Part shown: positions 1-44,878 of the stretch, one piece after another
Layout: each line of letters begins with the position of its first letter
How positions within the stretch are numbered: the stretch's first letter is position 1
Assembly (NCBI GenBank): GCA_027021785.1
Contig: JALUTR010000183.1
Location: 1 to 44,878 of the forward strand
Direction: 5' to 3'
Length of the DNA: 44,878 nt
From: Fidelibacterota bacterium
Lineage (GTDB): Bacteria; Fidelibacterota; Marinisomatia; Marinisomatales; JAADGP01
Translations under genes and position numbers: made by a program
The notes under the pieces: generated by a model
The model's database searches: none
Seen by the model: the letters and a program-made list of their open reading frames with translations, nothing else
Told to the model about the DNA's origin: nothing

Positions 1-2
1 CT

Positions 3-35
3 CCCGTTTTTCGTCTCTTGTCTCCTGAATATTTT
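3..35. repeat. Degenerate heptanucleotide tandem repeat; rest of 1-264 has no gene
   Basis: The window opens with consecutive 7-base units of the form CGTTTTT, CGTCTCT, TGTCTCC, TGAATAT. The same period-7 style recurs in other intergenic spots of this window. The two minus-strand ORFs at 35-231 have no recognisable domain and overlap each other in different frames, so I see no gene in 1-264. Confidence 0.4.
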
Positions 36-264
36 CATTTTTCTCCAATCATAACCGGGCAATACCGTAACAATTCAAAACAACTTGAATTCGAAAAGTA
101 ATGGAAGGTAGTTGTTTGGTAAACCCGTTGCACCAGTCCCATTTGCGCCGCATGATTTTGTAGTCCCGAACCCGTGTAAACGTGTAATTTTCCATCTGAA
201 ATAAGGACGTCACACACGGTGGTGAGTTCAATCTTCAGCTACTATACGAAATAAGTTACAGAAT

Positions 265-576
265 ATGTTCGCAGGCATAAGAAAGAGCATACAGACAAGG
301 TACCTTTTTTACATCCTCAGTATGCTCATTGTCCTTATGCTTGTTTTGAGTTCAGGGTATAATTTATTACATAATCATGAGCCTGACTTAAAATACCACC
401 AGGATTGTTCCGCCTATCAAATATCCTTATTATTAAGTACAATAATTGTCTACTATTATACATTCGGTTTAGTACTGTGTTTTTTGGCATTTATTTATTC
501 GTATCAGTACAATATCGTCTATTCATTTTTTAAATATACTTTTAATTCCCGTGCTCCCCCCTTTTCAAATTCTTAA
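265..576 (+). CDS. Small two-helix membrane protein with His/Cys-rich extracytoplasmic loop
   Basis: A 103-residue protein with a hydrophobic segment at about residues 13-32 and another at about 52-75. Between them is a short polar loop containing HNHEPD and KYHQDCSAYQ, which offers three His, one Cys and acidic residues as possible metal ligands. It lies 66 bases upstream of a TonB-dependent receptor gene in the same direction, so it may be co-transcribed. Small membrane proteins with such loops often precede TonB receptor genes in Bacteroidota-like genomes, but I cannot name a family. A role in metal or metallophore uptake is inference. It could be a spurious ORF, though the membrane topology and position argue for a real gene. 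Confidence 0.6.
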   Translation: MFAGIRKSIQTRYLFYILSMLIVLMLVLSSGYNLLHNHEPDLKYHQDCSAYQISLLLSTIIVYYYTFGLVLCFLAFIYSYQYNIVYSFFKYTFNSRAPPFSNS

Positions 577-642
577 AAATCCCGGTCGTTATTTAAAACG
601 ACAAAAATTTTTACGGAATCAAGATTTGAAAAGGAGTGATCC

Positions 643-3018
643 ATGTTTACGAACCGTAAAATCCGGAGCGCTTCCATACTTTTAGCTCTGAGTTGTTTGC
701 TTATATCCGCTTTTACCGATATAGCTTATTCGCAGTCAAAGTATGGAACCTTACACGGCACCGTACTCAACAAGGAGAATCAACCCCTGTTGGGAGTTAA
801 TGTTATTATTCCGAATTTAGAACGTGGCGCAAGTACAAATATTCAAGGGGAATTTGTAATCACCCAGCTTCCCGCGGGGACATATAAGGTCGCTGTAAAA
901 TATATCGGATATAAGTCAGAGGTCAGGAATGTAAAAATTAAAGCCGGCGAGACTGTCAAAATCAAAATCGTATTAAATCAAACGGTTATCGAGACGGAAC
1001 CGGTTGTGGTTACGGGTAGCCCGATAGCTACGGATCCCTTGAATTCGCCACAAGACATAAGTTATATCGGAGGTCGGGAAAAAATCCGCTTACAATCCGC
1101 TTCTCTGGGAAAAACAATCGAAACTATCCCGGGAATCTATAATATATCCGCCGGATCGGTTGCCGGTAAACCGGTTATTCGTGGACAAACCGGTGAACGG
1201 ATCCGTGTTTTGATTGATGGTGTGGCCCAGGAATATCAACAATATGGTGAACGTCATGCGCCCAACATTGACCCCTTTAATTATGATCGGGTTGAAATTA
1301 TCAAAGGAGCGGCCAGTCTACTCTACGGTTCTGACGCCTTGGGCGGCGCCATTAACCTGATTCCTTACCGATTTCATATCACTGCCAACGAAGTAATTGA
1401 ATTCAACGGCTCAGTAACCAGCGCTTTTCATTCAAATAACCACGAATATATGACAGGTTTTAATTTCGCCGGTTCAAAGAGAAGACTCGGTTTTCTCGGC
1501 TCTCTTGTGAGAAGAAGCGCCGACAATTTCCATACACCTGAAGTAAAGCCTTTCGCAATAACGCAAAAAAGGGGTGATCCCAAATTCACGGGAGAAATCA
1601 ACCACACCGATTTCGAGCAATTGAACGGCTCCATTGCACTTGGCTACTTGAGTTCAATCGGACTCTTTTCCGCGAATTACGATCATTATTTCAATTCGAA
1701 TAATTTCTTATTACCGACAGGGTTGCCCATCGGGCTTCGTCTGGTAAACCGTATCGTAACTTTAAAAGGAAATATGCCTTTAAATCGTTATATTTTAAAA
1801 CCAAAATTCAGTTATCAACGAAATCATCGGCAGGCAACGAAGCCTGGCGATTCACGTGACGTATTACCCAATTCACCCAATGTTGACCTGATTTTGGATG
1901 TTTATACGGGTCGGTTGGAAATTGAAAATATAAATATCTCCAACCTGTCGGGCATACTTGGCGCTGAAATGAAATATTACGATCATAAAAACATCGGCCT
2001 GGTTCCCCTTCAACCCAATGGTCATTTTACCAATATTGCATTATTTGGTTTTGAAGAATGGCGGTCCGAAAGACTGACTTTGAATTTTGGCGTCAGATTT
2101 GATTATCGATCACAGAAATTCTTGGGTTCGACATCCAATCCTTTATTACCCAAAGACGATGAGCGTGAATATTCCTCCTTGTCAGGCGCGATGGGTGTTT
2201 CCTACAAACTGTCGAACATATTAACCGCCACCACGAACATCGGGCGGGGGTTCAGAACTCCCAGCTTTTACAATCTCTATGTTTATGGATATCATGGCGG
2301 GGTGTTCGCATTTCAGATAGGTAATCCCGATCTTGAGAATGAAACTTCCTGGGACATTAGTTCCTCCTTACGTCTTCGCGGCAGTAAGATTGAAGCGGAG
2401 GCAACTATCTTCCAAAACAGGATTAATAATTATATCTTTATGTATAACGCACCCGATCAACCATTGGCGCCTCAGAATGAACCTTTCGTTTTTGCCCATG
2501 ATCAGGCAGGCGCATTGTTGACCGGAATCAATTTAAGCGTAAAAACTAATATATTGGATTGGCTGGTTGTCGGTGGTAATTACTCAATGGTAAACGGTGC
2601 ATTCTCCAGTGGCCCTTATAAGAATGATGAATTACCTTTAATGCCTCCCGGTCGTGCCAATGTGGAAATCAAATTCGTATCGCCGAAAACCCTCGTTTTC
2701 CACTCATCATACTTGTTGTTTAACATTAAACATGTAAGTGATAAATCAGCCGCCGGAGTTTATGAGCCCTTTGGACAATTCGACGACGGCATTGGACCTG
2801 ATATACCATTCGGCGTAGCTTCAACCGATGCCTATACCATTGTTAATATGGGTGTTGGCTTTGATTTGAACATTATGAGAATGTCGCTCAATTTTGACGT
2901 CGAAATAACCAATCTCATGAATAAAGAATATCGGGATTTTTTGGATACCTATAAGGGTTATGCGTTATCACCCGGACGAAGCGTTAATATTAATTTGAAT
3001 ATGCCATACGATAATTAA
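643..3018 (+). CDS. TonB-dependent outer-membrane receptor with N-terminal carboxypeptidase-regulatory domain
   Basis: A 791-residue outer-membrane receptor for energy-dependent import of a large or scarce ligand. A Sec signal peptide covers about residues 1-30. A CarboxypepD_reg-like beta-sandwich follows at about 35-120 (LHGTVLNKENQPLLGVNV). The plug domain spans about 135-240 and includes PVIRGQTGERIRVLIDGV and KGAASLLYGSDALGGAINL. The remainder is a beta-barrel ending in alternating hydrophobic residues (SVNINLNMPYD). The start is well supported by an AGGAG Shine-Dalgarno sequence 7 bases before ATG. The substrate is unknown. The upstream small His/Cys membrane protein suggests a metal or metal chelate, by inference. 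The nearby secreted phosphoesterase is separated by 142 bases and need not be related. Confidence 0.93.
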   Translation: MFTNRKIRSASILLALSCLLISAFTDIAYSQSKYGTLHGTVLNKENQPLLGVNVIIPNLERGASTNIQGEFVITQLPAGTYKVAVKYIGYKSEVRNVKIKAGETVKIKIVLNQTVIETEPVVVTGSPIATDPLNSPQDISYIGGREKIRLQSASLGKTIETIPGIYNISAGSVAGKPVIRGQTGERIRVLIDGVAQEYQQYGERHAPNIDPFNYDRVEIIKGAASLLYGSDALGGAINLIPYRFHITANEVIEFNGSVTSAFHSNNHEYMTGFNFAGSKRRLGFLGSLVRRSADNFHTPEVKPFAITQKRGDPKFTGEINHTDFEQLNGSIALGYLSSIGLFSANYDHYFNSNNFLLPTGLPIGLRLVNRIVTLKGNMPLNRYILKPKFSYQRNHRQATKPGDSRDVLPNSPNVDLILDVYTGRLEIENINISNLSGILGAEMKYYDHKNIGLVPLQPNGHFTNIALFGFEEWRSERLTLNFGVRFDYRSQKFLGSTSNPLLPKDDEREYSSLSGAMGVSYKLSNILTATTNIGRGFRTPSFYNLYVYGYHGGVFAFQIGNPDLENETSWDISSSLRLRGSKIEAEATIFQNRINNYIFMYNAPDQPLAPQNEPFVFAHDQAGALLTGINLSVKTNILDWLVVGGNYSMVNGAFSSGPYKNDELPLMPPGRANVEIKFVSPKTLVFHSSYLLFNIKHVSDKSAAGVYEPFGQFDDGIGPDIPFGVASTDAYTIVNMGVGFDLNIMRMSLNFDVEITNLMNKEYRDFLDTYKGYALSPGRSVNINLNMPYDN

Positions 3019-3160
3019 CTTAAATTTGTTGGATAAAAGAAAGCTGATATAATTGCATTAACCCGGCCACAGGTTTCGGGCGTAGCTTTTACGTTCGGTA
3101 CTTTTTATCCCTGCGACAGATTATGCAAAACGTTAGTACCCAAAAAACAGAAGAGGCAAC

Positions 3161-4117
3161 ATGTTTTTGAAAAAAGGATTCCATTATTTTGCGTTATTGA
3201 TTGCTTCGTGCCTGGTCTTCTTTTTTTGCTTTACCACGTTCGGATTCCCGGCGTCTGTCCCAAAATTTTCTTTTGCCGTCCTTGCGGATCCCAGGGCCGG
3301 CGGCGAAACCTGGAAAAACGCCTTATCGGAGATACGGGATATGGCGGTCAACCCTGAACCAAAGTTCACTCCTAATCAAATTATCATTGTCGTCGGAGAC
3401 ACCGATCCCCTTGAATTAAGGTATAACGATTATAAGAATATTTTTATTAACACGAATGAGTCCCCCCTCTTTTTACCCGTAATTGGAAATCATGAATTTG
3501 AGAATAACGGCAAGCCCTTCCGGTATGCCAGGGATACGATTATTCCCGCTATTCCGAACGTGGTTCGCAGACATCCGAAATCATGTGACTATTATCTGGA
3601 TCATGAAAATGCCCGGTTCATAATACTTGACGGATACACCGACCTTGGTAAAAAAGGAGTCATCAACCGTAAAGGCAGACAATGGGTTGAGCAGGTAATT
3701 AAATCAGCGCCCTTAAAGATTGATCATATTTTTATCTTTTTTCATGAACCCGCTTTCCCACGATATCGTCATCTAAAAGATTCTTTCAACGCGGATCCTG
3801 AAAGCCGGGATGCCTTTTGGAAAATGTTGCTGGTATACCGCGACAAGGTTCGGGCGGTTTTCGTTGGACATACACATCATTACTACCGAATGCGTATTCT
3901 TGATCCTTCGGGGATACCCGCCAATGATAAGCATGCCTTTCCGGATGAAAACGGTGGCATATATCAGGTGGATGCCGGGGCGGCCGGAAACGGCAAGAAG
4001 AATATAATTGTGCAAACACAGATAAATGGTGAGCGGATTATTTTCAGAGTTCTCCAGGCAGATAACGGTAGCGGAAAACCATTCAAAAAAATTGATGAAT
4101 GGCAATATCAACCGTAA
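3161..4117 (+). CDS. Secreted calcineurin-like metallophosphoesterase
   Basis: A 318-residue protein with an N-terminal hydrophobic signal (about residues 8-30), so it is probably exported. It carries the metallophosphoesterase motifs in order: LADPRAGG (motif I, with Arg where the usual D-x-H has His), VVGDTDP (GDxxx), GNHEF (GNHE), FFHEP (metal-binding His) and VGHTHHYY (GHxH). It should hydrolyse a phosphomonoester or phosphodiester using two metal ions; the substrate cannot be read from sequence. The replaced His in motif I may alter binding of one metal. It stands alone, between the TonB receptor and the HAMP/trkH operon, all on the plus strand. Confidence 0.88.
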   Translation: MFLKKGFHYFALLIASCLVFFFCFTTFGFPASVPKFSFAVLADPRAGGETWKNALSEIRDMAVNPEPKFTPNQIIIVVGDTDPLELRYNDYKNIFINTNESPLFLPVIGNHEFENNGKPFRYARDTIIPAIPNVVRRHPKSCDYYLDHENARFIILDGYTDLGKKGVINRKGRQWVEQVIKSAPLKIDHIFIFFHEPAFPRYRHLKDSFNADPESRDAFWKMLLVYRDKVRAVFVGHTHHYYRMRILDPSGIPANDKHAFPDENGGIYQVDAGAAGNGKKNIIVQTQINGERIIFRVLQADNGSGKPFKKIDEWQYQP

Positions 4118-4161
4118 AAAGACCGTAAGGGACTGATTTTTTCCAATCGACATTTTTAGTT

Positions 4162-4180
4162 GGAGGCGTTCCTCCGGAGG
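4162..4180 (+). promoter_or_regulatory. Possible mutually exclusive leader hairpins upstream of HAMP-trkH
   Basis: The leader reads GGAGG, CGTT, CCTCC, GGAGG. The central CCTCC can pair with either flanking GGAGG, which could form alternative short hairpins. It lies about 80 bases upstream of the HAMP-sensor start. A regulatory role is speculative. Confidence 0.2.
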
Positions 4181-4261
4181 GAATGTTTTTCCATTGATAT
4201 CCATAATCAACGTAAATTAAATCACTTCAATACTATTCATAACGATGGTGGGAGAATGATT

Positions 4262-5023
4262 ATGGGTCTGCGTCTGAAAATTTTATCCGGTTTCCTCGTT
4301 TTGTCATTAATGTTAATTGTAGCCGGGATCTGGTCAATCTACCATTTCCATTTTATTGGTGAATCGGTCCAGAAACTAATTGATAATAATTACCAAAGTA
4401 TCACGGCCACCAATACCATGATCAATGCCTTGGAAAGAGAAGACAGCGCTGTTTTGTTGTTGCTATTGGGGAAGTGGGAGAATGGGCGGTCGCTCCTGGA
4501 AAAAGCCGACAGCGTATTCAACCAAGGATTCCGGTTGGCGGAAAAAAATCAAACCTTGGCCGAAGAAGCCGATTTGATTAATAATATAAAGTCCAACTAT
4601 CAACAGTACAAAAAGTTGTGGCAGTTGCCGATCGTCGGCACTTCCAAAGAAAATAATCTGGATTGGTACTTCGATGGAATACACCAGGCTTTTTTAGATA
4701 CGAAAGCGTCCGTAAACGATTTGAACCTGTTGCACGAGAATGAATTATATCGCACCTCGATCGAATTAAGAAATCGCGCGAATCGCGCGACCATGCCCGG
4801 CATTGTCGCCATCATTACCGCCCTGATTTTCACTCTCATGTTCAGTTACCTGATCAATTACTTTATGGTCAATCCGATCATTCGTGTTATTAACGGCATA
4901 ACACTGTTTCTTAAAACGGGCGAACCGTTCAATGTGCGGGTACGAACGAAAGATGAGATATCCAAGCTGGTATCCTCCGTTCAGTATCTTTGTTCGAATA
5001 AGAGCGAAAAGCCCGACAAATGA
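4262..5023 (+). CDS. HAMP-domain membrane sensor without output domain
   Basis: I place the start at ATG 4262, because GGGAG lies 7 bases upstream; the ORF track's longer start has no such site. The protein is then 253 residues. Transmembrane helix 1 is at about 5-27. A mostly helical extracytoplasmic region of about 150 residues resembles a four-helix-bundle sensor. Transmembrane helix 2 is at about 180-202, followed by a HAMP-like segment (VNPIIRVINGITLFLKTGEPFNVRVRTKDEISKLV). The family normally continues into a histidine kinase, cyclase or chemotaxis domain; here it ends some 20 residues after HAMP. Its stop overlaps the trkH start (ATGA), indicating translational coupling. It may be a truncated kinase or a genuine accessory subunit that modulates potassium uptake (inference). 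Confidence 0.75.
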   Translation: MGLRLKILSGFLVLSLMLIVAGIWSIYHFHFIGESVQKLIDNNYQSITATNTMINALEREDSAVLLLLLGKWENGRSLLEKADSVFNQGFRLAEKNQTLAEEADLINNIKSNYQQYKKLWQLPIVGTSKENNLDWYFDGIHQAFLDTKASVNDLNLLHENELYRTSIELRNRANRATMPGIVAIITALIFTLMFSYLINYFMVNPIIRVINGITLFLKTGEPFNVRVRTKDEISKLVSSVQYLCSNKSEKPDK

Positions 5024-6468
5024 GACTGCACGTAATTTTCCGCTATGACGGTCTTATTCTGTTGTTGAATGGGGCCTTCCTCACAATTTCCGCGTGTATT
5101 TCCATGTTCGGTTCCGATTCCGCCTTGTTTCCCCTGGCATACGCGGCTATTATTTCCTTACTATTCGGTATTTTCCCCCTGATCTTTATCCCGGCTACCT
5201 ATGACATTTCCAATAAAGAAGGTTTGGTTATTGTCATTTCCAGTTGGTTGCTTTCCTGCCTGATCGGGATGTTGCCATATATTTTATGGGGTGGTGACTT
5301 CACAGTGACAAACGCCTGGTTCGAAAGTGTTTCCGGGTACACGACAACCGGTTCAACCATCTTACAGAATGTTGAGGCGCTTCCCAGGGGCCTGTTGTTC
5401 TGGAGGGCGTCTACCCATTGGATCGGTGGGATGGGTATTATTGTCTTTGTTCTGGCCGTGCTGCCCAACATGGGTATGGCGGGAATGATGCTTTATCGCT
5501 CGGAAGTCTCCCATCACACGATGGACAAGTTCCGCTTCAAAACCAAGCGGGCGGCACAAATTCTGATCAGCGTCTATTTCGGTCTGACCCTCCTGGAAAC
5601 AATCATTCTGGCTTTCAGCGGCATGAGTGTTTTCGACGCCATCACCCATTCGTTTGCTACCATCGCCACCGGCGGATTCTCAACCAAGAACGCGAGTATA
5701 GCCTATTATAACAGCGCCGTTATTGATTGGGTGATCATTGTTTTCATGGTCATTTCCGGGATTCATTTCGGTTTATTGTACGCCGTCTTTACCAAGAGCA
5801 TCCGCCGAATATTGCAATCCTCAGTGGTCAAATATTATCTGCTGGCCCTGCTCATCGGTGTAATCGTAACAACGATAAGTAATTACGGAACTCAATATTC
5901 GAGTTGGCTGACCTCATTAAGATTTTCCGCTTTCCAGGTCATATCGGTGGGAACTTCAACCGGGTTTGCCACTGCCGATACCAATCCCTGGCCTTCCCTG
6001 ACTCATATTCTGATTATCTTCTTCACACTCCAGTGTGCCTGTGCGGGCAGCACCTCGGGAGGGATCAAGACCGACCGGATTATTCTTTTCTGGAAAACGG
6101 TTGTTAAAAAAGTACGGCAATTCCTTCACCCCAAGGCCATTATTCCGGTCAGTATTGACAAATCCAATATCGATCCGAATGTGCTGGAACTGAGCGTCCT
6201 GTATATTTCCATCTATCTGATGGTGGTGTTTATCACAACTATCCTGCTCACCGCCATGGGCGTTGACAGCACCACCGCCTTCACCGGTTCGGCGGCAACG
6301 ATGGGGAATGTCGGTCCCGGCCTGGGACTGGTGGGGACGGTCCATAACTTCAGCCAGATCCCGGCTGCGGGGAAATGGCTGCTTACATTAAACATGTTCC
6401 TGGGCCGACTGGAAATCTTCAGCGTCATTATTTTTCTGTCTCCGGAAACCTGGCAAAAACTCAGGTAA
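5020..6468 (+). CDS. trkH: TrkH/KtrB-type potassium transporter, membrane subunit
   Basis: A 482-residue polytopic protein of the Trk/Ktr/HKT superfamily, which carries K+ across the inner membrane. Four selectivity-filter loops are visible in order: SGYTTTGST, ATIATGGFST, SVGTSTGFAT and GSAATMGNVGPG. The conserved GSTSGGIKTDR segment follows filter three and is typical of TrkH. Length matches the family (about 480). The usual NAD-binding cytoplasmic ring subunit TrkA is absent from this window. Instead the gene overlaps a HAMP-only sensor by 4 bases. A convergent ClC gene with an RCK_C domain follows beyond a hairpin terminator. Confidence 0.95.
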   Translation: MRLHVIFRYDGLILLLNGAFLTISACISMFGSDSALFPLAYAAIISLLFGIFPLIFIPATYDISNKEGLVIVISSWLLSCLIGMLPYILWGGDFTVTNAWFESVSGYTTTGSTILQNVEALPRGLLFWRASTHWIGGMGIIVFVLAVLPNMGMAGMMLYRSEVSHHTMDKFRFKTKRAAQILISVYFGLTLLETIILAFSGMSVFDAITHSFATIATGGFSTKNASIAYYNSAVIDWVIIVFMVISGIHFGLLYAVFTKSIRRILQSSVVKYYLLALLIGVIVTTISNYGTQYSSWLTSLRFSAFQVISVGTSTGFATADTNPWPSLTHILIIFFTLQCACAGSTSGGIKTDRIILFWKTVVKKVRQFLHPKAIIPVSIDKSNIDPNVLELSVLYISIYLMVVFITTILLTAMGVDSTTAFTGSAATMGNVGPGLGLVGTVHNFSQIPAAGKWLLTLNMFLGRLEIFSVIIFLSPETWQKLR

Positions 6469-6785
6469 CCAGGGTCTTTATTTTTGATATTAAATCGTGA
6501 GAAGCCACAGATTGGCAAGGATAAAAACGAATATATGTGATGCAATCGTAAACAGTTCTGAGTTGTCATTCTTGAGCCGGTAAAGTGAAAAACACAATTG
6601 GTTTGAAAATCAGGCCGGGAAGAATGAAGGCTTGTTCTCCTTAACCGGACACTTTTTCCATGCAGGCTCAAAACAATAGTAAAAACCCATTATCAAATTT
6701 CTTGACCGCATGATCTTTAGTTGGGGGATGTAATTCCGCGGGAAAACATTCAGAATACCGAACCATATAATTCATAATAATAAGC

Positions 6786-6809
6786 GAACAGGGTCTTCCG
6801 ACCCTGTTC
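6786..6809. terminator. Bidirectional hairpin terminator between convergent trkH and clc
   Basis: A perfect 10-bp stem, GAACAGGGTC and GACCCTGTTC, with a TTCC loop. It is followed by a short T-rich tract on the plus strand and preceded by an A-rich tract that serves the minus strand. It lies between the 3' ends of trkH and the ClC gene. The rest of 6469-6900 (about 430 bases) shows no gene. Confidence 0.7.
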
Positions 6810-6900
6810 TTGTAACTAATTCCCTTTTGATATTATGCGGTATGAAAAGAAAGTATTTTTGCTCTTAATATCAAAGACAGATAGAATTTGTCAAATTCTT

Positions 6901-9021
6901 CTATGTCATATCACAAACAGCTTCCACATTCTCACGTCTTCCGAAAATCAATATTTGATCTTCGGGCTTCATAATAACGGAGGGCGTGGGAATGATATCC
7001 TTATAGCCTTTTTCGGTATTCTGCCGAATCAACAGGACATCAATATTGTACTTATTTCTCAAATCCAGGGCATGTACGGAGAAATTAACAAACGGTGAAG
7101 GAACGTTTATCCGTGCCAGCATAAATCCCGGAATGACTTCCGATTTTTCATGAAAATACTGATGAACAAATTTTATCGACGAGGCAATGGTCCCGGCGGT
7201 CTGGTCCTGTAATAGCAATTCCTGATATTCCCTTAAAATATCGGACCGTAATACCTGTCCCGTGACTTTTCCTTCCTCGTCCAGAACCGGAAGAACCTCC
7301 ATGTCCATTTCGGACATGATCCTCAGAACCTGATCCATAGGCGTATCATCGGTAATCGAGGGGAAATGAGTATTGCTGATATCCGCCACTTTGGTTCCAA
7401 TGGGAATTTCCTCAAAGCGGTTAACAAACCGTCGAATAGCGCCCTGGGTTATAATACCGGTTAAATGCCCGTTCGCATCACAGGCATAAAATATCGAATG
7501 TTCGCTGGAGGTCATCCGGGCCAATAGTTCCTCCACCGGTAACGATTCATCGATGGTTTCCACCAAATGCCGTTTTATCCTGGCGACACTCAATTGTTTA
7601 AGGATATTAATATCCTTACCGCCGTGGATATTTACTCCCCGCCGCAACAGTTTAATCGTGTATATGGTCCCCTCCAATACTCGTCCCGTAATGACGGTCG
7701 CGATGATACTGGAAATAATCAGGGGTAAAATAACCGAGTATTCGGTTGTCATTTCAAAAATGATAACGATGCCGGTAATCGGAGCGTTCGTGGCTGCGGC
7801 AACGACGGACGCCATTCCCACCAACGCGTAAGCCCCGGAAGAAGCGGTAACGTTCGGGAATATTCCATGAAAGACTTTGCCCAGGGTGCTTCCCAACATT
7901 GAGCCAATGAACAATGAAGGGGCGAAAATACCCCCCGAACCGCCGGAGCCCAGGGTAATCACAGTTGCTAATATTTTTGCAAAAAGTAATATTACGGCAA
8001 AAGCCATGGTTATTTCCCCGGCCAGGACCAGGTCCATGGTTTCGTAACCGACACCCAACACTTCCGGCACCGTGACCGCCAACAATCCCAATACCACGCC
8101 ACCCATAATTGCCTTTGCGCCCACCGGTAATTTCATATTGTCGAACAAATCTTCGGTAAAATACAAGGCGCGGACAAAAAGCCAGCCTACCAGACCGGCC
8201 GCGATACCTAAAATAACATAAAAAACGAGTTCAATCGGCGCCTGTAGCTCGTAAATCGGGGGGACAAAGGCGGGATAGTCACCATAAATACTGTGCGAAA
8301 TTACCGTCCCCATGACGGAAGAAATCATAATGGGAGCAATGGAAGAAACACTGAAATCTCCGAGAATAATCTCGCTGGCAAAGATCGCTCCGGCAATCGG
8401 CGCGTTAAATGTCGCCGCGATACCGGCGGCGGCTCCGCAACCTACAAAGGTCCTCATACGGCGGGCCGATACCTGGAACAATTGCCCGATAGTCGACCCG
8501 AATGCCGATCCGATCTGAACAATGGGGCCTTCCCGGCCGACGGAACCACCGGAACCGATCGACAGCGCCGAGGCAACCGCTTTCACCAAAACCACGCGCA
8601 TCCTGATAAAACCGTTTTTCGTGGCTACGGCATCCATGACCTCGGGAACACCGTGTCCTTTTGCTTCCGGGGCAAGACGATGGACAAAAATAGCCACGAT
8701 CATTCCTCCGACGGAAGGTATCAGTAATCGGAGATAAACCGGTGTGGCCTTAATTCCTTCCACAAGGTTACCCGAGTGCCACAGGTGAACCTGGAAAAAA
8801 CTGATCATGCTACGGAACCCGGCGGCGATATACCCGGCCGCGATCCCGATTACAATGGCCACAATGATTACAAACAATTGGTCGAAAGACTTGATACTGA
8901 ATAAAGTCCGCTGAATTAAATCAGACAACGCCTTCCTGCGGCGTATATAAATCCGCAGACGATGAATATTTTTACGCGATAAGTTGGGAATATTATCTTC
9001 GTAATTCATATTTCGTTTCAT
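6901..9021 (-). CDS. ClC-family chloride transporter/channel with CBS pair and RCK_C (TrkA-C) domain
   Basis: A 706-residue protein that conducts or exchanges chloride across the inner membrane. The ClC core covers about residues 35-460, with signatures GSGGSVGREGP (gating Glu conserved) and GSGGSGGIFAP. The ASEIILGDF helix seems to have Ile at the position of the internal proton-pathway Glu of E. coli ClC (FIIEEM), which leans toward a channel or an uncoupled mode (inference). Two CBS domains follow (about 475-600) and would sense adenine nucleotides. The C-terminal ~85 residues resemble an RCK_C/TrkA-C ligand-binding domain (FVNFSVHALDLRNKYNIDVLLI ... EDQILIFG). It converges on trkH. The start could be the first ATG or the second Met four residues on. 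Confidence 0.93.
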   Translation of the reverse strand: MKRNMNYEDNIPNLSRKNIHRLRIYIRRRKALSDLIQRTLFSIKSFDQLFVIIVAIVIGIAAGYIAAGFRSMISFFQVHLWHSGNLVEGIKATPVYLRLLIPSVGGMIVAIFVHRLAPEAKGHGVPEVMDAVATKNGFIRMRVVLVKAVASALSIGSGGSVGREGPIVQIGSAFGSTIGQLFQVSARRMRTFVGCGAAAGIAATFNAPIAGAIFASEIILGDFSVSSIAPIMISSVMGTVISHSIYGDYPAFVPPIYELQAPIELVFYVILGIAAGLVGWLFVRALYFTEDLFDNMKLPVGAKAIMGGVVLGLLAVTVPEVLGVGYETMDLVLAGEITMAFAVILLFAKILATVITLGSGGSGGIFAPSLFIGSMLGSTLGKVFHGIFPNVTASSGAYALVGMASVVAAATNAPITGIVIIFEMTTEYSVILPLIISSIIATVITGRVLEGTIYTIKLLRRGVNIHGGKDINILKQLSVARIKRHLVETIDESLPVEELLARMTSSEHSIFYACDANGHLTGIITQGAIRRFVNRFEEIPIGTKVADISNTHFPSITDDTPMDQVLRIMSEMDMEVLPVLDEEGKVTGQVLRSDILREYQELLLQDQTAGTIASSIKFVHQYFHEKSEVIPGFMLARINVPSPFVNFSVHALDLRNKYNIDVLLIRQNTEKGYKDIIPTPSVIMKPEDQILIFGRRENVEAVCDMT

Positions 9022-9498
9022 CCGACGTCTTGTTTATGGAGCACCATATGGTTTTGTTCAACGTTCGTGATAACAATTCAAATTGTTCTTAATAAGCCGA
9101 TTATTAAGGGCCGAATTTATACTCGCTGTCCTATACTAAATGACAGAAATAAATGGAGCCCCAAAGCTAAAAGCCCGTGGCACCACCAAGAAATACCATC
9201 CGGTACCAATACCACTGAAATACGGCGGACAAGTCGGAGGGTTATTCGATCCGCCGTCAGTCTGCCGAAGCGACAGCGCAGGCAGGTAACCACAACTCAT
9301 TTTTTTCCGGAATAATGCCTCAGAATACACCCCCTGTTCGGGGCTACGCCTTCTCCAACCCAGAACTCCGCTTAAAATGTTTCAATCAGGCGGATTATCC
9401 TTTTATATTCGGATAACTTTATCCGCTTTTCTTATGAGCGTTATTCCTTCGGATACACCCGTCAATATGCACAACTTTCAAACGAAAGGATACCCACA
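9022..9498. other. Long intergenic region with inverted repeats, no gene seen
   Basis: About 480 bases between the ClC gene start and an MFS remnant. No ORF here shows a domain. A nested inverted repeat lies near 9392-9431: GCGGAT pairs with ATCCGC and an inner TATCC with GGATA. A segment around 9222-9300 (GGCGGACAAGTCGGAGGG) resembles the dispersed repeats at the right end of the window. The region probably holds the promoter of the leftward clc gene and decayed sequence. Confidence 0.4.
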
Positions 9499-9732
9499 AT
9501 GACCAATCAAATTATGATCCGCAACCGCTGGTCCGTTGTGTTGGGTGCGGTAATTATTCAATTATTCCTGGGGCGCGATTAGCGATAAGCTGGAACGAAG
9601 AATTTCCATCATTATCATGATGGCAACCCAGGGCATATTTGTAATCCTGTTCCGATGGATGGCCCGGATTCCGGCGCCGCTCCATCTGGGAGTCGCCCTG
9701 ATCGGCTTCAATTTCGGGATAAACAATCAATC
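9499..9732 (+). pseudogene. Remnant of an OFA-family MFS transporter (large internal deletion)
   Basis: An ATG at 9499, with AAAGGA about 9 bases upstream, opens MTNQIMIRNRWSVVLGAVII and continues QLFLG, which matches the start of oxalate/formate-antiporter-like MFS proteins. It meets a stop after 27 codons. One frame over, from 9572, the sequence reads GAISDKLERRISIIIMMATQ ... ALIGFNFGINN. This matches the late part of the same family (SDKxGRR loop and the GFNFGGNF helix). The two pieces are fused with some 250 residues missing. The 3' end is lost where the convergent molybdopterin oxidoreductase gene ends (9727). The family match is from recalled motifs, not an alignment. Confidence 0.7.
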
Positions 9733-12579
9733 ATCCACCGCCAAATAAAATTGATCTATAATCGGCGCCAAGGTTCTTCCCATCCAGAGCGGACGTCGAA
9801 GATTATCCGGATGGGTTTCCCTGTCCTTGGCCCATTGATTCCATTTTTTATAGTATTCAAAGGATTTATTCGTGTCGACAAAAATGTCACCGTATTTTTC
9901 CCCCGGTCCGGGTTTGGACAGGCTCACCTTTTGTAACCAGCAATGAGCGCCGGAAATCGGATCCGGTTGTACCGCGTGGGTTATGTTCTGATGTACCCCT
10001 CCATCCCGCCACCAGATACGTTTCGAATCGGGATCATGGGACGACCAGGGCTCCACGCCTTTAACCGTCTCCATTTTCCATTTGCCGTCTTCCAGGCGTG
10101 TTATTTTTACCGTATTGGTCATCCACCTGTTTCCCTCATCCTGATCACGTCGCCAGCGTCCGATATGATGCGAACAGGCCACGACCCCGGGTTTAATCGC
10201 TTCCGTCACCCAAACCTTGTCGACGAACCACCCGATTTCCGTGGTTATTTTTAAAAGATCTCCGGTATTTACACCCAGTTTGCAGGCATCCTTAGTGTGG
10301 ATCCATATTGGGTTGCGATGGGCGATTTCGGTAAGCCACTTGGCATTCGCTGAGCGAGAGTGAATGTGCGTCGGCAGCCGGAAATTCGGTAATAAAACAC
10401 ATTCGTTTTTCGTTTCATCCATATAATCAGGATGGACATGGGATTTAATATATCCGGGAATTGCATATTCCGGATAACCAAAATCCACCATCGTTTGGGA
10501 ATAAAATTCCTGTTTCTTTGATGGCGTGGGGAATCCAGTGTAATTCTTGCCCTCAGCATGGATACCAATCACTTTGCTATCTTTCAAAAGCTGTCCATTC
10601 TCCCGGGCGGTAGCACTTTTTACGAGTTCCTGAGATAGTTCGGTTTTATTCTTCTCATATACGTTTGATTGTACTTCAAAGGCACCATATTTACGCATGT
10701 ATTCCAAGGGGGACAAGCCCTCTTTCGCTGCTTTTTCCGTAAGTCCGGGAGTGTGTTCAAAAATATACCGGTAATATTCGTCAATCGTGATTTTTTTACC
10801 TTTCCGGTAAGGACTAAGAAAATGTTTCCGGATGCCAAGATTGTTGTCTTTGTCTATACGCCACGACAATTCAATCCAGAATTCATCTTCTTCCCATACT
10901 TCCCCGGGATTGACTTCGTACGTGAACCGGAATTGTTTTCCTTCGCGACGGGCTTTTTCCCGCAATACCGGCTGGCGAAAGGCAATCCAGACTCCGGAAT
11001 GCGTCTCGTAGGAATTCAGATCGTGCCGCTCGGAAGCATGTCCCATGGGCAAAACGTAATCGGCAAAAAAGGCCGTCTCATTCCAGGTTGGCGTCAAAGC
11101 GATATGGCAGCCCACCTTTGACTCGTCCAACAACACTTCCACCCAGGTAAAACCATCGGGGTAAGTCCACACCGGGTTAAAGACGCGGGTGAAATACACG
11201 TCCAGGGTTCCCCTGCCGTCTTTCATCAAATGGGGCAATATCTCACTCATTTCATAATGGCAAAGGGTATATTCCGGCGGGAAATGAAGTTCATTCCAAT
11301 TCGGCGGCGGGGGCGGAACATCAAAAAATTCAGGCTGGAATTTGTTCCAGGCGCTTGGCGAAGTGCCTCCTTTGGTCCCCACGGAACCGGTCAACACGTT
11401 TAAAAAATGCAGGGTTCGCGCAACCTGCCAGCCGCCCAAATTCCCGATTGATGCACCGCGCCATACATGCGTAGCCAGTCGTGTTCCCGCGGAGGCGATC
11501 ACATGGGCGACCTCGACAATATCTTCTTCCGGGATCCCCGCTTCCCGGGCCGCATATTCGGGTGTAAAACGGGCATACTCTTCCAGCAATTTTTCAATGA
11601 AGGTCTCAAAATCCGGCGACGCGTCGGGATGCCTTGCCCGCATGTATTCATCCCAGTTAACCCAGGTTTTCATGTACTCACGATTATACAACCCTTCTTC
11701 CAGGATAATCCTGGCAATCGCCAAAAACACGGCCGCTTCCGACCCGGGATACGTTGGCAACCAATAGTCCGCCAGGGATGCCGTATTTGACAATCGCGGA
11801 TCAAGAACGATCAATTTGGCTCCTTTCGTCATCCCTTCCATGATCCTTTGGGCGTGAGGATTGAAATAATGGCCGGTCTCCAGGTGGGAACTGGCCAGGA
11901 CGATCACTTTGGCGTTGGTGTGGTCAGGCGACGGACGGTCGAACTTATGCCAGAGGGCATACCCAAACCGGGCGCCGGCGGAACAGATATTCGTATGGGA
12001 ATTGTGTCCGTCGACACCCCAGGCTTTCAACACGCGCTCGGCATACCCTTCGTGTCCGGGCCGGCCTACATGATAAACCACCTTGTCCCGCCGATCTTCC
12101 TTGAGTGAGTGACGAATCCTGGCGGCAATTTCATCAAGCGCCTGGTCCCAGGATATCCGTTCCCATTTACCAGCTCCCCTTTCGCCAACCCGTTTCAAAG
12201 GGTGGAGAATTCGCTCGGGATCATTGATCTGGTTTATTGTTGCCGGACCTTTGGCACAGTTTTTCCCGCGCGAACCGGGGTGATAGGGATTCCCCTCAAA
12301 CTTGCGTATCCGGTTCGTCTCCTTATCGATATAGGCCAGAAGACCGCAGGCCGATTCGCAATTAAAGCAGGTTGTGGGAACAATCGAATAATGCCGGGCT
12401 TCTTTACCGGGCCATGCTTTCGGATCAAATTCAACAAAATCGTCCCATTCTTCCGGCGCGGGATAGTGAGATAACGGTTGTGATTCTTCCGCAACCCGCC
12501 GTTCCGCGGGGTCCCCTTGCGATATTTTGGGGATCAGGCCGATGCCTTCGGCAAATTTTTCTATCCGGGAACGTTTCAT
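9727..12579 (-). CDS. Molybdopterin oxidoreductase catalytic subunit (DMSO reductase family), cytoplasmic type
   Basis: A 950-residue Mo/W-bisMGD enzyme. The N-terminal [4Fe-4S] site is C71-x2-C74-x3-C78 ... C108 (CFNCESACGLL, GKNCAKG). The molybdopterin core follows, and the candidate metal ligand is in NICSAGARFGY (Cys199 or Ser200). The C-terminal dinucleotide-binding domain includes LPNFRLPTHIHSRSANAKWL. There is no twin-arginine signal, so the enzyme probably stays in the cytoplasm, as in SoeA-type sulfite dehydrogenases and unlike PsrA, PhsA or NapA. The Fe-S/NrfD membrane subunit is encoded 140 bases upstream on the same strand. The substrate is not readable; a sulfur compound is suggested by the nearby TusA/DsrE2 operon (inference). 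Confidence 0.87.
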   Translation of the reverse strand: MKRSRIEKFAEGIGLIPKISQGDPAERRVAEESQPLSHYPAPEEWDDFVEFDPKAWPGKEARHYSIVPTTCFNCESACGLLAYIDKETNRIRKFEGNPYHPGSRGKNCAKGPATINQINDPERILHPLKRVGERGAGKWERISWDQALDEIAARIRHSLKEDRRDKVVYHVGRPGHEGYAERVLKAWGVDGHNSHTNICSAGARFGYALWHKFDRPSPDHTNAKVIVLASSHLETGHYFNPHAQRIMEGMTKGAKLIVLDPRLSNTASLADYWLPTYPGSEAAVFLAIARIILEEGLYNREYMKTWVNWDEYMRARHPDASPDFETFIEKLLEEYARFTPEYAAREAGIPEEDIVEVAHVIASAGTRLATHVWRGASIGNLGGWQVARTLHFLNVLTGSVGTKGGTSPSAWNKFQPEFFDVPPPPPNWNELHFPPEYTLCHYEMSEILPHLMKDGRGTLDVYFTRVFNPVWTYPDGFTWVEVLLDESKVGCHIALTPTWNETAFFADYVLPMGHASERHDLNSYETHSGVWIAFRQPVLREKARREGKQFRFTYEVNPGEVWEEDEFWIELSWRIDKDNNLGIRKHFLSPYRKGKKITIDEYYRYIFEHTPGLTEKAAKEGLSPLEYMRKYGAFEVQSNVYEKNKTELSQELVKSATARENGQLLKDSKVIGIHAEGKNYTGFPTPSKKQEFYSQTMVDFGYPEYAIPGYIKSHVHPDYMDETKNECVLLPNFRLPTHIHSRSANAKWLTEIAHRNPIWIHTKDACKLGVNTGDLLKITTEIGWFVDKVWVTEAIKPGVVACSHHIGRWRRDQDEGNRWMTNTVKITRLEDGKWKMETVKGVEPWSSHDPDSKRIWWRDGGVHQNITHAVQPDPISGAHCWLQKVSLSKPGPGEKYGDIFVDTNKSFEYYKKWNQWAKDRETHPDNLRRPLWMGRTLAPIIDQFYLAVDD

Positions 12580-12718
12580 TTTATTATTTTCTCCAAATCT
12601 TTTTCCATTCGGTTACACACCAACGCGGAGCAATTGTCGGGGAAATGTACGGGTGATGTAACATCTGTTCATTCGCCTTATCCTTTTTGTACTTTCAGGG
12701 TGGCGTGACTATCGTTTA

Positions 12719-14362
12719 CTAACTCAAAGGAATCAATTGGGGCACGCGCACGCGGACGAACTCCGTGAGAAATATCCCCAGCAGCGCGAAAACTCCGGCC
12801 ATTATACGATAATGATCCCCTTCGACCAAGGAGATCATTACGAGGGGAACCAAATTTCCCACTACCATTCCGGCGTAAAAAATCCCGGAATAATACCCCC
12901 TGGTCATGAGTTTCACAGCTTTGTGAGCGTCTGTCGTCGCATGGGGAACCATCACTTCCAGGGTTATCAGAATTACATTGGTAAAAAGTCCGTAGCGCAA
13001 TATCCCGACCTCAAAAGCGCTCGACCCGCCGTTCAGAATCATAATCGTCGTCGCTCCGGCAATTAAGGAATGGACAACCATGTGAAGCGAAGATAACGGT
13101 GATTGCCACAGATCCCGCCCCCGGGCCTGAGCGAACAAAAAGGCCGTGTACGCCGCTCCCAACACGGACAGGATGATTCCGGGTACCGCCAACCATTGGA
13201 GGGGCCATCCCATTAGGTTATTCAACAGAAGGAGCGTTGCCACAAACCCGAAACCGGCAATCAGATACGCCCCGCGGACAAGCCACGAAGACCACTGCGG
13301 TCGCAGCAACACATACAGGAACCGATCCGGTCGATTCAGATCGGCCACCAGTAATCCACCGGTCAGCCCTAAAAAGATCAACGTTGCAATCAGCGCCTTC
13401 AACTCCAGCGCCGGATTTGTTTCACCTGTTAGCATCTGCCAGAGATAAAAGACAAGAAAGGTCCCCGTAGCAATGGCCTTGGTCCAAATGTAGGCGGGAA
13501 CTTCCCAACCCCACAATATCCCTTTGGAAGGAATATCATAGACCCGTCTGCTTGTCCGGTTTTCCTCGTTTTCCCGAACGACTTTATCAATCGCCCCCGG
13601 ATTCAATGCCGTTCCATCCCCGGCATCACTCTCCAGCGCCGGCCGAACCAGCAGGTCACGCTCATCAACCGCAGGTAGTTCGGCGGCATACTTCGCGTAA
13701 TGCCCGACACCGGTAGCCTGTTCGGACCACAAATAGTCCTTCCGACGCGGACTCGCCGAAGAACTCAACAGGGAGGAATCGTTTTTTACGTAAAACAGGT
13801 TCGGATATGTGTCCTTCTCAGGCTTGCGAACGACTACCGATTCGCGGGCAACAATTGTGGCTATTGTTGAATCGGGGTCATCAAGGTCACCCGAAATAAT
13901 TGCCTCAACCGGACAAATCACAACACACGCCGGTTCACGACCCCGATCCACCCGGTGGGCACAGTAATTACACTTGGCGGAGGTGTTGGTTACCGGATCA
14001 ATGTACAGTGCATCGTAAGGACAAGCCTGCATACAGGATTTACAGCCGATGCACCGCCTATTATCGAAGTCCACGATGCCATCGGCACGGGTGTAAAGGG
14101 CGGAAGTCGGACATATCTCCACGCAGGGGGCCGCCTCACAATGATTACAGCGTTGAATGAAAAATTCACGAACGGAATCGGGGAATACTCCATGCTCAAT
14201 ATATTTCACACTGGTCCGGTTCACACCCAGGGCAACATCGTGCTCTGATTTACAGGCTACCGTGCATGCGTGACAACCGATACATTTACGATTATCGATG
14301 ACAAATCCGTAATTCATCGGCACAATCCGGGTTGTGTATTCATCGGATTCCCGGACCGACAA
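12719..14362 (-). CDS. Fused 4x[4Fe-4S] ferredoxin subunit and NrfD-like quinone-interacting membrane subunit
   Basis: A 547-residue fusion of two subunits that are usually separate. Residues about 15-175 hold four cysteine clusters (CIGCHACTVAC, CNHCEAAPCVEICP, CIGCKSCMQACP, CNYCAHR ... CVVICP), as in DmsB/PsrB/NrfC. A linker of about 100 residues follows. The C-terminal ~255 residues have about eight transmembrane helices of the NrfD/PsrC type, beginning GWEVPAYIWTKAIATGTF. It should pass electrons between quinol and the molybdopterin subunit encoded just downstream. The only in-frame start is TTG at 14362, with the Shine-Dalgarno GGAG too far upstream. An ATG at 14370 is well placed but one base out of frame across a T5 run. 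A later Met (MNYGFVIDNRKC) is an alternative start. Confidence 0.9.
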   Translation of the reverse strand: MSVRESDEYTTRIVPMNYGFVIDNRKCIGCHACTVACKSEHDVALGVNRTSVKYIEHGVFPDSVREFFIQRCNHCEAAPCVEICPTSALYTRADGIVDFDNRRCIGCKSCMQACPYDALYIDPVTNTSAKCNYCAHRVDRGREPACVVICPVEAIISGDLDDPDSTIATIVARESVVVRKPEKDTYPNLFYVKNDSSLLSSSASPRRKDYLWSEQATGVGHYAKYAAELPAVDERDLLVRPALESDAGDGTALNPGAIDKVVRENEENRTSRRVYDIPSKGILWGWEVPAYIWTKAIATGTFLVFYLWQMLTGETNPALELKALIATLIFLGLTGGLLVADLNRPDRFLYVLLRPQWSSWLVRGAYLIAGFGFVATLLLLNNLMGWPLQWLAVPGIILSVLGAAYTAFLFAQARGRDLWQSPLSSLHMVVHSLIAGATTIMILNGGSSAFEVGILRYGLFTNVILITLEVMVPHATTDAHKAVKLMTRGYYSGIFYAGMVVGNLVPLVMISLVEGDHYRIMAGVFALLGIFLTEFVRVRVPQLIPLS

Positions 14363-14613
14363 AAACTCATATTACAGTTACTCCTTATTTCCTTGTAAAG
14401 ATCGATTTCCAAATGTCGGATATATTCTTTCAACAATTCATTACTACTTTTTGACCTTATAGTCAAGATTTCGGAACCGGTAATATACATTATTCCGTTA
14501 CACAACGCATGGGATTTTCGTAAACAGTCCAAGTGCCAATCCGGCCAGCGGAAAGAAATCCCGGCGCCGTGGGGACGCTTACGGCATCCGGCGGTCCTCC
14601 CGGAGTATATCGC

Positions 14614-14919
14614 TCAAACACCAGGTTCAGGGGGGTAATCAACAAGTGAAGGTGTTTGCTGCGGGGAAAATAAGGGAAAAAAGCGCCGCCGAACCCAGGT
14701 CAACCACCGGGCAACAGGAATGCCGGTTTCGATCCCGGACCAACCATGAAAAACGGGGGCCACCAACGCCCTGACAAACCGGTCCGTCCGATGATCGGAC
14801 CGCAAAGTCGATTGACCGCTGCCGACAATTTTCGCTATCCGGGAGAAACCCCGGGCAGAATATTCCAGACAAACGACGACGAGAACAACAAATACCACCT
14901 GTTCGGTCACTGATAACAC
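14614..14919 (-). pseudogene. Possible decayed HdrD-like membrane Fe-S oxidoreductase, 5' part
   Basis: A GTG start with AAGGA 7 bases upstream opens a 101-residue frame. It has one N-terminal membrane helix followed by SRIAKIVGSGQSTLRSDHRT and DRFVRALVAPVFH. This pattern (helix, xRLxRIxxxGxxxxRxD, DRxxRAL) resembles the N-terminus of HdrD-like (Fe-S)-binding membrane proteins that accept electrons from EtfAB. The frame then becomes nonsensical and ends after ~45 more residues without any cysteine cluster. I read it as a truncated gene of the adjacent electron-transfer locus. It could also be a chance ORF. The rest of 14371-15038 shows no intact gene. Confidence 0.35.
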
Positions 14920-15038
14920 CGATTATCCTTCCCCCGGGAAAAGTGAGCGATTATAGGTTGGAAATCACCCGCATCCCGGCTCGGGATCTGATTGGGTATT
15001 ATCTTTTCTTACCGATCTTTTCGACCGGTAAACAGGCG

Positions 15039-15245
15039 TCAGTCTTCTTTTTTAACGGTACTTAGTTTTAACAGTGAATAAAGCGGACAAAAGCCGATGG
15101 CGCTGGTCACGAGGAAAATCACGGCAATCACACCCAGGATAAGCGCCGCCAATCCGGTGATCTGGTCTGCTAAGTACAAGACCGCCACAATGACGGCCAA
15201 CAACACACGAATCCCACGGTCAATCGTTCCCATGTTCTTATTCAT
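15039..15245 (-). CDS. DUF2892 (YgaP-like) small membrane protein
   Basis: A 68-residue protein that begins MNKNMGTIDRGIRVLLAVIV and has two transmembrane helices, ending near GFCPLYSLLKLST. This is the DUF2892 pattern (N-x-G-x-x-DR-x-R, then GFCPLY), the module fused to rhodanese in YgaP and found alone beside sulfur-transfer genes. The Cys in FCPLY is conserved in the family. An AGGAG-like site (GGAGTAATC) precedes the ATG closely. It lies downstream of ArsR-TusA-DsrE2 on the same strand, separated by the EtfB stub and a hairpin, so it may have its own transcript. The precise function is unknown; membrane handling of sulfane sulfur is inferred. Confidence 0.88.
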   Translation of the reverse strand: MNKNMGTIDRGIRVLLAVIVAVLYLADQITGLAALILGVIAVIFLVTSAIGFCPLYSLLKLSTVKKED

Positions 15246-15352
15246 GATTACTCCTTTTTCGTTAATTAAACGGAAATCTCACCCTGCCGGGGCCGGGGGT
15301 ACATTCCTTATCCCTTATCTTCCACGGTTATTTCGATCGCCGGTATTACCAT

Positions 15353-15442
15353 TTATCCTAATTCATCAATTAATTCCGCGCAAACATCGAACAGGTCTTC
15401 CACCAGGTCCGGGATCAATTTCAACGGCACAATAACTCTCAT
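15353..15442 (-). pseudogene. 5' stub of an electron-transfer flavoprotein beta subunit (etfB remnant)
   Basis: Too short for the ORF track. ATG 15442 has AGGA about 7 bases upstream and opens a 29-residue frame starting MRVIVPLKLIPDLVEDL. This matches the EtfB N-terminus (MKIxVxxKxVPD, the first beta-strand of the FAD/AMP-binding fold). It then diverges and stops after DELG. The rest of etfB and any etfA are gone. EtfAB commonly pairs with HdrD-like Fe-S membrane proteins, and a possible HdrD-like remnant lies ~430 bases downstream. The remainder of 15246-15630 shows only a hairpin. Confidence 0.5.
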
Positions 15443-15558
15443 AAATATTCCTGATTCAAACAGTTACACGAATGTAAAAATGTTTTCCCGGAATCGCTAT
15501 TCCAAATTTTAATTCCGACAAACAAAGGGGGGTACTGACGGCTCCCAATGGTAAGGAA

Positions 15559-15575
15559 CCCGGGGACTACCCGGG
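15559..15575 (-). terminator. Hairpin downstream of dsrE2
   Basis: CCCGGG, five-base loop, CCCGGG about 55 bases after the DsrE2 stop codon on the minus strand. It is GC-rich, with only a weak T-tract (TTCCTT) after it. It may end the ArsR-TusA-DsrE2 transcript. Confidence 0.35.
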
Positions 15576-15630
15576 ATGAAAGACACGAAAGGCACCGTAA
15601 ATACACAATTCATGCCTGTTTCCCGCGGAA

Positions 15631-16146
15631 TTAAATAAACAGTTGGATATCGGATTCAGTCGCAAATTCCAAAAAGGTCGCTGCGCCTCCCAATTCCACA
15701 CCTTCAATAAAATCGTCAGGCGTAAATCCGAATACATCCATCGTCATTTGGCAACCGATAAGGCGGACGCCGGACTCCAGACAAATTTCACGCAATTCCT
15801 CAATGGCGGCTACGCCTTTTTTCCGGAAAGTCTGTTTCATGAGGGATGTGGCCATCGTCTCGAAACCGGGAATATTCCCCATCAATAAATTGGGGATCGG
15901 CCAATTAATATTCTGAAACCCTTTGGGACCGAAAGGCATTTTTATGGGCATGGCCGGATTCGCATGTGGCGCTACTTTGGCTGCGATATTTTTCTTCAGC
16001 AAAGTCAATCCGTAAAAAGTGAAAAAGATAGCCACGTCCATCTCCATCGCTGCCGCGGTGGAAGCCAAGACAAAGGGTGGATATGCCCAATCCAATGTCC
16101 CCTTTGAAGCAATAAGAGCCATCGACTTTTTTTCAGTATTACTCAT
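15631..16146 (-). CDS. DsrE2-type (DsrE/F/H-like) sulfur-transfer protein
   Basis: A 171-residue protein of the DsrE-like fold, DsrE2 subgroup. Features are an early ASKGTLDWAYPPFVLASTAA segment, the central FFTFYGLTLLKK, and the C-terminal VRLIGCQMTMDVFG, whose Cys is the likely persulfide carrier. DsrE2 proteins work with TusA and rhodaneses to relay sulfane sulfur in the cytoplasm or at the membrane. Here the gene sits 122 bases downstream of tusA in the order arsR-tusA-dsrE2. There are no cytoplasmic Dsr sulfite reductase genes in the window, so the likely role is persulfide trafficking rather than sulfate respiration (inference). Confidence 0.9.
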   Translation of the reverse strand: MSNTEKKSMALIASKGTLDWAYPPFVLASTAAAMEMDVAIFFTFYGLTLLKKNIAAKVAPHANPAMPIKMPFGPKGFQNINWPIPNLLMGNIPGFETMATSLMKQTFRKKGVAAIEELREICLESGVRLIGCQMTMDVFGFTPDDFIEGVELGGAATFLEFATESDIQLFI

Positions 16147-16268
16147 ATTCCCGTCCTGTTTTACTTTGATTTATGCAATCGGAATTGATTCCCCATGTCA
16201 AAATGATTCGTGATATGGACCCCGGGGAGAGGTCGAATAGTCGGGACGGAAACGTACCGACCGCGAGG

Positions 16269-16505
16269 TTACTTCTTCCGGATATAATAGGTGTATTCGT
16301 CCCCGTCCTGACCGGCTTCCAGTAATTCATTGCCGGTGCGATTCGTCCAGGCCGTTATATCGCTTTTTGATCCCGGATCGGTGGAAACCATTTTCAGGAT
16401 TTCCCCGGAATTCATGGCATCGATTGCCTTTTTTGTTTTTAGAATCGGCAACGGACAATTCAGACCTCTGCAATCGATAATCCGATCCGCTTTAATATCA
16501 CTCAT
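16269..16505 (-). CDS. tusA: TusA-family sulfur carrier protein
   Basis: A 78-residue protein with the diagnostic CPxP motif in DCRGLNCPLPILKTKKAI; the Cys of CPLP carries a persulfide. The fold continues with the GEILKMVSTDPGSKSDITAW stretch typical of TusA/SirA. Its start overlaps the end of the upstream ArsR gene by 4 bases, so the two are translationally coupled. DsrE2 follows downstream. The protein should accept sulfur from a rhodanese or cysteine desulfurase and pass it to DsrE2 or to biosynthetic acceptors. A rhodanese is encoded at 39 kb in this window, but it is exported and so not an obvious partner. Confidence 0.95.
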   Translation of the reverse strand: MSDIKADRIIDCRGLNCPLPILKTKKAIDAMNSGEILKMVSTDPGSKSDITAWTNRTGNELLEAGQDGDEYTYYIRKK

Positions 16506-16900
16506 AACCTTTTCCTCTTGTCAGGATGTAAATCGTACCCGCTCGGGGGAAACCGATTAAAACCGAATTCATCCATGTTCCATTCTCCCGATTGAATCTT
16601 CATTTCACATTCCGAAAAACAGGACAATATTTTCCGAATGAATTCATTGGCAATCGAATAATAGCAGGTTGTCCCTTCGCGTCGGTACGTAACAATCCGT
16701 TCTTTGTATAGTTTGCGTAGATGCTGGGAGGTCACCGCCTGTATCAAATTCAGATGGGTCTGTATTTCCGTAACTGTCCGTTCGCCACCCTGAATATACC
16801 TAATGATGTTCAGACGTAATGGGTGCCCAAGCGTTTTCATTACCCGTGAGGCGCCCAGGAAAAAATTTACGGACTTGTGTTCAGTCGAATCTATATTCAC
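16502..16900 (-). CDS. ArsR-family winged-helix repressor of the sulfur-transfer operon
   Basis: A 132-residue regulator with the ArsR winged helix: LGHPLRLNIIRYIQGGERTV, then TEIQTHLNLIQAVTSQHLRKL as the recognition helix region, and GTTCYYSIANEFI in the wing. Cysteines at the TCYY position and in ILSCFSECEM could sense persulfide, metal or redox state, as in SqrR/BigR-like ArsR proteins (inference). It heads the operon and overlaps tusA by 4 bases. The T/A-rich stretch directly upstream (TTTTTAATATATATGG) is a plausible promoter/operator region. Confidence 0.9.
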   Translation of the reverse strand: MNIDSTEHKSVNFFLGASRVMKTLGHPLRLNIIRYIQGGERTVTEIQTHLNLIQAVTSQHLRKLYKERIVTYRREGTTCYYSIANEFIRKILSCFSECEMKIQSGEWNMDEFGFNRFPPSGYDLHPDKRKRL

Positions 16901-16953
16901 TTTTTAATATATATGGTTTTTTATCTATAGAGGTTAGGGCTTTATAAAAAAAA

Positions 16954-17017
16954 TCACAACCATTGATGTAATCGGAAAATCCTAAGATGTCATCTCTGAT
17001 CCTGTCAGAGGTTGTGA
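16954..17017. repeat. Nested inverted repeat between arsR and rpiB
   Basis: TCACAACC at 16954 pairs with GGTTGTGA at 17010. Inside, CTCTGA pairs with TCAGAG around a 5-base loop. It lies between the arsR promoter side and the end of rpiB. It could be a terminator-like structure for rpiB, but no T-tract follows on that strand. Confidence 0.3.
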
Positions 17018-17113
17018 GACCATGCGGGATCAAAGAAGGGTGATATCTTCCGGTGCGGGTATTACTTCGACAACCAGGAATGGTTGTCGCGCACGGAAAA
17101 AGAAACGGGCACG

Positions 17114-17551
17114 TCAGCGGTCAAGTTTTTTTATCCGTCGTTCGTGTCGCCCCCCTTCAAAAGGAATTTTCAACCAAAGATCCACGATTCGTTTAGCCTT
17201 ATCGGGGGCGATAAAGCGAGCTCCGAAGGAAAGGACATTCGCATTATTATGCAACCGTGACAGTTCCACGATTTTTTCCGGTCCGTCGTAAAAAACAGCC
17301 GCCCGTACCCCTTTGACGCGATTTGCCGCCATGGCTTCACCCTGCCCGGATCCTCCGAAAATGACCCCGAAACAATTAGGGGATGAGGCAACAACCCGGG
17401 CGGCGGGCAAAATAAAGTCGGGATAGTCATCATCCGCGTCGTATTCATACGCGCCGAAATCCTCAATCTCATATCCCTGGTTCGTCAAATGAGCCTTTAT
17501 GGTTTCCTTCAGTTCATATCCTGCATGATCACTTGCCAAAACAATCTTCAT
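17114..17551 (-). CDS. rpiB: Ribose-5-phosphate isomerase B (RpiB/LacAB family)
   Basis: A 145-residue protein that interconverts ribose-5-phosphate and ribulose-5-phosphate. It begins MKIVLASDHAGYELKETI and has the phosphate-binding FGGSGQGEAMAANRVKGVRA and LHNNANVLSFGARF. The catalytic Cys of the E. coli type (CGTGIG) is replaced by Gly. The sequence GGSGQGE matches the mycobacterial type, in which a Glu acts as the base. The gene lies 85 bases downstream of transketolase on the same strand, which fits a non-oxidative pentose phosphate operon. Length is normal for the family. Confidence 0.94.
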   Translation of the reverse strand: MKIVLASDHAGYELKETIKAHLTNQGYEIEDFGAYEYDADDDYPDFILPAARVVASSPNCFGVIFGGSGQGEAMAANRVKGVRAAVFYDGPEKIVELSRLHNNANVLSFGARFIAPDKAKRIVDLWLKIPFEGGRHERRIKKLDR

Positions 17552-17636
17552 AATTCCATCCGTCTTTTCCTGAGCATCCCCTTTTTACATACCTGACTGA
17601 ATGTCGCTTTCCTGTTGATTCGAATACCCTTTGTTT

Positions 17637-19649
17637 TTAGAGTAAAGCGCTCAATTTTTCCCTGATTTTCGATTCCACCTGATCGGGTGTAAAACCGAAG
17701 ACTCGTGCCAATTCCCCGGCAGGCGCTGATGCGCCGAAACGATCCAGACCAAACATCAGACCGGTCGGACCGACATACCGTTCCCAGCCAAGGGTAATCC
17801 CGGCTTCCAGGGATACTTTCAAACAACCGCGGGGAGGAATCAGGTGTTCACGGTATTCCGGCGGTTGACGGTCAAATAATTCCCAGCAGGGAAGACTGAC
17901 AACGCGGACCCGCCGATCGTTCATCCGCTCCGCCACTTCCAGAGCCAATGACACTTCCGATCCCGTGGCCAGCAATACAATCTCCGGTGAGCCTTCACAA
18001 TCCCTGAGGGCATATCCTCCCCGGCGAACCCCCTGCTCGATTGTTTCGATATCTGTCGAAATGACCGGCAATCCCTGGCGCGACAACAAAATCGCGCCGG
18101 GGGTATTGCGATCCTCGATTGCCAGTTTAAAACAAACCGCTGTTTCTTTGGCATCGGCAGGGCGATACACGTTAAAATCCGGAATCGTTCTAAGCGCCAT
18201 AATTTGTTCCACCGGCTGATGTGTGGGCCCATCTTCTCCCACGAAGAAAGAATCGTGAGTAAATTCGTGAATAACCCGGATTTTTTGTAAAGCTCCCAAA
18301 CGTAATGCCGGGCGACTGTAATCGGCAAAGACCAGGAATGTCCCGCCAAAGGGGATAATTCCACCGTGAAGGGCTAATCCGTTCAGGATCGTGGACATGG
18401 GGAATTCCCGCACACCAAAGGTTAAATTCCTGCCCTTCCGGTTGTTCTTCTGAAAATCCCCGTACTGTTTGGCAAATCCCCCGGTATAATTTGAGGGCTC
18501 AAGGTCCGCCGATCCGCCAATGAGATTCGGCAATTGCTTCGCGAAATGCTCCAAAGTCACACCAAAAGCTTTTCGGGTCGCAACGGAAGCTCCGGCTTCA
18601 AATTCGGGATAATTTATTCGCGGTAATTTATCCTCGATAACCTGTTCCCAGAGTCGGCGAAATTCCGGTTGTGATTGCGCTGTTCCAAGCCGCGCTTTCC
18701 ATTTTTCCGATTCGGCCCTCAGTTCTTCGAAACGTCGTCTGAAATGGTCATACACTTCGGCCGGTACCATAAATTCCCCGGGGGAAATTCCCAGCTTCGC
18801 TTTGGTTTTACTGATTTCGTCCGGAGGCAGCGGAGAACCATGCGTACCCGCATCCCCTTCCATCGTTACCGTACCATGAGCCATAATGGTTTTACCGATA
18901 ATAATACTCGGTTGTTCTGTCTGTCGGGCAGTTTCCACGGCCTGGCGCAAAGCCGGTAAATCGTGTCCCGCTACTTCCTGCACATGCCAACCCAGTCCTT
19001 TAAATACCTGTGCCACATCGGTTGAATCGGAACGACTGGTGGCTCCTGATATTTGAACCCCGTTGGAATCATAGTACATAATCAATTTCGAAAGCCCCCA
19101 GTGACTTGCCAATGCCGCCGCACCCAGGGCCACCGGCTCCTGTAAGTCACCATCACCCGCCAGCACATAGGTAAAATGACTTAACAAATCGTTCCCGCCG
19201 AACATCTCCCTGACAATAACCTCGGCCAACGCCATACCGGTTGCCATTCCAACCCCCTGACCCAGGGGTCCCGTTGTCGCTTCCACGCCCGGTATTTCCA
19301 CCTCGGGGTGGCCGGGGGTGTTACTGTTCAATTGGCGGAATTGCTTAAGATCATCCAACTCCAACCAACCGACCATGTGGAGGAGAGAGTAAAGCAACAT
19401 CGATTCATGTCCGGCGGACAAAACAAACCGGTCTCTGGATACCCACTCGGGATCGTCGGGATCATATTTTAAATACTCGGTAAATAAAAGATAAGCGAAA
19501 TCGATCGATGACAGGGCTCCTCCCGTATGTCCCGAATTGGCGTTCCGGACCCCGTCCATGATCAGGCCTTTAATAACGTTTATTGTAAATTGGTCTTTGT
19601 CTTCTTTTCCCCAGTCTGCGAAAGTGTTTAATTCTTCGAAGTTTTTCAT
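17637..19649 (-). CDS. tkt: Transketolase
   Basis: A 670-residue thiamine-diphosphate enzyme that transfers two-carbon units between ketoses and aldoses in the pentose phosphate pathway. Visible landmarks are NSGHTGGALSSID near the N-terminus and GPLGQGVGMATGMA. The ThDP-binding motif is GDGDLQEPVALGAAALASHW ending near NGVQISG. The pyrimidine-domain segment is FGVREFPMSTILNGLALHGG, followed by EDGPTHQPVEQIMALRTIP. The length is that of full transketolases. rpiB follows on the same strand after 85 bases. Confidence 0.96.
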   Translation of the reverse strand: MKNFEELNTFADWGKEDKDQFTINVIKGLIMDGVRNANSGHTGGALSSIDFAYLLFTEYLKYDPDDPEWVSRDRFVLSAGHESMLLYSLLHMVGWLELDDLKQFRQLNSNTPGHPEVEIPGVEATTGPLGQGVGMATGMALAEVIVREMFGGNDLLSHFTYVLAGDGDLQEPVALGAAALASHWGLSKLIMYYDSNGVQISGATSRSDSTDVAQVFKGLGWHVQEVAGHDLPALRQAVETARQTEQPSIIIGKTIMAHGTVTMEGDAGTHGSPLPPDEISKTKAKLGISPGEFMVPAEVYDHFRRRFEELRAESEKWKARLGTAQSQPEFRRLWEQVIEDKLPRINYPEFEAGASVATRKAFGVTLEHFAKQLPNLIGGSADLEPSNYTGGFAKQYGDFQKNNRKGRNLTFGVREFPMSTILNGLALHGGIIPFGGTFLVFADYSRPALRLGALQKIRVIHEFTHDSFFVGEDGPTHQPVEQIMALRTIPDFNVYRPADAKETAVCFKLAIEDRNTPGAILLSRQGLPVISTDIETIEQGVRRGGYALRDCEGSPEIVLLATGSEVSLALEVAERMNDRRVRVVSLPCWELFDRQPPEYREHLIPPRGCLKVSLEAGITLGWERYVGPTGLMFGLDRFGASAPAGELARVFGFTPDQVESKIREKLSALL

Positions 19650-19818
19650 TGCGCGATAGCCATTTCCTGTAGTTTTGTTAACAATTCAATAACAACAATG
19701 CCGCCGAATTTAAAGCCCCAACACCGTATGATCCCATTAACAATCACAACATTAAACGCGGATTGGGCATTGACAATGAATTACCGGCAGAGAAAATAAA
19801 CATAACGGGAATACGGCC

Positions 19819-20991
19819 TCAACCGACAACCGCACGGAATATTCGTTTAAAATTCCCTCCCAAAATCAATTGGATATCGTGTTTCGAGTATCCCCGTTCC
19901 AGTAATTTCCCGGTTATGGCAGGCAAATAGGTGCAATCTTCCATTTGTTTGGGCAAGGCCGATACGCCGTCGAAATCCGACCCCAGGCCCACATATTCGG
20001 GACCGATTAATTTGGCAACGTAATCGATATGATCGATCAACACATCCAGGTCCGGCGAAATGCGCTCAATTTCCGCTTCTAATAATGCCTGGCGGCGGTA
20101 CCAGTATTCGTCCGAATGTTCACCGTACAGGACCTTAAGCGAATCCAGTTCACGACGATATCTTTCTTCAACGGACGTGACTTTTTGTTCGAACTCAGGG
20201 TCAAGATACCCGGCGTAAAAATTAATAAACACTACTCCCCCGTTTGCCTTGATTGCCCATAACTGGTTGTCCTTCAGATTGCGATAATGAGGACAAAGAG
20301 CGTACACGGAGGAATGGGAGGCAATAACCGGTTTTGACGTGGTTTCCAGAATATCCCAAAAGGTTTGTTCCCCGGAGTGGGAGACATCTATGATTACGCC
20401 CAGTTCATTGCATTTCCGGACGACACTTTTACCGAAGGGAGTCAATCCCTTAAAAGGGATGTCTTTCGCTTCGGTTTCATCCCTGGCGGAAGTGGCCCAG
20501 TCGGTGGAATTGTTCCAGGTAAGACCAAAACAGCGCATGCCGCGGCCGTACAGTTGCTCCAGTTTTTCCAGGCTGTTTTCAATCGGATGTCCCCCCTCAA
20601 CGCCGATAACCGCCGACAGAACTCCTTTCCGTTCATTAATGAGCAAATCGGCGTAGGTTTCGGTGATGGATATCCGGTCCGGGGCACGCGTCGCGACAGC
20701 GTACAGGGAATCGATCATCTCATTGGCACGTATGAAAGAGCTGTCCGGCAAATACCGATCGGGGTTGACCCACACCGCAAATACCTGCAAGTCCACTCCT
20801 CCCTCTTTCAGGCGCGGAAGGTCCGAATGACCGGTATCCATACGCCGGGTTATATCCTCACCGCGCATAACCCGGAGCAGTACATCGTTATGGGTATCGG
20901 CAACGTATGATTCAAAATGGAATTTCAAAACATCATTTCTGCAGGACGATAAGATCAACAAAAAAAGCAGGAACAAATAATGGCGCTTCAC
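19819..20991 (-). CDS. Membrane dipeptidase (renal dipeptidase, peptidase M19) lipoprotein
   Basis: A 390-residue zinc-dependent dipeptidase of the amidohydrolase superfamily. A lipoprotein signal with lipobox ILSSC puts it on a membrane facing the periplasm or beyond. Metal ligands of the M19 family are in place: ADTHNDVL (H-x-D), VEGGHP (bridging Glu), DVSHSG and ASHSS (His) and GLGSDFDGV (Asp). It should cleave dipeptides, possibly including D-amino-acid dipeptides from cell-wall turnover. The gene for a small lipoprotein lies 75 bases upstream on the same strand. Confidence 0.93.
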   Translation of the reverse strand: MKRHYLFLLFLLILSSCRNDVLKFHFESYVADTHNDVLLRVMRGEDITRRMDTGHSDLPRLKEGGVDLQVFAVWVNPDRYLPDSSFIRANEMIDSLYAVATRAPDRISITETYADLLINERKGVLSAVIGVEGGHPIENSLEKLEQLYGRGMRCFGLTWNNSTDWATSARDETEAKDIPFKGLTPFGKSVVRKCNELGVIIDVSHSGEQTFWDILETTSKPVIASHSSVYALCPHYRNLKDNQLWAIKANGGVVFINFYAGYLDPEFEQKVTSVEERYRRELDSLKVLYGEHSDEYWYRRQALLEAEIERISPDLDVLIDHIDYVAKLIGPEYVGLGSDFDGVSALPKQMEDCTYLPAITGKLLERGYSKHDIQLILGGNFKRIFRAVVG

Positions 20992-21066
20992 GGGACACTA
21001 ACAGGCTTTCTTACCCCGGATTCCCGTCATATTACGTAATATGGCACAACCCCCAAAAAGACTATG

Positions 21067-21402
21067 TCAATCCCATTCAAACCCGGTAACACTTTTCGTC
21101 TTCATATCCAGTTCCACCGAATTATAGTCCTGTAAACGGGGGATAAAATAATAGAGGATCTCAATCTGTTGTTGGTCATCCACCCAAACCGAATCGGGTT
21201 GCCCCAGCGTGTTTAACACTTCCCGCTTGGAGGGATGGACATTGAGGAATTCCCAGACGTCATAGTCGTTCATTAACCCGGCTTTAAAAGGAGGCGGAAT
21301 TTCAACAGATTTCGGTATTGAGGCCGCTTTTTCCGGTGGACCGGAGGACGGCGGAACGCAACCCCATATAACGAGGAAGAAGATCAAGGGAATTATTCGC
21401 AT
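21067..21402 (-). CDS. Small lipoprotein of unknown function
   Basis: I start at ATG 21402, not the track's 21540, because the extra N-terminus is translated repeat sequence. The 111-residue protein begins MRIIPLIFFLVIWGCVPP, a clear lipoprotein signal with Cys after WG. The mature part contains LNVHPSKREVLNTLGQPDSV and WVDDQQQIEILYYF, resembling the SmpA/OmlA-type (BamE-like) motif of a turn after xVxxxLGxPDxV followed by a strand with aromatic residues. A BamE-like small outer-membrane lipoprotein is possible but unproven. It may be co-transcribed with the dipeptidase downstream. Confidence 0.65.
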   Translation of the reverse strand: MRIIPLIFFLVIWGCVPPSSGPPEKAASIPKSVEIPPPFKAGLMNDYDVWEFLNVHPSKREVLNTLGQPDSVWVDDQQQIEILYYFIPRLQDYNSVELDMKTKSVTGFEWD

Positions 21403-21440
21403 CTGATAAAAATAAAGTTTGTTGCAATGCGATGCAAGAA

Positions 21441-21521
21441 CCAAAAACCAAAAACCAAAAACCAAAAGCCAAGAGCCAAGAGCCAAGATAATTTCTTGGT
21501 TCCTGGCTCTTGGATCCTGGA
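21441..21521. repeat. Heptanucleotide tandem repeat with inverted continuation
   Basis: Seven successive 7-base units (CCAAAAA three times, CCAAAAG, CCAAGAG twice, CCAAGAT) are followed by complementary heptads (TTGGTTC, CTGGCTC, TTGGATC, CTGGATC). The arms can pair in many registers. It lies in the gap between the small lipoprotein and the divergent LOG gene. Related CCAAGAA-type heptads occur near 30.57, 38.89 and 40.84 kb. Confidence 0.8.
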
Positions 21522-21698
21522 TCTTCAAAAATGTCCCCATAACTGAGGCAGTACGGCTTTTATTTATATGATCTTGTTTTTCATCCTAATTTTAATAATT
21601 GTAGTATATTTCACTTTCACATAATAAAAAAATATCGACCTTTGAATTCAGAAAATTACTGAGAAAATTCGACCATCGGTTTCCCCAGGAGAATAACT

Positions 21699-22511
21699 AT
21701 GAATAAATCCGGCACAAAAGAACGCTTCTATTACGACCAGGAATTTTTAAGCAGTCCCGAGGCCCGATCGATCCGTATTCTTTCGGAGTATCTGGGTCCC
21801 CGGCAGCGATTCGGCAGCAACCGCGTGGAAGACACGATCGTGTTTTTCGGTTCCGCCCGAATCAAATCCCGTGAAGAAGCCGAACAGGCTTTGGCGAACG
21901 CTCCCCGCGATCTTTCTCCCAAACAGAGAAAGCGCCTGGAACACGACGTGGAAATGAGCCGCTATTATGAAGCCAGCCGGGATCTGGCACACCGGTTGAC
22001 GACCTGGAGCAAAAAACTAAAGAACAGCAAACATCGCTACATTATTACATCAGGTGGAGGACCGGGAATCATGGAAGCCGCCAACCGCGGGAGTTCCGAA
22101 GCCAAGGGGCTGGCCATCGGTCTTAATATCACCCTGCCCTATGAACAAACGGGGAACCAGTGGATTACACCGGACCTGAATCTTCAGTTCCATTATTTCT
22201 TTATGCGCAAATTCTGGATGGCCTACCTTGCCAAGGCCCTGGTTGCATTTCCCGGCGGGTTCGGCACCCTCGACGAACTGATGGAAATGCTCACTTTGCT
22301 CCAAACAGGCAAAATTAAAAAACGGATTCCCATTGTTCTTTTCGGCAGCGAATACTGGCGCCATGTCATTAATTGGGATTACCTGGTTAAAATCGGCACC
22401 ATTGACGAACAGGATATGAACCTGTTCAAGGTGTGTGACGACGTTCAGGAAGCCTTTAACTACATAACAAAGGAAATCATAAAAGCCAAGTTCAAAGGCC
22501 CTAATTTTTAA
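21699..22511 (+). CDS. LOG-family protein (TIGR00730-like nucleotide phosphoribohydrolase)
   Basis: A 270-residue Rossmann-fold protein of the lysine decarboxylase-like/LOG family. The diagnostic motifs are TSGGGPGIMEAANRGSSEAK and FPGGFGTLDELMEML (PGGxGTxxE), with FFMRKFWMAYLAKALVAFPGG between them. LOG proteins hydrolyse nucleoside 5'-monophosphates, including cytokinin nucleotides, to base plus ribose-5-phosphate; in bacteria the physiological substrate is often unclear. It is longer than the ~190-residue core because of an N-terminal ~75-residue helical extension seen in one bacterial subgroup. The start has AGGAG 7 bases before ATG. The amidohydrolase gene follows after 16 bases. Confidence 0.92.
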   Translation: MNKSGTKERFYYDQEFLSSPEARSIRILSEYLGPRQRFGSNRVEDTIVFFGSARIKSREEAEQALANAPRDLSPKQRKRLEHDVEMSRYYEASRDLAHRLTTWSKKLKNSKHRYIITSGGGPGIMEAANRGSSEAKGLAIGLNITLPYEQTGNQWITPDLNLQFHYFFMRKFWMAYLAKALVAFPGGFGTLDELMEMLTLLQTGKIKKRIPIVLFGSEYWRHVINWDYLVKIGTIDEQDMNLFKVCDDVQEAFNYITKEIIKAKFKGPNF

Positions 22512-22527
22512 GAAAACGGATTTCAGA

Positions 22528-25500
22528 ATGAGGAAACGAAATTACTCATTATTCCTGTTAATCATATCCATCTTTTCCCTTAAGGGGCAGGTCGCCCCGG
22601 TAAAAGACCTTCATGAAAATCCCCCGCGCGTATGGGCCCTGACCAACGGTAATGTTTACATCGAACCAAACAAGTTGATCAAAGCGGCTACCATCATCCT
22701 TCGTGACGGAATCATTGAGGCGGTTGGGACCGATCCGGATATCCCCTCGGACGCGACGGAAATCGACCTGAACGGAAACACGGTGTATGCCGGTTTTATC
22801 GAGAGCTGGCTGGAAATTCCCGACCCGGACACAATCCGCGCCGCCAGAGATCACTGGAACAAACAGGTGCGTGCCGACAGGGTTGTTTTTGACAGCTACA
22901 ATCCTGACGACAAGGACGTACAACAATTGCGTGAATTGGGTTTCACCACCGCTCATCTCATCCCGAAGGACGGGATTTTCCGGGGTCAATCCTCCCTGGC
23001 GCAATTAACGGATAAGCCGGTGGCCTTAAAAACAACCGTGGCCCAGGTCGTGGATTTTAACTTCGGCGGATGGGGAAGCAATGCCTACCCCAATTCCCTG
23101 CTGGGGTGCATCGCCCTGATCAGACAAACATTCCTGGACGCCGATTGGTACACCAAGGCCACGGCAATCTTCAGCGAATATCCCGAAGATAATGAGCCCG
23201 TGGAGGAGGACCTGGCCCTGGACGCCCTGGCCAAGGCACGCCGGCAAAAATACCCGTTTATTTTCAACACCAGCGACGAATTATACGCCCTGCGGGCCGG
23301 TTCCATCACGCGCGAGTTCGGTCTGGAATTGTGGCTGAAGGGCAGCGGTTACGAATACCGACGTCTGAACGCGATTAAGACATTAAATCCTTTCATTATT
23401 CTCCCGGTGAACTACCCCGGGAAACCGGACGTGAGCAATCCTTACCAGGCCTTGCAATACACAACGGAACAACTGAAACATTGGGATTTGGCGCCCGATA
23501 ACGCCGCCAAACTGGTCGCCGCGGGAATCCCCATCGCTTTTACCAGCGCGGAATTGAAAAACCGGTCCGACTTCCGTAAACGTCTAACCAAATCCATTCA
23601 ACGCGGTCTATCTCCCGAAATCGCCCTGGCGGCCCTGACGACCGTTCCGGCGGAAAAAATGGGCGTCGGTCATTTCGTGGGGAAAATTCAAGCCGGGTAC
23701 CAGGCCAACCTGGTAATCGTTGACGGGGACTATTTTAACTACCAAGATCCGATCCGGTCCGTATGGATCGGCGGGAATGAATACCCGGTCAAGCCGGCTC
23801 CCATCGTGGATCCGTCCGGGAAATGGGAACTGGAACTGCCGGAAACCACCTGGCGCCTGAGCTTCAAGAAAAGCGGCTCCCGGTGGAAGGGTTCCCTCGA
23901 ATACGACAGTCTCGCTTTCGCATTGAAAGATGTCACAGTGGACGCCGACCGTGTAACCTGGATTTTGAAGACCGATACCCTGGGATTCGCCGGGTCGACA
24001 CGCTTTACCGGCCACCTCGAAGATTCGACGGCAAGCGGTAAAGTCTTCTTCGCTTCCGGCGCGATTGAATCCTGGACGGGCAAGCGGATCGAGTTCCATG
24101 AAAAGACGAAAGCCGACACCTTGCGACCCGAATCACCCAGCGCTTTGACCGTGGTGTACCCCGATGGGGCCTTCGGCCTGGAAGAGCCGCCGAAAAAACC
24201 TTTCGCCGTCCTCGTGGACGACGCGACAATCTGGACTTGCGGACCGAAAGGTATACTGAAAGGTTGGGACATCCTGTTTGTGGATGGTAAGGTTAAAAAG
24301 ATTGCGCGGGGTATTTCCGTTCCCCGGGGCGCCGCCCTGATCATCGACGGGCGCGGGAAACATGTTACGCCGGGGCTTATCGACGCGCACAATCATTCGG
24401 CGGCCGCCTCAATTAACGAGGGGACCCAGAGCGTGACCGCGGAAGTGCGTATCCGCGATGTGTTGAACAGCGACGATATCGCGATTTATCGCGAACTCGC
24501 GGGGGGACTCACCGTCGCTAACGTGTTGCACGGTTCCGCCAACACGATCGGCGGACAGAATGCCGTGATCAAACTCCGTTGGGGAGTAAAACCGGGAGAT
24601 TTGATCTTTAGAAAAGCCCCGCCGGGAATCAAATTCGCCCTGGGAGAAAACGTAAAACAGTCAAATTGGGGCGAACGCTACCGGACGCGCTACCCCCAAA
24701 CACGGATGGGAGTGGAACAGGTGCTCAGGGACGCCTTTACCGCCGCCCGGGATTACCGAAAAAATTGGGAAACCTACTACCGCGATGTTACCCTGCGAAA
24801 AACAAAGATACCGCCCCGGAAAGACCTGGAATTGGAAGCCCTGGTGGAAGTCCTGGAAGGGAAACGGTTGGTGCATTGTCATTCGTACCGCCAGGATGAA
24901 ATTCTCATGCTGACCCGGGTGGCCGAAGACTTCGGGTTTACGGTGGGCACTTTTCAACATGTTCTGGAAGGATATAAAGTGGCCGACCGGATCGCGGATC
25001 ATGGAGCCGGAGCATCCACTTTTTCCGACTGGTGGGCTTACAAATTCGAGGTGATCGACGCGATCCCTTACAACGGGGCGCTTATGACCAGGGTGGGCGT
25101 GACCACCTCCTTTAATTCCGATTCCAATGAACTGGCCCGGCACCTGAATACCGAAGCGGCCAAAGCCGTCAAGTACGGTGGACTTTCGGAAGAAGAAGCC
25201 TTGAAACTGGTAACCATCAACCCTGCCCGGCAATTGAAAATCGACCGCTGGGTAGGTTCATTGGAAGTAGGCAAAGATGCCGACTTCGTGATCTGGAGCG
25301 ACAATCCCCTTTCCACGTACGCCGTTTGCGAGCAGACCTGGATCGACGGAAGACTGTATTTCTCAATCGAACGGGACAAGGAGCTCCGGCAACGGGACAA
25401 GAGAATCAGGAACGAGCTGATTCAAAAAATCCTGGCGACCGGGGATGACGGTAGTCCCGCCATGCTTCCCTCTTCAGACGGCAACTCACACGGTTATTCA

Positions 25501-25548
25501 TGTTATTTCGGAGACGAACAAGCAACCGGGGAAGGAGGTGCGCGGTGA
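22528..25548 (+). CDS. Secreted two-domain amidohydrolase, only the C-terminal domain has metal ligands
   Basis: A 1006-residue exported protein (signal peptide about 1-21). Residues ~35-420 form an amidohydrolase-like domain without the H-x-H metal site: where it should be, the sequence reads YAGFIESWLE. A beta-rich linker (~430-540) follows. The second amidohydrolase domain (~550-980) keeps the site: GLIDAHNHSAA (His621/His623), LVHCHSYRQDE, FQHVLEGYK and FNSDSNELARHL. Such proteins are annotated as imidazolonepropionase-like hydrolases and may act on cyclic amides or peptides; the true substrate is unknown. Its stop overlaps the GTG start of the next amidohydrolase gene (GTGA), so the two products are probably made together. 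Confidence 0.9.
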   Translation: MRKRNYSLFLLIISIFSLKGQVAPVKDLHENPPRVWALTNGNVYIEPNKLIKAATIILRDGIIEAVGTDPDIPSDATEIDLNGNTVYAGFIESWLEIPDPDTIRAARDHWNKQVRADRVVFDSYNPDDKDVQQLRELGFTTAHLIPKDGIFRGQSSLAQLTDKPVALKTTVAQVVDFNFGGWGSNAYPNSLLGCIALIRQTFLDADWYTKATAIFSEYPEDNEPVEEDLALDALAKARRQKYPFIFNTSDELYALRAGSITREFGLELWLKGSGYEYRRLNAIKTLNPFIILPVNYPGKPDVSNPYQALQYTTEQLKHWDLAPDNAAKLVAAGIPIAFTSAELKNRSDFRKRLTKSIQRGLSPEIALAALTTVPAEKMGVGHFVGKIQAGYQANLVIVDGDYFNYQDPIRSVWIGGNEYPVKPAPIVDPSGKWELELPETTWRLSFKKSGSRWKGSLEYDSLAFALKDVTVDADRVTWILKTDTLGFAGSTRFTGHLEDSTASGKVFFASGAIESWTGKRIEFHEKTKADTLRPESPSALTVVYPDGAFGLEEPPKKPFAVLVDDATIWTCGPKGILKGWDILFVDGKVKKIARGISVPRGAALIIDGRGKHVTPGLIDAHNHSAAASINEGTQSVTAEVRIRDVLNSDDIAIYRELAGGLTVANVLHGSANTIGGQNAVIKLRWGVKPGDLIFRKAPPGIKFALGENVKQSNWGERYRTRYPQTRMGVEQVLRDAFTAARDYRKNWETYYRDVTLRKTKIPPRKDLELEALVEVLEGKRLVHCHSYRQDEILMLTRVAEDFGFTVGTFQHVLEGYKVADRIADHGAGASTFSDWWAYKFEVIDAIPYNGALMTRVGVTTSFNSDSNELARHLNTEAAKAVKYGGLSEEEALKLVTINPARQLKIDRWVGSLEVGKDADFVIWSDNPLSTYAVCEQTWIDGRLYFSIERDKELRQRDKRIRNELIQKILATGDDGSPAMLPSSDGNSHGYSCYFGDEQATGEGGAR

Positions 25549-26879
25549 AACGCATTGTTTCGGCGGCATTATTGTTCACGACCCTGGTTTCCGGTTCCGA
25601 TCAGATACCCGCCCCGCCCCAGTCGCACCCCATCCTGCTGAAGGGCGGAACGCTGCACACCGTTTCCGGGGATGTCCTGAAAAACACCGATCTCCTGTTT
25701 GAAAAAGGGAAAATCATCCGGATCGAGCGAAACATCAGACGGGAACCGGACATGGAAGTTATTTCCGTCAGGGGTAAACATATTTATCCCGGGTTTATCG
25801 CCGCCACGACCTCGTTAGGACTGGTGGAAATTAACGCCGTTCGGGCGACGCGCGACTATGCCGAAGTCGGTGATATAAATCCCAATGTCCGGGCCAATGT
25901 CAGTTACAATCCGGATTCGGAATTGATCCCGGTGGCACGCTCCAACGGCGTTCTGCTGGCCAACGTTACCCCCTTGTCCGGCATTATTCCCGGCCAGGCC
26001 TCGCTCATGATGCTGGACGGTTGGACCTGGGAAGACGCGACCCTGAAACATCCCACCGGTCTGCTTCTCAACTGGCCGAATATGCGCATCCGCAGCGGAC
26101 CGCAAATTAAGAAATCGGCTGCGGAGCAACGTAAAGAACGGCAGAAAAAACTACAGGTAATCGATGATTTGTTCGCTAAGGCGCGGGCTTACGCCAAATA
26201 TCACGGCGTGAACCCCAAACCGGTTCGTTACCCGGAAGGCCATGATTTACGTCTGGAAAGCATGATACCCTACGTAAACGGAGAAAAACCGATATTCGTT
26301 CAGGCCAATGAAGTGCAGCAGATCGAAGCCACCGTCCATTGGGCTGACCGCCGGAAGGTAACGATTATTATTGTGGGTGGCCGTGATGCCTGGCGCGTGA
26401 CCGACTTGTTAAAAAAATATAATATTCCCGTGATTTACCAGAGTGTTTTGGCGCTGCCGACGCGCCGCTTCGAGGATTATGACCAGGCCTATAAAACACC
26501 ACGCCTGCTCTACGAGGCCGGGGTACCGTTCTGCATTTCCGGCACCGGTTCTTCCTTCGCAACCGCGAACCTGCGAAACCTACCCTACCACGCTGCCATG
26601 GCAGCCTCGTTTGGTCTGCCGAAGGAAGAAGCGCTGCGATCCATTACCCTCTATCCGGCGGAAATCCTGGGCGTGAGCGACCGGGTTGGCTCACTTGAAC
26701 CGGGGAAGGACGCGACCTTTTTCATCGCCGACGGCGACCCCCTGGACATCAGAACCCAGGTTGAACAATGTTACATCCAGGGCAAAAAAATCGACATGAG
26801 TGACCGGCACAAAATGCTGTACCGGAAATACCGGCAGAAATACAAACAATCGGGCCGATTGAAACCGTCCCAACATTGA
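25545..26879 (+). CDS. Secreted amidohydrolase-like protein lacking the H-x-H metal motif
   Basis: Start chosen at GTG 25545, because AAGGAGGT lies 5 bases upstream and the GTG overlaps the previous stop. This gives 444 residues. A signal peptide (KRIVSAALLFTTLVSGSD) is followed by the composite beta-sandwich/TIM-barrel plan of amidohydrolases (ILLKGGTLHTVSGDVLKNTD ... HIYPGFIAAT). The H-x-H position reads IAATTS. The C-terminal GSLEPGKDATFFIADGDPLD is typical of the superfamily. It is probably inactive by itself, or works with the large protein encoded upstream as a complex partner (inference). Confidence 0.88.
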   Translation: MKRIVSAALLFTTLVSGSDQIPAPPQSHPILLKGGTLHTVSGDVLKNTDLLFEKGKIIRIERNIRREPDMEVISVRGKHIYPGFIAATTSLGLVEINAVRATRDYAEVGDINPNVRANVSYNPDSELIPVARSNGVLLANVTPLSGIIPGQASLMMLDGWTWEDATLKHPTGLLLNWPNMRIRSGPQIKKSAAEQRKERQKKLQVIDDLFAKARAYAKYHGVNPKPVRYPEGHDLRLESMIPYVNGEKPIFVQANEVQQIEATVHWADRRKVTIIIVGGRDAWRVTDLLKKYNIPVIYQSVLALPTRRFEDYDQAYKTPRLLYEAGVPFCISGTGSSFATANLRNLPYHAAMAASFGLPKEEALRSITLYPAEILGVSDRVGSLEPGKDATFFIADGDPLDIRTQVEQCYIQGKKIDMSDRHKMLYRKYRQKYKQSGRLKPSQH

Positions 26880-26886
26880 TCTCACT

Positions 26887-27477
26887 ATGACCAATACCCG
26901 GAACAAAACACGTTGCGGATGGGAAAGTCGGGACCCCCTGATGATTCGTTACCATGACGAGGAATGGGGCGTCGCCTTGCACAATGACCGAAAACTTTTT
27001 GAGTTCCTGGTCCTGGATACATTTCAGGCCGGATTGAGCTGGGCTATCATTCTGAATAAGAGGGAAAATTTCCGTCGGGCATTCGACCAATTCGATCCGT
27101 ATCGCATTGCCCGCTACTCTGAGGATAAAATCGAATCATTGATCACGGATAAAAGCATTATTCGCAATCGCGCAAAGATTCAGGCTGCCGTAAATAACGC
27201 CCAAATGTATTTGAATATTCTGGAAACCTTTGATTCTTTCGATCAATATATCTGGCAGTTCGTAAAGGGACAACCCATCGTGAACCGCTGGTCTTCCCTG
27301 ACGGAAATTCCGGTCAGCACCAGGGAATCCGATGCCATGAGCAAGGACCTAAAAAAAAGAGGCTTTAAATTCGTGGGGACTACAATTTGCTACGCGTTCA
27401 TGCAAGCGGCGGGCTTGGTGAATGACCACTTGGTAAGCTGTTTCCGGTATAACGAAATAAACGATTTGCACAAATAG
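26887..27477 (+). CDS. tag: DNA-3-methyladenine glycosylase I
   Basis: A 196-residue DNA repair glycosylase that removes 3-methyladenine from alkylated DNA. It has the Tag landmarks RCGWESRDPLMIRYHDEEWG and the FEFLVLDTFQAGLSW stretch with the catalytic-pocket Glu and Trp. The zinc ligands are the N-terminal Cys and His plus the C-terminal NDHLVSCF. Length matches the family (~190). It starts 7 bases after the amidohydrolase gene on the same strand, so it may be read through from it, though no functional link is evident. Confidence 0.95.
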   Translation: MTNTRNKTRCGWESRDPLMIRYHDEEWGVALHNDRKLFEFLVLDTFQAGLSWAIILNKRENFRRAFDQFDPYRIARYSEDKIESLITDKSIIRNRAKIQAAVNNAQMYLNILETFDSFDQYIWQFVKGQPIVNRWSSLTEIPVSTRESDAMSKDLKKRGFKFVGTTICYAFMQAAGLVNDHLVSCFRYNEINDLHK

Positions 27478-27481
27478 TACA

Positions 27482-27555
27482 GTTTGAAACGTGAAGCGTG
27501 TCGGAACGTAGTGGAGATCCCGACGGAGCGTAGCGACGTGAGACATAAGGCGTAA
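27482..27555. repeat. Degenerate period-7 repeat downstream of tag
   Basis: Units such as CGTGAAG, CGTGTCG and CGTGAGA, CATAAGG, CGTAAAT run through this stretch. It resembles the heptad repeats at the window start and at 21.4 kb in period but not in exact sequence. Confidence 0.4.
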
Positions 27556-27609
27556 ATAAAGGAAAAAATCAATAGTTCCTCAATGCCATCTGTAATGACC
27601 GACCCAAAC

Positions 27610-27662
27610 AATCCCCTCTCAAGAAGGGTATCCCGATCCGATTCGGGACAAGGTGTGTACAA
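27610..27662. repeat. Degenerate copy of the CCCCTCT hairpin repeat
   Basis: ATCCCCTCTCAAGAAGGGTA, then a TCCCGA/TCGGGA hairpin, then AAGGTGTGTAC. The order (CCCCTCT arm, second hairpin, GGTGTGTA tail) matches the modular repeat at 42.6, 42.9 and 43.6 kb, but is heavily diverged. It sits between the 3' ends of tag and pabC and may act as a terminator. Confidence 0.4.
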
Positions 27663-27742
27663 GGTTTTCCCTATCCACTGAGTCTTTATCTCAATAAGAG
27701 CATACACCTGATAAAATATCCCGCCAATTGCTCCGCTATCTC

Positions 27743-28522
27743 CTACAAGCGGGAAACCAACTCGTTATATTTGTCCATCAGAAGCTTCGTGTTTTCCCCG
27801 CGTTTTCCGGTTCCTATGACCGTGTCGTCAATTTTCACAACGGGAACGATTCCCCGGGTCGTATTGCTCAGGAACACTTCGGATCGATTCGTTAAATCCG
27901 CCAGGGTGATACACGCGTACGCCACCGGATAGGGCGAAATTTCGCAAACCACCTGGCGGGTAATGCCGGGCAAAACCCCCTCTTTGCGGGTTACCAGCGT
28001 ATCTCCCTCAAACCAGAACAAATTTGATCTGGATCCCTCATATATATAACCGGCTTCATCAGTTAAAAGCGCTTCGAAACAGCCTTTTTTTCGCGCTTCC
28101 CGATAGGCCAGAAAGCATTCCAGGTAGGAAAGCGATTTAACATGCGGTAAGGCCCGGTGCTGAACAATGCTCATTACCGACACACCGGCGTAAATGGATT
28201 CATTAATCGTTAATTCGAAAGAAATTACGATCAGTTCCTCGGGCGTGGCCACGATTTTTAATTGCTGAACGGGATAATCGGCTGCCGCAACAACCTTTTT
28301 TACCATCGAAATAATTTCGGACGCCGTGTATTCTACCGTCAAGTCGATTGCCCTGGCCGAGGCAAAGAGCCGGTCCACATGTTCTTTCAGCCGGAATACT
28401 TTCCGATTGCCGAACGTCCGGAGCGTTTCGAAAACGCCGAACCCGTACATAAACGCGTCCGAAAGAAGGTTTACCTTTGCTTCTTCCCTGTTTACCCAAC
28501 TACCATTAATCAAAATCAGCAT
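27743..28522 (-). CDS. pabC: Class IV aminotransferase-fold PLP enzyme, probable aminodeoxychorismate lyase
   Basis: A 259-residue fold-type IV PLP enzyme. I start at ATG 28522 (GGTGG 5 bases upstream); the track uses an upstream GTG. Landmarks are FGVFETLRTF near the N-terminus, HVKSLSYLECFLAYREARK with the PLP-binding Lys, and EGSRSNLFWFEGDTLVT, then GVLPGITRQVV. The family includes branched-chain aminotransferase, D-amino-acid aminotransferase and PabC. The position directly after pabA and pabB, with the pabB stop inside its start region, supports 4-amino-4-deoxychorismate lyase, which releases pyruvate and p-aminobenzoate. Confidence 0.87.
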   Translation of the reverse strand: MLILINGSWVNREEAKVNLLSDAFMYGFGVFETLRTFGNRKVFRLKEHVDRLFASARAIDLTVEYTASEIISMVKKVVAAADYPVQQLKIVATPEELIVISFELTINESIYAGVSVMSIVQHRALPHVKSLSYLECFLAYREARKKGCFEALLTDEAGYIYEGSRSNLFWFEGDTLVTRKEGVLPGITRQVVCEISPYPVAYACITLADLTNRSEVFLSNTTRGIVPVVKIDDTVIGTGKRGENTKLLMDKYNELVSRL

Positions 28523-29756
28523 AATTTCCACCTATAAAAGATTTTGCCTTGTCAAACGTTTCCTGGTATTCAGGCTCCATTTCCGAATCGATGGTGATCC
28601 CGCCGCCTACCCCAAGATATAACCGCGCGCCTTTTTTCACGACCGTGCGAATGGCTATATTGGCATCAAGTTCCCCCGTCGGCAGAAGATATCCGATTGT
28701 CCCGGTATAAACGCCCCGGGCGACCGGTTCCAGTTCATCGATAATTTCCATGGCCCTTTTCTTGGGACACCCGGTAATCGAGCCACCGGGGAACATGGAA
28801 AACAGAGCTTCCAGGGGAGTCAATTCTTCCCGCAGTAAGCCCTGGATCCTGGCAACCGTGTGCCAAACCGCGGGAAGTTTACGTAGGGCTTTCTTTTGGA
28901 GAATTTTAACCGAACCGATTTCGCATACTTTGCCCAAATCATTTCGTAATAAATCGATAATCATGTAAAGTTCAGCCTGTTCCTTGGAGTTCCTCAGTAA
29001 ATCGCTGATTTGCCGTCGGTCCTCCCGTTTTGTCTTTCCCCGGGGACGCGTTCCCTTGATCGGCTCGGTTACGATCCGTCGGTTTTCAATCCTGATAAAC
29101 CGTTCCGGAGACAGGCTCAGGATCGAAAAATCGTCCCCCTCAAGGTACGCTGCAAAATCCACCGGGTTTTTCCTTAAAAATCGCGGAAATAATTCGCGCC
29201 CGGACATGCGCGTGGTGGCTTCCAGACGATGCGTAAGGTTCATCTGGTAAATATCACCGGCCACGATATGGGCCTGTACCTGCTCAAACGCCGCCTGGTA
29301 TGTCTCCCGATCCAGGCGCGTGGTAAATTGACAATCGATCACCCCTTGATCGGGAAGGACCTTCCGGTTAAGAATCTGTCGCGCGATTCCGGGGAAATCA
29401 TGGTCATGGTAATACAGAATTGTTTTCTCCCGGCCGAACTCAAGGTAATTATCGTAGGCAAGGAAGTATATCTCGGGCAGACCGAGATCATTTTTCTTCC
29501 CCGGTACAATTCGGTGCAATTCCAGCCCCAGGTCATAACTCAGATACCCCATGACAAACCGCTCCCGGTTCCGGTTCGTGAACACCGCCAGGTCGGTTCC
29601 CGACCGATGAACAAATGTACCGACAGGGTTGAAAGCAACAATTCGTTTCCACCCCTGTTTACTTCGGCTCCAGGTCATACAAGGGTATTTTTCCGTATCA
29701 CGTAGTTTTCGCCAAAACGAAACCGGATCGCACGGCGGTAGTTCATATCGAAACAT
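28506..29756 (-). CDS. pabB: Aminodeoxychorismate synthase component I
   Basis: A 416-residue chorismate-binding enzyme. It has the PabB/TrpE core: IVTEPIKGTRPRGKTKREDR (PIKGT signature with the PabB-specific Lys), MIIDLLRNDLGKVCEIGSV, FPGGSITGCPKKRAMEII and LYLGVGGGITIDSEMEPEYQ. It converts chorismate plus ammonia to aminodeoxychorismate. The ammonia comes from the PabA glutaminase encoded immediately upstream (overlap of 14 bases). Folate synthesis is the pathway. PIKGT rather than PIAGT separates it from anthranilate synthase. Confidence 0.94.
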   Translation of the reverse strand: MFRYELPPCDPVSFWRKLRDTEKYPCMTWSRSKQGWKRIVAFNPVGTFVHRSGTDLAVFTNRNRERFVMGYLSYDLGLELHRIVPGKKNDLGLPEIYFLAYDNYLEFGREKTILYYHDHDFPGIARQILNRKVLPDQGVIDCQFTTRLDRETYQAAFEQVQAHIVAGDIYQMNLTHRLEATTRMSGRELFPRFLRKNPVDFAAYLEGDDFSILSLSPERFIRIENRRIVTEPIKGTRPRGKTKREDRRQISDLLRNSKEQAELYMIIDLLRNDLGKVCEIGSVKILQKKALRKLPAVWHTVARIQGLLREELTPLEALFSMFPGGSITGCPKKRAMEIIDELEPVARGVYTGTIGYLLPTGELDANIAIRTVVKKGARLYLGVGGGITIDSEMEPEYQETFDKAKSFIGGNYADFD

Positions 29757-30345
29757 TTTCTGCCTCCCGGCGATGAGGAACGGATTCCGGGCACAACAGG
29801 AAATTCCGCAGTATCCGTGTTCCGCATTCGGTCATGAACGATTCGGGATGGAATTGCACACCGAACAGGGGATACCTCCGGTGCTCCATAGCCATAATGT
29901 CGCCGTCGCGTGTGCGGGCTGTCAATCGCAATTCATCCGGCACCCGGGTAAGAACCAGGGAATGGTATCTTGCGGCCGGGAACGGATTTTCGACCTTTTC
30001 AAACAGAATCGATTCCTCATGATAGATTGGTTGTGTCCGTCCGTAAACCAGGTGTTTTGCCGGTCCGATTTTCGCGCCGAAAGCGACGCCCAGGCACTGG
30101 TGCCCAAGACAGACACCCAGCATCGGAATCACGCGATAAAAGGCACGAACAAGAGGAATGCAAATACCCGTTTCATACGGTCTCCCCGGCCCCGGCGACA
30201 GGATAATTTTTTCCGGCCTGTCCTTTTCGATTTCATCGATCGATATTTGGTCGTTCAGGACCACTTTTGCCTGGTATCCAAGTTCCGCAACCGCCTGGTA
30301 AAGGTTGTAGGTAAAGGAATCGTAGTTATCAATGATCAATACCAT
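29743..30345 (-). CDS. pabA: Aminodeoxychorismate synthase glutaminase component
   Basis: A 200-residue class I glutamine amidotransferase. It begins MVLIIDNYDSFTYNLYQAVA and has IILSPGPGRPYETGIC and the nucleophile Cys in GVCLGHQCLG. The His/Glu pair is in GVQFHPESFMTECG. It supplies ammonia to PabB. It is the first gene of the pabA-pabB-pabC operon, with both junctions overlapping. PabA and TrpG are hard to tell apart, and some organisms use one protein for both. The pab neighbours make PabA the primary call. Confidence 0.93.
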   Translation of the reverse strand: MVLIIDNYDSFTYNLYQAVAELGYQAKVVLNDQISIDEIEKDRPEKIILSPGPGRPYETGICIPLVRAFYRVIPMLGVCLGHQCLGVAFGAKIGPAKHLVYGRTQPIYHEESILFEKVENPFPAARYHSLVLTRVPDELRLTARTRDGDIMAMEHRRYPLFGVQFHPESFMTECGTRILRNFLLCPESVPHRREAENVSI

Positions 30346-30550
30346 AATGAATCGAAATCCGTGATTTCAGGCTATTGATTCGTACAGCCGGTTCGAAAAT
30401 GTCGATTATGAATCCCATCACCCGTTAGACCGGTTTGTTCGCGAGTAGGATTAATTAACGATTTTCGTGATTTCATTATCCGTCAACCTACGATTTATTT
30501 TCAGTATGTATAAAGTAATCTTTGGGGGGAATGGAAAGTGTTTAAAGGAG

Positions 30551-30601
30551 CCAATCCGCCTGCCGGCGGAAAGAACCAAGGGTCAATCCGCCGGTTGGGA
30601 G
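30551..30601. repeat. Dispersed CCGGCGG/heptad repeat
   Basis: CCAATCCGCCTGCCGGCGGA, then AAAGAACCAAGGGTCAATCCGC and CGGTTGGG. The same words (CCGCCGGTTGG and CCAAGAA-type heptads) recur at 38.89, 40.79 and 42.47 kb. It lies between the end of nosY and pabA. The rest of 30346-30627 shows no gene. Confidence 0.55.
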
Positions 30602-30627
30602 GTTATCGGAAGCGTATTGCCGGAGTA

Positions 30628-31419
30628 TCAGAGATCTTTTTTCGCAAAAGACCTTAATCCCAACCAGACCGGAATGATCATCCAGATAATCAAGGCGGAA
30701 ACGGCCACCACCAATCCTAAGGGGCTGCCGAAAAACTGTTTGAAAACCGCACCGGTATACCCCAGAAGAGCGGACACATCCACCATAAGCAGCATCATGA
30801 TTCGGGCCAGGTCGATGGGATTTAACAACGTTACGGCAATGCTGGCTTTATCCAGAGGATACTCACTGAACATGAAAATCAGGGCCAAAACAATCCCATC
30901 GTAAATCACGGCAAAAAACAACCAGATCAGGATTGTCAGACCCACCCCTTTTACCCGTTCTTCATTCTTAACCGAGATGTAATAGGATAAGGCGGTAAAC
31001 ACAAAGGTCAGGGTTACACCGGAAACCAGTAAAATGATAAATATGCCGCCAAAAGCCCCGGTATGATAGGTATTGTAAATAAACGGAATCCCCACCCCCG
31101 CGACGAAGGCAAGGGACAAGGGTGTGGCCAGGCCCACATACATACCGCGATACAACGACCCTCGTCCGATGGGTTGGGCCAACAACAATTCGATGAACTC
31201 ACGGGAGCTGTAGAAAAACATGCTCCCAAACACAATGCTCACCAGGGGAATGATAAACAAAGTAATATTCATTAAACTTAACACCACCTTGGAACCGTCA
31301 TTCCCAAAGCGAAACAGACCGTCGGTCAGAACAAAAAACAACAGGGCATAAAGCAGAATCCATTTGCCACGAATCAGGTCCTGCAGTTGGTATTTAATAA
31401 TTTTCAGAAACGGTTTCAT
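30628..31419 (-). CDS. nosY: NosY, ABC transporter permease of nitrous oxide reductase maturation
   Basis: A 263-residue inner-membrane protein with about six transmembrane helices and the characteristic FYSSREFIELLLAQPIGRGS loop after helix 2, where helices 2 and 3 couple to the ATPase. With NosF and NosD it forms the NosDFY complex that supports copper-sulfide CuZ assembly in NosZ. Its start overlaps the nosF stop by 4 bases. It is the last gene of the nos operon; the next gene downstream on the strand is pabA after 282 bases. Confidence 0.92.
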   Translation of the reverse strand: MKPFLKIIKYQLQDLIRGKWILLYALLFFVLTDGLFRFGNDGSKVVLSLMNITLFIIPLVSIVFGSMFFYSSREFIELLLAQPIGRGSLYRGMYVGLATPLSLAFVAGVGIPFIYNTYHTGAFGGIFIILLVSGVTLTFVFTALSYYISVKNEERVKGVGLTILIWLFFAVIYDGIVLALIFMFSEYPLDKASIAVTLLNPIDLARIMMLLMVDVSALLGYTGAVFKQFFGSPLGLVVAVSALIIWMIIPVWLGLRSFAKKDL

Positions 31420-32126
31420 GCCCCATTCTCCGTCATTAAATACGCTACCGCCCGCTCCAGATTCTTTTCCCCCGAGCGTTTGATAATCTCCTCGATCGTT
31501 CCGGTAAAAATGATCCTGCCGTCAAGTAAGTAAACCAAATTATCGGCCAGTTCCTCCAACTCACTCATGATATGCGATGTGATGATGATCGTTTTGCCGG
31601 CTTCTTTTTCATGAATCAAACGGTCCTTCAGCAGGCTGCTGGAGATCGGGTCAAGACCGGCGGTTGGTTCGTCAAGGATCAATAAATCGGGATTAAACAT
31701 GAGGGCAATAATGGCGCTAACCTTCTGACGTGTTCCCCCGGAAAGGGTCCTGATCGGTTTTTTCATTTCTCCGTCCATATTGAAAAAGGCAACCAGTTCA
31801 TCCTCCATGTTCCCATTAAATCCCCGCAAATCCTTTATCATCCGCAATACTTCCCTGGCGGTCAGGTTTTCCGGGAATCGCGCCAATTGGGGCATATACC
31901 CGATATTATCACGGTAGGACCAATCCCCGTTCAACTGAAAACCGTTAATCGAAATCAATCCCGAAGTGGGTTTATCCAGTCCCAGCAGGCATTTAATAAG
32001 CGTGGTTTTGCCCGACCCGTTATGCCCGATAATGGCTGTTATTTTACCGGTTTCTATCTCCATGTCCAGCTCACGCAAAACCGTGAGTTTTCCGAATTTT
32101 TTATCCAGCTTGCTTATTTTTATCAT
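31416..32126 (-). CDS. nosF: NosF, ABC transporter ATPase of nitrous oxide reductase maturation
   Basis: A 236-residue ABC ATPase. The Walker A motif is GHNGSGKTTLIKC, the Q-loop lies near YMPQLARFPENLTA, the signature is TLSGGTRQKVSA and Walker B is LLILDEPTAGLD. A switch His is in IITSHIMSE. It powers the NosDFY maturation complex. Both its neighbours overlap by 4 bases (nosD before, nosY after), a strongly coupled arrangement. Confidence 0.94.
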   Translation of the reverse strand: MIKISKLDKKFGKLTVLRELDMEIETGKITAIIGHNGSGKTTLIKCLLGLDKPTSGLISINGFQLNGDWSYRDNIGYMPQLARFPENLTAREVLRMIKDLRGFNGNMEDELVAFFNMDGEMKKPIRTLSGGTRQKVSAIIALMFNPDLLILDEPTAGLDPISSSLLKDRLIHEKEAGKTIIITSHIMSELEELADNLVYLLDGRIIFTGTIEEIIKRSGEKNLERAVAYLMTENGA

Positions 32127-33361
32127 TGCACACGACTCATTAAGGGTTTTTGATCAACCAGCATCTCGGGTGTCATCAGGGGAATATATTCCTCGGCTAA
32201 ATCCAGCAAGTTTACGAACAGACTACGCAGTAGAATGAGCGCGGGTTCATTTTTTTCCACCAGGACTGAGAACAGTTTTACCGGATGGAAGGGGACATCT
32301 CCAACCCCGTTCTTATCAAGATCGTAGCCGCGGTATTTGCTCCAATAATTACGATCGAAAAGGTTAAAATTGTGTCTGCTGTTGGTAGCGACATCAAACG
32401 TGTTTCCTATGAAATCATTGAAACTAAATGTATTGTCGTTTGAATTGGCCATTATTTTGACAGCCCAGCCATTGTTAATAAACCGGTTGTTTTTTATTTC
32501 CATCCGAACACAACCATCGTTCAACATCCCGATCGTGTTCTGTTCAAACAAATTTTGATGGATAGAGCTGTCATAAATATCTTTTAACAATAGACCGTAG
32601 GAAGCGTCCCCCCAATTATATTCAAATGTGTTGGCCCACATTTCCACATTTCGGGAATACATTACCGCCACACCAGCGCCATTGTTGGTAAAAGTATTGT
32701 TCCAATACCGGTTACGATCCGAGAACATAAAATGCAACCCATAACGATGATTCAATTTTGCCGTATTATTAAATACCTCGGAATCCTCCACAAACTCCAG
32801 ATAAATACCATCCCGTTGGCCTTCGATATTATTGTCCTGAACGGTAACTTGCTTGCAATACCATAAATGGATGCCGTTACCGGACAGTGTCTCTGTTTCC
32901 AGGTTGCTGATAATCTCGTTTCCGGCCACCACACATTGGCTGGTATTGGCCAGGTAAATCGCGAAATAGTTATTTTTAAACCGGTTTCGTATTATTTGTC
33001 CTTTTCGCACGCCATCAAACTTGACAGCGGCATTATCGTGAATAAAACTGGTCCCGGAATTCCTGAAATCGAACCCTTCGATTGAAAAGAACCCGGCCTT
33101 GACCGTCAGGATTTCGCCTTCACCTTTCCCGTCCAGGATGGGCCATCCCTTACCGATTAATGTCAATGATTTTTCAATCACTATATTGCCTTCCGCAAAG
33201 ACCCCTTCGTGTACATAAACCGTGTCCCCGTCCTGGGCCGAATCAAGCGCGCTTCTGAGGGTTGAATAGGCCCTGTCTTCACCGACATGGATATCCCGGC
33301 CCGAAACACTCCCCACGCCGATCAGTGAGAAAAGGACAAGTGCGGTAAATACGGTACGCAT
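32123..33361 (-). CDS. nosD: NosD, periplasmic beta-helix copper/sulfur-processing factor
   Basis: A 412-residue exported protein starting at ATG 33361 (MRTVFTALVLFSLIGVG signal peptide). A GTG 12 bases upstream, inside nosL, is an alternative start. The mature part opens HVGEDRAYSTLRSALDSAQD and carries many right-handed beta-helix (CASH/NosD-type) repeats rich in N-x-x-x-N and NN turns, such as VAGNEIISN and EVFNNTAKLNHR. The C-terminus has YWSKYRGYDLDKNGVGDVPF, a NosD hallmark. It receives copper from NosL and delivers copper/sulfide to NosZ with NosFY. Confidence 0.93.
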   Translation of the reverse strand: MRTVFTALVLFSLIGVGSVSGRDIHVGEDRAYSTLRSALDSAQDGDTVYVHEGVFAEGNIVIEKSLTLIGKGWPILDGKGEGEILTVKAGFFSIEGFDFRNSGTSFIHDNAAVKFDGVRKGQIIRNRFKNNYFAIYLANTSQCVVAGNEIISNLETETLSGNGIHLWYCKQVTVQDNNIEGQRDGIYLEFVEDSEVFNNTAKLNHRYGLHFMFSDRNRYWNNTFTNNGAGVAVMYSRNVEMWANTFEYNWGDASYGLLLKDIYDSSIHQNLFEQNTIGMLNDGCVRMEIKNNRFINNGWAVKIMANSNDNTFSFNDFIGNTFDVATNSRHNFNLFDRNYWSKYRGYDLDKNGVGDVPFHPVKLFSVLVEKNEPALILLRSLFVNLLDLAEEYIPLMTPEMLVDQKPLMSRVQ

Positions 33362-33363
33362 CG

Positions 33364-33822
33364 TTAAAACCACTTTTTCCCGGTTAACGCCAAAATTTCT
33401 TCCCAGGAATATTCTTCGCCGGAATACAATTCCGCCATGTTTTCCGCGATTTTCTTGTCGCCGTACGCCGTAATATTAAGTCCCATCGGGCTGGTTAATT
33501 TCCGGGCCACAATAAATACAGCCGTGTTTTTATCGATTAACTTTCCCGGATCTCCGAAATCGATCACAAAAACGGAATGGATTTTTCCCGGGGCGATTCT
33601 TTTCCTGATCAGGTCCGCCGCCATACATTCGATGGAATCGTATTTATACGCCTTACCCTTGCGGGTAACAATCTCAGCTCCAAAACGATTATCCATCATT
33701 TTCATTTTACAATAGGAACATCCATCCCGGCCAAATCGCAAGGGTTCCGGTTTAGGACTACAGGCAAAAATCCCCAACAATACTGCCAATAGTAGTATTT
33801 GACGCAGACTTTTCATCAGCAT
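33364..33822 (-). CDS. nosL: NosL copper chaperone lipoprotein
   Basis: A 152-residue lipoprotein starting at ATG 33822; the track's TTG 33828 is less likely. The lipobox ending in FACSPKP anchors it to a membrane. The Cu(I)-binding cluster CSYCKMKMMDNRFGAEIV is the family signature, followed by KAYKYDSIECMAADL. NosL binds copper in the periplasm and hands it to NosD for CuZ assembly. It overlaps or abuts both the upstream membrane protein gene and nosD. Confidence 0.93.
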   Translation of the reverse strand: MLMKSLRQILLLAVLLGIFACSPKPEPLRFGRDGCSYCKMKMMDNRFGAEIVTRKGKAYKYDSIECMAADLIRKRIAPGKIHSVFVIDFGDPGKLIDKNTAVFIVARKLTSPMGLNITAYGDKKIAENMAELYSGEEYSWEEILALTGKKWF

Positions 33823-33824
33823 GA

Positions 33825-34403
33825 TCAACGCGATTTTTTTGCCTCAATATAGTACGACACCATACCCAGGAGAATGGAAACAAAAGCGGCAATTCCTCCC
33901 AGCGCCGGAAAAGAATAAGCCGTAAAATTAAGGATTGTCTTCCGACCAAATAATGGGGGCTGATATGTCATATTCGGAATTTTAATGGCCGCTTTCTCGA
34001 TATCCAGATTATGTCCATAGTCGTAATTCCACTGGTAAAAATCATATAAACCGATTAATGCCAGAACAACAAATACTCCGATCCAAACCAGCAGCATTTT
34101 ATTCCCACCTTTAATAGCGGTAAAAAGCCCGAACGCTATTATGAAAAAAACGACATAGGGTATGATTTTGAATTCCGGGAAGGATTGGGGATCAATATCC
34201 TTCATCCCGATATAGTGATTCACCAGGTTTATATTATTCAAGTCATTGGGGTTATGTCCGGTAATATCATTTATCCAGATATACATACCCAGTCCTTCCG
34301 GGTATTGGGGCGCTTCCAGAGTAATCGACCAAACCGGGAAAACATACATCAGAAGCAGCAACAACGAAGCTATAATCAATATTGTTTTTGATACTTTATT
34401 CAT
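33825..34403 (-). CDS. NosB-like four-helix membrane protein of clade II nos clusters
   Basis: A 192-residue inner-membrane protein with hydrophobic helices at about 7-26, 80-98, 102-121 and 162-186. A first periplasmic loop contains LEAPQYPEGLGMYIWINDIT. In clade II (Sec-type) nos clusters a membrane protein gene, called nosB in Wolinella, lies directly after nosZ. The position and topology match, but I assign it from context rather than motif, so no symbol is given. Known nosB-type proteins are needed for N2O reduction, and their biochemical role is unclear. The stop meets the nosL start region. Confidence 0.75.
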   Translation of the reverse strand: MNKVSKTILIIASLLLLLMYVFPVWSITLEAPQYPEGLGMYIWINDITGHNPNDLNNINLVNHYIGMKDIDPQSFPEFKIIPYVVFFIIAFGLFTAIKGGNKMLLVWIGVFVVLALIGLYDFYQWNYDYGHNLDIEKAAIKIPNMTYQPPLFGRKTILNFTAYSFPALGGIAAFVSILLGMVSYYIEAKKSR

Positions 34404-34513
34404 TTTTCCCCCTAACGGTTTGATCTGGCATTAAGCAAAACCATCACGACTTTTTACGAAAAATCCGGTTTGGTGTGGGGAGATGATTTCTCCCCACACC
34501 GTTACCTTTTTTA

Positions 34514-36460
34514 TTAGTTATGGGATAGTTCGATTTTGGCGTTCCGTTTTGAAACGCGGATATATCCCTGCATTTCCTGGTGTAAGGCAGAGCAGAAATC
34601 CGTGCAATAGAATGGATATACCCCCGGTTCCTTCGGTTCCCAGGTCAGCGTTCTGGTTTCACCCGGCATAATTAACAGTTCAGCGTTATTGGCGCCGATA
34701 ACCGCAAATCCGTGGGGGATATCCCAATCCTGTTCCAGGTTGGTAATATGGAAGTAAACCTTATCCCCAACTTTCACACCCTCGATATTATCCGGGGCAA
34801 AGTGCGTTCGAATCGTCGACATATACACGTGAACTTCCTTGCCCTTCCGTTCCACGCGTCGCTCTTTCTCGGATTTAATCGCATAGGGGTTCGTGTTGTT
34901 TTCCAGTTTATAGATTTTGGTGGTTTTATTCATCAGGATCTCAGCCGGAATCGCCTGGGCATAATGCGGTTCTCCGACGGTTGGGAAATCCAGCAACAGT
35001 TTCATTTTCTCACCGGAGATATCTATCAACTGCGCAGCGTGTGATAGTTCGGGACCCACAGGTAAATAGCGATCCTTTGTCATTTTATTTAAGGCGATCA
35101 CATATTTACCCCACGGTTTACGACTATCACCACCGGGGATTGACAAGTGTCCGATGGAATAGTAAGTCGGTATTCGGTCAACGACTTCCCAGGTACCGAT
35201 TTTCCACTTAACAATTTCGGAAGAAATAAAAGCGGAAGTGTAGGCATAGCCTTTTCCGTCGAATTCCGTGTGGAGTGGTCCCAGGCCGCAATTCGTTACT
35301 TCGCCGGCCAGGATGGCATTATAGTCCAGAACGGGAATACCGTTAACTTCCCCGGAGAACTTTTTATTCTCGATTGCTTTCAACATTTTCGAAAATGAAT
35401 GCACCGGAATAACCGCCGCCAGTTTACCACCGGCGGCAATGTACTCGCCGCTTGGGTCAACATCCACACCGTGAGGCGATTTGGGAGTCGGCAGGTAGTA
35501 AATCAAGCCCGGACACTCCTCTGGAATGAGCACTTTGACCGATTTCTTTTCGTTGGAAACGACGGAACGGGTTCCTTCATCCAGGTAATTATCGAAATAC
35601 CGGACCGGCATTTCCCGCGCCTTCCCTTCGGCAATATATTTTTCCGCCAGTTTCCAGTTTACCGCGGCAACAAAATCCTTGTCGTTTTGGGACGCATTTA
35701 CTTCAAGCAGTTCGCTTGCCTGTTCGGAGTTATAACAGGTGAAGAAAGTCCAGCCATGGGATGGGCCTTTACCGGAATGCGACAAATCGTAGTCAAAACC
35801 CGGAACCAATATCTGGAAAGCAATGTCCATCCGTCCGGTCTCCTGGTCCACTTTGATAAAGGTAAGCGTGCCCTTAAAGTTTTCCTTATAACTGCTGATC
35901 GGGACATCTTCCTGAGGAATGGGGACGCTGAAACGTGTGGCGGCAATAACATATTCGGTATTCATTGTTACGAACGGAGAGGCATGATTCCCCCCGGAAT
36001 TGGGGATTTCGATTATTTCTTCGGTCTCAAAAGTCGACAGATCGATACGCGCAACGCGGGGGGTATTGTTCGCGTTAATAAAAACCCAACGACCATCGGG
36101 AACGCCATCCGTCTGGGAAAGCTCAGGATGATGCGCATCATCCCAGGGAATAAATCCGTAGGATGTTTTCAGCATATCCTTGGTTTCTTCGGAAAATCCG
36201 TAACCGTTTTCCGGGGACACGGAAAAAACGGGGATGATCTTAAACAGGCGTCCCGAAGGCAAGCCGTATACTGACAGTTGACCGTTAAAGCCTCCGGATA
36301 TGAAACTGTAAAATTCATCATATTCCCCCGGGGCTACGTACACTTTCGACGCTACCTCCGCATCTCCAATAACCTGTTTCTTGCCGGTACAACCCACCAG
36401 TATTATAAGCGCAACAACAGCCAAAATAAAACCGGCCCGAAGGTTACTCTTTTTGTTCAT
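34514..36460 (-). CDS. nosZ: Nitrous oxide reductase, clade II (Sec-type), probable lipoprotein
   Basis: A 648-residue enzyme reducing N2O to N2 outside the inner membrane. The signal is Sec-type and ends in a lipobox (IILVGCTGKK), not twin-arginine, which marks clade II. The seven-bladed propeller carries CuZ histidines in WDDAHHPELSQTDG, GGNHASPF, DLSHSGKGPSHGW, SPHGVDVD, GPLHTEFD and SIGHLSIPGGD. The C-terminal cupredoxin domain has the CuA site: IPHGFAV, then CTDFCSALHQEMQGYIRV. AGGAGG lies 7 bases before ATG. Upstream are a cytochrome c and Rrf2 regulator; maturation genes follow. Confidence 0.97.
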   Translation of the reverse strand: MNKKSNLRAGFILAVVALIILVGCTGKKQVIGDAEVASKVYVAPGEYDEFYSFISGGFNGQLSVYGLPSGRLFKIIPVFSVSPENGYGFSEETKDMLKTSYGFIPWDDAHHPELSQTDGVPDGRWVFINANNTPRVARIDLSTFETEEIIEIPNSGGNHASPFVTMNTEYVIAATRFSVPIPQEDVPISSYKENFKGTLTFIKVDQETGRMDIAFQILVPGFDYDLSHSGKGPSHGWTFFTCYNSEQASELLEVNASQNDKDFVAAVNWKLAEKYIAEGKAREMPVRYFDNYLDEGTRSVVSNEKKSVKVLIPEECPGLIYYLPTPKSPHGVDVDPSGEYIAAGGKLAAVIPVHSFSKMLKAIENKKFSGEVNGIPVLDYNAILAGEVTNCGLGPLHTEFDGKGYAYTSAFISSEIVKWKIGTWEVVDRIPTYYSIGHLSIPGGDSRKPWGKYVIALNKMTKDRYLPVGPELSHAAQLIDISGEKMKLLLDFPTVGEPHYAQAIPAEILMNKTTKIYKLENNTNPYAIKSEKERRVERKGKEVHVYMSTIRTHFAPDNIEGVKVGDKVYFHITNLEQDWDIPHGFAVIGANNAELLIMPGETRTLTWEPKEPGVYPFYCTDFCSALHQEMQGYIRVSKRNAKIELSHN

Positions 36461-36527
36461 TTGTTGACCTCCTATTTTCTCATTTTCTGATTTATACTAA
36501 TGATTCCTCATCAATTTTACGGAACCT

Positions 36528-36980
36528 TTAATCCTGCTGATCGATTGACCGGAAATATTCCAGCACGGAGCGTGCTTCCTCCCGGGTAACATTTTGGAAT
36601 GTCATGGGAATATAATACTCCGCTAACAATTTTTTGACCTCCGGGTGTTTCTTCACCATTTCATCCGGATTCAGGATCATATTCATGATAAACTCGGGTT
36701 TGCGTCGTTCGGTAACTCCTTTCAGGGGCGGACCAACGAGACGAGCATCGATTTTATGACAAGCCGAACATTTCAGTTCGAATACACTCTTCCCTTTTGC
36801 CGCTAAACCGGCATCAATCGGATTAAGCGTGACCGACTTCACCGGTCCAATTCCTTTTTCAAGTTGTTCCTTTGTCAGGCCGCTCGTCGTAAGGCTTGAT
36901 TTGGGTTCCGGAACTTTTTCCTTACTGCATCCGGCGAAAAGAATGACAACGGACAATATCCCCAATAATGTTTTAATCAT
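36528..36980 (-). CDS. Monohaem cytochrome c lipoprotein, probable electron donor to NosZ
   Basis: A 150-residue lipoprotein (LFAGCSKEK lipobox). It has one haem c site, FELKCSACHKID, and a likely axial Met in YIPMTFQNV, so it is a class I cytochrome c. A linker of about 45 residues separates the lipid anchor from the haem domain, giving reach in the periplasm. It lies immediately upstream of nosZ (67 bases) and overlaps the Rrf2 gene by 8 bases. It probably passes electrons to the CuA site of NosZ (inference from position). Some clade II clusters encode NosC cytochromes in this role. Confidence 0.92.
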   Translation of the reverse strand: MIKTLLGILSVVILFAGCSKEKVPEPKSSLTTSGLTKEQLEKGIGPVKSVTLNPIDAGLAAKGKSVFELKCSACHKIDARLVGPPLKGVTERRKPEFIMNMILNPDEMVKKHPEVKKLLAEYYIPMTFQNVTREEARSVLEYFRSIDQQD

Positions 36981-37428
36981 TCAAATTTCCTTTCTTTTGT
37001 TTTTGAGATAAACGACCCATGGGATAATGTTCACGCATTTCTTCCAGCGTAATTTCATTAAACAGTCGTTTTAATCTCAACATGGTATCTTCCCAATATT
37101 CATGCACCGGACAGGGGTCACCGTCGCCGCATTCGCCTAAACCCAACATACATTTGTCAAACAGACCCCCCCCCTCAATTGGCGCTACTATATCGATCAG
37201 GCGAATACCATCGGAATTTTGTTTCAGTGTAACACCACCATTGGGTCCGGTGTAAGATTCAAGAATACCGGCCTGGATTAATTTTTGAGCAACTTTTGTC
37301 AACTGATAGAAAGAAACCCCCAACTCCGGAGCTATTTTACGTAAACGAATATAATGACAATTATCCCCTTCTTTCAAAAGGTAGAATATCAACCGGATTG
37401 CATATTCCGATGTCTTGGAGAGAAACAA
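36973..37428 (-). CDS. Rrf2-family Fe-S transcription regulator heading the nos operon
   Basis: A 151-residue Rrf2 protein. The winged helix covers about 1-65 (SEYAIRLIFYLL ... LTKVAQKLIQAGILESYTGPNGG). The cluster-binding loop is DKCMLGLGECGDGDPCPVH, with C-x6-C-x5-C spacing, so it probably binds an Fe-S cluster and may sense NO or redox state like NsrR. The ORF starts at TTG with no clear Shine-Dalgarno; a paralogue at 42 kb also begins with TTG at the same aligned residue. It overlaps the cytochrome gene and lies 31 bases from a perfect palindrome, a likely autoregulatory site. Confidence 0.92.
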   Translation of the reverse strand: MFLSKTSEYAIRLIFYLLKEGDNCHYIRLRKIAPELGVSFYQLTKVAQKLIQAGILESYTGPNGGVTLKQNSDGIRLIDIVAPIEGGGLFDKCMLGLGECGDGDPCPVHEYWEDTMLRLKRLFNEITLEEMREHYPMGRLSQKQKKGNLND

Positions 37429-37458
37429 GCAGAACGATTATTATGAATTAAGAGTCAT

Positions 37459-37481
37459 AGTTCATAAATATATTATGAACT
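37459..37481 (-). promoter_or_regulatory. Perfect palindromic operator overlapping the nos operon promoter
   Basis: AGTTCATAA, five-base spacer ATATA, TTATGAACT: 9-bp perfect arms. On the minus strand a possible -35 (TTGCAA, 37499-37494) and -10 (TAATAT, 37475-37470) are 18 bases apart, so the palindrome would cover the -10. It lies just before the Rrf2 start. NsrR-type sites are likewise AT-rich palindromes. Otherwise 37429-37745 has no gene. Confidence 0.6.
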
Positions 37482-37745
37482 CCACTGCCGTGGTTGCAAG
37501 AACTTTTTTGTTGTTATCCAATCGATCCTGAGTTAATACCGTTTGATTTCCGGCAGGTATATATTGCAAACAAATCCATAATTATTTGTGTTCGTTATAA
37601 TAACCGAACAGATACTTTTTACCCTTATATTTCAATTTTTAATTCCTGGTACTCTGGTATTAATGATCCTGGGGGAAACAAGAAAATGGTATTACATCAC
37701 CACGGCGCGACTGCAATATCAGGATGAAACTCTTTACGGAATATT

Positions 37746-38741
37746 TTACAGCAATTTTGTTTGATATATATCATGAATCCGTAACAGACCGATACATGTT
37801 TTCCCATCGGTATCGACCACCGGTAAAACAGATATTTGCGAAGACCGGTCTTCCATGAGTGATACGGCGTCCTGTAATCGGGCATGGCCCGAAATGGCGA
37901 TGGGATTGGCGGTCATCGCTTCTTCCACCCTGGTCGTTTTAATGTCCCGGTTGGAGACCAGGCAACGTCGTAAATCCCCCTCGGTAATGATGCCCTTCAG
38001 AATTTGCCCTTTGGCCAATACCAAAGCAGCCCCTTGCGGCTTTTCGGTCATCAATATCACGGCTTCCATCAAACTCAAATCCGGTGTTACCTGGGCAACC
38101 CGTCGTAACGGTTGCATGATATCCTTCACGGTTAACTTTAACCGGTGACCCAGATTGCCACCGGGATGAAACCGGGCAAAATCATCCTGGTTGAATTCCT
38201 TTGCGGTCATTAATACCGCCGCTAAAGCATCGCCGATCGCCAGGGTTAATGTCGTACTGGATGTGGGGACCAATCCCAGGGGATCAGCCTCTGTTGAAAC
38301 AGAAGCGTCCAAAACCACGTCGACCTTTTGGGCAACCGGGGATTTCGGATTCCCGACGATACCAATGAGGGGTGACCGGAATTCGCGCAAAATGGGAATG
38401 ACTTTCATTACCTCTTCGGTACTGCCGCTCTTCGATATTAAAATGGTCGGATCACCCGGGAGATAAATACCCAAATCGCCGTGTAACGCTTCCGCCGCAT
38501 TCAGAAAAACCGCCGGAGTTCCCGTACTGCATAAGGTTCCCGCTATCTTCTGTCCAATTAAACCGGACTTCCCCATCCCGCATATCACCAGTTTCCCCGA
38601 GTGTTTTAATATTATCTTCGCCGCTGCGATTACACTTTGTTCTATGCGCTTCGCCGCGTGCAGAAGTTCTTCGGCTTCGGCGGTAATTATCCGGGAGGCA
38701 ATGCCGGACAGAGTGGAAACGTCAACTTTTTTATTTTTCAC
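37746..38741 (-). CDS. kdsD: Arabinose-5-phosphate isomerase, KpsF/GutQ family
   Basis: A 331-residue enzyme converting ribulose-5-phosphate to arabinose-5-phosphate, the first step of Kdo synthesis for lipopolysaccharide. The SIS domain (about 35-180) has CGMGKSGLIGQKIAGTLCST, AEALHGDLG and ISKSGSTEEVMKVIP. Two CBS domains follow (about 205-330: VKDIMQPL ... VEEAMTANPIAIS). Length fits the family. Its presence supports a Gram-negative outer membrane. It is an isolated gene between the Rrf2/nos operon and the rhodanese gene. Confidence 0.94.
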   Translation of the reverse strand: MKNKKVDVSTLSGIASRIITAEAEELLHAAKRIEQSVIAAAKIILKHSGKLVICGMGKSGLIGQKIAGTLCSTGTPAVFLNAAEALHGDLGIYLPGDPTILISKSGSTEEVMKVIPILREFRSPLIGIVGNPKSPVAQKVDVVLDASVSTEADPLGLVPTSSTTLTLAIGDALAAVLMTAKEFNQDDFARFHPGGNLGHRLKLTVKDIMQPLRRVAQVTPDLSLMEAVILMTEKPQGAALVLAKGQILKGIITEGDLRRCLVSNRDIKTTRVEEAMTANPIAISGHARLQDAVSLMEDRSSQISVLPVVDTDGKTCIGLLRIHDIYQTKLL

Positions 38742-38888
38742 GTAACGTAGCGGTTTAATAAGACCATCGAATTGGTGTGATATTACTTACAACAACGGTA
38801 AAAATGCCATGAAAGAAAACCGAATGTCAGGAAAAATAAAGACTGAAAATTTAGCCTCCCGTCAAGGATGGGGAGAATAGTTTGAAAT

Positions 38889-38930
38889 ATCCAGGAACCA
38901 GGGGCCAATCCCCCAACCGGCGGACTTTAC
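38889..38930. repeat. Dispersed heptad/CCGGCGG repeat
   Basis: CCAGGAA, CCAGGGG, CCAATCC, CCCAACC followed by GGCGGA: degenerate heptads next to the CCAACCGGCGG word shared with 30.6, 40.8 and 42.5 kb. It lies just downstream of the rhodanese gene. Confidence 0.55.
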
Positions 38931-38941
38931 ATTACAACAAG

Positions 38942-39640
38942 CTACCGTTCATAGGGTAAGTCGTTTCGCTGCCAGCCTAAAAAGCCGTCCCGCATGTTGT
39001 AAATACGATTAAAACCATTATCAATGAGGATCTTGGAGGCTACGGTACTGCGATTCCCGGAGCGGCAATACACCAATATATCCTGGTTTTTAAATTCCGA
39101 AAGCTCGTTAATTCGCGACTGTAATTCCTGAACAGGGATTAACGTCGCGTCACTAATATGACCCTGCTCATATTCCGGAACGGTTCTGACATCGAGAATA
39201 AGAGGCTGAATGTTTTCGATTAATTCGACCGCCTGCCGGGAATCGATCTCCTGATAATTCGGCTGGTCAAAATTGATAACCTCAACCTCTCCACTGACGG
39301 TTCCCAGGGTGAAGGGAAACCGGCCGGACTTTTTCATCTTAAAATAGGGCGCCGCCGCGGGATCCGCAGGGATTAACTTACTTACGTTCAGGCCCGGAAT
39401 GCGTAACTCCATTTCGGTCCCCTGGTTGAACCTGAATTTGATATAGTCGCCCCGATACACCGTAAAATGCGGATTCTTTTCCTCCGGTTTTATCGTAAGA
39501 ACTCGATATCCCCGGATTATTTCACCCGACACTTTTTTGGTTGCCCGCGATGCGGAATTACCACCATTTGCGTCGGAACAACTGTAAAAACCGATTACAA
39601 CGCCAATTAACAGCAATCCCATAATCTTAACTTCACGCAT
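38942..39640 (-). CDS. Exported lipoprotein with cupredoxin-like domain and C-terminal rhodanese
   Basis: A 232-residue lipoprotein (VIGFYSCSDA lipobox). Residues ~38-125 look like a cupredoxin beta-sandwich (HFTVYRGDYIKFRF ... GRFPFTLGTVSGEVEVINF), but the Cys and His copper ligands expected near the end of such a domain are absent. The C-terminal ~100 residues are a rhodanese domain with LILDVRTVPEYEQGHI and the active-site loop VYCRSGNRST. It probably handles sulfane sulfur in the periplasm. An OsmC-like protein gene lies 41 bases upstream on the same strand. Its nearness to nos could suggest a sulfur supply for CuZ, but that is speculation. Confidence 0.87.
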   Translation of the reverse strand: MREVKIMGLLLIGVVIGFYSCSDANGGNSASRATKKVSGEIIRGYRVLTIKPEEKNPHFTVYRGDYIKFRFNQGTEMELRIPGLNVSKLIPADPAAAPYFKMKKSGRFPFTLGTVSGEVEVINFDQPNYQEIDSRQAVELIENIQPLILDVRTVPEYEQGHISDATLIPVQELQSRINELSEFKNQDILVYCRSGNRSTVASKILIDNGFNRIYNMRDGFLGWQRNDLPYER

Positions 39641-39680
39641 TAATATTCCTTCCTCTCTGATCCCTTTAACCCGGTCCCAA

Positions 39681-40070
39681 TCAAGTCGTAACGACCGTGA
39701 AACGTGGTGGATTTTCCAGGTGTTTTTTTACGGTACACAGTTCCGCTGCTTTCACGATGGCATTTTTATATTTCTTCGGAAAGTCCGACGGAAGATTGAT
39801 TTCCAGTCGTACCCGGTCGATTAAATTTGATTCAGGATCTTTTACAACGGATTGAATGACTTCAATACCTTCCGTGCTGATCCCACGTTGTTGACAAAAG
39901 CCCAGAACGTATATCCCCGCACATGTCCCGATGGATGCTACGAACAAATCAAACGGCGCCGGATCGGTTCCGCCGCCCCCTTCCTTTACCGGCTGATCGG
40001 TCCTGATCGTGAACTCCTTATATTCAGCATAGACTTTTTTCCCGCCCGGGAAGTAAATACGCATTTTCAT
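39681..40070 (-). CDS. OsmC/YhfA-like protein
   Basis: A 129-residue protein of the OsmC fold. The two family Cys are present: ASIGTCAGIYVLGFCQQRG and AAELCTVKKHLENPPRF. The GGGGTDPAPFDLFVASIGTC stretch is the usual entry to the central helix. OsmC/Ohr proteins reduce organic hydroperoxides through this Cys pair; this YhfA-like branch is less well defined and could handle sulfur or peroxide stress. It lies upstream of the rhodanese lipoprotein on the same strand, and divergent from thioredoxin across 130 bases, so the three may form a thiol-stress group. Confidence 0.9.
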   Translation of the reverse strand: MKMRIYFPGGKKVYAEYKEFTIRTDQPVKEGGGGTDPAPFDLFVASIGTCAGIYVLGFCQQRGISTEGIEVIQSVVKDPESNLIDRVRLEINLPSDFPKKYKNAIVKAAELCTVKKHLENPPRFTVVTT

Positions 40071-40200
40071 CTCAAATCCTTATCAAAATAGTACGTTAAT
40101 TAGATGAAACCCAAAAACGATGGTAACAAAATTATTATAAATTGTAACCGATTCGTTTTTATTGCATCTACTCAATATAATATTACTCGGAGATAAAATA

Positions 40201-40560
40201 ATGGTAGAATATTTAACAAAGGAATCCTTTAAGGAAAAAGTGTTCAATTACGAAGAAAACAAGGAAGAATGGAAATTCGAAGGGAATTTACCCTGCATCA
40301 TTGATTTTTACGCGGACTGGTGCGGACCGTGCAAGATGGTGGCTCCCATTCTTGATGAACTGGCCGGTGAATACGAAGGTAAAATGAACGTTTACAAAGT
40401 CGATACCGAGGCCGAGCGGGAACTGGCGGCTATATTCGGGATCAGGAGTATCCCCACGATGTTGTTTGTTCCACTTAATGATAAACCCCGGATGTCCGTC
40501 GGCGCATTGCCGAAAGAAAATCTTAAACAAGTCATAAACGACCTACTCGGCGTGACCTGA
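40201..40560 (+). CDS. Thioredoxin
   Basis: Start placed at ATG 40201, because CGGAG lies 8 bases upstream; the track's earlier Met lacks such a site. This gives 119 residues. The active site is YADWCGPCKMVAPIL, and the conserved cis-Pro is in IRSIPTMLFV. An N-terminal insertion (NYEENKEEWKFEG) makes it slightly longer than classic ~108-residue thioredoxins, a form common in Bacteroidota. There is no signal peptide, so it reduces cytoplasmic disulfides. It ends in a strong terminator. Confidence 0.94.
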   Translation: MVEYLTKESFKEKVFNYEENKEEWKFEGNLPCIIDFYADWCGPCKMVAPILDELAGEYEGKMNVYKVDTEAERELAAIFGIRSIPTMLFVPLNDKPRMSVGALPKENLKQVINDLLGVT

Positions 40561-40584
40561 CCTCTATCGCTTTTATCAAATTCA

Positions 40585-40620
40585 CCCCGATTCCCTCCTT
40601 AAGGGAATCGGGGGTTTTTT
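40585..40620 (+). terminator. Rho-independent terminator after thioredoxin
   Basis: A perfect 12-bp stem, CCCCGATTCCCT and AGGGAATCGGGG, with a CCTTA loop, followed by TTTTTT. It starts 24 bases after the thioredoxin stop codon. Confidence 0.92.
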
Positions 40621-40784
40621 ATTCTGATCCAAATCCATGCACCCATAAATATTTCGGGGAATTTATTCGCTGTCAATAATCCCGTATTTTTCGGAATAGG
40701 CAAACAGAATCAGGTAAACCGGACCGGTAATGAATATAGCTTAAAACCATTGGCGGGGTTTTCTTTATTCGTACTTTCCCCACC

Positions 40785-40885
40785 CTCCGGCGGATTGGTT
40801 TCCCGACATCCGTCGGTCCGCCTTGCGGACTCGCTTCGCTCAACTTGGTTCCTGGTTCTTGGTTCTTTCTATCAGCGGATTGGTT
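40785..40885. repeat. Dispersed CCGGCGGATTGG and heptad repeat
   Basis: CTCCGGCGGATTGGTTTCCC, then CTCGCTTCGCTCAACTTGG, then heptads TTGGTTC, CTGGTTC, TTGGTTC and AGCGGATTGG. It is the reverse-complement form of the words at 30.6 and 38.9 kb. It lies in the gap between the thioredoxin terminator and the end of the PAP2 gene; nothing else is seen in 40621-40907. Confidence 0.6.
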
Positions 40886-40907
40886 TTCGCTACAGTGGTA
40901 ATTCGAC

Positions 40908-41654
40908 TTATAGCGGGATACTTAACTCCAATAACAATCCATCTCCTGTTGACTGCACAACCGTAAGATATTGTTTCCGATATTGAAGTGCGAACCCGCG
41001 ACCGATGACGGTACCCAATCCCGCGCCGAAGATGACATCACTTAAATAATGCTTATTATCGTTAATTCGGCTGACAGCCACCACCGCTGCCACGAGATAA
41101 GCCGGAACCCCGATTTTAGGTCCGTACAATTCGTTAAATACGGTAGCCACGGTAAAACTGTGGGAAGTATGTCCGGAGGGAAAAGAACGGCGATCGCTTT
41201 TGTCCGGTCTTTGCCGGCCCACCGATCGTTTCAACAAATCGGTAGCCACACCGTTAGTCGCTAAAGTCAGAAAGGCGTAACCCATCCGGGACAATGTCTT
41301 CTCCCGCGAATCCCCTTGCGCTATGCCTGTTGCGGCGATGGCCGATAACAATGTCCAGTGCGCCCATTGGCCACCATAAAGATCACCGAAACGGGACAAA
41401 TCAGCCGGTAAAAGACCCTGACTCCGTGCGTAGTCCATCACCTTACCGTCAACAGACAGGGCCCCCAGGGTCAATAAGGAAACGGAACCAATGATTTTCA
41501 GGTTCGACCGGTCCGAAAAAGTGTGCCTGATCCCCCCGGATGTGAATTCCGTTGCATCGTAGATAAGGGCGCGGAGGGAATGATCACCACTTTGGCTGTA
41601 CCCCACGTTAAGGACCAAAATGAACAGACAGAGACTTATTATTTTTCGCCGCAT
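40908..41654 (-). CDS. PAP2-family membrane phosphatase
   Basis: A 248-residue protein with a signal/first helix (MRRKIISLCLFILVLNVGYS) and several membrane segments. The acid phosphatase triad is complete: KRSVGRQRPDK (KxxxxxxRP), FPSGHTSHSF (PSGH) and SRINDNKHYLSDV (SRxxxxxHxxxD). It removes phosphate from a lipid pyrophosphate, phosphatidate or similar substrate at the periplasmic face; undecaprenyl-pyrophosphate recycling or lipid A trimming are possibilities. It is divergent from the second Rrf2 gene. Confidence 0.92.
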   Translation of the reverse strand: MRRKIISLCLFILVLNVGYSQSGDHSLRALIYDATEFTSGGIRHTFSDRSNLKIIGSVSLLTLGALSVDGKVMDYARSQGLLPADLSRFGDLYGGQWAHWTLLSAIAATGIAQGDSREKTLSRMGYAFLTLATNGVATDLLKRSVGRQRPDKSDRRSFPSGHTSHSFTVATVFNELYGPKIGVPAYLVAAVVAVSRINDNKHYLSDVIFGAGLGTVIGRGFALQYRKQYLTVVQSTGDGLLLELSIPL

Positions 41655-41810
41655 ATTCCTGATGTGCTTCCAAAATATTTAATTAAGGAACAGGAGTTTA
41701 CGAAAAGATGCCCGACCCGGTGAAATGTTTTTATCCCTTCTGAACCCAACAAATTATTTTTTTAATCATTAATGCAGCTTCATTCCCCGGGAATAATTCC
41801 TCTGGTATTG

Positions 41811-41824
41811 CCGGTAATTACCGG
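41811..41824. promoter_or_regulatory. Palindrome between PAP2 and Rrf2 genes
   Basis: CCGGTAATTACCGG is a perfect 14-base palindrome in the 313-base divergent intergenic region, about 145 bases before the Rrf2 TTG start. It differs from the nos-side palindrome. It may be an operator, but chance is possible. Confidence 0.35.
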
Positions 41825-41967
41825 GTTAGTCCCGGTTGTATTTGTCAATATGAGCCCTTCATGTATGCCGGTCCAATCTGATCGTTGCAAATTATTTTTC
41901 AGATATGACCCGGGTTTTTGTAAACTTGGGTACCTCATAGAAACTATTTAGGAATCGTAACTCACAA

Positions 41968-42402
41968 TTGTTATTATCCAAATCATCCGAAAACGCCATC
42001 CGGTTGGTTTTTCATCTGATGAAAAATGAAAATAAGCATTTTTGCCGGATCAAAGTCATCGCCCGGGAGTTGGGCTTGCCTTATTTCCAATTAGCCAAAA
42101 TTGCCCAATCTTTAATTCAGAACGGGATACTTATTTCCCGGACCGGTCCCCGGGGTGGTGTTGCTTTAAATTCAGATCCTGAGAAACTCCACCTGATAGA
42201 TATCGTCAGCCCCTTCGAGCCGGAGAATTTTCTGGACCAATGTATTCTGGGGTTGGGTGTATGTGGTTCCCACAATCCCTGCCCGATCCATTACTATTGG
42301 AAGGAAACCAAAAAAAAAATAACCGAGATGTTTAACGAAAAAACATTACAGGATTTAAAGCACCAGGACCTGCTCGGGGAGATAAATAAAATAACTCCTT
42401 AA
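41968..42402 (+). CDS. Second Rrf2-family Fe-S regulator (paralogue of the nos regulator)
   Basis: A 144-residue protein that aligns end to end with the Rrf2 at 37 kb: SSENAIRLVFHLM, FQLAKIAQSLIQNGIL and TGPRGGVALN in the winged helix, and DQCILGLGVCGSHNPCPIHY with the same C-x6-C-x5-C spacing. Identity by eye is around 45 percent. It also starts at TTG at the equivalent residue; AGGA is 14 bases upstream. It has no co-directional partner gene, since repeats follow. It may co-regulate nos or respond to a related signal (NO or Fe-S status), by inference. Confidence 0.9.
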   Translation: MLLSKSSENAIRLVFHLMKNENKHFCRIKVIARELGLPYFQLAKIAQSLIQNGILISRTGPRGGVALNSDPEKLHLIDIVSPFEPENFLDQCILGLGVCGSHNPCPIHYYWKETKKKITEMFNEKTLQDLKHQDLLGEINKITP

Positions 42403-42559
42403 TTAATCCCCCACCTCTCGTATTATTTCCAACCAAAATCCATAGTACAAGCTGAAGAAGCGAAGAATTATAAATCCGCCGGTTGGCAAATGATGTGAAA
42501 ACAAAAGGAATGGTCGAAAGTACCCGATTCCACCCTGAAAAGAAAAAACCAATTAATCC

Positions 42560-42799
42560 CTCCAACACCATTTTCATTACCGGACCTAAAAATCCCCTCT
42601 GGAGGGGAACCGACGAAGTCGGAGGGGGGTGTGTAATGAGCGCTCCCTTTGGTGCATACTATCATTTACAATCCGGGCTCTGATAGATCGACTGAGTCCA
42701 TAGATGAAGATCAAACTGTAACGTGAAGGAATAATTTGATTTCAGTAATCCGTATTCTGCAATTTCCGTAACAAACAAAACATCGTTGGAAACACAATT
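42560..42799. repeat. Modular hairpin repeat, copy A (full length)
   Basis: Order of parts: CCAACACCATTTT, CGGACCTAAAAATC, the CCCCTC/GAGGGG hairpin, the CCGAC/GTCGG hairpin, GGGGGGTGTGTAATGAGCGC, then TAGATCGACTGAGTCCATAG and a tail CAGTAATCCGTATTCTGCAA ending in ACACAATTG. Copies B and C repeat this order with few changes. No ORF in 42403-43067 looks real. Confidence 0.85.
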
Positions 42800-42814
42800 G
42801 CCCTGCACACACCC

Positions 42815-42860
42815 CGCCCCGATTCGGATCGGGGCGCCCCTCTTTTTAGAGGGGATCGGC
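42815..42860. repeat. Partial, rearranged repeat hairpins
   Basis: CCCCGA/TCGGGG hairpin (CCCCGATTCGGATCGGGG) followed by CCCCTC and GAGGGG arms around TTTTTA. The modules resemble those of copies A-C, in inverted order, directly after copy A. Confidence 0.5.
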
Positions 42861-42936
42861 TACTTTTGAAACAGAACCCTCAATCAATAATAATGAATCC
42901 GGTTCCACCAGCTAGCTCTAAAAAGAAAATTCAAAT

Positions 42937-43040
42937 AGTTCCCCAACACCATTTTAAAATCCCCTCTGGAGAGGGGACCACCGACGAGGTCGGAGGGGGG
43001 TGTGTAATGAGCGCTCCCTCCGGTACACACCGTAAATTGT
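42937..43040. repeat. Modular hairpin repeat, copy B (3'-truncated)
   Basis: AGTTCCCCAACACCATTTTA, then CCCCTCT-GG-AGAGGGG, the CCGAC/GTCGG hairpin and GGGGGGTGTGTAATGAGCGC. It loses similarity to A and C shortly after CTCCCTCCGGTACA, about 30 bases before the end of the DUF559 gene. Confidence 0.85.
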
Positions 43041-43067
43041 AGACCGGTTTTCGACAATAGTGATAAT

Positions 43068-43436
43068 TCATCGACTTGTTGTTTCCCATTGTGCTATCCA
43101 TCGGTCAATAGTTTCCAAAACGCCATCCAGATTTGATCTTACATCGCTTTCCCGGAAACGCAAAATATGCAACCCCAACGATTTTAATCTGGATTCGCGA
43201 ACAGTATCATATTCAAATTTCCCCTCATGGCTCTCACCGTCAATCTCAATTATCAGTTTCAGTTTCGGGCAATAAAAATCGACAATGAAATCCAGAATCG
43301 GCTTCTGTCGGTGGAAATCGTAACCACGCATTTGTTTACCCTTTAAATGTATCCAAAGCAATATTTCTCCGGGGGTGCTTCTATTGCGTAGCGCACGAGC
43401 CAAGGATTTTAGTCTGGGATTATAAGGTATTTTCAT
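43068..43436 (-). CDS. DUF559 / Vsr-like endonuclease-fold protein
   Basis: A 122-residue protein with the DUF559 pattern: ARALRNRSTPGEILLWIHLK, then GYDFHRQKPILDFIVDFYCP, KLIIEIDGESH and LGLHILRFRESDV. The restriction-endonuclease-like core residues D-x-n-E-x-D (FIVDF and IEIDG) resemble the very-short-patch repair nuclease fold. Nuclease activity is presumed for the family, and its biological role is not established. Here it sits between copies B and C of a hairpin repeat and is transcribed opposite to the PAP2-distal Rrf2. Such linkage to repeats suggests a role in their spread (inference). Confidence 0.9.
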   Translation of the reverse strand: MKIPYNPRLKSLARALRNRSTPGEILLWIHLKGKQMRGYDFHRQKPILDFIVDFYCPKLKLIIEIDGESHEGKFEYDTVRESRLKSLGLHILRFRESDVRSNLDGVLETIDRWIAQWETTSR

Positions 43437-43555
43437 AGATCAGCTCTGTTTTGATAGTTGAAAAATTGAAAAAACACTGAAAATCTAATAAAATTTAACA
43501 ATGGACATAAAATAATTTTGGGTTTACCACACACCAGCCCCCAGGAGGAAATTCC

Positions 43556-43966
43556 ATAGTTCCCCAACACCATTTTTTTTGCCGGACCTAAAAATCCCCT
43601 CTGGAGAGGGGACCACCGGCGAAGTCGGAGGGGGGTGTGTAATGAGCGCTCCCTCTGGTACATACTATCATTTACAGTCCGGGCTCTGATAGATCGACTG
43701 AGTCCATAGATGAAGATCAAACTGTAACGTGGAGGAATAATTTGATCTCAGTAATGACGCAATCGTAAAAAGTCGGGTGATAAAACGATAACAGTTACTA
43801 AGCTATAGAAATTATTAATATTATACGATATTACCATCAATTCTTGGTTTTATTGCATATTCGTTTGATTCGTTTGCTTCGTTGTTAGTTTTTACGGGAC
43901 CATCAGTAATCCGTATTTTGCAATTTCCGTAATAAACAAAACATCGTTGGAGATACAATTCTAGAT
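43556..43966. repeat. Modular hairpin repeat, copy C, split by an insertion
   Basis: From ATAGTTCCCCAACACC through the CCCCTCT-GG-AGAGGGG and CCGGC..GTCGG hairpins to TAGATCGACTGAGTCCATAG and GATCTCAGTAAT (43755), nearly identical to copy A. The tail (CCGTATTTTGCAATTTCCGT ... ACAATT) resumes at 43911 after an insertion. Track ORFs here are translated repeat. Confidence 0.85.
43756..43910. mobile_element. MITE-like insertion in repeat copy C with 7-bp target duplication
   Basis: Copy A is uninterrupted here (TTTCAGTAATCCGTA). In copy C, CAGTAAT occurs at 43749-43755 and again at 43904-43910, with about 148 bases between. The insert ends share CGTAAAAA in inverted orientation (GACGCAATCGTAAAAAGTCG at the left, TTTTTACGGGACCAT at the right). 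It is non-coding and AT-rich, so a non-autonomous element is likely. No transposase is in the window. Confidence 0.6.
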
Positions 43967-44070
43967 TTAGCCTGCTCGTGACGCTGCTGGCATTCTTTAT
44001 GCGTCTTTTTAAAAAAACCGGCAGGCTCTCCACAATATATACAATTTCCTATTCTTTCACCTATTGGTTT
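43903..44070 (-). pseudogene. Zinc-ribbon protein fragment
   Basis: In a frame missed by the track, the minus strand reads GERIGNCIYCGEPAGFF then KKTHKECQQRHEQAK, a C-x2-C ... H-x2-C pattern like the N-terminus of a small zinc-ribbon protein. There is no start codon after the upstream TAG (44073-44071). The frame runs into the repeat tail and stops. It is a 5' gene fragment truncated by the repeat. Function unknown. Confidence 0.45.
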
Positions 44071-44184
44071 CTAACGGATTAACCGAGGTACGTGAACTTC
44101 ATCATTCCCGATGTAAAATTCCGTTGGTAAAAACCCATAGCTCCAAAATCACGCTAAAGCTTTTCAGGTTACCTCAAGTGTGTG

Positions 44185-44478
44185 TTAGACAGCCGTGAGT
44201 TCCAGTTTCTTCACTTTCCTCATATCTATTTTCTGCTTGGCACGCCAAAGAGAATAGTGGTCCTGCATGGCTAACCAACTTTCCGGAGTTCTCCCAAAAA
44301 CATGTGAAAGACGCAACGCCATTTCCGGCGTAACATTGCTCTTGCAATTTAGGAGTCTGATAAACGTAGAGGCTGCAACGTTCAGATTTTCGGCTACTTT
44401 TCTGGAGCTCAAGCCAAACGGTTTCATGTATACCTCTCTGATGAATTCACCAGGATGGGGAGGGTTGTGCATACTCAT
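44185..44478 (-). CDS. higA: HigA-type antitoxin (XRE-family HTH)
   Basis: A 97-residue antitoxin. It begins with the family's NPPHPGEFIREVYMKPFGLS. The helix-turn-helix follows (SSRKVAENLNVAASTFIRLL) and then VTPEMALRLSHVFGRTPESWLAMQ, diagnostic of the HigA/VapI addiction-module group. It neutralises the HigB toxin and probably represses the operon. Its ATG overlaps the toxin stop by one base (TAATG). Toxin-first order is the normal higBA layout. A second Met two codons on is an alternative start. Confidence 0.94.
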   Translation of the reverse strand: MSMHNPPHPGEFIREVYMKPFGLSSRKVAENLNVAASTFIRLLNCKSNVTPEMALRLSHVFGRTPESWLAMQDHYSLWRAKQKIDMRKVKKLELTAV

Positions 44479-44756
44479 TAATGGTAGTCCTCATAATTTA
44501 CGGCATGAGCGTTTCCCGCTTCAAATTTGAAGGTTAAACGCCAATTGCCACTTACTAATATTGACCAGAAACTTTTCCGACTTCCTTTCAAGGGATGCAG
44601 ATTGAAGCCGGGAATATCCATATCTTCAATTGTCGTGGCTGTATCCAGGGCCGATAGCATAAGTCGAAGTCGCTTGGCATGAATTGCCTGAATTCCAGCC
44701 TTTGATCCAGTCTCATAGAATTTTCGCAATCCTTTATGGTTGAAAGACAAGATCAT
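44478..44756 (-). CDS. higB: HigB-type toxin (RelE/ParE superfamily)
   Basis: A 92-residue toxin. It has FNHKGLRKFYETGSKAGIQA near the start, HAKRLRLMLSALDTATTIED, and PGFNLHPLKGSRKSFWSILV leading to SGNWRLTFKFEAGNAHAVNY, typical of the plasmid killer/HigB family. HigB cleaves mRNA on the ribosome. It is the first gene of a toxin-antitoxin pair with higA at the repeat-rich window edge, consistent with a mobile cargo region. The 44757-44878 end shows no gene. Confidence 0.94.
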   Translation of the reverse strand: MILSFNHKGLRKFYETGSKAGIQAIHAKRLRLMLSALDTATTIEDMDIPGFNLHPLKGSRKSFWSILVSGNWRLTFKFEAGNAHAVNYEDYH

Positions 44757-44878
44757 GGTTTAATATAGGCATGTTGCGCATCACGAAACAAACAAATTCA
44801 TAGGATCGAACCCCTGTTTTGTTAACTTCTCTCGTCGATCTTTTCCTGGATTCTGAGCACATTGTCATTCTATTGATT

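Follow-up and report, generated by a model that had tools for sequence, protein, structure and literature searches.

In the 44,878-nucleotide stretch of Fidelibacterota DNA analyzed here (the window, contig C183 in a draft assembly of 3.2 Mb), hairpin-bearing repeats surround a small gene for a DUF559 protein. The question that this locus raises is whether the repeats and the gene form one unit and, if so, what moves it. A first-pass annotation of the DNA had suggested a mobile repeat moved by the nuclease. The mobile unit is supported by hairpin boundaries, an intragenomic duplicate and empty sites, and the part played by the nuclease is one that we infer. The cluster exemplifies a widespread pattern, and we favor, with moderate confidence, the reading that it is a small mobile unit in which a DUF559 nuclease gene lies between inverted triplex-forming ends, flanked by the gene-less elements A and C, and whose movement would be driven by the nuclease. 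The triplex relation, the inverted end at 42815, the link to the BoxC/PIT repeats and the breadth of the association were all absent from the first-pass annotation.

Architecture of the repeat cluster and its nuclease gene

Sequence comparison within the window recovered the three annotated copies, A (from 42562), B (from 42940) and C (from 43562), all of which contain CCAACACCATTTT, a CCCCTCT..AGAGGGG hairpin, a CCGRCG..GTCGG hairpin and AGGGGGGTGTGTAATGAGCGC. The cluster is not a chance assembly, because GGAGGGGGGTGTGTA has six matches in the window (at most three mismatches) against 1.1 expected from shuffles, and because all three CCCCTCT..AGAGGGG hairpins in the window fall inside the cluster. 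The features are as follows.

27612..27661, + strand: isolated decayed end, with CCCCTCTCAAGAAGGG, linker hairpin ATCCCGATCCGATTCGGGA and tail AAGGTGTGT
42562..42593, + strand: outer sequence flanking A (CCAACACCATTTT..CCGGACCTAAAAAT), conserved also left of C and, shortened, left of B
42594..42634, + strand: left end of element A, with hairpin CCCCTCTGGAGGGG (42594-42607), linker hairpin CCGACGAAGTCGG (42610-42622) and putative third-strand tail GGGGTGTGT (42626-42634)
42807..42854, - strand: right (inverted) end of element A, with tail ACACACCCC (42807-42815), linker hairpin GCCCCGATTCGGATCGGGGC (42816-42835) and hairpin CCCCTCTTTTTAGAGGGG (42837-42854)
42961..43005, + strand: B, which closes the DUF559 unit 3' of the gene, with hairpin CCCCTCTGGAGAGGGG (42961-42976), linker hairpin CCGACGAGGTCGG (42981-42993) and tail GGGGTGTGT (42997-43005)
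43068..43436, - strand: DUF559 (PF04480) nuclease gene, an open reading frame of 122 amino acids
about 43527..43552, - strand: probable remnant of the DUF559 unit's other end, 5' of the gene (ACCACACACCAGCCCCCAGGAGGAAATTCC), recognized as decayed by comparison with intact ends such as that of locus L017 (ACACACCCCCAGCCCCTCTTGATAGAGGGG)
43596..43640, + strand: left end of element C, with hairpin CCCCTCTGGAGAGGGG (43596-43611), linker hairpin (43616-43628) and tail GGGGTGTGT (43632-43640)
43641..43960, + strand: interior of element C, homologous to 42635-42799 of A, interrupted at 43755-43909 and truncated before the right end

The G-rich tail belongs with the first hairpin, and the CCGAC hairpin between them is an optional linker. 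The annotated double-hairpin module thus contains the hairpins described, but these are not two equal partners. In complete copies of the A-type element in the same genome (C198:9892-10242 and C116), the repeat takes the form of an inverted pair, with hairpin and tail on the left and tail and hairpin on the right. The right end of A has the same layout as in these copies, so that what had been taken for rearranged modules at 42815 is the inverted opposite end of A. Element A is accordingly a gene-less element of about 260 bp with a hairpin and tail at each end (hairpins spanning 42594-42854), and about ten more repeat pieces occur elsewhere in the source genome. A and C share a further stretch of about 140 plus 58 nt at 93 to 96% identity; the sharing reported earlier as a conserved tail of about 120 bases is therefore real, but it represents the element interior, which in C is split by a different repeat of about 155 bp. 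The diverged unit noted near 27610 is likewise real and decayed.

A and C are gene-less and point in the same direction, and the DUF559 unit lies between these two direct copies. The tail of B faces the gene. On the other side, the sequence at 43527-43552 reads ACACACC-AG-CCCCC-AGGAGG and looks like a unit end whose hairpin lost its loop region; with one end decayed, the unit in the window may have lost its movement. An Rfam scan of the window returned no match at the gathering score. The repeat of about 155 bp inside C (43755-43909, TGACGCAATC..GGGACCATCAGTAA) has TCAGTAA at both sides and further copies in the same genome at C6:13310, C88:8528 and C122:1344.

The protein matches PF04480 with E = 9e-32 and 109.6 bits (gathering score, 20.6), and its gene is the only DUF559 gene found in the genome. 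All residues invariant in the family are present (R16, E23, W27, F40, R42, Q43, D52, E63, D65, G66 and H69, with numbering that starts at the residue following the start codon), and D52, E63, D65 and H69 are invariant across an alignment of 78 relatives. An AlphaFold model (pLDDT, 92.3; pTM, 0.85) has as its nearest Foldseek structures 3hrl, a gonococcal DUF559 protein, and 3r3p, the homing endonuclease I-Bth0305I, followed by Vsr. The Vsr-like fold proposed in the annotation is borne out in this model, and the predicted fold together with the conserved acidic residues place the protein among the PD-(D/E)XK/Vsr-type nucleases. YcjD of E. coli had been assigned to the PD-(D/E)XK superfamily by 2005 or earlier (PMC1189080). 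VsrA of Caulobacter, also a DUF559 protein, has a proposed Vsr-like action and influences DNA-damage signaling (PMC12907096). A defense-system reading was rejected, as PADLOC matches were weak and partial. Several DUF559 reading frames continue through the flanking hairpins, giving falsely long open reading frames; at one E. coli locus (L220, 7394-7421) the ycjD frame extends into a triplex repeat, and ..RRSPSP forms the C terminus of the protein.

Hairpins beside DUF559 genes across bacteria

To assess the breadth of the association, we assembled 71 DUF559 loci from many phyla by searching GTDB with the protein of the window. A CCCCT-N2..10-AGGGG hairpin lies within 150 bp of 51 of the 71 DUF559 genes, compared with 16 of 313 control open reading frames from the same loci, and on both sides of 22 DUF559 genes, compared with a single control. 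Selecting DUF559 genes in 98 genomes of the phylum purely by their match to the Pfam model avoided bias from sequence similarity. Inspected by eye, the flanking hairpins vary in sequence, and at almost all Pfam-chosen loci their 5' arm consists entirely of pyrimidines. This Y-arm rule was derived from the phylum and cross-phyla loci and then used on fresh samples from the Gammaproteobacteria and Cyanobacteria.

Y-arm hairpins lie within 150 bp of 67 of the 70 DUF559 genes in the phylum and of 12 of the 264 control open reading frames, and on both sides of 42 and none, respectively; some loci are not independent and the control frames are mechanical, but the gap is nevertheless very large. Hairpins of the reverse sense and equal composition (R-arm) occur near 5 of the 70 genes. 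Among Pfam-chosen genes of the Gammaproteobacteria, 19 of 20 have a Y-arm hairpin within 150 bp and 16 have one on both sides, and among those of the Cyanobacteria the count is 23 of 30. The cross-phyla set gives 58 of 69 DUF559 genes against 28 of 337 controls. The enrichment next to DUF559 genes that the annotation had named as a check is therefore found in each of these samples.

DUF559 loci without hairpins do occur, among gut Bacteroidales, Clostridia and Cyanobacteria, and none of eight DUF559-like domains in larger or divergent proteins has them. The HigBA toxin-antitoxin pair at 44185-44756 directly adjoins C in the window. As a partner of the repeat it was rejected: none of 25 HigB genes of the phylum, taken as a control, is flanked by Y-arm hairpins.

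In the phylum, copies dispersed through the genome follow the gene as well. The pattern CCCCTYY-N1..6-RRAGGGG, which covers some arm types only, occurs on average 7.0 times in the genomes of the phylum that carry DUF559 and 1.15 times in those that do not (98 genomes), compared with 0.84 and 1.07 for the reversed pattern. At least six copies are present in 12 of 43 genomes with DUF559 and in none of 55 without it. Within the phylum, the repeat excess is restricted to DUF559-bearing genomes, in agreement with the annotation's second check. In genome G073, a repeat end of about 40 nt lies about 45 to 100 bases from the contig end on contigs C7, C18, C84 and C126. The repeats probably break assemblies, and the copy numbers in draft genomes are probably too low.

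Third strand, protein type and mobility

Each hairpin is usually followed by a G-rich tail, most often after 3 nt, and the sequence of the tail varies with that of the hairpin: AGAGGGG is paired with GGGGTGT, AAGGAGGGG with GGGGTGGTT, GGGGGAAGG with GGATGGGGG and GGGGAGAAG with GATGAGGGG. The tail is the purine arm in reverse, in which G stays G and A becomes A or T. Among hairpins with asymmetric arms, an exact 8-nt mirror match lies beside 115 of 143, where 9.9 would be expected with arms from other loci. A direct, non-mirror relation was rejected, matching 42 of the same 143. At 9 nt, the mirror match is found in 56 of 70 asymmetric cases and the direct orientation in 11, with 2.8 expected. 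The linker measures 2 to 4 nt in 104 of 153 cases (mode, 3), and 33 of the 42 longer linkers contain a small hairpin. Copies A, B and C of the window follow the same rule, with purine arm AGAGGGG, tail GGGGTGT and a hairpin within the linker.

An antiparallel purine-motif triplex is encoded by mirror repeats that give G.GC, A.AT and T.AT triads. Judged by their sequence, the arm-tail pairs carry the code of such a triplex within one strand. A protein that reads half-sites in duplex DNA would not equate mirror images, so that the joint variation of arm and tail would be most simply explained by contact between nucleic acid strands.

The type of hairpin tracks the DUF559 protein rather than the host. 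The arms on the two sides of one gene have a similarity of 0.915, compared with 0.786 for shuffled pairs, and arm similarity drops with protein distance (Mantel r = 0.21; null standard deviation, 0.033). In the phylum, arms beside related DUF559 proteins of different genomes have a similarity of 0.93, and those beside unrelated DUF559 proteins of one genome have a similarity of 0.78 (p = 6e-10, for pairs that are not independent). DUF559 families differ in their arms, for example CCCCTCT versus CCTTCCCCC. The repeat travels with the protein type, and the within-genome comparison rejects host composition as the cause of arm type. Several loci (L085, L089, L100, L119, L131 and others) have a different hairpin type on each side (CCCCTCT and CCCCCTTT), unlike the usual matched pair.

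Comparison of homologous units delimits what moves. One DUF559 unit of 643 bp occurs twice in a single genome with 99.4% identity, and the match stops 6 to 8 nt beyond the hairpins at both ends. In other homologous pairs in different surroundings, the match extends past the hairpins by 2 and 3, 0 and 4, 4 and 1, and 9 and 5 nt; this boundary of at most 9 nt applies to the cleanest pairs, and some diverged pairs end elsewhere. Some matches extend into neighboring repeats. The DUF559 island of genome G076 has no counterpart at the corresponding intergenic site of its four siblings G079, G080, G078 and G075, where at most a few tens of bases separate the neighboring genes and the empty site contains no repeat. 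Defined ends and presence or absence at one site, by which an insertion sequence or MITE is recognized, are both found here.

The annotation had asked for empty sites and target duplications; the former exist, but no target duplication of fixed length was found among 96 units. Of the 96 units, 13 lie between direct repeats that measure 11 nt or longer, against 0.3 expected; the lengths of these direct repeats vary, they are often copies of the repeat spacer, and they also fit recombination between repeats. Genome G039 was rejected as a source of a unit-defining empty site: the island missing in G043 measures about 2.2 kb, includes other genes and has outer GAGTTGAGAGTT/AACTCTCAACTC borders. 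At one intergenic site of a single genus (L124, about 3600-5880; G041:C4; G043:C74), the islands differ by species and have GAGTTGAGAGTTAAGAGTGATGAG and its inverse at their borders, and one sibling has no island there.

Proposed origin of the repeats and relatives of the unit

BoxC, PIT or TM repeats were already recognized in E. coli in the 1990s. They were described as intrastrand-triplex repeats by Holder et al. 2015 (PMC4666352), citing Hoyne et al. 2000. According to the same study, the E. coli motif folds into a stable triplex in vitro by CD and NMR, DMS in vivo gave no triplex footprint, and the repeats occur in more than 260 genomes, are associated with rearranged loci in E. coli, are surrounded by no transposase or integrase remnants and have an origin that the authors called unclear. 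They share with the DUF559 repeats a C-rich arm, a loop, a G-rich arm, a second loop of 3 nt and a G-rich third strand. BoxC/PIT/TM has been known only as an orphan repeat, with no mobility gene found, whereas the repeats here are tied to DUF559 genes; the motif is also broadened here to many arm sequences that have the mirror rule alone in common. The window repeats depart from the E. coli consensus CCCTCNCCC N3-6 GGGNGAGGG N3 GGGNGAGGG in their CCCCTCT arms and long linker, and gammaproteobacterial DUF559 flanks bear the E. coli-type sequence. By the arrangement of arm, loop and third strand, the repeats of the window and of DUF559 flanks in general belong to the BoxC/PIT/TM class.

E. coli itself provides a direct connection. 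Of the 23 copies listed in PMC4666352, copy no. 9 (1351204-1351239) lies 168 bp from ycjD (1351407-1351760), which is annotated as a DUF559 protein (Pfam E = 1e-49), and a second, partial triplex motif overlaps the end of ycjD. The strings "DUF" and "nuclease" are absent from the text of PMC4666352, and among the open-access papers searched that name DUF559, none connects it with repeats. We propose that DUF559 is probably the missing partner of the BoxC/PIT family. The main counter-observation to this model also comes from E. coli, in which the motif is present in 4921 of 5426 genomes and the ycjD region in 3334, and genomes without ycjD retain their repeats. The expectation in the annotation that genomes lacking the gene lack the repeat thus holds in the phylum but not in E. 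coli, where such persistence would be expected only if repeats outlive their nuclease. The fabI-sapF interval of E. coli holds either ycjD with repeats or the eefRABCD efflux operon as alternative contents (PMC12817139). As an empty-site test, ycjD was rejected, since strains without it have that operon in its place.

How might such a unit move? In an intact end, a loop joins a pyrimidine arm to a purine arm, and a short linker, either of about 3 nt or containing a small hairpin, leads on to a G-rich third strand, which would fold back on the purine arm to form an antiparallel purine-motif DNA triplex. When an end becomes single stranded, for example at a replication fork, it would adopt this hairpin-triplex. 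The Vsr-type DUF559 protein would recognize the folded end and cut at its base, and this cut would start movement; host replication or recombination would then reinsert or copy the unit. Acting in cis on its own gene and in trans on gene-less inverted pairs, the nuclease could generate the dispersed copies. In the wider form of this proposal, such units are pan-bacterial minimal mobile elements with triplex-recognized ends, whose DUF559 protein, by mobilizing gene-less pairs in trans, gave rise to BoxC/PIT/TM repeats in hundreds of genomes, including E. coli; we regard this wider form as about as likely as not.

Homing could account for part of the same evidence. A free-standing DUF559 homing endonuclease would cut existing repeats, and repair of the break with a DUF559-bearing copy would convert them, the repeats serving as landing sites and homology arms with no transposition into new sites. 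The nearest fold and sequence match outside DUF559 is indeed the homing endonuclease I-Bth0305I, DUF559 genes often lie between direct repeat copies (A and C in the window; loci L166, L030, L013 and L128), and unit boundaries coincide with repeats. However, the repeat-free site in the four siblings of G076 points to insertion into a naive site, the spread of dispersed gene-less copies would also need explaining, and a homing site would not require arm and tail to covary as mirror images. We consider homing unlikely. It is less likely still that DUF559 is a passenger, settling at tolerated sites where unstable triplex repeats collect insertions and having no functional link to them. The association of triplex repeats with rearranged loci (PMC4666352) and their persistence without ycjD in E. 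coli would suit such a reading, but it would not explain why HigB genes and larger DUF559-domain proteins lack the repeat, why genomes of the phylum without DUF559 have no repeat excess or why arm type tracks the protein between genomes and differs among the DUF559 genes within one.

The linkage could also reflect repair, with DUF559 removing or resolving triplexes formed by nearby repeats, in analogy to the action on mismatches proposed for VsrA of Caulobacter. The Vsr-like fold and the effect of VsrA on DNA-damage signaling (PMC12907096) are compatible with this role, which nevertheless leaves unexplained the bounding of the gene on both sides, the duplication of units together with their terminal hairpins and the lack of repeats where the gene is missing; we consider it improbable. 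Strong GC-rich hairpins near gene ends also resemble ordinary bidirectional terminators, or RNA elements that insulate a selfish small gene. Here the pyrimidine arm comes first and the R-arm sense is rare, a mirror third strand would be meaningless for a terminator, and dispersed copies lie at a distance from DUF559 genes. According to PMC4666352, RNA is unable to form purine-motif triplexes, and PIT elements showed neither promoter nor terminator activity. Strand sense and mirror tail led us to reject simple terminators and R-arm hairpins as an explanation, and the broader terminator or RNA-element reading is highly improbable.

The mobile unit with triplex-forming ends remains the reading that we prefer. 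What is new is the combination of DUF559 nuclease and triplex-forming ends, as the parts are individually known. The analysis ties repeats of unclear origin (PMC4666352) to DUF559/YcjD, widespread single-domain nucleases without a settled role, and the mirror third strand provides a repeat rule that holds across phyla and predicts which nuclease pairs with which repeat. A long-open question becomes testable in E. coli K-12, a laboratory strain that is safe to handle and has both ycjD and its repeat. If true, the model would describe a mobile element with a DNA triplex end and a natural biological use of the triplex.

Among known systems, REP/REPIN sequences with their RAYT protein are nearest in logic: they are short, dispersed palindromes, often in inverted pairs, that flank a dedicated nuclease gene, and the type of repeat follows the protein. 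RAYT is a Y1 HUH enzyme, whereas the gene flanked here encodes the unrelated PD-(D/E)XK/Vsr-type DUF559. The GTAG or CGTC tag of REP is absent from the DUF559 repeats, whose tails (GGGGTGTGT, GGGGTGGGT, GGGTGAGGG and similar) appear to code for a triplex, and DUF559 is unmentioned in PMC3733652 on REP/RAYT. By this comparison, DUF559 units are not members of that system, as nuclease and end structure both differ. The EDxHD/Vsr-fold enzyme I-Bth0305I (PDB 3r3p) is a homologous nuclease by profile (E = 3.5e-5) and structure (TM, 0.62/0.76) that spreads its own gene, but it belongs to a phage group I intron, whereas DUF559 stands alone between triplex-forming ends. To our knowledge, I-Bth0305I has no terminal repeats. 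Vsr and Caulobacter VsrA have the same predicted nuclease fold as the window protein, with a proposed repair role at T:G mismatches and no repeats reported. The TnpA elements of IS200/IS605 resemble DUF559 units in that they carry one small nuclease gene and have hairpin ends believed to be active in single-stranded form, but their nuclease is of another superfamily, and their hairpins are subterminal, whereas those of DUF559 units are terminal.
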